A stretch of 38,955 bases of DNA from positions 1 through 38,955 of the IMG/VR virus record IMGVR_UViG_3300033148_003169; one strand, given 5' to 3'. Made by a program: the position numbers and the translations under genes. The notes below the pieces were generated by a model. The model saw only the letters and a program-made list of their open reading frames with translations. It had not been told where the DNA came from and did no database searches. This document shows positions 1 to 38,955 of this stretch, piece by piece. The DNA is from a virus. Numbering within the stretch: the stretch's first letter is position 1; each line of letters begins with the position of its first letter.

Positions 1-39
1 CTAACGGAGGAAACAGCAGATCAGGATATGTCTTTTCCT
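1..39. repeat. Terminal direct repeat, left copy (circular overlap)
   Basis: These 39 bases are identical to the last 39 bases of the window. The repeat lies inside a coding sequence whose frame is continuous across the join. It is therefore best read as the overlap of a circular assembly and not as a biological terminal repeat. Removing one copy gives a circle of 38,916 bp. Confidence 0.93.
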
Positions 40-477
40 GATAGGCAGATAATAGGATATACAGGTCAAAGTTATACAAAAGCTAAGGATGTTATACAAC
101 AATTGCCCCTCGCTCCTTATGAGAGGATAGTTCCTGCTTCTGTTGCCGAATTTATAAAATATGGTGCCAATACTTGGTTCTCTGTAAAAGTAGCAAAAAA
201 TAATGAACTTTATGATTTGGCTATGAAATATGGATTAAGCAAAGAAGAATGGGAAGAATTAATATCCGGTATGGCTGCCGATAGAAGAATAGGCAGAACT
301 CATTTAACCATTAAACATAAAGGAAAGCGAGGATATTGGGGAAAGTGTTTGCCTAAAGATGCAAAAGCACTTTTGGAATTTGCTAAAAAATTAAATATTG
401 ATATGCCAGTTTTAAAAGCGACTAATAAATATAATGATGAGTTGCTTGATAAACAAAATTTTAAAAAATATATATGA
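1..477 (+). CDS. Nucleotide-sugar (UDP-glucose-type) dehydrogenase, C-terminal part; starts at 38587 across the junction
   Basis: This is the continuation of the gene that begins at 38587; the whole protein is 268 residues. This part holds the end of the NAD domain (PEFLTEETA, shared with the right end) and the central helical domain. The expected catalytic residues of the UDP-glucose 6-dehydrogenase family are visible: Lys163 and Asn167 in EFIKYGAN, and Cys226 in GKCLPKD. Such enzymes oxidise the C6 hydroxyl of a UDP- or GDP-sugar to a carboxylate with two NAD+. The usual C-terminal UDP-binding domain is missing, because the protein ends about 40 residues after the cysteine. The ATG at 28 is internal. 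The stop overlaps the next start (ATGA), so the genes are probably translationally coupled. Confidence 0.88.
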   Translation, partial: LTEETADQDMSFPDRQIIGYTGQSYTKAKDVIQQLPLAPYERIVPASVAEFIKYGANTWFSVKVAKNNELYDLAMKYGLSKEEWEELISGMAADRRIGRTHLTIKHKGKRGYWGKCLPKDAKALLEFAKKLNIDMPVLKATNKYNDELLDKQNFKKYI

Positions 478-1106
478 ACCTAGATAAAATAAATATCAAA
501 GAACATTTTACTGATGAGGAATGGAATGAGAAAGAAAGAAAAAGAGAAAAACTATACAAGAATATGGCCAAGATAATGAATAAAAGAAAATTGCCTTTTA
601 TGGAATTAGAAGAGATTGAAGCTTTTAAAAATGTATTGTTAAATATAGGAGATTATTTAAATATATTAGAATGGGGATCAGGATATAGTACAAAATATTT
701 TTCTGATTTACTTGACATTGGATCTGTAAAATTTAAATGGGATTCATTAGAAATTGATGTTAGATGGTATGTTGAGGTTTTAAAACTTGATTTAAGTCCT
801 AATGTAAAAGTTCATTTATTTGATGAAGAAATAATGAGAGTAGATGATCGTAGGGCATTAAGAAGATTTCAAATGAATGAATATGTTAAATTTCCAAGCC
901 GACTTGGTAAGAGATTTGACATTATTTTTATAGATGGATCAAAAAGAAATAGATGCTTAGAAGAAGCAATTGATTTATTGAAACCTAATGGCGTTGTATT
1001 ATTACATGATGCTCAAAGAGAATATTATAAAGAGGGAATGGATTTATATAACGGAAAATTTTTAGCAAAAACTTTATGGATAGGAAAATCAAAAAAGTTC
1101 CAATAA
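474..1106 (+). CDS. Class I SAM-dependent methyltransferase (TylF/Methyltransf_24-like)
   Basis: A 210-residue protein. After a basic helical N-terminus it has a Rossmann-type methyltransferase core. ILEWGSGYST near residue 63 is motif I, and FDIIFIDGS followed by LLKPNGVVLLHDA is the acidic strand and the post-motif loop. Proteins of this type methylate small molecules or sugars using S-adenosylmethionine. The start overlaps the dehydrogenase stop (ATGA), and the 3' end overlaps the next glycosyltransferase by 31 nt. It therefore belongs to the glycan operon, and a sugar hydroxyl or nucleotide sugar is the likely acceptor. The acceptor itself cannot be read from sequence. Confidence 0.75.
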   Translation: MNLDKINIKEHFTDEEWNEKERKREKLYKNMAKIMNKRKLPFMELEEIEAFKNVLLNIGDYLNILEWGSGYSTKYFSDLLDIGSVKFKWDSLEIDVRWYVEVLKLDLSPNVKVHLFDEEIMRVDDRRALRRFQMNEYVKFPSRLGKRFDIIFIDGSKRNRCLEEAIDLLKPNGVVLLHDAQREYYKEGMDLYNGKFLAKTLWIGKSKKFQ

Positions 1107-1699
1107 TAATGACTTGCAACTATGCAAGATCGGAATTGGTGGAACAATCAATGAAATCAATTAATAATAATACCGAATATCCTAATGATTTAATATATAC
1201 AGAAGATTATAACAGGGGATCTAATAAATTAAATTATTTGGTATTAAGAAATGAATTGGTTAAGGATATTTATTTTGAATGGGATTATATAGTTTTTATT
1301 GATGATGATATTTATGTCAGAAAAGGTTGGCTAAAACACATGATAGAAGTTTATAATGATAATGAAGATGTTTATATATTAGCAGGAACAAGATGGCCGG
1401 GCCATAAAATAACAGAGATAAGAGAAGATATATCTATTAGTGAAGAGTTTGGGGGAGGTTGCCTATTAATGTCAAAAGATATTTGGAATAAAGTTGGACC
1501 TTTTGCAATTAAAAAAGAAAAGACAATTATATTATGGGAAAAGGTACATAGATTAGGTGGTAAAATTGCAACATTGAATGATGAATCGTTTGTTATTCAT
1601 TGTGGAGTTAAAAGTATTATAAATTCAAAGGGTCGTTCTAAATTAATGGTTGATCATATTAAAGGTATTGCTAAAAAATATGGCGCAAAAACTAATTAA
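1076..1699 (+). CDS. Family-2-like glycosyltransferase (GT-A fold)
   Basis: A 207-residue soluble protein. An N-terminal strand (KVPIIMTCNYAR) is followed by the metal- and nucleotide-binding motif FIDDDIYVRKGWL near residues 74-86, the DxD signature of GT-A transferases. A later GGGCLLMSKDIW segment fits the acceptor-side region of GT2 enzymes. It probably adds one sugar from a nucleotide-sugar donor to the growing glycan. I kept the ATG at 1076, although it overlaps the methyltransferase by 31 nt, because it retains the first beta strand. ATG 1109 would cut that strand. No membrane segment is present, and at about 200 residues it is short for the family. Confidence 0.75.
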   Translation: MDRKIKKVPIIMTCNYARSELVEQSMKSINNNTEYPNDLIYTEDYNRGSNKLNYLVLRNELVKDIYFEWDYIVFIDDDIYVRKGWLKHMIEVYNDNEDVYILAGTRWPGHKITEIREDISISEEFGGGCLLMSKDIWNKVGPFAIKKEKTIILWEKVHRLGGKIATLNDESFVIHCGVKSIINSKGRSKLMVDHIKGIAKKYGAKTN

Positions 1700-2592
1700 T
1701 GAAAATAGCATATATTACAAAAAAATATCTTTATTCCGAATTATTAATAAATGGATTAAGAGATAGAAATTATAAAGTAGATCATTTCGTTCATTTTAAA
1801 GATGTGCCGAATACTGATAATTACGATGTACTATTTTTAGAGTCTATTGGGATTGAATCAATGATAGCGAGCAATCACGGCCATAAGAATTTAATTATAA
1901 TGACAAGAGGGGTTGGAGTATATCAGGCGAAGATTGGAAGAATGAAATGGCATAATGTCAAATATCTTTTAGCGCTTCAACAGCATCAATTAGATTATTT
2001 CAAGAGAAGGTGGAGTGGTCCTAAGATGCCAGTAAAAACAGGAGTATTGCCGGTTCCAGCCCCGTTAAAACAATTTACATTTAAAAAGGATTTCAGAGAA
2101 AATAACAAGGTGGCACTAGTAGCGAATATAACAGATAGAAAAGGAACTGCAACAATCCCAGATTTTTTACAGGAATATCCTAATTTAGAAATTCATCATT
2201 TGGGACAGGTATGCTTATACGGAAATCCTGTCAGAGAATATGTTAGGTGGAGATTAGAAAGGGATGGAACGGCTGGCAGATATTTTTGGAAAAAGCATAT
2301 ACCTCATGGGGATTTGAATAATTGGCTTGAGGACAAGACATACATCTGGTTGCCGTCAATTAGCGAAGGATTTTGCAGAGCATTGATAGAGGGACATTCA
2401 AAAGGACTGAAGCCTATCATAAAACATTATGCTGGAGCGGAAACGATATGGGATAAAACCTTTTTATATGATAATATAAAAGATGTAAAGAGAATTTTAG
2501 ATCTTCCTTATGAGCCGGAGAGATACAGAAAATATGTGGCCGATAAATACAGCGTAGAAAAAGTAATTGATATTCTTATAAAATATTTATGA
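1699..2592 (+). CDS. GT4-like glycosyltransferase (GT-B fold)
   Basis: A 297-residue protein that starts on the last base of the preceding stop. The C-terminal half looks like a GT-B donor domain. VALVANITDRKGT near residue 135 is the start of the second Rossmann domain, and YIWLPSISEGFCRALIEGHSKGLKPI near residues 215-240 matches the EX7E region of retaining GT4 enzymes (SEGF, then E). The N-terminal domain is shortened compared with the usual 350-400 residues. It probably transfers a hexose or uronic acid in the cytoplasm. Donor and acceptor are unknown. Confidence 0.75.
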   Translation: MKIAYITKKYLYSELLINGLRDRNYKVDHFVHFKDVPNTDNYDVLFLESIGIESMIASNHGHKNLIIMTRGVGVYQAKIGRMKWHNVKYLLALQQHQLDYFKRRWSGPKMPVKTGVLPVPAPLKQFTFKKDFRENNKVALVANITDRKGTATIPDFLQEYPNLEIHHLGQVCLYGNPVREYVRWRLERDGTAGRYFWKKHIPHGDLNNWLEDKTYIWLPSISEGFCRALIEGHSKGLKPIIKHYAGAETIWDKTFLYDNIKDVKRILDLPYEPERYRKYVADKYSVEKVIDILIKYL

Positions 2593-3704
2593 TATATAAT
2601 TTTAATACTATAATACCCGACAATTTCAAATTGCCGACAGAGCAATTTAAAGGAAGGGGGAAACATTGTTTTGTTTTTCGTGAACATAATTTAAACGAGA
2701 AATTTGGATTAAATAATAAAAAAACATTATTAAAAGTTTTTCATCTTGATGAACTAAAAGAAGACACTGATATAAATAAAATAAAATGGGGAGATGATCC
2801 TAAAGGAGATAATCCGAGATTGAATACAACTATAATGGAAGCGACAAAAATTCAAAATATATGCTATTTTGAATATGTTGCACCAAAAGTCTATGCTTTA
2901 GTTATAGTTCAATGGCTGGGAAAAAAATATATAGCCCAACTTATAGATGATCTTGGAGCAGATTTTAAGGAAAATCACACAGATTCATATTCTGTTTATG
3001 AGAGAGTAAAAGAACTTGGCCATAAATATGGATTTACAAATGATAAAGATGATGTTTCAAAATGGGATGTGCTTCAAGATAAACTTATAGATTTTCAAAC
3101 ATTTTGGTTTACAGAAGAACATAATAAAAAAATAGTAGAGATTTATAAAGATAAGACAAGATGGGGAAAGATATATTATCAGGAATCTCCTGTATTGGGA
3201 TTAAGTGGTGGACCAAGAAATATGGAGCAGAGAATTAAAGAAATGGAATTAGAAAATATAGATTTCAAAAGTAAGAGGGTTTTAGATATAGGGTGTAGTG
3301 GGGGTGCTTTTGTAAACTATGCTATTGATAAGGGAGCTGTTAGGGCGGTAGGAATTGATTTTAAAGAGGTAGTTCAGGGTGCTAGGTTATCATCAAATGA
3401 AGCGGGATATTTTAATGCTGAATATTATGGAATTGATTTAAGGAATACCAATACAAAGTATCTTCAGGATCTTATAGGAGAAACTGATTTTGATATAGTA
3501 TTCTTTATGTCAATGTTTAGGCATATTCATTTTCCTGATTTTGTTTGGGAATTATGCGGTGATAAAGCTATTGTTGAATGGAACAATTGGAAGAGTGAAT
3601 CAGAAATAAAAGAATTGGTTGGTAAAAAGTTTAATATCAATAAAGAATTAAGAAGTACGGATCATGGCACAGGAAAACCGGTTTGGATCTGTAAAATAAA
3701 ATAA
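2589..3704 (+). CDS. Two-domain protein: uncharacterised N-terminus plus class I methyltransferase
   Basis: A 371-residue protein whose ATG overlaps the preceding stop. The C-terminal half is a clear SAM-dependent methyltransferase, with motif I VLDIGCSGGAFV near residue 231, acidic AVGIDF about 20 residues later, and FDIVFFMSMFRHI as motif II. The first 200 residues are a separate domain that I do not recognise. Its YIAQLIDDLGADF loop resembles small kinase-like or sugar-modifying folds, but no full catalytic set is visible. Being inside the glycan operon, it may couple methylation to a second modification. That is inference. Confidence 0.65.
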   Translation: MIYNFNTIIPDNFKLPTEQFKGRGKHCFVFREHNLNEKFGLNNKKTLLKVFHLDELKEDTDINKIKWGDDPKGDNPRLNTTIMEATKIQNICYFEYVAPKVYALVIVQWLGKKYIAQLIDDLGADFKENHTDSYSVYERVKELGHKYGFTNDKDDVSKWDVLQDKLIDFQTFWFTEEHNKKIVEIYKDKTRWGKIYYQESPVLGLSGGPRNMEQRIKEMELENIDFKSKRVLDIGCSGGAFVNYAIDKGAVRAVGIDFKEVVQGARLSSNEAGYFNAEYYGIDLRNTNTKYLQDLIGETDFDIVFFMSMFRHIHFPDFVWELCGDKAIVEWNNWKSESEIKELVGKKFNINKELRSTDHGTGKPVWICKIK

Positions 3705-3705
3705 T

Positions 3706-5286
3706 ATGAAAAAAATACTTCAAATAATTGATACTCCAAATTGGGCAATTTCAAAATTATCAAATGAAATTGTCAAATATAATCCTAAATATGATTTTAA
3801 AACTATTTTTGTTCATCCAAAGGATCTTGAACATAATGAAGTTGATCTAGGGACTATTAAAAAAGATATAGAATGGGCTGATTTAATTGACTGCCAATAT
3901 TGGAGAACATGCTCACAGCTATTAGAAAAAATACCGGAGATGAAAAATAAGAAAATTATATTAACTCATCATAATGAAAAGAATTTGTTATCTTATGATT
4001 GGAAAGATATTAATTTGCACATAGCAAAGACTAAAATATCTTTTGACAAATTATCTGAAATATATCCTGATAAAGTTGTATTAATATACAATAGCTATAA
4101 TCACGAAATATTTAAATATAATGATGAATATCCACCAGAAAAAAAAGCTGTCGGATACGTTGGAAGAACTGTGCCTTGGAAAGGATTAAAAGAAATAGCA
4201 AAAGCTTGTTATGAATTAAATTATCCATTGATGATAATGGGTAAAATTGATAAACCTAATTATTTTAATGAAATACCTGAAGAACATAAAGATAATATAA
4301 TCTGGGATTATTTAGATTGTTCCGATGATCAAAGACCAAAATTTTACAAAGAGATAACAATTTATGTAGGAAATTCCGGACCCGGAAGAGAAGTCGGCAC
4401 ACTAGGAGTAATTGAAGCTATGGGCTGTGGTGTTCCAGTGGTTAGCACAAGGGCAGGAATAATAAATGATATAGGAGAAGATGAAGTAAATTGTTTGATA
4501 CCAGATTTTGATGATTATGAATCATTAAAAGAAAAAATACAGACTTTGATGCAATCAGTTCCCTTAAGAAGTAGATTAAGAAAGAATGCTTGGAATATGA
4601 TTAAGTCATTTAATAATTATAGAATGGCTAAACAATATTCAATAGAATATAATAAATTATTATTTGACAAATCTGATTTAATTAGCGTGATAATACCTGC
4701 TACAAAAGAGAGAGAGGATTCTGTTTCAAAGATATTATCGGCATTAGAAAATCAGACTTATAAAAATATTGAAGCAATAATTATTTGGGATGATGAGGAA
4801 AAAGAAGATGTTGGTGTAATCGGAGCTGAAAAATTATCTTTTCCTGTTATTCAATTAAAAACAAATCATAAAGGATATAATCTTGCTATGGCTAGAAATA
4901 TAGGGATAATTGAAGCGGAGGGTAAATATATATTATTTTGTGATAGTAGATTATTGCCTGAATCTAATTGTATAAAAGAATTTTTAAATAATAAAAAAGA
5001 TAATTGTTGGTTGTTTGGAAATAAGGGAACAGAAAAAACAACTTTCGTTGAAAACTTTTCATTTATTGAAAGACAATCAATTATTAATGGAGGAATGTTT
5101 AATGAAAGGATTAATGAATATGGTGGAATGTCGCAAGAAGTAAGATCAAGATTTAAAAGTCAAGGATTTGATTTTGAACTTATTACCGAAGCAAAAGCTA
5201 AAGAAATAAAAACGAGTAAACTAAGATCTGATAGACGGGATCAAATATTAAAAATGAAAAATCTATTATGGAAAATAAAGTTATAA
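3706..5286 (+). CDS. Bifunctional glycosyltransferase: GT4 fused to GT2
   Basis: A 526-residue protein with two glycosyltransferase modules. Residues 1 to about 320 form a GT-B unit: AVGYVGRTVPWKGL starts the donor domain and GREVGTLGVIEAMGCGVPVV is the EX7E-like nucleotide-sugar site. From about residue 325, DLISVIIPATKERED begins a GT-A (GT2) unit with ENQTYKNIEAIIIWDD and ARNIGIIEAEGKYILFCDSR. Here CDSR takes the place of the usual DxD, so metal binding may be altered. Two linkages could be made by one polypeptide. It starts 1 nt after the previous stop and overlaps the next gene by 19 nt. Confidence 0.8.
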   Translation: MKKILQIIDTPNWAISKLSNEIVKYNPKYDFKTIFVHPKDLEHNEVDLGTIKKDIEWADLIDCQYWRTCSQLLEKIPEMKNKKIILTHHNEKNLLSYDWKDINLHIAKTKISFDKLSEIYPDKVVLIYNSYNHEIFKYNDEYPPEKKAVGYVGRTVPWKGLKEIAKACYELNYPLMIMGKIDKPNYFNEIPEEHKDNIIWDYLDCSDDQRPKFYKEITIYVGNSGPGREVGTLGVIEAMGCGVPVVSTRAGIINDIGEDEVNCLIPDFDDYESLKEKIQTLMQSVPLRSRLRKNAWNMIKSFNNYRMAKQYSIEYNKLLFDKSDLISVIIPATKEREDSVSKILSALENQTYKNIEAIIIWDDEEKEDVGVIGAEKLSFPVIQLKTNHKGYNLAMARNIGIIEAEGKYILFCDSRLLPESNCIKEFLNNKKDNCWLFGNKGTEKTTFVENFSFIERQSIINGGMFNERINEYGGMSQEVRSRFKSQGFDFELITEAKAKEIKTSKLRSDRRDQILKMKNLLWKIKL

Positions 5287-6251
5287 AAAAATTGAGAGTT
5301 TTTGGTGTACCTTGGCATTTAGGTCATCAATATGAATTATCAAAATTTCCATTTGTTGAATGGTCTTGGTTATTACAATATAAAAGAAAATACTCTAAAT
5401 ATATCAGGACTGATTTTATGAAAAATTGGGTAACTCATTATGAACCAGGTAAATATGATTTAGCTATATTACATCTTGATCAACAATGTATTGATAAAGA
5501 TTTATTAGATAGAGGCAAAGCATCAGTTTATAGGCATTTAAATGAAGTTATAAAAGATATTCCTAAAATAGTGATTCAGCATGGAACACCATATTATCCT
5601 GAAAAATTTACGAAAGAATATATTATATCTGAAACTAAAAAATTGATAGGAGATAATATTATGGTTACTAATTCTAAAACTGCTGCAAAACAATGGGGAT
5701 TTGGAACTCCTATTATACACGGATTAGATCCCAACGAATGGTATGATTTAATAAAAGAACCGAGAATTATTACTGTTATCAGTCCGGCCGGTCTAGATAA
5801 ATATTATGATAGAATATTATTGAGATCAGTCAGAGAATATTTAGAGGAACAAAGTATAATGATGTGTCATATTACCGTTGATGTAAGAATGCGCGATTGG
5901 GATGATTATAGAAAATTATTAGGATCAAGTTTAATTTATTTTAATCCTACAAGAGAATCACCAATGCCAAGATCAAGAACAGAAGCAATGTTATCAGGAT
6001 GTTGCGTTATAACTACACCGCATCAAGATGCAGATACATTTATTGAAGATGGAGTTAATGGATTGATATGCAAAAGAAATCCGGAGCACATTATTAGATT
6101 AATTAATTGGTGTCTTAATAATTATGATGAGGCATTAGAAATTGGTAAAAGGGGAAAAGAGACTGCTAAAAAAATATTCTCAATGGAAAGATATCAAAAA
6201 GATTGGGAGAATTTAATGCGTCAAGTTATTAAAGATTATAATAATAAATAA
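5268..6251 (+). CDS. GT4-like glycosyltransferase
   Basis: A 327-residue GT-B protein. The N-terminal domain carries IVIQHGTPYYPE (an acceptor-side loop) and MVTNSKTAAKQWG. The donor domain has YFNPTRESPMPRSRTEAMLSGCCVITT, in which RES...E follows the EX7E pattern of GT4 enzymes, then DTFIEDGVNGLICKRNPE, a typical C-terminal GT4 segment. It overlaps the GT4-GT2 fusion by 19 nt and is 1 nt from the next gene. It is probably cytoplasmic and acts on the same glycan; specificity is unknown. Confidence 0.8.
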   Translation: MENKVIKKLRVFGVPWHLGHQYELSKFPFVEWSWLLQYKRKYSKYIRTDFMKNWVTHYEPGKYDLAILHLDQQCIDKDLLDRGKASVYRHLNEVIKDIPKIVIQHGTPYYPEKFTKEYIISETKKLIGDNIMVTNSKTAAKQWGFGTPIIHGLDPNEWYDLIKEPRIITVISPAGLDKYYDRILLRSVREYLEEQSIMMCHITVDVRMRDWDDYRKLLGSSLIYFNPTRESPMPRSRTEAMLSGCCVITTPHQDADTFIEDGVNGLICKRNPEHIIRLINWCLNNYDEALEIGKRGKETAKKIFSMERYQKDWENLMRQVIKDYNNK

Positions 6252-6252
6252 T

Positions 6253-7116
6253 ATGAAAACAGCTTTTTTAACTTTTGAACAATATCACGGAAAAAAAGGA
6301 ATCGGATCATCAAGAATAAGATGTCATTGGCTTATTAAACATTGGATGGATGCTGGGAAAGATATTGGAAATGCAGAAGAATTTATAATGGGAAGGAAAT
6401 ATGATTGTATAATATTTCAAAAAGTATACTGGCCGGAATACGCAAAAGAATTTAAGGGCATAAAGATACTTGATTTATGTGATCCCGATTGGTTTCAATG
6501 GCAATATAAAGTCAAAGAAATGATAGAAGAATGTGATGTTATAACAACATCTACGAAAGAACTAGCAGAAGCAGTAGCAAAATTTACTGACAAACCCGTT
6601 CATTATGTAGCAGACAGAGTTGATTTTGATCAGATTAAAAAAATAAAAGAACATAAAGGAAATGCTAAAAGTGTTGTTTGGTATGGTTATAATCAGAATT
6701 TTCCAAGATTAATGGAAGCTATATCGGCATTAAAAAAAATGAAATTAAATTTGATAGTAATAGCGAATAAACCATTTTTGTTATCAGGATTGAGTGATGT
6801 TATTCAATTGACAAACTATCCTTTTAATGAAGAAACTGTTAATGATGATATTCAGAAAGCTGATATTGTTATAAACCCAATTTCAAACGAGGCCCATTGG
6901 AAATATAAATCAAATAATAAAACTGTTATAGCTTGGGCGCTTGGAATGCCAGTTGCCAAAAACGATCAGGAGCTTAAAATATTTTTGACAGAAGATGGTA
7001 GAAAGAAAGAAGTGGAAAAAAGATTAAAAGAAGTAAAAGAAAATTACGATGTTAAGAAATCGGTTATAGAATTAAAAAATATAATTATTAAATTGTCAAC
7101 AAGTAAAAACTTATAA
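6253..7116 (+). CDS. GT-B-type glycosyltransferase, divergent
   Basis: A 287-residue protein. The N-terminus MKTAFLTFEQYHGKKGIGSSRIRCHWLIKHW fits the glycine-rich acceptor loop of GT-B enzymes. KSVVWYGYNQNFPRL near residue 138 begins the donor domain, and ADIVINPISNEAHWKYKSNNKT replaces the usual EX7E region with a lysine- and asparagine-rich version. AWALGMPVA follows. The core catalytic glutamates are not obvious, so activity is less certain than for its neighbours. It is the last gene of the glycan operon and lies 6 nt before the small terminase gene, with no terminator between. Confidence 0.65.
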   Translation: MKTAFLTFEQYHGKKGIGSSRIRCHWLIKHWMDAGKDIGNAEEFIMGRKYDCIIFQKVYWPEYAKEFKGIKILDLCDPDWFQWQYKVKEMIEECDVITTSTKELAEAVAKFTDKPVHYVADRVDFDQIKKIKEHKGNAKSVVWYGYNQNFPRLMEAISALKKMKLNLIVIANKPFLLSGLSDVIQLTNYPFNEETVNDDIQKADIVINPISNEAHWKYKSNNKTVIAWALGMPVAKNDQELKIFLTEDGRKKEVEKRLKEVKENYDVKKSVIELKNIIIKLSTSKNL

Positions 7117-7122
7117 AGACAA

Positions 7123-7542
7123 ATGAAGAGAAAACAATTAATATTAGAACAAGAAATTAAAGCTATTGAAATGAGATTTAAAGGAGTGCCAATGAAAGAA
7201 ATAGCAAAAATTGTTGGCGTAGCTTATCCTACTGTTAGGGGTTGGTTTATGAGAGGTGGAAGATTACATGAACATTATATGAATTATCTTAAAGATCAGC
7301 AAGATCTTAGATTAGAAGAATCAAAGAAAATTCTTAGAATGAATTTAAAAAATGCTACTGTTGTACTTGCTAATTCTTTGAAATCATTAGATGAAAAAAT
7401 AAAATTAGCAGCCGCTAAAGAAATAATAAATAGAGAACTTGGAGAACCTATTAAGAGGATAACTGATGAGACAGATGATGTAGTATCAAGGATATTAAAA
7501 GAAGTCGGAGTATTAAAAGATGATGACAAAAGAAAAATTTGA
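7123..7542 (+). CDS. terS: Terminase small subunit
   Basis: A 139-residue protein. Residues 8-45 form a helix-turn-helix (EIKAIEMRFKGVPMKEIAKIVGVAYPTVRGWFMRG), as in small terminases and other DNA-recognition subunits. The rest is helical, with a central oligomerisation-like region (LANSLKSLDEKIKLAAAKEIINRELG) common in this family, and a charged C-terminus that could touch the large subunit. It recognises phage DNA and starts packaging. The large subunit overlaps its end by 23 nt, the classic terS-terL order. The call rests on HTH plus context. Confidence 0.8.
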   Translation: MKRKQLILEQEIKAIEMRFKGVPMKEIAKIVGVAYPTVRGWFMRGGRLHEHYMNYLKDQQDLRLEESKKILRMNLKNATVVLANSLKSLDEKIKLAAAKEIINRELGEPIKRITDETDDVVSRILKEVGVLKDDDKRKI

Positions 7543-8971
7543 AAAAATACTCAGAATATTTTACGCATTTCAAAAAGAACATCACGGAATTAAATACTAC
7601 CCATTTCAAAAAGATATAATAGAAAATCTTTTGAGGGTAGTATTTTTTAGAACTGGTGAGAATTTATATTTTGAAGTTAGTAGACAGGCTGGAAAGACAG
7701 AAGCGCTTGTATCATCAGTTGAATTCTTAATGATATTTTATCCAAAAATAATGGGTGATATTATTAGGATAGGTATATTTGCGCCACAGAAAGAACAAAC
7801 TAAAACCGATTTTGACAGATTAAAATATAAATTAGAAATCGGAAATCTTGTTGGATTTAAAGAGATAGTTGATCCAAGTGAATCAAATGCTGTTACTTTA
7901 CAAATTAGTAATGGATCATATTGTTATACATTTCCATTAACAAAAACTTCAAAAATAGAATCAAAAACATTGGATCTTATTATTTATGAAGAGGGAAATA
8001 GTATTGATGATATTCAGAAAAAAAAGAAGTCGGATCCAATGGGAACAACTACAAATGCTTCAATGATTAGTGTTGGCGTGGCCGGGACACAAATAAATTA
8101 CTTTTATAAAGCAATACAGAAAGGAGAGAATGTTTGGAGTTTTCCACAGGCAGAAGTTGTCAAACAAAAAAGAGAAGCATATAATAAAGATAAAGATGAC
8201 AGTCATTTATATTACGAGAAATTTATTAGAAAACAGATTCAGGATTATGGAAAAAATGATGATGCTTTTCAAACACAGTATGAATTAAAATGGATATTAG
8301 GCATTGGTCAATTTTTAACCAGAGAAGATTTAAACGCCATAAAAGGCAATTTTAATACTTATAAAACAAAGAACGAGGTTACAGTAGGAATTGACACAGC
8401 TAAGAGTCCGGATAAAACTATTATAACTGCTAAAGACACAGAAGATAAAAAACTCTGTGGTTGGCTTGAGCTAAAAGGAGAAAATTACGAGGACCAGTAT
8501 TATATAATAGAGAAATGGTTGAATAAAAGATATCCTAATACTGTAATGATAGCTATTGATTCAACAGGTCAAGGAGATTTTATGCCCGATATGTTTGAAA
8601 ATCATTCAAACTATCCTATATTAAGAGTAAAGTTTTCTTTACAAAGTAAAGATATAATATATAAAAATCTTTTAATTCAAATAAAAAATAAAGGCACTCA
8701 ATATCCTAACGAAAAAAGCAAGGAAAGAGAACAATTTGAATCAGAATTATTAAATCTTCAGAAAGAATATAAAGGAGAGTTTTTGTCTTGTCATCATCCA
8801 GATGATCCTAAGGCGCATGATGATTATCCTGATTCTTGGGCCTTAGCAGAATATGCGCATAAATATATAATTGAAAATAATCCAGAAATAGATATCATTT
8901 CAACAAAAGAAAAAAAGATATATAAAGAAAAAGAGATTGAAGAAGATGATAATGAAATGATGATAATTTAA
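7520..8971 (+). CDS. terL: Terminase large subunit (packaging ATPase and nuclease)
   Basis: A 483-residue protein with both large-terminase modules. The ATPase has a Walker A variant, SRQAGKT (residues 54-60), and Walker B DLIIYEE with Glu157/Glu158. The RNase H-like nuclease has VGIDTAKSPD (Asp293), MIAIDSTGQGD (Asp348) and AHDDYPDSWALAEY (Asp435-439) as metal ligands. It translocates DNA into the prohead and cuts the concatemer. Length is normal. It starts inside the small-subunit gene and ends 4 nt before the portal gene. Confidence 0.95.
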   Translation: MMTKEKFEKILRIFYAFQKEHHGIKYYPFQKDIIENLLRVVFFRTGENLYFEVSRQAGKTEALVSSVEFLMIFYPKIMGDIIRIGIFAPQKEQTKTDFDRLKYKLEIGNLVGFKEIVDPSESNAVTLQISNGSYCYTFPLTKTSKIESKTLDLIIYEEGNSIDDIQKKKKSDPMGTTTNASMISVGVAGTQINYFYKAIQKGENVWSFPQAEVVKQKREAYNKDKDDSHLYYEKFIRKQIQDYGKNDDAFQTQYELKWILGIGQFLTREDLNAIKGNFNTYKTKNEVTVGIDTAKSPDKTIITAKDTEDKKLCGWLELKGENYEDQYYIIEKWLNKRYPNTVMIAIDSTGQGDFMPDMFENHSNYPILRVKFSLQSKDIIYKNLLIQIKNKGTQYPNEKSKEREQFESELLNLQKEYKGEFLSCHHPDDPKAHDDYPDSWALAEYAHKYIIENNPEIDIISTKEKKIYKEKEIEEDDNEMMII

Positions 8972-8975
8972 AAAT

Positions 8976-11243
8976 ATGGATATAATAAACGAATTATCAA
9001 AAAGAGTAGATATTAAAGAGAAGCAAATAGATGCATCAGACTTTTTTGCTGACTCTTCATTTTTATTGGCTGGTGAAATTCCTCCTGGTAGAAAAACAAA
9101 AGATTTTTTAGAATCGTCCACTGGATGGGTCAATGCTTGCGTTAATGCTATTTCAGATGAGTTAGCTCTTATAAAAATCAGGTTATTTAAATATAATAAA
9201 GACGGAGTTGAAGAAATTGAAAATCATAAAATATTGGATCTATTGAATAGAGCAAATAATTTTACTACTAAATTTGATTTGTTCTGGTTAACTGGTAATT
9301 ATCTTGAATTAGCAGGTGAGGCTCCTTGGTTCATTGTTTATGAAGCAGGATTACCGGTACAAATAATATTATTGAGACCAGATAGATTAAAAGTAATTCC
9401 GGGTGAAAATATCAATGAAATTATAAAAGGATATAAATATAATGCAGGGAATAATAAAATGATTCCCTTAGATTTTAATGAAATTGTATTTCTAAGATAT
9501 CCAGACCCTGCAAAACCATTTAGGGGACAGGGAACATTAAAGGCAACAGCAAGAACTGTTGATATTGATGATTTTTCTGAAGAATGGAATAAAAACTTTT
9601 ATTTTAATTCAGCAAGGCCCGATGCAATTTTGGCTACTGAACAAAAATTAACAAAAATACAAGTAGAAAATCTTGAAAAGAAATTAAAGAAATTTAAGAG
9701 TTATAAAAATGCTCATAAAATGATGGTTCTTCAGAGTGGATTGAAATATGAACCAATGGCTCTATCGCAGAAAGATATGGATTTTATGAAACAACAAGAA
9801 TTTGGCAGAGATAAAATACTTGGTATATTCAGAGTTCCTAAAACGATTCTTGGTATCACAGAAAAGGTAAGTGTCTCAAATGCGCAAGCAACAGATGTAA
9901 TTTTTGCTAAAAGAACTATAAAGCCGAAAATGCAGAGAATAGTAGAGCAATTAAATGAATTCTTGGTGCCATTATTTCCAAATTTAGATAATCATTTTTT
10001 ATCTTATGATGACCCTGTTCCGGAAAATGTTGAACTGGAATTAAAGAAAAGAGAAAGTTATCTGAATACTGGATATGGAACAATTAATGAAGTCAGAAAA
10101 GAAGCAGGATTACCTGATATTGGTGATGAAGGTAATAAAATTAGAATACCAAATAATCTTATAAACATTGATGGAATTAAATCTGAAAATAATGATAATA
10201 AATCACATAGTACTTTTATAAAACAAATGATAGCAAGGAATAGGAAGAAAATAGAAAAAGAAAAGATAAAGAAAAAGGCTAAAACTTTAATACAAAAAAC
10301 AATTGAGGATAAATTAAAGAAAATATTAAAGAGTCAGGTTATTGGGAAAAATAAAAAAGTTAATGAAGAAGAGGAAATAAAAATATCTAATGAAGAAAGA
10401 AAAAAGTTAGAGTTTCAAGATAGACAACTTGAAATAGCAGATAAATTTGAAATCAGATTTTTAACGCAAGTTAGAAAGGTATTTAATGATCAAGAGAAAA
10501 GGATATTAGCTGATCTGTCAAAGAAAGCTATTGATCCTAAAGAGTTTAGATTTGATCCCAATAAAGAGGCAAAATTATATTCAAGGTCAGTTGAATCAGT
10601 TGTACTTGATATTATAAGAGATGAAAGCAATGAAGCATTTAATTTTTTAGAGATAGATCAATCATTAGATCTTGGAAATAAAGCTATTGAGAATTATGTT
10701 AATATAACAACTTTAAGATTTGGCCGTGAAGTTACAAAGACAACAAATAAGCAGATTGAAAATGTAATAAGAAAAGGAGTTAAGGAAGGTGAAAGCGTGC
10801 CACAGATTAGCAAGAGAATTACTACATTATTTAATAGTATATCAACTGGTCGGGCAGTAAGAATAACTAGGTCTGAGACTATAAGAGCAGCTAATTTTGC
10901 AACAGAGCGAGCATATATTGAATCAGAAGTTGTATCTCATAAAGAGTGGCTTACTTCTTTGGACGATAGGGTATGTCAATGGTGTATGCCAATGAATCAA
11001 AGAGTTGTAGCTCTTGGAAAAGCATATCATAAATATAATGATAAATTTCAGGGAGTACAAGGAGGAGTACTAAAATTTAATTATACAGAGATACAATATC
11101 CACCGCTTCACGCAAATTGTAGATGCACAATAATTCCTATTGTAGTAAGATCGGCTGTATCTTCTAAAATAAAGAATTTAAAAAAAGAAAATAAAGATTT
11201 ATCAAAAACAAATAAAACTATCAATAAGATTATAAATGAATGA
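8976..11243 (+). CDS. Portal protein fused to MuF-type head-morphogenesis domain
   Basis: A 755-residue protein, about twice a normal HK97-type portal. Residues 1 to about 390 are portal-like: TGWVNACVNAISDELA at the N-terminus, then PAKPFRGQGTLKATARTVD and IFRVPKTILGITEKVSVSNA. A lysine-rich coiled-coil linker (about 400-480) follows. The C-terminal third is a MuF/SPP1 gp7-like domain with RAVRITRSETIRAANFA, the pair CQWC, and a terminal PPLHANCRC motif. The portal forms the DNA gateway, while MuF proteins enter the prohead with it. As a fusion, twelve MuF copies would be placed at the vertex. Confidence 0.9.
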   Translation: MDIINELSKRVDIKEKQIDASDFFADSSFLLAGEIPPGRKTKDFLESSTGWVNACVNAISDELALIKIRLFKYNKDGVEEIENHKILDLLNRANNFTTKFDLFWLTGNYLELAGEAPWFIVYEAGLPVQIILLRPDRLKVIPGENINEIIKGYKYNAGNNKMIPLDFNEIVFLRYPDPAKPFRGQGTLKATARTVDIDDFSEEWNKNFYFNSARPDAILATEQKLTKIQVENLEKKLKKFKSYKNAHKMMVLQSGLKYEPMALSQKDMDFMKQQEFGRDKILGIFRVPKTILGITEKVSVSNAQATDVIFAKRTIKPKMQRIVEQLNEFLVPLFPNLDNHFLSYDDPVPENVELELKKRESYLNTGYGTINEVRKEAGLPDIGDEGNKIRIPNNLINIDGIKSENNDNKSHSTFIKQMIARNRKKIEKEKIKKKAKTLIQKTIEDKLKKILKSQVIGKNKKVNEEEEIKISNEERKKLEFQDRQLEIADKFEIRFLTQVRKVFNDQEKRILADLSKKAIDPKEFRFDPNKEAKLYSRSVESVVLDIIRDESNEAFNFLEIDQSLDLGNKAIENYVNITTLRFGREVTKTTNKQIENVIRKGVKEGESVPQISKRITTLFNSISTGRAVRITRSETIRAANFATERAYIESEVVSHKEWLTSLDDRVCQWCMPMNQRVVALGKAYHKYNDKFQGVQGGVLKFNYTEIQYPPLHANCRCTIIPIVVRSAVSSKIKNLKKENKDLSKTNKTINKIINE

Positions 11244-12129
11244 AGAAACATTAAAAAAAGTAAAGGGATTAATTAGTGAAAATAAAGAATTTAAAAAAAA
11301 GAATAGCTTCTTGATGCATTTATTGTCCTCAAAAGACCCTAATATGATAAAAGTTTTGGAAAATCTTTTGAAGATGATAGATGAGATAATGACTAAAGAA
11401 TTTAGGAAAGATATCAATGTTACTGTCAAAAACCCTGTTAAAGATATAGTTGTCGCAAAGATTTTAGAGAATGTAATGATTAAAAACTTTCCTGAATCAT
11501 TTGAGATATCTAATTTAAAAGAGATAAAGCCAAAAGATTTTAAATTTCCTAAATCATTTGTTATTAAAAGTCAAAGATTAATAGAGATTAGAGAACAGAT
11601 TAAAGGATTAGTGGATAATATAGGTGGATTATTAAAGGTAATTGAAAAGCAGGATAATCAGAAAGATATATTTATATCTAATAAAGAACCTGATGAAGCT
11701 ATACCAGTCGTTTTAACAACAGCAGATAGAAAGAGTTTATATAATGTAATGATGAATGTTCTTGGGGGTGTTGGAATAAATGAAGCAAAATTAGATAACA
11801 TAATATCTAATACAGACAAAAAAAAAACACTTTCAATTTACAATATTGTTTTAGTGAATGCTGATACAGAATATTCTCAGGCACTTCCGGCCGGAACAAA
11901 AGCATTTAAGATTTATGCAGTTAATAGTGCTAAAACTGCGCCACATAGAGCAGTATTAAAATATATGATGTCAGGTCCTAATGGAAATGACTGGTCAGCT
12001 CTATCTTTCATTCCAATTCCTGCATTAGGTTGGGACGGAGATGAAGATTTAAACTTATCAGGAAAAACATTATATTTTCAATCGCCTACTGGCGGTAATG
12101 CTGTAGTAATAATTAAAGCGTGGACATAA
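11236..12129 (+). CDS. Hypothetical virion-associated protein
   Basis: A 297-residue protein not recognised by family. Residues 1-130 are lysine-rich and predicted helical, including KVLENLLKMIDEIMTKEFRKDI and the repeated VKNPVKDIVVAK / ISNLKEIKPKDFK style. A second helix (about 115-140) leads to a beta-rich C-terminal domain from about 150 (PDEAIPVVLTTADRKSLYN to the end) with ALPAGTKAFKIYAVNSAK and NLSGKTLYFQSPTGGNAVVIIKAW. The last part looks like a compact beta-sandwich such as decoration or fibre-tip domains have. It overlaps the portal gene by 8 nt and precedes the inserted block. A structural role is likely from position only. Confidence 0.5.
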   Translation: MNEETLKKVKGLISENKEFKKKNSFLMHLLSSKDPNMIKVLENLLKMIDEIMTKEFRKDINVTVKNPVKDIVVAKILENVMIKNFPESFEISNLKEIKPKDFKFPKSFVIKSQRLIEIREQIKGLVDNIGGLLKVIEKQDNQKDIFISNKEPDEAIPVVLTTADRKSLYNVMMNVLGGVGINEAKLDNIISNTDKKKTLSIYNIVLVNADTEYSQALPAGTKAFKIYAVNSAKTAPHRAVLKYMMSGPNGNDWSALSFIPIPALGWDGDEDLNLSGKTLYFQSPTGGNAVVIIKAWT

Positions 12130-12131
12130 TT

Positions 12132-14132
12132 ATGAAAAAATTTTTAATCACATTTTTAATAATAGAACTATTATTTTTAGGAGGTGTTGTTTTAGCTCAA
12201 AATTGGGGTTCTTGGGATTTATGGTTTTTAGATGGAACAAGTATTAAAACATTTAGTGGAACAGATAATTTAGATATGGAATCAGGAAATATTACTACCA
12301 CCGGTCTTGGAACATTTGGTAATCTTGATGTAGATACTCTTAATTTTAATGACAACGAAATAACAGACAGCACAGGAGCAATTAGCTTTGGAGATGAGGA
12401 TATAGGAATAGGAGTAGCCGTTCCTTTGGCAAAACTACACGTTGTGGACGAAATACGAATAGGAGAAGATGGAACACCGGGAGCATTAAAGATTTATGAG
12501 AACGATGGTAGTGGACGACTTGAATTAAAAGGAACAGGAGACCAAGAGTGGACTATGACCACAGGCGGGTCAAACGCTGACGCAACCTTACTTTTTGCAG
12601 CCAATGGAGCGGGTGTATTCACAACCAGTTTTGATGGAAGTGTAGGGATAGCTGACACCACCCCAGATTCCGCATTAGAAGTAGTATCTGGCGGCTCTCA
12701 TTACTTTATGGCTTCGTCGCGCGAGGGAGGAGATGGAAATGTGTTTATTATAGATAGCAGTGGCAATATTGGAATTGGAGTATCAGACCCCGCACAAGCA
12801 CTTGAAATTGTTGGTTCATTGGAACTTGAAAATACATCATCAGCTACTACTGGCGTGATTTATAAAGAAGGTGTTAGCTATATTCATAACTTTCGCCACC
12901 CAACTGGCAATACCGCACAACCAGTAGGGCGAAATATGTTTCTTGGAAAGGATGCTGGGAACTTCACAATGGGAAGCACGGCAACAGCAACTTATCACGG
13001 CAGTAATAATTTAGGTTTTGGAGAAACTTCACTTCATAGTTTAACTATTGGCGATGCTAATGTTGCGTTAGGGTATCAATCCAGTTACTATGGAGAATCT
13101 ATTACTGGTAATATAGCCATAGGAAAAGAAGCTATGAAAAACAATATTACTGGTGATACAAATGTGGCTATTGGTACGCAGTCAGGGAAAGGAGTTCTTG
13201 ATTCATCTAATATAAACGATAATGTACTTATTGGACATCAAACAGGTTATTCTCTTTTAACTGGTGGCAATGAAAATGTATTTATTGGTTATAAAACAGG
13301 TAAACTTGTAACTACTGGTAATAATGATATTTTGATTGGACACGAAATAGAACCCCCTACGACTACTACGGATTATTATTTAAGTATTGGCGACATTATT
13401 AAGGGTGATATGACAAGTGGAAGTGAATATTTGTGGATACCTTTGGATAATCAAGAACTTTATTTTGGAGCAGGATTAGACGCTTCTATTCTTTATGATG
13501 ATACTGATTTATGGATTGACACAGACAATGTAGGAACAGGAAGTTTAAAAATAGGAGACGCCACCAATTATATGGAAGTAAAAATAGACGGGGAATTAAG
13601 ATTACACGGAACAGCCAGAATAAAAAGACATCTGTATATCTGGGCTCCCGCTTTTAAAAAACTTGGAAATGTAGACCCCGACGCAGGTTGGGAAGGATTA
13701 TTTTCTACATTTGATTTTGATAAAACAGCAGAACAAGAAATATATTTTACGATAAATGTCCCTTATAGGTGGGACGACACCACAGATGTTAACTTTCATA
13801 TTTTATGGGAACACGAAACTAATCAAGCAGATGATACTAAAAAGGTTGTCTGGGGAATTGAATATATAGCAATAGCGGAAGGCGAAGTATTGGACGGGGC
13901 AACTTCAACCACAACAGAGGCGTCTGCTGGAAGCCATAATGTTGACGCTGGGAAAAGGGTTGATACAGAATTCACGACTGGTATTCCTTATGCTGGATTA
14001 GCTGACCACGACCAAATAGGTTTAAGGATTTATAGAGACGCCACAAGCGGAGATGACGATTTAGATGAAGACGCAAAAATGATGGGAATTCACGTTGAAT
14101 TTACAGAGAATAAATTAGGGCAAGAATTATGA
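12132..14132 (+). CDS. Secreted, YadA-head-like fibre or adhesin-like protein (possible moron)
   Basis: A 666-residue protein. Residues 1-23 are a clear Sec signal peptide (basic MKK, hydrophobic core, VVLA-Q cleavage site). Next come glycine-rich beta repeats (SGNITTTGLGTFGNLDVDTL, GIGVAVPLAKLHV, GNIGIGVSDPAQALEIVG) and, at about 290-410, repeats of the trimeric-autotransporter head type (NLGFGETSL, NVALGYQSS, NIAIGKEAM, NVAIGTQSG, NVLIGHQTG, NVFIGYKTG). The C-terminal 170 residues form another beta domain (IWAPAFKKLGNVDPDAGW onward). I chose ATG 12132 over GTG 12120 because it gives the clean signal peptide. A signal peptide on a phage protein is unusual. Parts of the DNA are richer in GC than the flanks. 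Confidence 0.7.
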   Translation: MKKFLITFLIIELLFLGGVVLAQNWGSWDLWFLDGTSIKTFSGTDNLDMESGNITTTGLGTFGNLDVDTLNFNDNEITDSTGAISFGDEDIGIGVAVPLAKLHVVDEIRIGEDGTPGALKIYENDGSGRLELKGTGDQEWTMTTGGSNADATLLFAANGAGVFTTSFDGSVGIADTTPDSALEVVSGGSHYFMASSREGGDGNVFIIDSSGNIGIGVSDPAQALEIVGSLELENTSSATTGVIYKEGVSYIHNFRHPTGNTAQPVGRNMFLGKDAGNFTMGSTATATYHGSNNLGFGETSLHSLTIGDANVALGYQSSYYGESITGNIAIGKEAMKNNITGDTNVAIGTQSGKGVLDSSNINDNVLIGHQTGYSLLTGGNENVFIGYKTGKLVTTGNNDILIGHEIEPPTTTTDYYLSIGDIIKGDMTSGSEYLWIPLDNQELYFGAGLDASILYDDTDLWIDTDNVGTGSLKIGDATNYMEVKIDGELRLHGTARIKRHLYIWAPAFKKLGNVDPDAGWEGLFSTFDFDKTAEQEIYFTINVPYRWDDTTDVNFHILWEHETNQADDTKKVVWGIEYIAIAEGEVLDGATSTTTEASAGSHNVDAGKRVDTEFTTGIPYAGLADHDQIGLRIYRDATSGDDDLDEDAKMMGIHVEFTENKLGQEL

Positions 14133-14335
14133 GATATTTAACAATACTAATTACATCAGTTCTTGTTATATCAGCTATTGCCTTTTATGTCGGTTTTAAA
14201 AAAGGCGAGGCGGAAGGGCTGAACAGGTTAATTAATAACATAATCACTAATAATATCCTTTATCAGCTTGAAACCACAGGAGAAGTTAGATTAAAAGCTA
14301 ATAACGGGGTCTTATACTTAGTTCCAAAAATATGA
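14129..14335 (+). CDS. Small membrane-anchored protein
   Basis: A 68-residue protein overlapping the fibre-like gene by 4 nt (ATGA). Residues 2-22 are one hydrophobic segment (YLTILITSVLVISAIAFYVGF), followed by KKGEAEGLNRLINNIITNNILYQ and a short beta-prone tail. The charge pattern predicts an inner-membrane anchor with the C-terminus outside. It is coupled on both sides and may work with the secreted fibre-like protein, for example as an anchor or assembly factor. I do not recognise a family. Confidence 0.6.
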   Translation: MRYLTILITSVLVISAIAFYVGFKKGEAEGLNRLINNIITNNILYQLETTGEVRLKANNGVLYLVPKI

Positions 14336-14616
14336 ATTACTTAGAAAAAGCGGACAAAAATATAAAAAAAGTAGCAGAAAATAATGTGGAAGTTCAATTC
14401 ATCTTATATGATAAAGATAGGAAAGAAGTTATATTAAAAACAGAAAGTTATGGACAAAATCGGATAGATGAAGAAAAGGTTTTGGCTTTGGCGGAGCATA
14501 AAAAATGGGACGAATTAAGCCAAGAAGATATAAACGCTAATAAAGCCAAAGCCAAAGCAGATTTGGACGAAATAGCAGAAGTCCAAAGCGTTATGGATGG
14601 TGCTGTTAAAAAATAA
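14332..14616 (+). CDS. Hypothetical protein of the inserted block
   Basis: A 94-residue charged protein overlapping the preceding gene by 4 nt. Residues 18-45 look like a short beta sheet (VEVQFILYDKDRKEVILKTESY), and the rest is helical and rich in Lys, Ala and Glu (DINANKAKAKADLDEIAEVQSVM). It has no signal peptide or membrane segment. It is the last gene of the three-gene insert between the portal/virion genes and the protease. Function unknown. Confidence 0.55.
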   Translation: MNYLEKADKNIKKVAENNVEVQFILYDKDRKEVILKTESYGQNRIDEEKVLALAEHKKWDELSQEDINANKAKAKADLDEIAEVQSVMDGAVKK

Positions 14617-14648
14617 GATATTAATATCTATATAGAATAATAATTCTA
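14617..14648. other. Two small AT-rich palindromes at the right edge of the insert
   Basis: The gap between the inserted block and the protease gene contains a perfect 12-bp palindrome (GATATTAATATC, 14617-14628) and a second inverted repeat, TAGAAT-AATA-ATTCTA (14633-14648). They could be a weak terminator, an operator, or a scar of the insertion. No T-tract follows. Confidence 0.4.
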
Positions 14649-14669
14649 ATAAATTAATAAAAATGTAAT

Positions 14670-15338
14670 ATGCTAAAAAAATATATAGAAGCAAAAATAA
14701 TAAGAACAAAAGATAAAATAGAATTCGTAGCTACTGACGAAACAATTGATAGATATGGAGATTCGTTAAAAATGGAGGATTGGGATTTAAAAGAATTTAA
14801 AAAAAATCCTGTGTTACTTGTTAATCATGACTATAGAGTTGAGAATATTGTTGGAAAAGTAAGAAATTTAAAGAGAGATAAAGAAAAGAAAAGGCTTACA
14901 TTTGAGCCGTTGTTTCATGATATAACTGAATTAGCAAAAGGTGTGAAAAAGATGGTTGAGGATAAATTTTTAAATACTGTATCTGTTGGTTTTATTCCTC
15001 ATTCTGATGAAAAAAAGAAATCAATAACTTTAGAATTATTAGAAATTTCATTTGTTCCTATTCCTGCTAATCCCGGAGCACATCAATTAATGGTTAAGGA
15101 AATAGATAGAATGAATGATAAAGGATTAGATGATAAAAAAATTGGAGAAATTAAAGATTTTATAATAGATAAAAATAAAATCCTACCTAAAGAGAAAAAA
15201 ACTCAAGTAAGTAGGTCTAAAGCAAATAGTCGGGCTGTGTCAAAGGTAAAAGATTTAGATTTACGCATGACACAAAGTATTGCTAAATATACTAATGCTT
15301 TATTATATAAAGCGAAATTAAAAAATAAAAAAAATTGA
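14670..15338 (+). CDS. Prohead maturation protease (HK97 gp4-like, peptidase S78)
   Basis: A 222-residue protein. The N-terminus DRYGDSLKMEDWDLKEFKKNPVLLVNHDY contains the family hallmark, with the catalytic histidine in LVNHDY near residue 53. The nucleophile is in NTVSVGFIPH near residue 108, and SFVPIPANPGA closes the domain. The protease cleaves the delta domain of the capsid protein and itself during prohead maturation. It ends 1 nt before the capsid gene, the usual order. The lysine-rich C-terminal 60 residues may be a scaffold-targeting tail. Confidence 0.92.
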   Translation: MLKKYIEAKIIRTKDKIEFVATDETIDRYGDSLKMEDWDLKEFKKNPVLLVNHDYRVENIVGKVRNLKRDKEKKRLTFEPLFHDITELAKGVKKMVEDKFLNTVSVGFIPHSDEKKKSITLELLEISFVPIPANPGAHQLMVKEIDRMNDKGLDDKKIGEIKDFIIDKNKILPKEKKTQVSRSKANSRAVSKVKDLDLRMTQSIAKYTNALLYKAKLKNKKN

Positions 15339-15339
15339 A

Positions 15340-16593
15340 ATGAAAAAGAAATTTATATTGATAAACGGTAAGAAGCATTATATTGAAGAGGAAGCAGAAA
15401 AGAAAGAAACTGATGACGAAGAAGAGGAAACTCCGGAAGACGAATCTGAGGAAGATACAGATGAAGAAACTGATGACAATCCAGGAGTTCAGAAAAAGAT
15501 AGATAAAGCGGCTAAAAAAGCAGCCAAAGATGTGATTGCAGAAATTAAAGGTTTAAGCGATGTAAAGGCCTTGAATGAAAAAGTTGATAGATTATTAGAT
15601 TTAAAGATACCTGCTAATTCAAAGTTAAAACAAATTTTGAATGGAAAAGATTTAATAAAAGATATTGATGATTTAACAAAGGAAGAAAAGATTGTTGGAT
15701 TCTGGCACGCGCTTGTTACGAGAGATGAAGTAGCTATCAGGGCATTATCTGAAGGAACAGCAGCTGATGGTGGTAATTTATTTCCTGATGAATTTAGGGA
15801 AGAAATTATCAAAGAATTGCCACAAAATAATGTAATGAGAGGTCTTGTAAGGGTGATTACAATGAAAAGAGATGTAATGAGAATTCCATCACAGGGATCA
15901 ATGCCTAAGGTTACTTGGACAGAAGAAAATGCTACTAAATCTACAACTACCGCTGATTGGGGATTGGAAACATTGACCGCTAAGAAATGTGCTGCAATTC
16001 TTTACTCTTCAGATGAGCTTATTGAGGATTCTGATATCTTTGATGTTGTTCAACTTATTATTTCACTATTTGCTGAAGTAATTGGTGATGAAGAGCAGAG
16101 GGTAATCATTAGAGGTAATGGTACTACTCAGCCAACTGGATTAGAAACTGCGAGAGGTGCTGGAACAATCCCTACTGTTGCGGCGGTAGGTGGTAATGGA
16201 ACATTTGATGACATATTTGATTTGATATATGGATTGCCTTCAAAGTATAGAGCCAATGCATCCTTTCTTGCCAACAATCAGACAATCAAGAATTTGAGAG
16301 TATTGAAAGATAGTAATAACCGATATTTCTGGGCCGAACCAGTTGCTCTTGGAAGTCCAGCTACAATTGATGGTAGAGCTATTAGAGAGGTCAGTGATCT
16401 TCCTAATGGAACCATTTATTTTGGAGACTATAAGAGAGGTTATTGGTTAGGTGATAGAAAGAGAATGTCTGTCAAGATTTCCCAAGATACTGAAACTGCA
16501 TTTACTAAAGATCAAACTGCAATTCGTGTAGTTCATAGGATCGCTGGTAATGTAGTATTAGGTAACGCAATTAGGGTATCAACTGGATTCTGA
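15340..16593 (+). CDS. Major capsid protein (HK97 fold)
   Basis: A 417-residue protein. Residues 16-48 are almost all Asp and Glu, and 55-135 are helical, together a scaffold-like delta region. The shell domain starts near residue 140 with GTAADGGNLFPDEFREEII, the standard HK97 capsid N-arm. It continues with MRIPSQGSMPKVTWTEENA, EVIGDEEQRVIIRGNGTTQPTG (E-loop and spine) and RMSVKISQDTETAFTKDQTAIRVVHRI (P-domain end). Cleavage just before residue 140 by the upstream protease is likely. Expected to be the most abundant virion protein. Confidence 0.95.
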   Translation: MKKKFILINGKKHYIEEEAEKKETDDEEEETPEDESEEDTDEETDDNPGVQKKIDKAAKKAAKDVIAEIKGLSDVKALNEKVDRLLDLKIPANSKLKQILNGKDLIKDIDDLTKEEKIVGFWHALVTRDEVAIRALSEGTAADGGNLFPDEFREEIIKELPQNNVMRGLVRVITMKRDVMRIPSQGSMPKVTWTEENATKSTTTADWGLETLTAKKCAAILYSSDELIEDSDIFDVVQLIISLFAEVIGDEEQRVIIRGNGTTQPTGLETARGAGTIPTVAAVGGNGTFDDIFDLIYGLPSKYRANASFLANNQTIKNLRVLKDSNNRYFWAEPVALGSPATIDGRAIREVSDLPNGTIYFGDYKRGYWLGDRKRMSVKISQDTETAFTKDQTAIRVVHRIAGNVVLGNAIRVSTGF

Positions 16594-16601
16594 TTTCTAC
16601 A

Positions 16602-16632
16602 GGTATGATCAGCGCTAAAGGTTGGTCATACC
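16602..16632 (+). terminator. Hairpin after the capsid gene
   Basis: Directly after the capsid stop, GGTATGATCAGC pairs with GTTGGTCATACC across a 7-nt loop, a 12-bp stem with two G-T wobbles. No T-tract follows, so it is not a full intrinsic terminator. It may stabilise the capsid mRNA 3' end or cause partial termination, raising capsid output above the connector genes. Confidence 0.5.
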
Positions 16633-16641
16633 GATAGAGAT

Positions 16642-16749
16642 ATGAAACATAAAAAAAATTGCAAATGTATCAAGTGTCTTTCTAAAGATAGAATGATAAG
16701 GCCAAAAGATACCAAAAAGAAATGTCATATACTACCCAAGCAAAAGTAG
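16642..16749 (+). CDS. Small cysteine-rich peptide
   Basis: A 35-residue ORF that begins MKHKKNCKCIKCLSKDRM and ends within the start of the connector gene. It has a CxCxxC cluster at residues 7-12 and a further Cys near residue 28, with many lysines, so it could bind zinc or nucleic acid. It starts 9 nt after the capsid-gene hairpin and overlaps the next gene by 28 nt. With no recognised family it may be real or a chance ORF. Confidence 0.35.
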   Translation: MKHKKNCKCIKCLSKDRMIRPKDTKKKCHILPKQK

Positions 16750-17312
16750 AACAATATTTAAATACTGATTTGTCAGCCGTATCAAGTGAAGTTGATAATT
16801 GGATTGCGTCTGTTAAGGCTTGGATTGATAATTGTTGTGGTAAAACTTTTGAAGCATCGTCTGCAACAAGATATTATGATGGAAATGGAAAACAAAGAAT
16901 TCTTATAGATCCATTTGTGGGAAATCCAACCGTTACTCTTTTAGAACTTGATGGAACTGATCATTTAGCTTTGACAGAAGGTCCGGCAGAAGATTATATA
17001 ACTTATCCATTAAATGAAACTGAAAAGAATGAATTAGCGCTTGTTTCAACTGCTAATATATTATCTTTTTTAAAAGGAAAAAGAAGAGTTAAAGTCATTG
17101 CTGACTTTGGATATTCATCATCAGTTCCGGCTGATGTTGAACTTATTGCCACAAAGCTTGTTGGAAGCATAGCTGAGAAAAGAATAAAGGGAGGTCCTTC
17201 AAAATCAGAAAAATTAGGAGATTATTCAATAACTTATAAGGATATAGATGAGGAAGCTGATGCTTTAGGAGTATTTTCAATATTAGATTTATATAGAGAA
17301 ATTGCAATATGA
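16722..17312 (+). CDS. Head-tail connector (gp6-like adaptor)
   Basis: A 196-residue protein. The N-terminus MSYTTQAKVEQYLNTDL and the helix VDNWIASVKAWIDNCCGKTFEA, followed by ATRYYDGNGKQRILIDPFV, match the HK97 gp6 / phage connector type that binds under the portal ring. Two of its helices recur near the C-terminus (ADVELIATKLVGSIAEKRIKGG). Position right after capsid, before head-closure and tail-completion genes, agrees. Confidence 0.75.
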   Translation: MSYTTQAKVEQYLNTDLSAVSSEVDNWIASVKAWIDNCCGKTFEASSATRYYDGNGKQRILIDPFVGNPTVTLLELDGTDHLALTEGPAEDYITYPLNETEKNELALVSTANILSFLKGKRRVKVIADFGYSSSVPADVELIATKLVGSIAEKRIKGGPSKSEKLGDYSITYKDIDEEADALGVFSILDLYREIAI

Positions 17313-17620
17313 TATTACATTTAGCCACAAATACAATGATTGTTTCAAGAATGACGCAAGTTTCAGGAGATAAATATGCTTTGTCTACTGTTACAGGAGT
17401 TAAGGGAACATTACAACCATTAAAAAGTGATAGTGATATATTAACAGAAGGAGTTTTTGGTAAGACATTTCAATTCTTTTGTGAGGGTAGTGTAGATATT
17501 CAGACCGGAGACAAATTAAGAGATGAAAATAATGTTTTTTATAAAGTAGCTGATAGTGGAGTTGTTAGAAGACAATTTGGTGGAATAGATTATTTGAAAG
17601 TAATATGTGAAAAATTATGA
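17309..17620 (+). CDS. Putative head-closure (stopper) protein
   Basis: A 103-residue beta-rich protein (TLQPLKSDSDILTEGVFGKTFQFFCEGSVDIQTGDKLRDENNVFYKVADSG), of the size and style of head-closure or adaptor proteins that plug the connector and bind the tail. It overlaps the connector gene by 4 nt and the gp10-like gene by 4 nt. The family call rests mainly on gene order: connector, stopper, gp10-like, tail terminator. Confidence 0.6.
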   Translation: MILHLATNTMIVSRMTQVSGDKYALSTVTGVKGTLQPLKSDSDILTEGVFGKTFQFFCEGSVDIQTGDKLRDENNVFYKVADSGVVRRQFGGIDYLKVICEKL

Positions 17621-17967
17621 GTGTAACTGTAAGTGTTATATTTGAAGGAAAGAAAGCACAAAGATTTTTTATAAAACTTCCTATTCATTTAAAAATGGCT
17701 TTAAATACAGCAATAAAAAAATCAGCATTTATTGTTGAAAGAGAAGCAAAGAAAGTTACACCTGTATTAACTGGAAGATTAAGATCATCAATATTTACAA
17801 TAATAGAACCATTAAAAGCTACTGTTCAGCCAAGAACTAATTACGCTATATTTGTGCATGAAGGAACAAATAAAATGAAAGCGAGACCTTTTATGGTAGA
17901 GGGTGGAAAGAATGCATCTAAACAGATTGAGCAAATATTTATTAACGAAGTAAAGAAAGTAACATAA
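17617..17967 (+). CDS. HK97 gp10-like tail-completion protein
   Basis: A 116-residue protein with the family hallmark REAKKVTPVLTGRLRSSI near residues 44-61 and YAIFVHEGTNKMKARPFM near residues 73-95. These are the conserved TGxL and YA..VE.GT..M..RPF motifs of HK97 gp10 proteins. Members take part in joining head and tail. It overlaps both neighbours by 1-4 nt, showing tight coupling. Confidence 0.85.
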   Translation: MSVTVSVIFEGKKAQRFFIKLPIHLKMALNTAIKKSAFIVEREAKKVTPVLTGRLRSSIFTIIEPLKATVQPRTNYAIFVHEGTNKMKARPFMVEGGKNASKQIEQIFINEVKKVT

Positions 17968-18407
17968 TGTGGGAAAAATTATCAAATAAAATAAAAGAAA
18001 TATTAGTAGCTAATACATTATTGGAACAAGTTTATAATTTTGAAGTTCAAACGCCGGATGGAATACCTTTTGCAACATTAGTACCGTCAGCTAATGAGAA
18101 TGAATATGATACTACTACTGAAAATGCAAGAGTTTACGCCTTTACACTAAGGTTGTATAATGAAAGAAGCGGACAGATAAAGCCAGAAGATACAGAAAGA
18201 ACAATGCGTGAGTTAGTTGATTCAGTATTAGATGATCTTGATAAAAACCATCGGCTCTCCGGATTAGCATCTGAAACAGGTTATACATTTTTATTCATGG
18301 AAGCAGCGCCTTCAATATGGGGTTATATTGAAGAACCTGCTCAATATAGAGTGGCAGAAATTGTCGTTAGATGCCACTTTTCAATAGATATTAATTTAAT
18401 TTCATAA
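17967..18407 (+). CDS. Putative tail terminator
   Basis: A 146-residue protein. Residues 1-25 form an initial helix (KLSNKIKEILVANTLLEQVYNFEV). After it an alpha-beta body contains FATLVPSANENEYDTTTENARVYAFTLRLY and RTMRELVDSVLDDLDKNHRL. This layout fits tail-terminator proteins, which cap the tail tube and halt its growth. Position between the gp10-like gene and the major tail gene supports it. Confidence 0.65.
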   Translation: MWEKLSNKIKEILVANTLLEQVYNFEVQTPDGIPFATLVPSANENEYDTTTENARVYAFTLRLYNERSGQIKPEDTERTMRELVDSVLDDLDKNHRLSGLASETGYTFLFMEAAPSIWGYIEEPAQYRVAEIVVRCHFSIDINLIS

Positions 18408-18414
18408 AAATATT

Positions 18415-19401
18415 ATGACAAAAGCGATCGGAAGATTATTTAATATAGGAATATCAAAAGAAACTACAAGGGGTTCTAATATAGCAGCTCCTACATTTTA
18501 TGTTCCTAAAAGAGCATTTACGCATGCTGATAAAGTTACAAAAGCAAGGTCAACATTATCATATAATAGTATCATAGGAGAAGGCAATCAAAACCCTGTC
18601 GCTTTGAGATGGGGAGAAGGATCTTTTGAAACTGATTTATTATCAGAAAGTTTTGGATTATTATTATTATCATTACTTGGCACTGTTAGTACGGCTGGAC
18701 CTACGGATAGCGCTTATACACATACATTTACACTTCAGGAAGATAATCAGCATGATAGTTTATCATTATGGGTTGATGATCCTACTGCTGGAGATATTGT
18801 ATTTACATTAGCAATGATAAATACTTTGACAATAGAAATCGTGCCTGACGATGTCGTAAAAGTTAGTGTTGACTTTATGTCAAAAGCATCTAAAGGAGTA
18901 AGTGATTTAACAGCATCATATTCTGCTGAAGATAAATTTTTGGGAAGAAGTTTAACATTTAAGATTGAAGATGCAACAGGAGATTTAGCGGCTGGCAATA
19001 ATGTGCCTATTAAATCTTTGACATTAAGATTTATTAAGAATTTAGTTAAAGATGATGTATTGGGAACTGTTGATCCGGAAGATATTTTAAATCAACAACT
19101 ACAAATTGAAGGTGAAGTAGAATTAAATCTTGAGAACAGAGTTTATAAGGACTTAATGCTTTCAGGAAGTTATAAAGCAATAAGAATTCAATTAATAAAT
19201 GATGATGAAGTTGTGGGAGTAGGTGCTACTAAACCACAATTTATTCTTGACTTATCAAGAGTTGATTTTGAAGCATGGGAACCAGATAGGCCGAATGATG
19301 AAATATCAAAACAAGTTATTACATTTAAGGCATTGTGGGATATCACAAATGGAGATGTAATAAATAATTGTCAATTAATAAATGAAACAGCAAGCTATTA
19401 A
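18415..19401 (+). CDS. Major tail tube protein
   Basis: A 328-residue beta-rich protein starting MTKAIGRLFNIGISKETTRG. Features include ALRWGEGSFETDLLSESFGLLLLSLLG, PTDSAYTHTFTL and VKVSVDFMSKASKGVSDL, and a near-C-terminal AIRIQLINDDEVVGVGATKPQFILDLSRV. These fit the tube proteins of long flexible tails. It sits just before the frameshifted chaperone and the tape measure, the invariant siphovirus order. Confidence 0.8.
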   Translation: MTKAIGRLFNIGISKETTRGSNIAAPTFYVPKRAFTHADKVTKARSTLSYNSIIGEGNQNPVALRWGEGSFETDLLSESFGLLLLSLLGTVSTAGPTDSAYTHTFTLQEDNQHDSLSLWVDDPTAGDIVFTLAMINTLTIEIVPDDVVKVSVDFMSKASKGVSDLTASYSAEDKFLGRSLTFKIEDATGDLAAGNNVPIKSLTLRFIKNLVKDDVLGTVDPEDILNQQLQIEGEVELNLENRVYKDLMLSGSYKAIRIQLINDDEVVGVGATKPQFILDLSRVDFEAWEPDRPNDEISKQVITFKALWDITNGDVINNCQLINETASY

Positions 19402-19402
19402 T

Positions 19403-19708
19403 ATGGTAAAATTAACTGATGTAAGACAAACAAAAGTAATTGAATTGCCATCATATCCGGGCAGTAAGATAACCATTTATGATTCTCCTTTAATGAAAGA
19501 TACATTATCTTTAAACGATCTAAAAGAAAATGATTATATAAAGATTTTTAACATTATGGTAAAGGATTGGAACTTTGAGGGAGATGATGGAAAAATATTG
19601 CCTATAGATGAAAAAAATGTATCTTCATTGAAATCAACAGATGTTGTATTTTTGATGGAACAAATTACAGAGTTTGCAAGTTTTTCAAAAAAAAAATTGA
19701 AAGAATAA
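19403..19708 (+). CDS. Tail assembly chaperone, short form (G-like)
   Basis: A 101-residue protein starting at ATG 19403, right after the tail-tube stop; the upstream ATG 19382 would overlap that gene by 20 nt. It has a beta start (KVIELPSYPGSKITIYDSPL) and helical end (TDVVFLMEQITEFASFSKKKLKE). Chaperones of this type bind the tape measure and tail subunits before assembly. A run of ten A at its end leads to a -1 extended form (19403-19824). Confidence 0.8.
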   Translation: MVKLTDVRQTKVIELPSYPGSKITIYDSPLMKDTLSLNDLKENDYIKIFNIMVKDWNFEGDDGKILPIDEKNVSSLKSTDVVFLMEQITEFASFSKKKLKE

Positions 19709-19824
19709 TTGATATCTGTATTGAGATGGGATGGACCCAAAGGCAATTGTATGAAGAAAATACAGCAGATTTTATTTCAGAACTTGTGACAGTAATTAAT
19801 AAAAGAAAAAGAAAAAATGGCTGA
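19403..19824 (+). CDS. Tail assembly chaperone, -1 frameshifted long form (GT-like)
   Basis: If ribosomes slip back one base in the A run at 19687-19696, translation leaves the short frame and continues KIERIIDICIEMGWTQRQLYEENTADFISEL to a TGA at 19822-19824. This adds about 43 residues with a WTQRQLYE pattern like the T domains of lambda-type GT proteins. The extension has no start codon of its own, overlaps the tape-measure ATG, and sits in the right gene order. That makes programmed frameshifting much more likely than chance. Confidence 0.82.
19687..19696 (+). other. Slippery run for programmed -1 frameshift
   Basis: Ten consecutive A follow TTTTTC. They contain overlapping A AAA AAA heptamers read in the zero frame as AAA AAA AAA. 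I see no strong downstream pseudoknot. Long A runs can slip without one. Confidence 0.8.
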
Positions 19825-21277
19825 TCAAAGAGTTAAATTAATAATAACTGGGCAAGATAAAGCGTCTCCTAAATTAAAAAAAGTATCAGGTGCATTGGGT
19901 GGTATGAAATCTGCGGCATTGGGCCTTATACCTGTTATAGGAGCTGCTGGATTAGCATTGGCTTTTAGGAATGTACTAAAACAAACAATTGAATTTGAAT
20001 CTAAATTAGGAGATATTGCCACCCTTATATCCGGTGATTCAACTCAAGCCATAAATCAATTTAGGGAAGGAATACAGGAACTTTCTAAAGTAGTTCCAGT
20101 AGATCCAAAAGAACTTGGATCAGCAGCTTATCAAGTGGTTTCAGCCGGTATAACAGATACAGCAGAAGCATTACAGGTTTTAGAAGAAGCATCAAAACTT
20201 GGTGTTGCTGGTTTAGGAAAAACCGAAGAAGCAACTGATTTATTGACATCAGCTTTAAACGCTTTTCAGATACCAGCACAAGAATCAGAAAGAGTTGCCG
20301 GCATATTATTTAATACTGTAAAACAAGGTAAAACGACAGTAGCAGAATTATCAAGAGCGTTTGGTCAAGTTGCGCCAATTGCAGCAGAAATGGGAGTATC
20401 AATTGAGGAACTTCAAGCAGCAACAGCGGCTTTAACAACATCGGGTCTTCAAACATCTGTCGCACAAACACAATTGAGGGCAGCAATGTCATCATTATTA
20501 AAACCTACAAAAGAGGCAAAAGAATTATTTGATGCGCTTGGAGTAAGTTCATTTAAAGTATTAATAGAGAGATCTGGTGGACTTGTAGGGGCATTTAATA
20601 AACTTAAAGAAGCAGCAAAAGGTGATGAAGAGGCATTAGCAAAAGCAGCTGGATCAGTTGAGGGTTTGAATGCTATATTGGCATTAACTGGAGCACAGAG
20701 TGAAGCATTTACTATGACGCTTGATTCAATGAAATTATCTACTATTGCTTATAATGAAGCAGTTATAAAACAAAATCAGCAAATTGATAAGCAATGGCAA
20801 TTATTAAAGAATCAATTAAATGTTGAACTCCAAAAATTAGCGTTAGTAATATTGCCAACATTATTACAAATAATGCAAGGATTACCTACTGCTATTAATA
20901 CATTGTTTATTAAACCATTTAATGCAGTAGTTAGTGTATTAGAAAATGTATTTTTTCAGATATTTAGAGTGTTAGATGCATTAGACAGATTAAAAGCGAA
21001 AGTAAGTGGCGCAATAGGCGGATTAATATCAGGAGTAAAAGGTTTTGTGGGAGGAATAGGAGGAGTATTAGGATTTCAGCATGGTGGAATTGTGCCCGGA
21101 CCATTAGGACAACCTATTCCGGCCATAGTTCATGGAGGAGAAACTATTATACCTGCTAATAAAAGAATTGGAGGGATTAATGTAAATGTATCTAATTCAA
21201 TGTTTTTAGATGATAATGCAGCAGAAAAATTTGCTGAAAAATTAACAAGAATATTAAAAGATAATGTTAGAATATAA
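19817..21277 (+). CDS. Tape measure protein (TP901-type core)
   Basis: A 486-residue protein. An N-terminal helix and hydrophobic stretch (SAALGLIPVIGAAGLALAF) lead to the PhageMin_Tail core from about residue 55 (ESKLGDIATLISGD, ELGSAAYQVVSAGITDTAEALQVLEEASKLGVAGLGKTEEATDLLTSALN). A second hydrophobic patch is at about 340 (LALVILPTLLQIMQGL), and a glycine-rich C-terminal stretch (GGLISGVKGFVGGIGGVLGFQHGG) follows. The family rule of about 0.15 nm per residue suggests a tail of about 70 nm, short for a siphovirus. The start overlaps the GT stop. Confidence 0.9.
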   Translation: MADQRVKLIITGQDKASPKLKKVSGALGGMKSAALGLIPVIGAAGLALAFRNVLKQTIEFESKLGDIATLISGDSTQAINQFREGIQELSKVVPVDPKELGSAAYQVVSAGITDTAEALQVLEEASKLGVAGLGKTEEATDLLTSALNAFQIPAQESERVAGILFNTVKQGKTTVAELSRAFGQVAPIAAEMGVSIEELQAATAALTTSGLQTSVAQTQLRAAMSSLLKPTKEAKELFDALGVSSFKVLIERSGGLVGAFNKLKEAAKGDEEALAKAAGSVEGLNAILALTGAQSEAFTMTLDSMKLSTIAYNEAVIKQNQQIDKQWQLLKNQLNVELQKLALVILPTLLQIMQGLPTAINTLFIKPFNAVVSVLENVFFQIFRVLDALDRLKAKVSGAIGGLISGVKGFVGGIGGVLGFQHGGIVPGPLGQPIPAIVHGGETIIPANKRIGGINVNVSNSMFLDDNAAEKFAEKLTRILKDNVRI

Positions 21278-22785
21278 TGTCAATTCAAGTAACTATAAAT
21301 GGGGTTGATAAAACCAAAAGTATAGAATTTGGATCTCTAAAGATTACAAATATAATTACAAGAAAAAGAGATTTATGTATTTTTGTGATAAAATCATATA
21401 CGAACGATGAATATACTCCTAGTGTAGGAAAAGAGGTTATAATTACGGATAATTCAGTAAAGATATTCGCAGGAATAATTACTGAAACAGAAAATACATC
21501 AACTTCATTTAGAATTATTAGATGGAAAGTAAGATGTCAAGATTATACTAGATTGCTTGATCATAAATTAGTAGCAGATACATTTGAAGATCAGACTGTT
21601 GATTCAATAATAGCTTCTTTAAAAACTGATTATTTTCCTGCTGGATTTACAACAAATAATGTTGATGCGCCGGTGATAGTCAACTCTGTAAAGTTTAATC
21701 AAAAACCATTAATAAAATGTTTAGAGGAATTAGCAGAATTGGTTAATTATGATTTCTATGTTGACTTTAATAAGGATTTACATTTTTTTGATAAAGAAAA
21801 AAATCCCGCGCCATTTGATATTAAAGATGATGATGGGAGTTATAGATATGAAAGTTTAATTATAAGGAAGGATAATTCTCAAATAACAAATACTGTTATT
21901 GTAAGGGGTAGTGAATTTTTAGCTACTAATTTTACAGCAGAGATTGAAGGAAATGGAGTTAATTATGTCTTTAATCTGCCCTATAAATTTTCAGATTTTC
22001 AAGCAACGATAACGGGTCAATTATTAAGTGTTGGATTAGATAACATAAATAACCCTGATGATTTTGATGCACTATTTGGATTTAGTGAAAAAATATTAAG
22101 ATTTAAAGATACTGATGTACCTTCTAATGGAGCAGTAATAAGAGTATCTGGCCGACCTAATCTTCCATTAATTTCAAAAGTAAAATTACAGGAATCAATA
22201 GATACAATGGTTTCTGCTGAAGGTGGGGATGGAATATATGAGAAATTGATTATTGATAGATCAATTACAACAAAACCCGGAGCAAGACAAAGAGCATTAG
22301 CAGAAATAGCAATATATGCTGAAACAATAGTTGAAGGAGAATTTGAAACAGAAACATCAGGATTATTTGCCGGACAAGAAATATTAATAAATTCTATATC
22401 AAGGGGAATCAATCAGAAATTTATAATAAATAAAGTTCAAATAACTCAATTTTCAAACAATACTTTTGTTTATAAAATATCATTAATTACTACAAAGACA
22501 TTTGATTTTATAGATATACTTCAAAGATTATTATTAGCAGAGTCAAAAAAATTAGATATTAATGCAAATGAAACTGTTGATCTCGCAGAAGGAGCAGATG
22601 AAAGTATTACAATTGAAGATGTAGTTGGATCATCTTTAGAACATAATTTACAAGAAGAAATAATTAATTTAGGAGAAGTATTTACTCCACAATCATTAGA
22701 TTTTGAAACGGAATTTGTACTTGGTCCACAAACTCCGGCAGGAGTTAAAAGAGTATTTATATTAAACGGATCACATTTAACTTAA
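21277..22785 (+). CDS. Tail baseplate or hub protein
   Basis: A 502-residue beta-rich protein. It starts MSIQVTINGVDKTKSIEFG, and residues 60-240 include VIITDNSVKIFAGIITETENTSTSFRIIRWKVRCQDYTRLLDHKLVADTFEDQTVDSIIASL and IKCLEELAELVNYDFYVDFNKDLHFFDK. This resembles the hub domains of tail proteins related to gp27 or the Dit-Tal region. There is no separate distal-tail gene after the tape measure, so this may combine both roles. The start overlaps the tape-measure stop by one base. Confidence 0.7.
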   Translation: MSIQVTINGVDKTKSIEFGSLKITNIITRKRDLCIFVIKSYTNDEYTPSVGKEVIITDNSVKIFAGIITETENTSTSFRIIRWKVRCQDYTRLLDHKLVADTFEDQTVDSIIASLKTDYFPAGFTTNNVDAPVIVNSVKFNQKPLIKCLEELAELVNYDFYVDFNKDLHFFDKEKNPAPFDIKDDDGSYRYESLIIRKDNSQITNTVIVRGSEFLATNFTAEIEGNGVNYVFNLPYKFSDFQATITGQLLSVGLDNINNPDDFDALFGFSEKILRFKDTDVPSNGAVIRVSGRPNLPLISKVKLQESIDTMVSAEGGDGIYEKLIIDRSITTKPGARQRALAEIAIYAETIVEGEFETETSGLFAGQEILINSISRGINQKFIINKVQITQFSNNTFVYKISLITTKTFDFIDILQRLLLAESKKLDINANETVDLAEGADESITIEDVVGSSLEHNLQEEIINLGEVFTPQSLDFETEFVLGPQTPAGVKRVFILNGSHLT

Positions 22786-22786
22786 T

Positions 22787-23251
22787 ATGAAAAAACAAGA
22801 ACAAGTATCATTAAAGGGAAAATATAAGTTTATTATTAGAGATAAATTGACTGGAAAAGTCAAGAGAGTTTATCATTATCAAAATTTAGTTCCTACTGTG
22901 GGAAGAACAATGATTGCTAATAATTTGACTGATCCGACTCCTGATGACGATCCATTAGTTTCACATGTTGCTCTTGGAACTGGAACAACAGCGCCGGCTA
23001 ATGGAGATACAACTCTTGAGACAGAAACATTTAGAAATGCTGTTGCTTCAAGAACTAACGGGAACAATATAGCTTATATTACCGGATTCTTTGATTCAAC
23101 TGAAGTTACAGGAACATTTAGAGAGGCTGGGATATTCGTTAACGGATCTGGAGCAGCAGATTCAGGTATTTTATTATCAAGGGTCGCAATTAATATAACT
23201 AAGTCCAATACAGAAACGCTTACTATAGATTGGACTCTAACTATTACATAA
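22787..23251 (+). CDS. Tail tip or fibre protein
   Basis: A 154-residue protein: helical basic N-terminus, then VSHVALGTGTTAPANGDTTLETETFRNAVASR, then FREAGIFVNGSGAADSGILLSRVAINI. The VALGTGTTAP..GDTTLE pattern recurs in small phage tail-tip or fibre proteins. Its position between the hub and another beta-rich protein supports a distal-tail role. Confidence 0.6.
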   Translation: MKKQEQVSLKGKYKFIIRDKLTGKVKRVYHYQNLVPTVGRTMIANNLTDPTPDDDPLVSHVALGTGTTAPANGDTTLETETFRNAVASRTNGNNIAYITGFFDSTEVTGTFREAGIFVNGSGAADSGILLSRVAINITKSNTETLTIDWTLTIT

Positions 23252-23252
23252 T

Positions 23253-24056
23253 ATGCCAGAGGGAAAAGACGATTTTGCTGTAGGTGAGGAATTATCAGCA
23301 GCACAAGTTAATCAAATATCAAAAAATGCTAATAGAGCAGGTGGTTTTAAAGATACACTCAATTCTGGTGAAGCTATTACTGGAGCCTCATTACCAGTGG
23401 CTATTTTCGTGAAAACTGATAATAAAGTTTATGCTTGTGATGCAAATGATGCTACTAAATTGCAATTTTATGGATTTGCTCTTTCAACAACTACTGGAGC
23501 AGATGAAGCTATAGATATACAAACTGATGGTGTTGTTAATGGATTTTCAGGATTGACAGAAGGTGTAGATTATTATATACAGGACGATAAAACAATTGGT
23601 GTATCTCCGGGATCTAATAATATTAAAGTTGGAAAAGCAATATCAGCTACTGAAATAGCAATACAAAAAGAAATGCAAATTAGAATTGGTAATGCTTCAA
23701 AGGCAATAAATGATACCAGCGATCAGACAATTACTCATAATTTAGGCGCTATTCCAAAGTTAATAAAAATTTCAGCATCTTCGGGAACTAGCAATATAAG
23801 TATGATATGTATTGGTTCTGGAACAATAATTGGTGGTAGCAATGAAAGTTCTATAGGATTAGTTGCAGCTGCTGCTGTTGGTGGGCTTGGAGGTTATCGA
23901 AGTACTTCAAAGATTTTAGAACTTAGAAACGACTCTGGTACTGTTATACGACAAGCAGAATTAAAGTCAATTAGTAATACAACATTTGTTTTACAATGGA
24001 ACACTAATGCTAATGATGGTTCTACTACTAACTTACAATGGGAAGTAATAGGATAA
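23253..24056 (+). CDS. Putative receptor-binding or tail fibre protein
   Basis: A 267-residue protein one base after the preceding gene. Residues 1-135 are beta-rich with repeated short strands (DDFAVGEELSAAQVNQISKNANRAGGF, VDYYIQDDKTIGVSPGSNNIKVG). The C-terminal half (MQIRIGNASKAINDTSDQTITHNLGAIPKLIKISA) has the style of phage fibre tips. Last of the tail genes, so a candidate receptor-binding protein. No enzymatic motif seen. Confidence 0.6.
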   Translation: MPEGKDDFAVGEELSAAQVNQISKNANRAGGFKDTLNSGEAITGASLPVAIFVKTDNKVYACDANDATKLQFYGFALSTTTGADEAIDIQTDGVVNGFSGLTEGVDYYIQDDKTIGVSPGSNNIKVGKAISATEIAIQKEMQIRIGNASKAINDTSDQTITHNLGAIPKLIKISASSGTSNISMICIGSGTIIGGSNESSIGLVAAAAVGGLGGYRSTSKILELRNDSGTVIRQAELKSISNTTFVLQWNTNANDGSTTNLQWEVIG

Positions 24057-24060
24057 AAAT

Positions 24061-24240
24061 ATGAGAGTAGATTTATTTAATCAAATAAAAGAGAAAGGTA
24101 AGGATATAAGCATTAAAGATTTTAAAGATAGTTTAATAGATTTATTTGATGAAATGATTAAGCAAAGTATTGATAAAAAAGATAAAGAAAAAATTGCTAG
24201 AATTAGAGCTTATGTTGATATTAAATTTAAAGATTTATAA
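24061..24240 (+). CDS. Small helical protein
   Basis: A 59-residue protein starting MRVDLFNQIKEKGKDISIKD. It is charged and entirely helical in appearance (DSLIDLFDEMIKQSIDKKDKEKIARIRAYVD) with no membrane segment. It starts 4 nt after the fibre gene and ends 5 nt before the XhlA-like gene, in the lysis or late zone. Unknown function. Confidence 0.6.
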   Translation: MRVDLFNQIKEKGKDISIKDFKDSLIDLFDEMIKQSIDKKDKEKIARIRAYVDIKFKDL

Positions 24241-24245
24241 GTATT

Positions 24246-24464
24246 ATGGAACAAACTAATGGCAGAAAATTTGTATCTCGGACAGAATTAGGAATTTTGG
24301 TGACTATCACCATAGCCATTATTGGCGGTCTCTTTATATTTTCATTAAATAATCAAGCGATAAGCCAAGACAACAGGGTTGAAATAAGCGGAATACAAGT
24401 TAACATAGAAAACATAGATAAAAACATAGAAGAAATTAAAAAGATGATAAAAAACGGCAATTAG
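24246..24464 (+). CDS. Small membrane protein with coiled coil (XhlA/holin-associated-like)
   Basis: A 72-residue protein. Residues 17-36 are a membrane helix (GILVTITIAIIGGLFIFSL). The rest is a heptad-patterned coil (VEISGIQVNIENIDKNIEEIKKMI). A single membrane segment plus coil is like haemolysin XhlA or phage i-spanin-like accessories of holins. Location before the amidase and holin supports a lysis role, but XhlA has its membrane helix at the other end. Confidence 0.5.
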   Translation: MEQTNGRKFVSRTELGILVTITIAIIGGLFIFSLNNQAISQDNRVEISGIQVNIENIDKNIEEIKKMIKNGN

Positions 24465-24486
24465 TTCTTTTTAAGGGAGCGGAAAG

Positions 24487-24738
24487 ATGTCAACAGCAAC
24501 AAGCAAAGTTGAGCACGAGTGTTTAGTTCACGAAATTGAAGATGTGTTTATTGTTAGGGACTTTGTTGAAAAAGCCAAAAAGCAAGAAAAAAGAGTGGAG
24601 GTTCAAATAGAACAAACAAGACCAGTTCTTATTTGTTCACTACACGATTTGAACGGCTTATACCACGAAACATTTTTCTTGCTAAAATATGGTAGCTCAA
24701 CAGAACCCTTATCAATGACCATCTCTTTTGTGGATTAA
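24487..24738 (+). CDS. Hypothetical protein
   Basis: An 83-residue protein starting MSTATSKVEHECLVHEIEDV. It has mixed alpha/beta character, with VEVQIEQTRPVLICSLHDL as a likely strand pair. It is preceded by AAGGGAG 10 nt before the ATG, a good Shine-Dalgarno sequence unlike most genes here. The leader, TTCTTT then AAGGGAG, resembles that of the small ORF at 33280. No recognised family. Confidence 0.55.
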   Translation: MSTATSKVEHECLVHEIEDVFIVRDFVEKAKKQEKRVEVQIEQTRPVLICSLHDLNGLYHETFFLLKYGSSTEPLSMTISFVD

Positions 24739-24748
24739 TGCTTCCAAA

Positions 24749-24772
24749 GGGGGGTGGCAAAATTCACCCCCC
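24749..24772. other. G-run/C-run hairpin over a small-ORF start
   Basis: GGGGGGTG and CACCCCCC pair across an 8-nt loop. The stem contains the candidate GTG start (24754) of the next small ORF and the G-run that would act as its ribosome site, so it could shut that start. The homopolymers are also places where assembly length errors are likely. Confidence 0.6.
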
Positions 24773-24873
24773 CCCTTACAGACGACCAATTTAACCAAGT
24801 AGTTAAAATGGTCATTAATAAGGCAGAAATGCCAACAAAGGAAAGAGGGTGCGAAAAAAAAACAAGCAAATAA
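24754..24873 (+). CDS. Possible small protein from a GTG start
   Basis: A 39-residue ORF from GTG 24754 that includes TDDQFNQVVKMVINKAEMPT, then RGCEKKTSK. It looks protein-like in composition, and its 3' end forms the left arm of a following terminator-like stem. An alternative start is ATG 24808 (21 residues). A one-base length error in the C-run would join it to an ATG at 24738. Treat as possible. Confidence 0.35.
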   Translation: MAKFTPPLTDDQFNQVVKMVINKAEMPTKERGCEKKTSK

Positions 24874-24900
24874 ATAAAGCACACCCTCTTTCCTCCTTTT
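24839..24900 (+). terminator. Terminator-like long stem before the lysis genes
   Basis: AGGAAAGAGGGTG (24839-24851) pairs perfectly with CACCCTCTTTCCT (24882-24894) over 13 bp, with a 30-nt A-rich loop. TTTT follows at 24897. It would end transcripts from the tail/XhlA region before the amidase, with partial efficiency because the loop is long and the T-tract short. Confidence 0.5.
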
Positions 24901-24931
24901 AAACCTATACAAAATTAACTTAAACCTATAC
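24901..24931. repeat. AAACCTATAC box pair, 21-bp period (copy 1)
   Basis: Two identical AAACCTATAC boxes start at 24901 and 24922, exactly 21 bp (two helical turns) apart, and end 4 nt before the amidase start. Each box contains TATACA/T, a near -10 hexamer. The same arrangement occurs at 31381. A regulator site or a pair of phage promoter elements is possible. Confidence 0.55.
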
Positions 24932-24935
24932 TTTT

Positions 24936-25457
24936 ATGGAAAATCAAATTAAGTGGCTCATAATCCATCACGAAGCTGGTAATAACGGTTTTGAAAGTGT
25001 AAACGAATATCACAGACAAAAATGGAACTTCAAAAGTTCTCTTGGTTATTATATTGCTTATCAGTATTACATTGATAAGTCGGGCAGAATATATCAGGGC
25101 AGGGCGGATACTGATGAAGGAATACATTGTAAAAGTATGAATAAATCAAGTATTGGTATTTGCTTACAAGGAAATTTTAGTCAAGAATTGCCAACAGAAA
25201 ATCAGAAAAGAGCATTAGAAGTGCTTATGAGTGAGCTTTGTAATAAATATAGTATTCCTCTTAAAAGAATAGTCCCACATAGATTTTTCAGAAATACAGA
25301 GTGCTATGGCAAACTCATAACAGACAACTGGGCAAGAGATTTAATAGATAGCACAGAAAATGTTAGAATAGAATTATTAAAAAAACAGATAGGAATAATT
25401 GAGCAGTTAATAAAAGTATATGTCAAATTGCTTAATTTTTTTAAAAGGTCTAAATAA
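24936..25457 (+). CDS. Endolysin: N-acetylmuramoyl-L-alanine amidase (PGRP/Amidase_2 type)
   Basis: A 173-residue enzyme. It has the T7-lysozyme-like zinc site: HH at 11-12, His115 (VPHRFF) and Cys123 (TECYG). SSLGYYIAYQYYIDKSGRIYQGR near residues 34-56 and GICLQGN near 74 are further hallmarks. It cuts the amide bond between muramic acid and the stem peptide. Residues 145-173 form a basic, amphipathic helix that may bind the wall or membrane. There is no signal peptide, so release depends on the downstream holin. Confidence 0.88.
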   Translation: MENQIKWLIIHHEAGNNGFESVNEYHRQKWNFKSSLGYYIAYQYYIDKSGRIYQGRADTDEGIHCKSMNKSSIGICLQGNFSQELPTENQKRALEVLMSELCNKYSIPLKRIVPHRFFRNTECYGKLITDNWARDLIDSTENVRIELLKKQIGIIEQLIKVYVKLLNFFKRSK

Positions 25458-25489
25458 ATTAAATGTAACATAAGTTAATACACAAAATT

Positions 25490-25753
25490 ATGGATATTTT
25501 AATTTTTGGTGGCCCAATGGTAGCATTAACTATTGGAATTACCGAAGCAATAAAAAGATTAGGAATTCCGAGTAAATGGTCACCTATTGTTGCTATTGTG
25601 ATTGGTATTATAATGGCTTTAATATCATCAGAGTTTAGAGTTTCTTCAGAAGTAATTCTTGGAGGAATGGTAATGGGCCTTAGTTCATCAGGACTTTGGT
25701 CTGGAACTAAGTCAGTATTATTAAAGAAAAAGGAAAGGTCGTCAGATAATTAA
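25490..25753 (+). CDS. Putative holin
   Basis: An 87-residue protein with hydrophobic segments at 2-20 (ILIFGGPMVALTIGITEA), 29-47 (WSPIVAIVIGIIMALIS) and 55-72 (VILGGMVMGLSSSGLWSG), followed by a basic tail (KKKERSSDN). Two or three membrane helices and a charged end are typical of holins, which open the membrane for the endolysin. Its place directly after the amidase supports this. Confidence 0.75.
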   Translation: MDILIFGGPMVALTIGITEAIKRLGIPSKWSPIVAIVIGIIMALISSEFRVSSEVILGGMVMGLSSSGLWSGTKSVLLKKKERSSDN

Positions 25754-25772
25754 TAGTTAAATACTTTTTATA

Positions 25773-26105
25773 ATGGAAAATATTGAAAAAAAAGACGAGG
25801 AAACTCCTCAAGACGAGAATAAGGACGAAGAAGCTACTGAAACGCCTGAGGAAACGCCTGAGGAAGGTTCAGAGCAAGAATCAGAGGGGTCTGAAGAGGA
25901 AAGTAATGATAAAGAATCTACAGAAGATGAATCAGAAGATAAAGAAAGTGAAGAAACTTCAGAAGAAGAATCTGAAGAGAGTGAAAATGATACTCCGGCC
26001 GAAGAAGAAACATCAGCTGAAGACGAAGAAGAAGAAGAGGAAGAGGAAACACCTGCCGAGCCTGAAGCAGAAAGTGGAGATAATGAAGACGAATCTAATG
26101 AGTAG
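25773..26105 (+). CDS. Extremely acidic low-complexity protein
   Basis: A 110-residue protein made almost entirely of Glu, Asp, Ser and Thr with some Pro, so strongly negative and probably disordered. Acidic runs such as EEEEEEEE occur near residue 88. Such proteins can mimic DNA, buffer positive surfaces, or act as inhibitors or scaffolds. It resembles the acidic stretch near the N-terminus of the capsid protein. The ATG has no Shine-Dalgarno, and it is the last sizeable gene before the terminator. Function unknown. Confidence 0.55.
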   Translation: MENIEKKDEETPQDENKDEEATETPEETPEEGSEQESEGSEEESNDKESTEDESEDKESEETSEEESEESENDTPAEEETSAEDEEEEEEEETPAEPEAESGDNEDESNE

Positions 26106-26157
26106 GAAAAAAAGAAAGCATAAGCAACGAAAGATTGCTAAAAGAAAGGCCCTCTAA
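26098..26157 (+). CDS. 19-residue basic peptide overlapping the acidic gene
   Basis: The acidic gene's stop overlaps an ATG (ATGAGTAG) that opens MSRKKRKHKQRKIAKRKAL, in which 12 of the 19 residues are Lys or Arg. Its stop codon lies in the loop of the terminator hairpin. A very acidic protein coupled to a very basic peptide suggests a charge-paired system, but the ORF is short and could be chance. Confidence 0.4.
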   Translation: MSRKKRKHKQRKIAKRKAL

Positions 26158-26169
26158 TGAGGGCTTTTT
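26145..26169 (+). terminator. Intrinsic terminator at the end of the late region
   Basis: GCCCTC and GAGGGC flank a TAAT loop. The stem is extended by an AAAG/TTTT-side pairing and followed by TTTTT, a textbook intrinsic terminator. It separates the late transcript (head, tail, lysis) from the early-region promoter that follows. Confidence 0.85.
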
Positions 26170-26214
26170 GGTTAAGTGTGGATAACTCGCATTTTTAAGG
26201 GTAAAATTAAGGGG

Positions 26215-26243
26215 TTGACTTTTGGTCTTGATTAAACTAAAAT
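26215..26243 (+). promoter_or_regulatory. Sigma-70-type promoter of the early region
   Basis: TTGACT at 26215-26220 and TAAAAT at 26238-26243 are 17 bp apart, each one base off consensus. It lies just after the terminator and about 30 nt before the HTH gene. It is the probable start of the early transcript. Confidence 0.7.
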
Positions 26244-26274
26244 TAAAGTAGTATTAAAGAGTTGTGGAAAACTT

Positions 26275-26442
26275 ATGAAAAACAAAACAAGAAATCAAAT
26301 CATAATAGAAGAAAGAACAAAACTTATAAAACAAGCCGTTGCTGACGGCTTTTATTTATATGAAGTTGGTAAAATTTTTGACAAAACAGAAGGCAGAATA
26401 AGCCAAATTTTAAAGGTCGAAGCAAACAAAAATAAAAAATAA
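26275..26442 (+). CDS. Small HTH-like DNA-binding protein
   Basis: A 55-residue protein starting MKNKTRNQIIIEERTKLIKQ. Residues 18-47 (AVADGFYLYEVGKIFDKTEGRISQILK) fit a helix-turn-helix, with SQILK as a recognition helix. It is the first gene after the early promoter, where phages often keep a regulator. No Shine-Dalgarno is visible. DNA target unknown. Confidence 0.55.
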   Translation: MKNKTRNQIIIEERTKLIKQAVADGFYLYEVGKIFDKTEGRISQILKVEANKNKK

Positions 26443-26447
26443 AAATT

Positions 26448-26546
26448 ATGAAACAATTTGAAAAATGGTTCAGCATAACATTTCTGTCTTCAACGATAGG
26501 ATATATGCTCGGCCATTATATCAGTTTCTTAATGTTGGTATGGTAG
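26448..26546 (+). CDS. 32-residue membrane peptide
   Basis: An ORF beginning MKQFEKWFSITFLSSTIGYM, with a single hydrophobic helix over most of its length. It starts 5 nt after the HTH gene. Its stop overlaps the start region of the next gene. Early single-helix peptides are often host-takeover or exclusion factors, but nothing here proves function. Confidence 0.4.
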   Translation: MKQFEKWFSITFLSSTIGYMLGHYISFLMLVW

Positions 26547-26707
26547 AAGTTGAAACTCCGGCAATTCATAAAAAATGGATAGAGAGAGGAAAAATGACAG
26601 AAGAAGAAAGTCAAAGAATGGTGGAAGATTGGAACAAAGCAAACGCAGAAAATGATGCGATGGAAGAAGAAGAAATTGATGATAAGTATTATCCTTATCC
26701 AGTATAA
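26540..26707 (+). CDS. Small acidic protein
   Basis: A 55-residue protein starting MVEVETPAIHKKWIERGKMT. It has a helical middle (EEESQRMVEDWNKANAEN), an acidic stretch (AMEEEEIDDKYY) and ends PYPV. I chose ATG 26540 because the longer frame from 26465 would run over the membrane peptide. The overlap of start and preceding stop suggests coupling. Unknown function. Confidence 0.45.
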   Translation: MVEVETPAIHKKWIERGKMTEEESQRMVEDWNKANAENDAMEEEEIDDKYYPYPV

Positions 26708-26757
26708 AAATTACCTCCTTGTGGGTAAAAAATAATAAAAAATAAATTGATTCCAGA

Positions 26758-26807
26758 TAGGGGGATGATGAGAGTTTTTCAGGGATGAATTTTCTCTTGT
26801 CTCCCTA
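26758..26807 (+). other. Structured leader before the Sak4-like gene
   Basis: TAGGGGGA (26758-26765) can pair with TCTCCCTA (26800-26807), an 8-bp stem with one G-T pair. This forms a large hairpin that ends 12 nt before the ATG. A short ORF (MMRVFQG) lies inside. It may tune translation of the recombination genes. Confidence 0.4.
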
Positions 26808-26819
26808 CCTTTAAATAAA

Positions 26820-27650
26820 ATGGAAATAATAAACACAGGCGATCCATCAGCCAAACCATCAATCGTTATGTTGGTTTATGGAGAAGGTGGAGTCGGAAAA
26901 ACAACATTTGCGTCAACTGCTCCAAAGCCAATCATAGCGGATTGCGAAAACGGAGCTAAGTATTTTGGACTTAGAGGCATAAAAGTAGATGTAGCTAAAA
27001 TTACAAAATGGGGAGATATGAAAGATTTTCTTGATGCTGTTAAAAGCAACGATTACGAAACAATAGTAATAGACCCGATTGGAGAGTTAATGGAGAAGCT
27101 AAAATCTTTTATGACAGCTTCCGGAGATTCTAAATTAGTTCAAAGAGATGGCTCTCCAACAATGGCCGGATGGGGATTTCTCAAGAAGACAATGCGAAAC
27201 TATTTGAAAGTTTTAAGAGATAGTGGAAGACATGTATTACTTATTGCTCATTTAGACGAAAAATCAGACGAAGAAAGAATGATTAAAAGACCAATGATAG
27301 AAACTAAACTCTCAACAGAAATTGTAAATATGGTGGATATTGTAGGATATTTAACGGTTGTTCAGCAAAACGGAAAGGATAAAAGGATAATTATTGTGGA
27401 TCCGTCAAGCGATAAATATGTTGCCAAAGACAGAACTGGACAGCTTGGAAAAATTATAGAGCCGGACTTCAAGAAAATCATAAAAGCTTCGCAAGGAACA
27501 AAAACATATTCTTGGAGCAAGGCAGATGAAAGTGTCGCCAAGGAACAAGAAAAGAGAGCGGAGGCATTTCAAGAAAAGGCAGAAGAAAAAGCGCCAAAGG
27601 TCGTTAAAACATCAACAGCCAGTAAATTAAAAAAAGCAAATGACAAATAA
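26820..27650 (+). CDS. Sak4-like single-strand annealing ATPase (RecA-like, AAA_24)
   Basis: A 276-residue RecA-fold ATPase. Walker A is GEGGVGKTT (residues 21-29), Walker B is TIVIDPIGELM near residue 81, and VLLIAHLDEK near residue 140 supplies the sensor region. These mark the AAA_24 family, which contains phage Sak4 recombinases that anneal single strands with the help of SSB. The C-terminal 60 residues are a charged, probably flexible tail. It overlaps the nuclease gene by 11 nt; exonuclease and SSB follow, giving a complete annealing module. Confidence 0.8.
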   Translation: MEIINTGDPSAKPSIVMLVYGEGGVGKTTFASTAPKPIIADCENGAKYFGLRGIKVDVAKITKWGDMKDFLDAVKSNDYETIVIDPIGELMEKLKSFMTASGDSKLVQRDGSPTMAGWGFLKKTMRNYLKVLRDSGRHVLLIAHLDEKSDEERMIKRPMIETKLSTEIVNMVDIVGYLTVVQQNGKDKRIIIVDPSSDKYVAKDRTGQLGKIIEPDFKKIIKASQGTKTYSWSKADESVAKEQEKRAEAFQEKAEEKAPKVVKTSTASKLKKANDK

Positions 27651-28425
27651 AATAACAGAAGAATTATACGGCGGAAAAGTTTTAATCGATTTTTTTCCTG
27701 ATTCACATCGTTACAAGAAAGCCGGAGAAAGAACTTATTTGATTTCTGTTACGGGAGCAACCGGAATAATTGATAAATCTCGGCCATTAATTATTTGGGC
27801 CACAGGATTATTCAAATCATTTGTTCTTCAATATTTTGAGGAATCAAAAGTCAAGAAATTCACTGCGGAAGAGCTAATGCCGGTGATTGAAGATGGCGCT
27901 GTTCAACACACAATCAAAAAAGAAAAGGCCGCCTCTATTGGTTCACAAGTTCACGAATGGTGCGAAATGTTTGTTAAAACTAAAATGGAAGGAAAAGAAG
28001 TTGACCCCGAAACACTTAAAGGATTAGACGAAAATGTGGAAAATGGAATCAACGCTTTTCTTGATTGGTATAATTCTCACAAAATAAAGTTTCTTGCCTC
28101 TGAAAGATTAGTATATTCTGTCAAACACGATTATGTGGGGATTTTTGACGCATTAGCAGTAATAGACGGAAAGACAACGCTGATAGATTTTAAGACCAGT
28201 AAAAGGGTATATAATGAACATCTCTATCAGCTTTCAGGGTATTGGAATGCAGTAGAGGAAGAAGATAAAGTTAAATTAGACGCTGGATTGATTTTACATT
28301 TTGATAAGGAAACTGCCAGTTTCGGAAAATACGAAATTGACCAAGAAGAACATCAAAAGAATCTTCCAGTAATGCTCGCTTGTTTAGTCGTCAAGCGAAG
28401 AGAAAAAGAATTAAGTAAATGGTAA
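27640..28425 (+). CDS. PD-(D/E)XK exonuclease (RecB/Cas4-like)
   Basis: A 261-residue nuclease. The family motifs appear in order: GSQVHEW with His105, Glu155, FDALAV with Asp170, LIDFKTSK with Asp183 and Lys185, and QLSGY with Gln197. These fit the PD-(D/E)XK nucleases that resect DNA ends for phage recombination. No iron-sulphur cysteine cluster like that of Cas4 is present. It overlaps the Sak4-like gene by 11 nt and is probably translated with it. Confidence 0.82.
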   Translation: MTNKITEELYGGKVLIDFFPDSHRYKKAGERTYLISVTGATGIIDKSRPLIIWATGLFKSFVLQYFEESKVKKFTAEELMPVIEDGAVQHTIKKEKAASIGSQVHEWCEMFVKTKMEGKEVDPETLKGLDENVENGINAFLDWYNSHKIKFLASERLVYSVKHDYVGIFDALAVIDGKTTLIDFKTSKRVYNEHLYQLSGYWNAVEEEDKVKLDAGLILHFDKETASFGKYEIDQEEHQKNLPVMLACLVVKRREKELSKW

Positions 28426-28431
28426 AAAATT

Positions 28432-28767
28432 ATGGCAAGTAAAAGAATCGGAGCTTTGTGGGTAAGAACCACACAAGACGGCAAACAATACTTTTCAGGA
28501 GTATTAAACGATTTAAGAGGGGATATTAACATAGCTATATTCCAAAACGACAGAAAAGAAAAAGAAAATCAACCAGATTATAATATCATTTTATCAGAAC
28601 CCAAAGGGCAAAATCAACAAAATCAAGTAAGCGCATTTCAGCCAGCGCCTATCCAACCAGTGCCAATTAAACCATTATCAGACAGCGAAATACCTGTAAT
28701 TGAGGATGGAAAACCAATGGCACAACCAGAAGGAGATGATATTGATATTGCAAACATACCTTTTTGA
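28432..28767 (+). CDS. Single-stranded DNA-binding protein-like (SSB-type acidic tail)
   Basis: A 111-residue protein. The N-terminal beta domain (RIGALWVRTTQDGKQYFSGVL, then NIAIFQNDRKEKENQPDYNIIL) is like the compact DUF736/OB-type domains of phage. A Pro/Gln-rich linker follows (residues 60-90), and the end is GDDIDIANIPF. An acidic tip that ends in Pro-Phe is the signature by which SSB proteins recruit partners. Next to Sak4, which works with a cognate SSB, this is very likely the phage SSB. Confidence 0.72.
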   Translation: MASKRIGALWVRTTQDGKQYFSGVLNDLRGDINIAIFQNDRKEKENQPDYNIILSEPKGQNQQNQVSAFQPAPIQPVPIKPLSDSEIPVIEDGKPMAQPEGDDIDIANIPF

Positions 28768-28769
28768 AC

Positions 28770-29141
28770 ATGTTGTTTTTTTCAAGAATACAAGCAGGGA
28801 AATTATTATTGAACAACATCAAAAACTTTAATGATTTCCTTGCTTCTCAAAAAGACGGAGTGTATGAAATTAGAATAAAGAAGTGGAGAAAGAAAAGGAG
28901 CTTACAACAGAATAATCTTTATTGGCTATGGATTGGAATAATAGCAAAGGATACTGGTTATGACGGTGATGAGCTACATACTACTTTTAGAGGAATGTTT
29001 TTGACAGACGAAAGCAAAAAATTACCACTTATCAGATCCACGACAGCGTTGACAACAATGGAATTTGGGCAATATCTTGGCAAGATAGAAAGAAAAATGG
29101 CTGATATGGGAATATCATTGCCTCATCCGGAAGAGTATTAA
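28770..29141 (+). CDS. NinB/Orf-like recombination mediator
   Basis: A 123-residue protein. KKWRKKRSLQQNNLYWLWIGIIAKDTGYDG near residues 37-67 is the hallmark of the lambda NinB (Orf) family, which loads annealing proteins and binds SSB. Near the C-terminus is TALTTMEFGQYLGKIERKMADMGISLPHPEEY. I prefer ATG 28770 to the in-frame TTG 28764, which would overlap the SSB stop. It is the last gene of the recombination module. Confidence 0.78.
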   Translation: MLFFSRIQAGKLLLNNIKNFNDFLASQKDGVYEIRIKKWRKKRSLQQNNLYWLWIGIIAKDTGYDGDELHTTFRGMFLTDESKKLPLIRSTTALTTMEFGQYLGKIERKMADMGISLPHPEEY

Positions 29142-29203
29142 CTGGGTTGGTCTTACTCATTTTGTGATACAGGATGTATTACAATGAAATTATTTTTTAT
29201 TCT

Positions 29204-29230
29204 ATAGGTAACTCACAAAGGTGAGCTATA
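29204..29230 (+). other. Small hairpin after the NinB-like gene
   Basis: CTCAC-AAAG-GTGAG forms a tight stem. TATAG and CTATA outside can extend it past a 4-nt bulge. No T-tract follows. The long gap 29142-29483 that it belongs to has no supported protein gene. Confidence 0.4.
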
Positions 29231-29306
29231 AGAGTCAAAATAGTTTTGAGAATTTCGACCTTTATAATTCAACCCACCTCTGAATAAATAAGACAGAACA
29301 GGAGGG

Positions 29307-29341
29307 CAGACGAGCTGAACCCTATCAAATCGGCTCGTCTG
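29307..29341 (+). other. Stable hairpin (12-bp stem) in the long intergenic region
   Basis: CAGACGAGCTGA pairs with TCGGCTCGTCTG, one G-T wobble, across an 11-nt loop. An additional AGGG (29303-29306) can pair with CCCT in the loop (29320-29323), allowing a small pseudoknot. No T-tract follows, so it is not a terminator. It may be a leader element or a replication-origin feature. Confidence 0.55.
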
Positions 29342-29357
29342 TGTAAAAGTTATTAAC

Positions 29358-29386
29358 TTGACTGAACTTTCAAAAAGAGGGAAAAT
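29358..29386 (+). promoter_or_regulatory. Candidate promoter of the replication gene leader
   Basis: TTGACT (29358-29363) and GAAAAT (29381-29386) are 17 bp apart. The -10 matches only 4 of 6 bases. A transcript from it would begin at about 29393, exactly at the first arm of the leader structure, as in the stronger promoter at 32033. Confidence 0.5.
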
Positions 29387-29393
29387 AGAAGAA

Positions 29394-29472
29394 GCAGACA
29401 GGTAATTGTTATTACATAGATTATTTGTTAGAATTTTAACAAATGCTCCCTGCCTGTCTGTTGGGAGCATTT
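29394..29472 (+). promoter_or_regulatory. A-B-A'-B' leader: pseudoknot or attenuator (element 1)
   Basis: Arm A (29394-29404, GCAGACAGGTA) can pair with A' (29451-29461, TGCCTGTCTGT). Arm B (29441-29450, AAATGCTCCC) pairs perfectly with B' (29463-29472, GGGAGCATTT). A' fills the 12-nt loop of the B hairpin. B' runs into TTTATTTATA, so B-B' looks like an intrinsic terminator only 11 nt before the ATG at 29484. A-A' would form first and could oppose termination or build an H-type pseudoknot. Confidence 0.65.
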
Positions 29473-29483
29473 TATTTATAAAA

Positions 29484-30245
29484 ATGAAATACAATATTTT
29501 CATAAATCAATTAGTTCTTTCAGCAAGCAAACTGGATATAAAAGATTGCGCTATATTAGATTATTTAAAAGATTTTTGTGGAATTGACGATAAAAAAATA
29601 AAACAATTAGAAATTACAGAAAAAGAAATAACATATAAATATACTTGGATAAATTTTAATCATATTATAAAAGAAATGCCTCTATTGGGAATTAAACAAA
29701 AAGCATCTATTAGTGAAAGATTAAAAAAAATACAAAAAGCAGGTTTTATTAAAATGTTTCGTGCTCCCGATAGAAGTATTTATATAAGATTAACCGAAAA
29801 AATAAAAGAATTATATTTTAATGGAGGTGTTAGTTTAAACAAACAGAGGTGTTCGTCAAAACTAACAGGGGTGTTAGCCAAAACTAACAGCACAACTATA
29901 TCATCACTCAATAATAATATCAGTAATAATATTAGGTTGGATAAACCAACCAAGAGAAAAAATCTTAAATATCCGAAAGACGATTATAACAAAATTATCA
30001 ATGCTTATCAGGAACTAAAAAATATAAAATTAAAAGGACCTGAATTCAGTCCGATTCAACAAGCTATCAAAACAATGTTTATGTCTGGCAGAAGCGTAAA
30101 AGAGATAATAGCGTGTATGGAGTTTATGGCGGAAGATGATTTTTTAAAGGATAAATGGACGATTCGCACAATTCGTTTGAAAATACCGGAGTTTATGGCC
30201 GGTAATTTAGAGGAAGAAGCGATAGTTCCAAATTATGCTAAATAA
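29484..30245 (+). CDS. Replication initiation-like protein (winged HTH)
   Basis: A 253-residue protein from ATG 29484; the frame opens upstream, but that part lies in the leader structure. Residues 1-110 hold a winged-HTH type domain (YTWINFNHIIKEMPLLGIKQKASISERLKKIQKAGFIKMF). A variable, serine- and asparagine-rich linker follows. The C-terminal part (FSPIQQAIKTMFMSGRSVKEIIACMEFM to KDKWTIRTIRLKIPEFM) resembles the ends of phage O-type or DnaD-like replication proteins. It probably opens the phage origin or loads the host helicase, as no phage helicase or polymerase is seen. Confidence 0.62.
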   Translation: MKYNIFINQLVLSASKLDIKDCAILDYLKDFCGIDDKKIKQLEITEKEITYKYTWINFNHIIKEMPLLGIKQKASISERLKKIQKAGFIKMFRAPDRSIYIRLTEKIKELYFNGGVSLNKQRCSSKLTGVLAKTNSTTISSLNNNISNNIRLDKPTKRKNLKYPKDDYNKIINAYQELKNIKLKGPEFSPIQQAIKTMFMSGRSVKEIIACMEFMAEDDFLKDKWTIRTIRLKIPEFMAGNLEEEAIVPNYAK

Positions 30246-30618
30246 AATATCAAAAAGTTTAAACAAGTATTCCAATTACGAAGAAATGAAAAGAAATAGT
30301 CCAGCTTTTGCTCAGGGCGTCAAAGATTTTAGAGAAGGCAAAGTTAAACTTCATTCAATAAATTATAACTGGATTAAAAAGTGGGTAAGCAATAAAGATT
30401 GGAATACGCATTATATCAAAAATAATTATTGTTTTCTTAAAAGCGAAAACAAAGGCGTGTGGGTCGGTTTCCTAAAAGAAGGGAATGGGTTGCCGGAAAA
30501 TTGCGAAATTTGTAATGAAGAAGAAATGCGCCAGATCGACCTCCACCGCCGGGCCTGTAATATTTATCCAAATCCGTTTAAATTATTAGAAACTAAACTA
30601 ACAACTAAACTAATATGA
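30235..30618 (+). CDS. Hypothetical protein after the replication gene
   Basis: A 127-residue protein that overlaps the replication gene by 11 nt. It begins MLNKISKSLNKYSNYEEMKR, and the middle is aromatic-rich (INYNWIKKWVSNKDWNTHYIKNNY). One pair of cysteines (NCEICNEEEM) near residues 91-94 and a further Cys near 109 could bind zinc weakly. No family recognised. Confidence 0.55.
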   Translation: MLNKISKSLNKYSNYEEMKRNSPAFAQGVKDFREGKVKLHSINYNWIKKWVSNKDWNTHYIKNNYCFLKSENKGVWVGFLKEGNGLPENCEICNEEEMRQIDLHRRACNIYPNPFKLLETKLTTKLI

Positions 30619-30749
30619 ATAACTACACCAAAGAAGAACTACAATTCTTATTAGACCACCCCGAAGACATAGAAACAGGTTGTGAAGCTGGTTTTGAGGA
30701 AGGTTGCCTTGAAGCCGAAATTAAACTTATTAGGGAGGCAATAAAATAA
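30615..30749 (+). CDS. Small acidic protein
   Basis: A 44-residue ORF starting MNNYTKEELQFLLDHPEDIE, then repeated acidic and glycine residues (TGCEAGFEEGCLEAEI) with a helical end. It overlaps the preceding gene by 4 nt (ATGA). The EEL..LL..PE start is common in small phage proteins. Function unknown. Confidence 0.5.
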   Translation: MNNYTKEELQFLLDHPEDIETGCEAGFEEGCLEAEIKLIREAIK

Positions 30750-30758
30750 TAAATAACT

Positions 30759-30938
30759 ATGGAGATACTATACAATATTTTAGTAGTAATCGGGTTTTTA
30801 TCATTATTTTGGACTATTCCGTTTTTAATAAGACACGGCTGGAATTCTGCGAGGAATAAAACTCAAAAGGTTTGTGATATGTGTTTTCGGGACATTGAAG
30901 GATTTAATAAATATCTAAAACAAAATAAAAAATCTTAA
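30759..30938 (+). CDS. Small membrane protein with CxxC
   Basis: A 59-residue ORF starting MEILYNILVVIGFLSLFWTI. Residues 3-24 are a membrane helix; the tail contains a Cys pair (VCDMCF) and a basic end. An early-region single-helix protein; possible exclusion or takeover factor, not recognised. Confidence 0.5.
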   Translation: MEILYNILVVIGFLSLFWTIPFLIRHGWNSARNKTQKVCDMCFRDIEGFNKYLKQNKKS

Positions 30939-30957
30939 ACTATAATCTTAAATAAAT

Positions 30958-31182
30958 ATGAAAAACAATAATACAATTAAAGAGTTAAGATGCGAAAAAT
31001 GTATGAAAGAAATAATTGACAAAAAGAATAAAAATTGTCTTCGTTATCTTAAACAGCAGAAAGAGGATATTATTAAAATACTCCAACCTCATCTTGATTA
31101 TTGTAGAAAACAAAATGGATTACCACATTGTAAGAATTGTGGATTGAGTTCTGAAACTTTTAAAAAAATAAACAACCTATAA
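30958..31182 (+). CDS. Putative zinc-binding protein
   Basis: A 74-residue protein with two CxxC pairs, CEKC at residues 12-15 and CKNC near residue 58, plus single cysteines at about 27 and 49. Between them lies a basic helix (YLKQQKEDIIKILQPHLDY). The pairs may make one zinc ribbon. A nucleic-acid role is plausible but unproved. Confidence 0.5.
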   Translation: MKNNNTIKELRCEKCMKEIIDKKNKNCLRYLKQQKEDIIKILQPHLDYCRKQNGLPHCKNCGLSSETFKKINNL

Positions 31183-31184
31183 TT

Positions 31185-31376
31185 ATGAACAAAGAACAAA
31201 TGATTTGGATAGTTGTAGATAAAAAAACAAACAAAAAAGAGATTATGTTAATTAATAATTGGGGGATTATTCCAATGTTTTCTAAGAAAAAACACGCTTT
31301 AGAATTTATGAGAGAAGAAATGTTTCCAGAAGATTTAAAAGTTGTTAAATTTACTATAAAAGAAAAACTAAATTAG
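31185..31376 (+). CDS. Hypothetical small protein
   Basis: A 63-residue protein starting MNKEQMIWIVVDKKTNKKEI. The alternation of strands (IWIVVDK, EIMLINNWG, FTIKEKL) and helix (KKKHALEFMREEM) suggests a small alpha/beta fold. It starts 2 nt after the zinc-binding gene. No family recognised. Confidence 0.5.
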   Translation: MNKEQMIWIVVDKKTNKKEIMLINNWGIIPMFSKKKHALEFMREEMFPEDLKVVKFTIKEKLN

Positions 31377-31380
31377 ATTT

Positions 31381-31411
31381 AAACCTATACAAAACTACTG
31401 CTAATCTATAC
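31381..31411. repeat. AAACCTATAC box pair, 21-bp period (copy 2)
   Basis: AAACCTATAC starts at 31381 and a diverged TAATCTATAC at 31402, again 21 bp apart. The 17 bases TTTAAACCTATACAAAA around the first box also occur at the lysis-gene copy (24898). The pair precedes a small membrane-protein gene (31445). Confidence 0.55.
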
Positions 31412-31444
31412 AAAAGAGAATAATTAACCTAAACACATATAATT

Positions 31445-31567
31445 ATGGAAATAGACATAATAGATTTAATACAGAGCATACAAAATAATTTATTTAGATT
31501 TTTAATCGTTTTTGTCATAGCTCAAGCTGTTGTTAAAATAATTCTGGCTTGGGTCAGCAAAAAATAA
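31445..31567 (+). CDS. 40-residue membrane peptide
   Basis: The ORF starts MEIDIIDLIQSIQNNLFRFL and continues with hydrophobic IVFVIAQAVVKIILAWV and a basic KK end. One membrane helix of about 20 residues, N-terminus charged. It is the first gene downstream of the second AAACCTATAC pair. Unknown function. Confidence 0.5.
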   Translation: MEIDIIDLIQSIQNNLFRFLIVFVIAQAVVKIILAWVSKK

Positions 31568-31581
31568 AACATTGAAAAACT

Positions 31582-31992
31582 ATGGAATTAAAAGAACAGG
31601 TTTGCGACCTTAAATACGCCAAAGAACTTAAAGAGCTTGGAGTAAAACAAGATAGTTTGTGGTATTGGAGAGTTGAAATTGATGATGGCGAAGAATATCC
31701 TGAAATATGGAGAGATAATTTTAATACGAAAATTGGATTAAAGAAATATTCCGCCTTCTCAACTTCAGAATTGGGGAGTATGTTGCCTCACAAAGTAGGC
31801 GGAGTTAGTGTCGGGCTAAATCCTCTTGTGGCATATTTAAACATAACAAAGCCAAGTAATTGGTTCGTAAGTTATGGAAAAGGTAAATTAAGAGGAGAAC
31901 AAGATGGCTACCCTCTTCAAGATGAATCAGATAGTAATTTGGCTAATGCTATGGCTAAAATGCTAATTTATTTAATCAAAGAAAAACTATGA
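31582..31992 (+). CDS. Hypothetical phage protein
   Basis: A 136-residue protein starting MELKEQVCDLKYAKELKELG. WRVEIDDGEEYPEIWRD and YSAFSTSELGSMLPHKVGG, later NLANAMAKMLIYLIKEKL, are typical of a family of small proteins found in many phages. I know no function. It is 14 nt after the membrane peptide. Confidence 0.5.
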   Translation: MELKEQVCDLKYAKELKELGVKQDSLWYWRVEIDDGEEYPEIWRDNFNTKIGLKKYSAFSTSELGSMLPHKVGGVSVGLNPLVAYLNITKPSNWFVSYGKGKLRGEQDGYPLQDESDSNLANAMAKMLIYLIKEKL

Positions 31993-32032
31993 AAGAAGAA
32001 AACAGAGACAACAAAGACATATTTTTTAGACA

Positions 32033-32061
32033 TTGACAAACTATTTTAAATAACTTATAAT
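32033..32061 (+). promoter_or_regulatory. Perfect sigma-70 promoter (TTGACA-N17-TATAAT)
   Basis: TTGACA at 32033-32038 and TATAAT at 32056-32061 are separated by exactly 17 bp: both hexamers and spacing match consensus. Transcription would begin near 32068, at the first arm of the leader structure. It is the strongest promoter seen in this genome and supports a host with an ordinary housekeeping sigma factor. Confidence 0.85.
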
Positions 32062-32067
32062 GAACAA

Positions 32068-32121
32068 AAGCGGTGAGTTTTATTATTTATGCCCTCGCAT
32101 AGCTCACCGCTTAGCGAGGGC
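32068..32121 (+). promoter_or_regulatory. A-B-A'-B' leader: pseudoknot or attenuator (element 2)
   Basis: A (32068-32077, AAGCGGTGAG) pairs perfectly with A' (32103-32112, CTCACCGCTT). B (32091-32098, GCCCTCGC) pairs perfectly with B' (32114-32121, GCGAGGGC). A' lies in the B-B' loop, so the stems are interleaved, forming an H-type pseudoknot or two alternatives. TTTCGTT follows B', a weak terminator-like tract. A begins at the predicted transcript start. The layout copies element 1 with different sequences. Confidence 0.75.
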
Positions 32122-32136
32122 TTTCGTTATAAAGTT

Positions 32137-32745
32137 ATGCCAATAGGATATAAACATACAACAGAAACAAAAAAAAAGATAAGTGAATCTCATAAAGGAA
32201 AAGGAAACCCAATGTTTGGCAAATGTTTATCTGAAATACACAGAAATAGAATAAGTAAAGCTAATAAAGGCAGAAAATTTCCAAAAGAATTTGGAGAAAA
32301 GATAAGTAAGAGAATGAAAGGAAAAGATAATCCAATGTTCGGAAAACATCATTCAAAAGAAACTAAAAGGAGAATAAGTGAAGCTCACAAGGGACACCCT
32401 TCTTATTGTCCGTTTCCTAAAGGACATCAGGGATATTGGCTCGGTAAGAAAAGAGAAGATATGATTGGTGAAAATCATTTTAATTGGCAAGGTGGTAAAT
32501 CCTTTAAACCTTATTCCATTGATTGGACTGAAACTTTAAGAAGAAGTATCAGAGAAAGAGATAACTATATTTGTCAGATTTGTAATCAGTATGGTTATCC
32601 TGTTCACCACATTGATTATGATAAAAAGAATTGCGACCCAGATAATCTAATAACTTTATGTAGAAGTTGTCATACTAAAACTAATTATAATCGTAATTAT
32701 TGGATAAAGTATTTTAATAATAGAAAACAAAATGAAAGACCTTAA
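32137..32745 (+). CDS. HNH homing endonuclease with NUMOD3 repeats
   Basis: A 202-residue protein from ATG 32137; a longer frame from 32089 would begin within the leader structure. Three NUMOD3-type DNA-binding repeats occupy residues 6-90 (KKKISESHKG, NPMFGK, RRISEAHKG). The HNH nuclease follows: SIRERDNYICQICN with Cys146/Cys149, VHHID with His157/158, Asn170, and LCRSCH with Cys175/Cys178. It is a free-standing mobile endonuclease with its own promoter and leader, so it was probably inserted as a unit. Confidence 0.85.
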   Translation: MPIGYKHTTETKKKISESHKGKGNPMFGKCLSEIHRNRISKANKGRKFPKEFGEKISKRMKGKDNPMFGKHHSKETKRRISEAHKGHPSYCPFPKGHQGYWLGKKREDMIGENHFNWQGGKSFKPYSIDWTETLRRSIRERDNYICQICNQYGYPVHHIDYDKKNCDPDNLITLCRSCHTKTNYNRNYWIKYFNNRKQNERP

Positions 32746-32941
32746 TCTTTTTGAACAAAACACAATAATAACAATAGCCCCATATAATGCTGGGACAAAG
32801 ATTTTTAATAAGAAAGATTTTGATGTTAAAATGATAACAGAAGCGGGGGAAAGAATAGTATTATTAAGACCAAAAACCGCCCCTGAAATAACATTAAATG
32901 GAAACAAAGGAATAAATAAAGAAGATAAGGTATTAGAATAA
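32732..32941 (+). CDS. Hypothetical small protein
   Basis: A 69-residue protein starting MKDLNLFEQNTIITIAPYNA and including GTKIFNKKDFDVKMITEAGERIVLLRPKTAP. The strands suggest a small beta fold. It overlaps the HNH gene end by 14 nt, so it may be a coupled passenger or older phage gene. No family recognised. Confidence 0.45.
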   Translation: MKDLNLFEQNTIITIAPYNAGTKIFNKKDFDVKMITEAGERIVLLRPKTAPEITLNGNKGINKEDKVLE

Positions 32942-32977
32942 AGGTCGGAGAATAATAACTTAACTTTTTAAACTATT

Positions 32978-33259
32978 ATGGAAACAGGAACAGGAAGAGA
33001 TACAACAAAATTAGAAGCATCTTTACACAATGTAAGAAAAAACATTGACAAGAATATCCAAGAAGTTGGCAAATATAAATTAGACCCTAATTCAGAAACG
33101 CCAGACGAAAGAAATAGATGCCAAAGAGAAATCGCATTGGCATACACCAAACTACAAGAAGCTAAAATGTGGGTTGGGAAATGTTTAGAAGCTATCGGAA
33201 GCCCGTTCCCTGAAGAATTGAGAGATGAAGCAGAGCAACCAGATAAAAACGAAGAATAG
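32978..33259 (+). CDS. Acb2/Tad1-like hairpin-domain protein (putative anti-CBASS/anti-Thoeris sponge)
   Basis: A 93-residue protein. Residues 44-72 (DERNRCQREIALAYTKLQEA, then KMWVGKCLEAIG) resemble the Acb2/Tad1 hairpin domain, whose helix pattern includes R.....AL.KLQEA..W...A. Family members bind cyclic nucleotide signals made by CBASS or Thoeris systems and block abortive infection. It sits among small accessory genes, where anti-defence genes often lie. The N-terminal 40 residues are charged and the tail is acidic. The match is by pattern, so another helical hairpin family is possible. Confidence 0.5.
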   Translation: METGTGRDTTKLEASLHNVRKNIDKNIQEVGKYKLDPNSETPDERNRCQREIALAYTKLQEAKMWVGKCLEAIGSPFPEELRDEAEQPDKNEE

Positions 33260-33279
33260 TTCTTTCAAGGAGAAACGCT

Positions 33280-33405
33280 ATGAGAAGCAAAAAGCACAAG
33301 TTTGTATCTTTCCGACATCTTTCATTTGAAAAGATACAGGAAAGACATCTCAACAATGTTCCTCACATTATGAGAGAGGAGGTGATGTCAGATGGCGAAG
33401 GATAA
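33280..33405 (+). CDS. Small protein with Shine-Dalgarno start
   Basis: A 41-residue ORF starting MRSKKHKFVSFRHLSFEKIQ and ending MREEVMSDGEG. CAAGGAG lies 7 nt before the ATG, an ordinary ribosome site unlike most genes here. It is basic at its start. It contains the ribosome site of the next ORF near its end. Unknown function. Confidence 0.45.
   Translation: MRSKKHKFVSFRHLSFEKIQERHLNNVPHIMREEVMSDGEG
33377..33385 (+). promoter_or_regulatory. Full-length Shine-Dalgarno sequence
   Basis: AGGAGGTGA matches the whole anti-Shine-Dalgarno region of 16S rRNA, 6 nt before the ATG at 33392. It fixes the start of the following small ORF and shows the host carries a standard 16S 3' end, although most genes of this phage do without such a site. 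Confidence 0.75.
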
Positions 33406-33475
33406 AACAGGTTGGATTAATTCCCCTGCCGTAAAGCACGACGGGAAAGACGAACGAGATGGCTATGATGTGTAG
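33392..33475 (+). CDS. 27-residue peptide behind a perfect ribosome site
   Basis: The ORF starts MAKDKTGWINSPAVKHDGKD and ends GYDV. It overlaps the preceding ORF by 14 nt. The strong ribosome site is the main argument that it is translated. Charged, soluble, no recognised family. Confidence 0.45.
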   Translation: MAKDKTGWINSPAVKHDGKDERDGYDV

Positions 33476-33482
33476 CCACAAA

Positions 33483-33514
33483 GAGGAGGTAATAAACGGA
33501 ATTATTGCCTCCTC
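33483..33514 (+). other. Long perfect hairpin carrying AGGAGG
   Basis: GAGGAGGTAATAA pairs with TTATTGCCTCCTC, a 13-bp stem with one G-T pair and a 6-nt loop. The left arm carries a Shine-Dalgarno-like AGGAGG that would be hidden in the stem. It follows the 27-residue peptide and may protect its mRNA. No T-tract follows. Confidence 0.6.
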
Positions 33515-33525
33515 CCCTTAAAACT

Positions 33526-33663
33526 ATGAAAGATGATACAAAAGGTTCAATTTTATTATTATTATTATTTTTATCTATTATTGTTGCTTCGCCAATTTTG
33601 CTTTTGCTTTGGATTATTAAGAAGCTAACGGGCTGGGACGGGATACTTAAAAACTTATTTTAG
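33526..33663 (+). CDS. Small membrane protein
   Basis: A 45-residue ORF starting MKDDTKGSILLLLLFLSIIV with further hydrophobic ASPILLLLWII, then KKLTGWDGILKNLF. One or two membrane segments and an amphipathic C-terminus. It starts 11 nt after the hairpin. Could be holin-like or an exclusion protein, not recognised. Confidence 0.45.
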   Translation: MKDDTKGSILLLLLFLSIIVASPILLLLWIIKKLTGWDGILKNLF

Positions 33664-33723
33664 ATGAAAAAGAAATATAACCAAAGCAAGGTAATGAAAA
33701 AGAAAATGAATATTGTAAAATAG
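33664..33723 (+). CDS. Tiny lysine-rich ORF, doubtful
   Basis: A 19-residue ORF (MKKKYNQSKVMKKKMNIVK) begins directly after the preceding stop (TAGATG). Eight of 19 residues are lysine. The stop-start contact hints at coupling, but the sequence is so A-rich that it may be chance. Confidence 0.2.
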   Translation: MKKKYNQSKVMKKKMNIVK

Positions 33724-33765
33724 CCGAAGCAAGAATTAAAGCTCAAATGAAACCTTTGTTATAAT

Positions 33766-33804
33766 AAAAAAAGCGCGCCACCCTAAACCGGGACATAGGC
33801 GCGC
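33766..33804 (-). terminator. Minus-strand intrinsic terminator
   Basis: Read on the minus strand: GCGCGCC, then a small inner CCC/GGG stem, then GGCGCGC and a run of seven T. In this AT-rich DNA a 7-bp pure-GC stem stands out. On the plus strand no T-tract follows, so it works leftward only. Confidence 0.7.
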
Positions 33805-33840
33805 GGAGTAAATCGGTCAAGATACTCACTTTATAAATAA
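33766..33840 (-). ncRNA. Predicted minus-strand small RNA (about 75 nt)
   Basis: A minus-strand promoter (33847-33876) and an intrinsic terminator (33766-33804) frame a transcript of about 75 nt. It contains a small GAGTA/TACTC hairpin at its 5' side and the terminator stem. There is no ORF worth naming. It would be the only minus-strand unit of the genome, lying between the small accessory genes and the second HNH gene. Confidence 0.5.
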
Positions 33841-33846
33841 GACGAT

Positions 33847-33876
33847 ATTAGATAATAAATATTACATAATTGTCAA
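33847..33876 (-). promoter_or_regulatory. Minus-strand promoter of the predicted small RNA
   Basis: On the minus strand, TTGACA (33876-33871) and TCTAAT (33852-33847) are 18 bp apart: a perfect -35 and a -10 one base off. It directs transcription toward the minus-strand terminator. It abuts the HNH start codon at 33877, so the two genes may compete for this short region. Confidence 0.5.
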
Positions 33877-34137
33877 ATGAATTACGATAAACTAAAAGGG
33901 ATTTATCTTGAGAAAGGAATTCAATATTGTGAAGCGAGATTAGATGATTGTATGATAAATTTTGGTCTTTCATTTCATCACAGACATAAAAGAATCTGGT
34001 ATAAGATGAAGCCCGAAAGAAAAAAATTATTAACAGATTTTAATCATACTATAATTGTTTGCGCTAAATGTCATTCTACATTAGAATGGAATAGAAAAAA
34101 GCACAGAGAATTATTTAATAAATTAAGAAAAATATGA
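33877..34137 (+). CDS. Small HNH-family protein
   Basis: An 86-residue protein with an HNH/zinc layout: Cys18, Cys25, HHRHKR with His34/35, Asn56, and CAKCH with Cys62/Cys65. Small HNH proteins next to packaging genes in other phages (HK97 gp74 style) help the terminase. Here the glycan cluster lies between it and the terminase. The start lies next to the minus-strand -35, and its stop overlaps the epimerase start (ATGA). A homing role is less likely without NUMOD repeats. Confidence 0.6.
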   Translation: MNYDKLKGIYLEKGIQYCEARLDDCMINFGLSFHHRHKRIWYKMKPERKKLLTDFNHTIIVCAKCHSTLEWNRKKHRELFNKLRKI

Positions 34138-35165
34138 AAAATACAAAAAAAGTATTATTAACAGGTGCGGCCGGAGCAATAGGGATTCATGTTTTGGCTC
34201 ATATAATGCACAATACAGATTGGGAAGTTATAGCATTAGATAGTTTTGATAAGGACCATAAAGGTTATTTTGATAGAATCACAAGGGTTTGTAGGAATCA
34301 TCAAGATTGGCCTAAAAGAATTAAAATTTTTACGCACGATCTTAATGCTCCATTCACACAAAGACAAATAGAAGAAATAGGAAAAATAGATTATATTTTA
34401 AATTTAGCTTCTCGTTCTGATGTTCAGAATTCTATTGATGACCCAATACCTTTTGTAAAAAATAATACTAATTTGATGCTTAATATATTGGAATATGCAA
34501 GGATTATAAAGCCGGAAATATTTTTACATTTTTCAACAGATGAAGTTTATGGTCCGGCTCCTAAAGAATCTAAAGGACATAAAGAATGGGAGAAGATAAT
34601 TCCTTCTAATCCGTATTCAGCTTCAAAAGCATGTCAAGAAGCAATAGCTATTGCTTGGTGGAGAAGTTATGGAATACCGCTTGTTATAACTAATACAATG
34701 AATAATTTTGGAGAAATGCAAGCGCCCTCTAAATTTCCCGCAATGATACAAAAAAGAATAGAAAAAGGGGAAACAATAAAAGTTCATTCTGCTAAAAATG
34801 GAGAGATAGGAACTCGTTATTATTTACATTCAAGAAATTCAGCTGATGCTATTCTATTTATTCTTAATAATGTCAAACCAGTTTTACATAGTTCAGGAGA
34901 AATAGATATGCCTGTTCGCTTCAATATTGTAGGCGACAAACAAATAAATAATAGAGAGTTAGTTGATATTATATCTAAATTAATGGATAAACCGGCACAA
35001 ATAGAATTAGTTTATTTTCACGATGATAACCCAGGACACGATTTACATTATGGATTAGATGGAAGTAAGTTAAAAGAATTAGGATGGAATCCCCCATTAT
35101 CTTTTGAAAAGAGTATGAAAAATACTATTAAATGGCAACAAAGAAATAGTGAGTGGATAAAATAA
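34134..35165 (+). CDS. NAD-dependent sugar epimerase/dehydratase (RmlB-like)
   Basis: A 343-residue short-chain dehydrogenase. TGAAGAIG near residues 10-17 binds NAD. The catalytic set is TDE at 135-137 (FSTDEVYG) and Tyr161/Lys165 (NPYSASK). TDE is typical of dTDP-glucose 4,6-dehydratases, and length also fits. It would convert a nucleotide-glucose into a 4-keto-6-deoxy sugar. It is the first gene of the glycan cluster and overlaps the small HNH gene by 4 nt. Confidence 0.82.
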   Translation: MKNTKKVLLTGAAGAIGIHVLAHIMHNTDWEVIALDSFDKDHKGYFDRITRVCRNHQDWPKRIKIFTHDLNAPFTQRQIEEIGKIDYILNLASRSDVQNSIDDPIPFVKNNTNLMLNILEYARIIKPEIFLHFSTDEVYGPAPKESKGHKEWEKIIPSNPYSASKACQEAIAIAWWRSYGIPLVITNTMNNFGEMQAPSKFPAMIQKRIEKGETIKVHSAKNGEIGTRYYLHSRNSADAILFILNNVKPVLHSSGEIDMPVRFNIVGDKQINNRELVDIISKLMDKPAQIELVYFHDDNPGHDLHYGLDGSKLKELGWNPPLSFEKSMKNTIKWQQRNSEWIK

Positions 35166-35208
35166 AAAATTTACCGGCAAAATAGCTAATAAAATTAATA
35201 CCTAAATT

Positions 35209-35553
35209 ATGGGATTAGGAAATAAAATGTTTAAAAATATTAGAGAATACTTTTGGTTAAAAAAAGTATTAAAGAAAAAAGAGTTTGCTTTATTTAGTGT
35301 TAAATGTGATATTGAATTTTTTAATAAATGTAAGAAAAGAGATTTAGAAATGACTAATGAGCAAGAAAATAATTTGAGGGTTTTATTAAAGAAAGAAATT
35401 AATAAAGAAGAAAAAGATGCTGATCAAGTAAAGATAGTTGATTTGACATTAATGATTGAACAGGTTAAAAAGGTTAAAAAATTGTACGAGCAGAGTTTAA
35501 TTGTGGAAAAAGAATTAATAAATTATATAGAACTTTTAAAAAAGAAATTATGA
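35209..35553 (+). CDS. Coiled-coil protein of the glycan cluster
   Basis: A 114-residue, mostly helical and charged protein (starts MGLGNKMFKNIREYFWLKKV; later VDLTLMIEQVKKVKKLYEQS). Not recognised. No membrane segment. It sits between the RmlB-like and deacetylase genes and overlaps the latter by 4 nt, so it may bind one of the enzymes. ATG 35227 is an alternative start. Confidence 0.5.
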   Translation: MGLGNKMFKNIREYFWLKKVLKKKEFALFSVKCDIEFFNKCKKRDLEMTNEQENNLRVLLKKEINKEEKDADQVKIVDLTLMIEQVKKVKKLYEQSLIVEKELINYIELLKKKL

Positions 35554-36152
35554 ATTTTAGATTTATTAGTAGCTGGGATGATGGTAAAAGATTAGATTTA
35601 AGACTTGCTAAATTATTAAAAAAATACAACATCCCAGCGATATTTTATATTCCAACTTGTTGTGAATTGACAGATGATGAGATAATGTCTTTATATAAAA
35701 TGGGTTTTGAGATAGGCGGCCATACTTTTTCTCATCCGCAAGATTTGAAATTATTAAATCATATTGAATTGGAATGTGAAATTGAAAGTAATAAAAAATT
35801 TCTTGAAGATATATTAAAAACCAAAATAACAAAGTTCTGTTATCCGAGAGGAAGATATGATGATAATGTTATTGAAGCTGTTATTAAGGCCGGATATAAG
35901 GAAGCGAGAACAACAAAAGTATTATGTAATAAAGAACCGGATAATAGATTTAAAACAAGCACGACAATTCATATTTATCAAAGGTCAGAATATAAAGAAA
36001 TTGACTGGTTAAAATTAGCAAAGGATTTATTTATTAAAACAAAAAAAGAAAATGGGGTTTATCATCTTTGGGGACACAGTCATGAAATAGACAGAGATAA
36101 TAATTGGGAAAAATTAGAAGAATTATTAAAATTTATTAGAGAAAATATATGA
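35550..36152 (+). CDS. Polysaccharide deacetylase (NodB/CE4-like)
   Basis: A 200-residue protein with CE4 motifs in order: SWDDG with Asp10/Asp11, GGHTFSH with His58/His62, RGRYDD with Arg100, and LWGHSHE with His176/178. These residues bind a divalent metal and hydrolyse N-acetyl groups from sugars. No signal peptide, so a nucleotide- or lipid-linked sugar in the cytoplasm is the likely substrate. It is coupled by ATGA overlaps on both sides. Confidence 0.82.
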   Translation: MNFRFISSWDDGKRLDLRLAKLLKKYNIPAIFYIPTCCELTDDEIMSLYKMGFEIGGHTFSHPQDLKLLNHIELECEIESNKKFLEDILKTKITKFCYPRGRYDDNVIEAVIKAGYKEARTTKVLCNKEPDNRFKTSTTIHIYQRSEYKEIDWLKLAKDLFIKTKKENGVYHLWGHSHEIDRDNNWEKLEELLKFIRENI

Positions 36153-36334
36153 ACATAAAATGTACTAATTGTAATTATCAAGGTAAAGCAAAATATGGAA
36201 GAAATGTTTTAATAGAATTAATGTTATTTCTTTTTACTTGGTGGCTATTTTTCATTCCATTATTTTTGTATTACGGATTTACAAAGAGATGGATTTGTAA
36301 AGAATGTGGATGTAAATATGTTATAAAAATATGA
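36149..36334 (+). CDS. Small membrane-zinc-ribbon protein (LITAF-like)
   Basis: A 61-residue protein with CTNC near the start and CKECG near the end. Between them is a hydrophobic stretch of about 24 residues (LIELMLFLFTWWLFFIPLFLYY). Two CxxC pairs around a membrane-inserted hydrophobic part is the layout of LITAF-like zinc domains. It may tether glycan enzymes to the membrane. Coupled on both sides by 4-nt overlaps. Confidence 0.55.
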   Translation: MNIKCTNCNYQGKAKYGRNVLIELMLFLFTWWLFFIPLFLYYGFTKRWICKECGCKYVIKI

Positions 36335-37188
36335 TTAAAGTATATATTCCAAATATTAGTAGTGGAAGCGTAGGAGGGGGTTGGACCTTCATTAGGAATC
36401 TTAAAGAAGGATTAAAGAGAAGAGTTGAGTTTGTTGATAATATGATGGATTGTGATGTTTATTTTATAGCCGGGCCGACAATTGTTAATCCTTCAGAAGT
36501 TCATGAAGCTGATCGGAATAAAAAGAGAATAATTTTTAGGGTTGATAATGTTCCAAGAAAATCAAGAAATAAAAGATCAACTCCTCATGAGAGAATGGTA
36601 GAGTTTTCTAAACTTGCGCATGTTGTTATATATCAATCCGAATGGGCCAAAAGATATTGTGAGCCACTATGTGGAGAAGGAGAGGTGATTTATAACGGAG
36701 TAAATAAGGAATTATTTAATCCTAATTATAGTGAAAGACCAAAACATAAAAGATATTTATTTGCCTATCATGGTAAAAATGAATTGAAAGGATTTTGGAT
36801 AGCGCATTATATGTTTCAAATGTATAATAGACACTATCCCGATTCAGAGTTTTGGTTCATATATGATTTTGGAAGGGATATTGATGAACTTGAAATATCT
36901 AATTTTGATTTTTGGAATGGAGAGAAATATAGACATTTGAATAAAGTAGATAGTCCGGAAGAAATGGTAAATATTATGAGAAAATGCACTCATTTAATAT
37001 GTCCATCAATAGCAGATGCATCTCCTAATATTGTTTTAGAAGCAAGAGCCTGTGGATTAAATATAGAATATCCATTTAGTTGCAATAAAGATGTGTCCGG
37101 AGTAGTGGAACTAACAAATCCTAACCTTGACATATCATTAGAAAGAATGTGTGAGGAATATTTATCATTATTTAGATTAATAACATAA
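36331..37188 (+). CDS. GT4-like glycosyltransferase
   Basis: A 285-residue GT-B protein. NISSGSVGGGWTFIRNL is the glycine-rich N-terminal loop. VIYNGVNKELFNP and RYLFAYHGKNELKG begin the donor domain, and CPSIADASPNIVLEARACGLN near residues 231-250 holds the EX7E-like site. It ends in a helix that returns to the N-domain. It probably acts on the same glycan as the genes at 1076-7116. Donor unknown. Confidence 0.75.
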   Translation: MIKVYIPNISSGSVGGGWTFIRNLKEGLKRRVEFVDNMMDCDVYFIAGPTIVNPSEVHEADRNKKRIIFRVDNVPRKSRNKRSTPHERMVEFSKLAHVVIYQSEWAKRYCEPLCGEGEVIYNGVNKELFNPNYSERPKHKRYLFAYHGKNELKGFWIAHYMFQMYNRHYPDSEFWFIYDFGRDIDELEISNFDFWNGEKYRHLNKVDSPEEMVNIMRKCTHLICPSIADASPNIVLEARACGLNIEYPFSCNKDVSGVVELTNPNLDISLERMCEEYLSLFRLIT

Positions 37189-37772
37189 TGTCATCATATA
37201 CAAGACAACAATTAGAAAATTGGTTAAAAAAAATAGATGTGAAAACAGATAAGGTTCTTGATGTTGGTGGTGCGCAGAATCCTATTAAGGGCAGAACAAA
37301 GAATTGGAATGTTAAGGATTATAAGATATTAGATTTAAAGCAACCACATCATTCTAAAACTGAAATAGATTTTGTTTGGGATATAAACAACTGGATTGAA
37401 AATAGTGGTAGAGAAAATGAAATAGAAGATTTTGATATAGTATTTTGTTTAGAAGTTTCTGAATATTTATGGGATACAGCATCAGCTTTTAATAATCTAA
37501 ATTGGTTTCTTAAAAAAGGAGGTATTTTATATATCTCTTTCCATTTTCTTTATCCTCATCATAATCCGGAGGGAAAAGATTATTTAAGATATACAAAGTG
37601 GGGTGTTGAAAAATTATTAAAAGAAACAAGATTTAAGATAGATGAAATTATACCAAGATTAGCTGAAAATATTGGACCAAATGCACTTTATATTGCAGAA
37701 GAAATGCGACCATCAAAAGAATATAAAGGTCATGACGAAGTAGGATATTTAGTAAAAGCAATAAAAATATGA
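37188..37772 (+). CDS. Class I SAM-dependent methyltransferase
   Basis: A 194-residue protein. VLDVGGAQNPIKGRT near residue 23 is a motif I variant, FDIVFCLEVSEYLWDTASAF near 84 the acidic/aromatic motif II, and LKKGGILYISFHFLYPHH the post-motif loop. Length is typical of Methyltransf_11 proteins. Tight overlap with both neighbours places it in the glycan pathway. Acceptor unknown. Confidence 0.75.
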   Translation: MSSYTRQQLENWLKKIDVKTDKVLDVGGAQNPIKGRTKNWNVKDYKILDLKQPHHSKTEIDFVWDINNWIENSGRENEIEDFDIVFCLEVSEYLWDTASAFNNLNWFLKKGGILYISFHFLYPHHNPEGKDYLRYTKWGVEKLLKETRFKIDEIIPRLAENIGPNALYIAEEMRPSKEYKGHDEVGYLVKAIKI

Positions 37773-38590
37773 TATTAATTACAGGACATTTAGGTTTTAT
37801 AGGATCTCATTTAGCAGAATATCTTAAAGAAAACAAAATAGAAGCTATTGGTTATGATATAAATAGTTTTCAAAGTAGTGATATAAGGGATAGATTTAAA
37901 TTAGAAAAAGTATTTGCTGAAAATAATATTGATTGTGTTATTCATTTGGCCGCGCGCGCTGGAGTAAGAATGGGAGAAGAATATCCTGAAGAGTTTTTAT
38001 CTACAAATGTTTTAGGATCTAAAAATGTTCTTGATATGTGTGAGAAATATAAAGTAAATAAAGTTATTTTATTTTCAAGTAGCTCTGTGTATGGTTATAA
38101 TAATATACCTGTTTCATTTTACGGAATGACAAAAAAAATGATGGAAGATTTATCTAATTTATATGATATTCCAAGTATATTTATTGTCAGACCATTTACT
38201 GTTTATGGAGAAAACGGAAGAAAGGATCAAGTAATATTCAAATGGATTAATCAGATTAAAGCAGGAAAACCAATAACATTTTACGGAGATGGATCTATCT
38301 CAAGATGGTATACTTATGTTGGAGATTTAATTAATGGAGTAAAATTAATGATTGATTCCAAAAAAACTGGAAAAACAAATGTAGATTTAGCTGGTGATCG
38401 TAGAATAAAGTTAGACTATTTATTGGATATATTTATATTTGTTTTAAATGATATAAAAGTTAATAAATTACCATTACCTGATGTTGATGATGTTTATAAT
38501 GTTCCAATGGGTAATGATATAGGATATGAACCAAAACAAAACTTTGAAGAAAAGGTCAAAGAAATAATTAAAAAAGAATTAAATTTATGA
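37769..38590 (+). CDS. UDP-sugar 4-epimerase-like protein (UDP-glucuronate type)
   Basis: A 273-residue SDR enzyme. GHLGFIGSH near residue 6 binds NAD. HLAARAGVRMG near 59-69 is close to the LAAQAGVR loop of UDP-glucuronate 4-epimerases. Catalytic SSSSVYG with Tyr118/Lys122 (FYGMTKK) follows. It would turn UDP-GlcA into UDP-GalA. Its stop overlaps the ATG of the dehydrogenase gene that would supply UDP-GlcA, which supports the pairing. It is shorter than usual (about 320-350). Confidence 0.78.
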   Translation: MILITGHLGFIGSHLAEYLKENKIEAIGYDINSFQSSDIRDRFKLEKVFAENNIDCVIHLAARAGVRMGEEYPEEFLSTNVLGSKNVLDMCEKYKVNKVILFSSSSVYGYNNIPVSFYGMTKKMMEDLSNLYDIPSIFIVRPFTVYGENGRKDQVIFKWINQIKAGKPITFYGDGSISRWYTYVGDLINGVKLMIDSKKTGKTNVDLAGDRRIKLDYLLDIFIFVLNDIKVNKLPLPDVDDVYNVPMGNDIGYEPKQNFEEKVKEIIKKELNL

Positions 38591-38955
38591 AATATAAAAT
38601 AGGAATAGTCGGAATAGGAATGGTGGGAGGAGCTTTAAGAAAATATTTTGAACAGAAAACTAATTACGATTTGTTTTTATATGACAAAAAGGGGATCGGT
38701 TCAATAGAAGAAGTCAATAAAGCAGATTATATTTATGTCTGTTTGCCTACTCCTTATGTAGAGGGAAAGGGTTGCGATACAAGCATAGTTGAGGAAGCCA
38801 TAAAACAATTTGAATCAAGCAAGGTGATTATAATTAAATCAACTGTGATACCTGGCACAACACAAAGATTACAAGATAAATTTTTAAAACATAAGTTTTT
38901 ATTCAATCCTGAATTTCTAACGGAGGAAACAGCAGATCAGGATATGTCTTTTCCT
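38587..38955 (+). CDS. Nucleotide-sugar (UDP-glucose-type) dehydrogenase, N-terminal part; continues at position 1
   Basis: The first 110 residues plus the repeat of the 268-residue protein described at 1-477. GIVGIGMVGGAL binds NAD; YIYVCLPTPY, IIIKSTVIPGTTQRL and FNPEFLTEETA are the NAD-domain hallmarks of UDP-glucose/GDP-mannose dehydrogenases. The ATG at 38587 overlaps the epimerase stop. Frame is unbroken across the circular join (330 nt to position 38916). Confidence 0.88.
   Translation, partial: MKYKIGIVGIGMVGGALRKYFEQKTNYDLFLYDKKGIGSIEEVNKADYIYVCLPTPYVEGKGCDTSIVEEAIKQFESSKVIIIKSTVIPGTTQRLQDKFLKHKFLFNPEFLTEETADQDMSFP
38917..38955. repeat. Terminal direct repeat, right copy (circular overlap)
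   Basis: Identical to positions 1-39. See the left copy. The gene that contains it is in the same frame in both places, so the repeat is most simply an assembly overlap of a circular or circularly permuted genome. Confidence 0.93.

Follow-up and report, generated by a model that had tools for sequence, protein, structure and literature searches.

Element 2, the leader at positions 32033-32138 of the window (the whole stretch of 38,955 bases of phage DNA analysed here), most likely acts as a T4-type gate on the start codon, to which an A-B-A'-B' core has been added. It lies ahead of a mobile homing endonuclease gene, and we assign this reading a probability of roughly 0.6. According to this model, the 5' arm of an outer stem, C, contains a strong host-type promoter, and the 3' arm, C', would mask the start codon. 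Read-through RNA coming from the upstream co-directional genes would carry C, thereby allowing C:C' to form and the AUG to be hidden. RNA initiated at the embedded promoter would start at A, lack C and leave the AUG free, such that its own transcripts would be the only ones from which the endonuclease is translated. The A-B-A'-B' core would occupy the loop of C:C', and most likely folds co-transcriptionally as A:A' or B:B', two stems of about equal stability in element 2. In read-through RNA, its folding would bring C close to C', and the RNA of the embedded promoter would be given a structured 5' end. The sequences show the promoter, the three stems, their compensatory changes and the association with two different NUMOD/HNH-type genes; we infer the start of transcription, the read-through, the translational block and the entire role of A and B.

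Layout of the leader and its gene

The long ORFs of the window phage are colinear on the + strand, including the genes located on either side of element 2, which is organized as follows.

32033-32061, + strand: sigma-70 consensus promoter TTGACA-17-TATAAT, 12/12 (promoter scan)
32050-32064, + strand: C, 5' arm of the outer stem, with the whole -10 box inside (RNAduplex with C')
32068-32077, + strand: A, AAGCGGTGAG, 10 bp, starting at the predicted +1 (repeat analysis)
32091-32098, + strand: B, GCCCTCGC, 8 bp (repeat analysis)
32103-32112, + strand: A', CTCACCGCTT, complement of A, within the B-B' loop (repeat analysis)
32114-32121, + strand: B', GCGAGGGC, complement of B, 1 nt 3' of A' (repeat analysis)
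32123-32138, + strand: C', 3' arm of the outer stem, reaching into the AUG at 32137-32139 (RNAduplex; likewise in phages G018 and G026)
32137-32745, + strand: HNH homing endonuclease gene with NUMOD3-like repeats (PHROG HNH/homing endonuclease matches to 6.7e-13)

Much of what a first, sequence-only reading had described was borne out. The perfect consensus promoter that it placed at 32033 (-35 box TTGACA at 32033-32038, spacer of 17 nt, -10 box TATAAT at 32056-32061) is the only site scoring 12/12 in the scanned 11 kb (28000 to 38955). The predicted +1, about 6-7 nt 3' of the -10 box, falls at 32067-32068 and coincides with the first base of A. Stems A (10 bp) and B (8 bp) are indeed perfect and interleaved, A' lying within the B-B' loop, with gaps of 13/4/1. 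The short T-rich tract reported after B' is also present (TTTCGTT), but as a poor U-tract behind a stem rather than a terminator-grade one, and element 2 is absent from the list returned by a terminator scan of the window. No evident Shine-Dalgarno sequence was found in element 2. That reading contained neither the third stem, C:C', nor the homologues in other phages, and it is C:C' over the start codon that best explains the function of element 2.

The PHROG matches agree with the earlier claim that the element leads into a homing endonuclease gene, whose NUMOD3 assignment relies on a repeat recognized by eye and on relatives carrying PF07460. An alternative in-frame ATG occurs at 32089. The start at 32137 is supported by the homologue found in G018 (MPIGY/MPKGY), and is favoured over 32089 because G018 has a stop between both positions.

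Homologues in two other phages

A blast search of element 2 against all loci recovered a copy in phage G018 (locus L131, IMG/VR 3300020171_000065), with 88.8% identity over 89 nt. Its stems are the same except for one end pair, its promoter is TTGACA-16-TATACT, and the gene located 3' of it is another NUMOD/HNH-type gene starting with the residues MPKGY. Positions 11343-11440 of L131 and 32048-32147 of the window thus form a near-identical endonuclease leader upstream of different HNH-type genes. Since the window phage and G018 have almost no proteins in common, the leader seems, from these sequences, to be mobile, carried along with endonuclease genes or passed from one to another.

Just two further viral records, those of G018 and G026, contain the framework TTATGCCC..GGGCTTT..ATGCCAA, bringing the full homologues of the leader to three with element 2 itself. 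The window phage and G026 are true relatives, their structural proteins being about 30-59% identical. At the G026 locus (L143), A is 13 bp long and B 7 bp, and the ORF 3' of the leader is short (46 codons) and not HNH. In a structural alignment made by hand and checked by script, element 2 and G026 differ by two-sided compensatory pairs, four in A and three in B, with no broken pair. A plain MAFFT alignment of the two, imperfect in register in A, has 87.5% of cells pairing, a value reached by 0/500 shuffles and falling to <=48% when the alignment is slid. The 20 matches to the A hairpin in cellular genomes are isolated hairpins, each lacking the element.

A predicted outer stem over the start codon

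The predicted energy of C:C' (RNAduplex) is -12.1 kcal/mol in element 2 (0/500 shuffles), -13.3 in G018 and -11.1 in G026 (p=0.002 each). Because AT-rich -10 boxes pair readily with other AT-rich DNA, 2591 promoter-to-ATG pairs from the same data were used as controls, among which 1.3% reach -12 and 2.6% reach -11. The stem contains a bulge in element 2, where C' includes the AU of the AUG; the full AUG is included in G018 and G026. In all three phages, C contains the -10 box, wholly or mostly, and one pair of C:C' inside or at the edge of this box covaries as A-U, C-G and G-C. Since the -10 box sits within C, RNA initiated at the predicted start would lack C, and C:C' could therefore form in read-through RNA only.

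This organization is not shared by HNH genes at large. Related HNH genes provided 147 candidate start codons, of which none has the interleaved element and only two lie under a stem covering the start at p<=0.01, indicating that neither feature is general to such genes. A covariance model combining C:C' and A:A' (R1), which recovers its three training loci, found one additional locus, L026:5298-5343 (E=0.0017). This hairpin (5298-5335) consists of a 14-bp C:C' with TTAACA-17-TATAAT, ATGCCAAAAGG and an 8-nt loop, and lies within a group I intron (RF00028 at 60.9 bits; L026 5054-5417). The hairpin precedes an apparent degenerate endonuclease start. Compensatory change preserves both A and B in G026. 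The L026 relative has the outer stem and neither A nor B, and so partly realizes the case that the sequence-only reading had named as refuting it, homologues with only one of the stems. For this reason, C:C' is probably the more ancient or more general component, to which A-B-A'-B' was added. As both L026 and T4 segB do without the core, gating by C:C' does not explain the role of A-B-A'-B'.

A generic scan for start codons in promoter-containing hairpins in these phages returned 39 cases, compared with 4 in shuffles; with a promoter of at least 9/12, the counts were 15 and 2. Overall, the organization is about ten times as frequent as in shuffles. At L163 3618(-), L290 1765(-), L160 1530(-) and L256 2238(-), start codons lie in a 12-14 bp stem with the -10 box in its 5' arm.

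The interleaved core

The A-B-A'-B' arrangement of element 2 exceeds chance. The summed stack energy of its two stems is -41.0 (-35.7 for element 1, described below), and when both strands of the whole window were dinucleotide-shuffled, 0/300 shuffles reach -33, with a mean of 0.013 sites at -30. A set of non-redundant viral DNA totalling 1.63 Mb, made up of the fetched HNH relatives, biased to HNH-bearing phages and including the window, contains 11 sites at <=-35 compared with ~0.8 per shuffled set, for a class definition that was made after element 2 had been seen. The folding z-score is -3.65 for the RNA from +1 and -4.91 once the promoter region is added, in which case the predicted fold is C:C' enclosing the core, at -36.7 kcal/mol.

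No Rfam family was found above its gathering score in the window, and the best weak matches at permissive thresholds have E values of at least 0.02, far below cut-offs; those to mir-320 (E 0.02) and GOLLD (E 0.26) were treated as chance. A type III antitoxin, a HEARO/omega RNA and a ribozyme were rejected because they have no Rfam match here and their anatomy is wrong.

The best matches to the topology outside the window reproduce the layout of element 2 in unrelated letters.

L128: promoter 12/12, A of 12 bp, B of 10 bp, T-run T5
L111: A-B-A'-B', T-run T6
L112: promoter 11/12, HNH gene, no T-tract
L180: T-run T4, nearby start codon, no promoter-like site immediately 5' of it
L102 and L251: fit to the A-B-A'-B' layout, real T-runs

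A stem corresponding to C:C' was looked for in element 1, L111, L112, L128, L180, L102 and L251, and is absent. Of 239 perfect promoters in other phages, a biased sample, about one is a clear A-B-A'-B' case, that of L251. Directly 3' of A-B-A'-B' and T5/T6, the stretches L128 13395-13730 and L102 16820-17100 comprise ~300 nt that are apparently structured, contain no long ORFs and match no Rfam family. Strong interleaved repeats at L005 5951-5997 overlap the last part of an SSB-like gene, whose C-terminus reads DEPPF by eye.

How the core itself acts can be viewed in several ways. In an attenuator, B:B' followed by the T-tract would be an intrinsic terminator, A:A' would be an antiterminator exclusive with B:B', and whatever occupies A would set the level of read-through. 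The close energies of the A-only and B-only folds of element 2 (-14.7 and -16.1) fit such a device, and make a bistable A:A'/B:B' switch conceivable. The attenuator is also favoured by the spacing between A' and B', which is 0-2 nt in nearly every member, and by the real T-runs found after B' in L111, L128, L102, L251 and L180. Moreover, where a T-rich tract follows a long-loop hairpin, complementarity between loop and upstream sequence (the preceding 70 nt) is enriched. At <=-16, 7 were observed (six loci, element 2 being counted on both strands), compared with 0.6 in shuffles and 0 in the downstream control. Hairpins without a T-tract have no comparable excess (15 observed, 8.4 shuffled, 17 in the downstream control). 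Such complementarity is not general to terminators, because control hairpins with the same B (70 distinct, from 79 viral stretches) are not above shuffles, the true homologue excepted. In element 2 and both homologues, however, B' is followed by TTTCG, TTTG and TTTAC, TTT only in each case, which makes strong termination unlikely and weakens the termination or attenuation role raised from the sequence alone. Together with the omission of element 2 by the terminator scan, the missing T-tract of L112 and the lack of a known occupant of A, given that A starts at +1, this leads us to consider an attenuator improbable.

The core could also act as a 5'-end cap, a pseudoknot or stable stem shielding the mRNA of the embedded promoter from 5'-dependent decay, against which 5' stem-loops are protective. 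Topology alone would suffice for this purpose, conservation of sequence being unnecessary, and A starts at or near the predicted +1 in element 2, L111 and G026, and not far from it in element 1. Nevertheless, A begins at about +4 to +10 in L102, L251, L128 and L112, and the third loop (L3, 0-2 nt) is too short for an A stem of 8-13 bp in a classical H-type pseudoknot. On general grounds of RNA geometry, such a pseudoknot with both full stems is sterically implausible for element 2, where L3 is 1 nt for a stem of 10 bp. We thus regard a cap as a distinctly weak candidate. Finally, chance or a mobile palindromic insertion devoid of RNA function and carrying a promoter by accident would agree with the presence of the element in unrelated phages alongside different HNH-type genes, but is very improbable considering that the three stems retain pairing via compensatory changes and that 0/300 window shuffles match.

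Beyond the start-codon gate, it is conceivable, though we hold it only tentatively and would not bet on it, that A-B-A'-B' directly after a strong promoter amounts to a phage leader RNA module, so far undescribed and independent of sequence. Its bistable, exclusive stems would time or protect the downstream transcript, and it would have been slotted into homing-endonuclease start-codon gates. The proposed members are element 1, element 2 with its G018 and G026 homologues, L111, L112, L128, L102, L251 and L180. If the core acts alone, it would constitute a simple, portable regulatory part missed by sequence-based RNA searches.

Element 1 and its surroundings

Element 1 was previously described as the model that element 2 copies, and its topology indeed recurs.

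29395-29472, + strand: element 1, A-B-A'-B' with stems of 8 and 10 bp, without C:C'
29484-30245, + strand: gene after element 1, replication-initiator-like by eye from its translation

Its presumed promoter, TTGACT-17-GAAAAT, does not hold up, as it matches at 9/12, which is chance level; 58 promoter-like sites were found compared with 59.0 expected. A C:C' stem at element 1 is not supported (p=0.42 and 0.93). Hence the recurring RNA class proposed from the sequence alone survives as a layout recurring with unrelated sequence in several other phages, but elements 1 and 2 are not established as one functional class, because element 1 has neither C:C' nor a convincing promoter; they need not share one function.

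The gene located after element 1 (P0001) has no PHROG match. In G001, a close relative (67% aa identity in the portal protein), P0001 has no match and the HNH match is weak and elsewhere, and both elements therefore look accessory. A separate near-perfect hairpin, GCAGACGAGC..GCTCGTCTG, lies at 29307-29341, 54 nt upstream of element 1, and has the word CAGAC in common with A of element 1.

Comparison with known systems

If the gate operates as proposed, the rule established in T4, whereby homing endonucleases are silent in read-through RNA, would extend to small AT-rich phages that use ordinary sigma-70 promoters. The control leader may travel between phages bearing different endonuclease genes, and a compact interleaved RNA core would have been added to it, its topology being kept while its sequence changes.

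H-type pseudoknots such as the T4 gene 32 leader and ToxI have the A-B-A'-B' order of element 2, whereas the members of the class described here have an L3 of 0-2 nt facing a first stem of 8-13 bp. Element 2 also has neither tandem repeats nor a toxin gene. RNA attenuators, like element 2, have two overlapping alternative pairings 5' of a gene, and several members here have a terminator-like second hairpin. Element 2 departs from attenuators in that A' is in the loop and not in the stem of the terminator, its U-tract is poor, and neither a leader peptide nor a ligand is evident.

In Bacillus subtilis, sigG has a large hairpin in the read-through RNA of the upstream operon and none in the RNA from its own promoter (PMC5942855). 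The limitation of the hairpin to read-through RNA is what is proposed here for element 2, sigG being a cellular sigma factor gene and the gene after element 2 a phage endonuclease.

In the T4 genes I-TevI, I-TevII, I-TevIII and segB, and in Aeh1 mobE, the inhibitory structure is confined to RNA initiated at upstream promoters, and the genes' own transcripts lack the needed sequence (PMC2988022). These hairpins cover the Shine-Dalgarno sequence, whereas it is the start codon that would be covered in element 2. Their loops are of a few nt (4 nt in segB, with interleaved repeats absent), compared with the 54-66 nt A-B-A'-B' core of the leaders described here. Their promoters are middle or late phage promoters, whereas that of element 2 is a perfect sigma-70 consensus, which makes element 2 a variant that works like the T4 family rather than a member of the family proper. 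The intron-borne T4 endonucleases have their counterpart here in the L026 leader. As in the T4-type hairpins, the gene controlled by element 2 is a homing endonuclease gene, the 3' arm lies over the translation start, and the placement of the promoter, given the predicted start, would strip the 5' arm from the gene's own transcripts.
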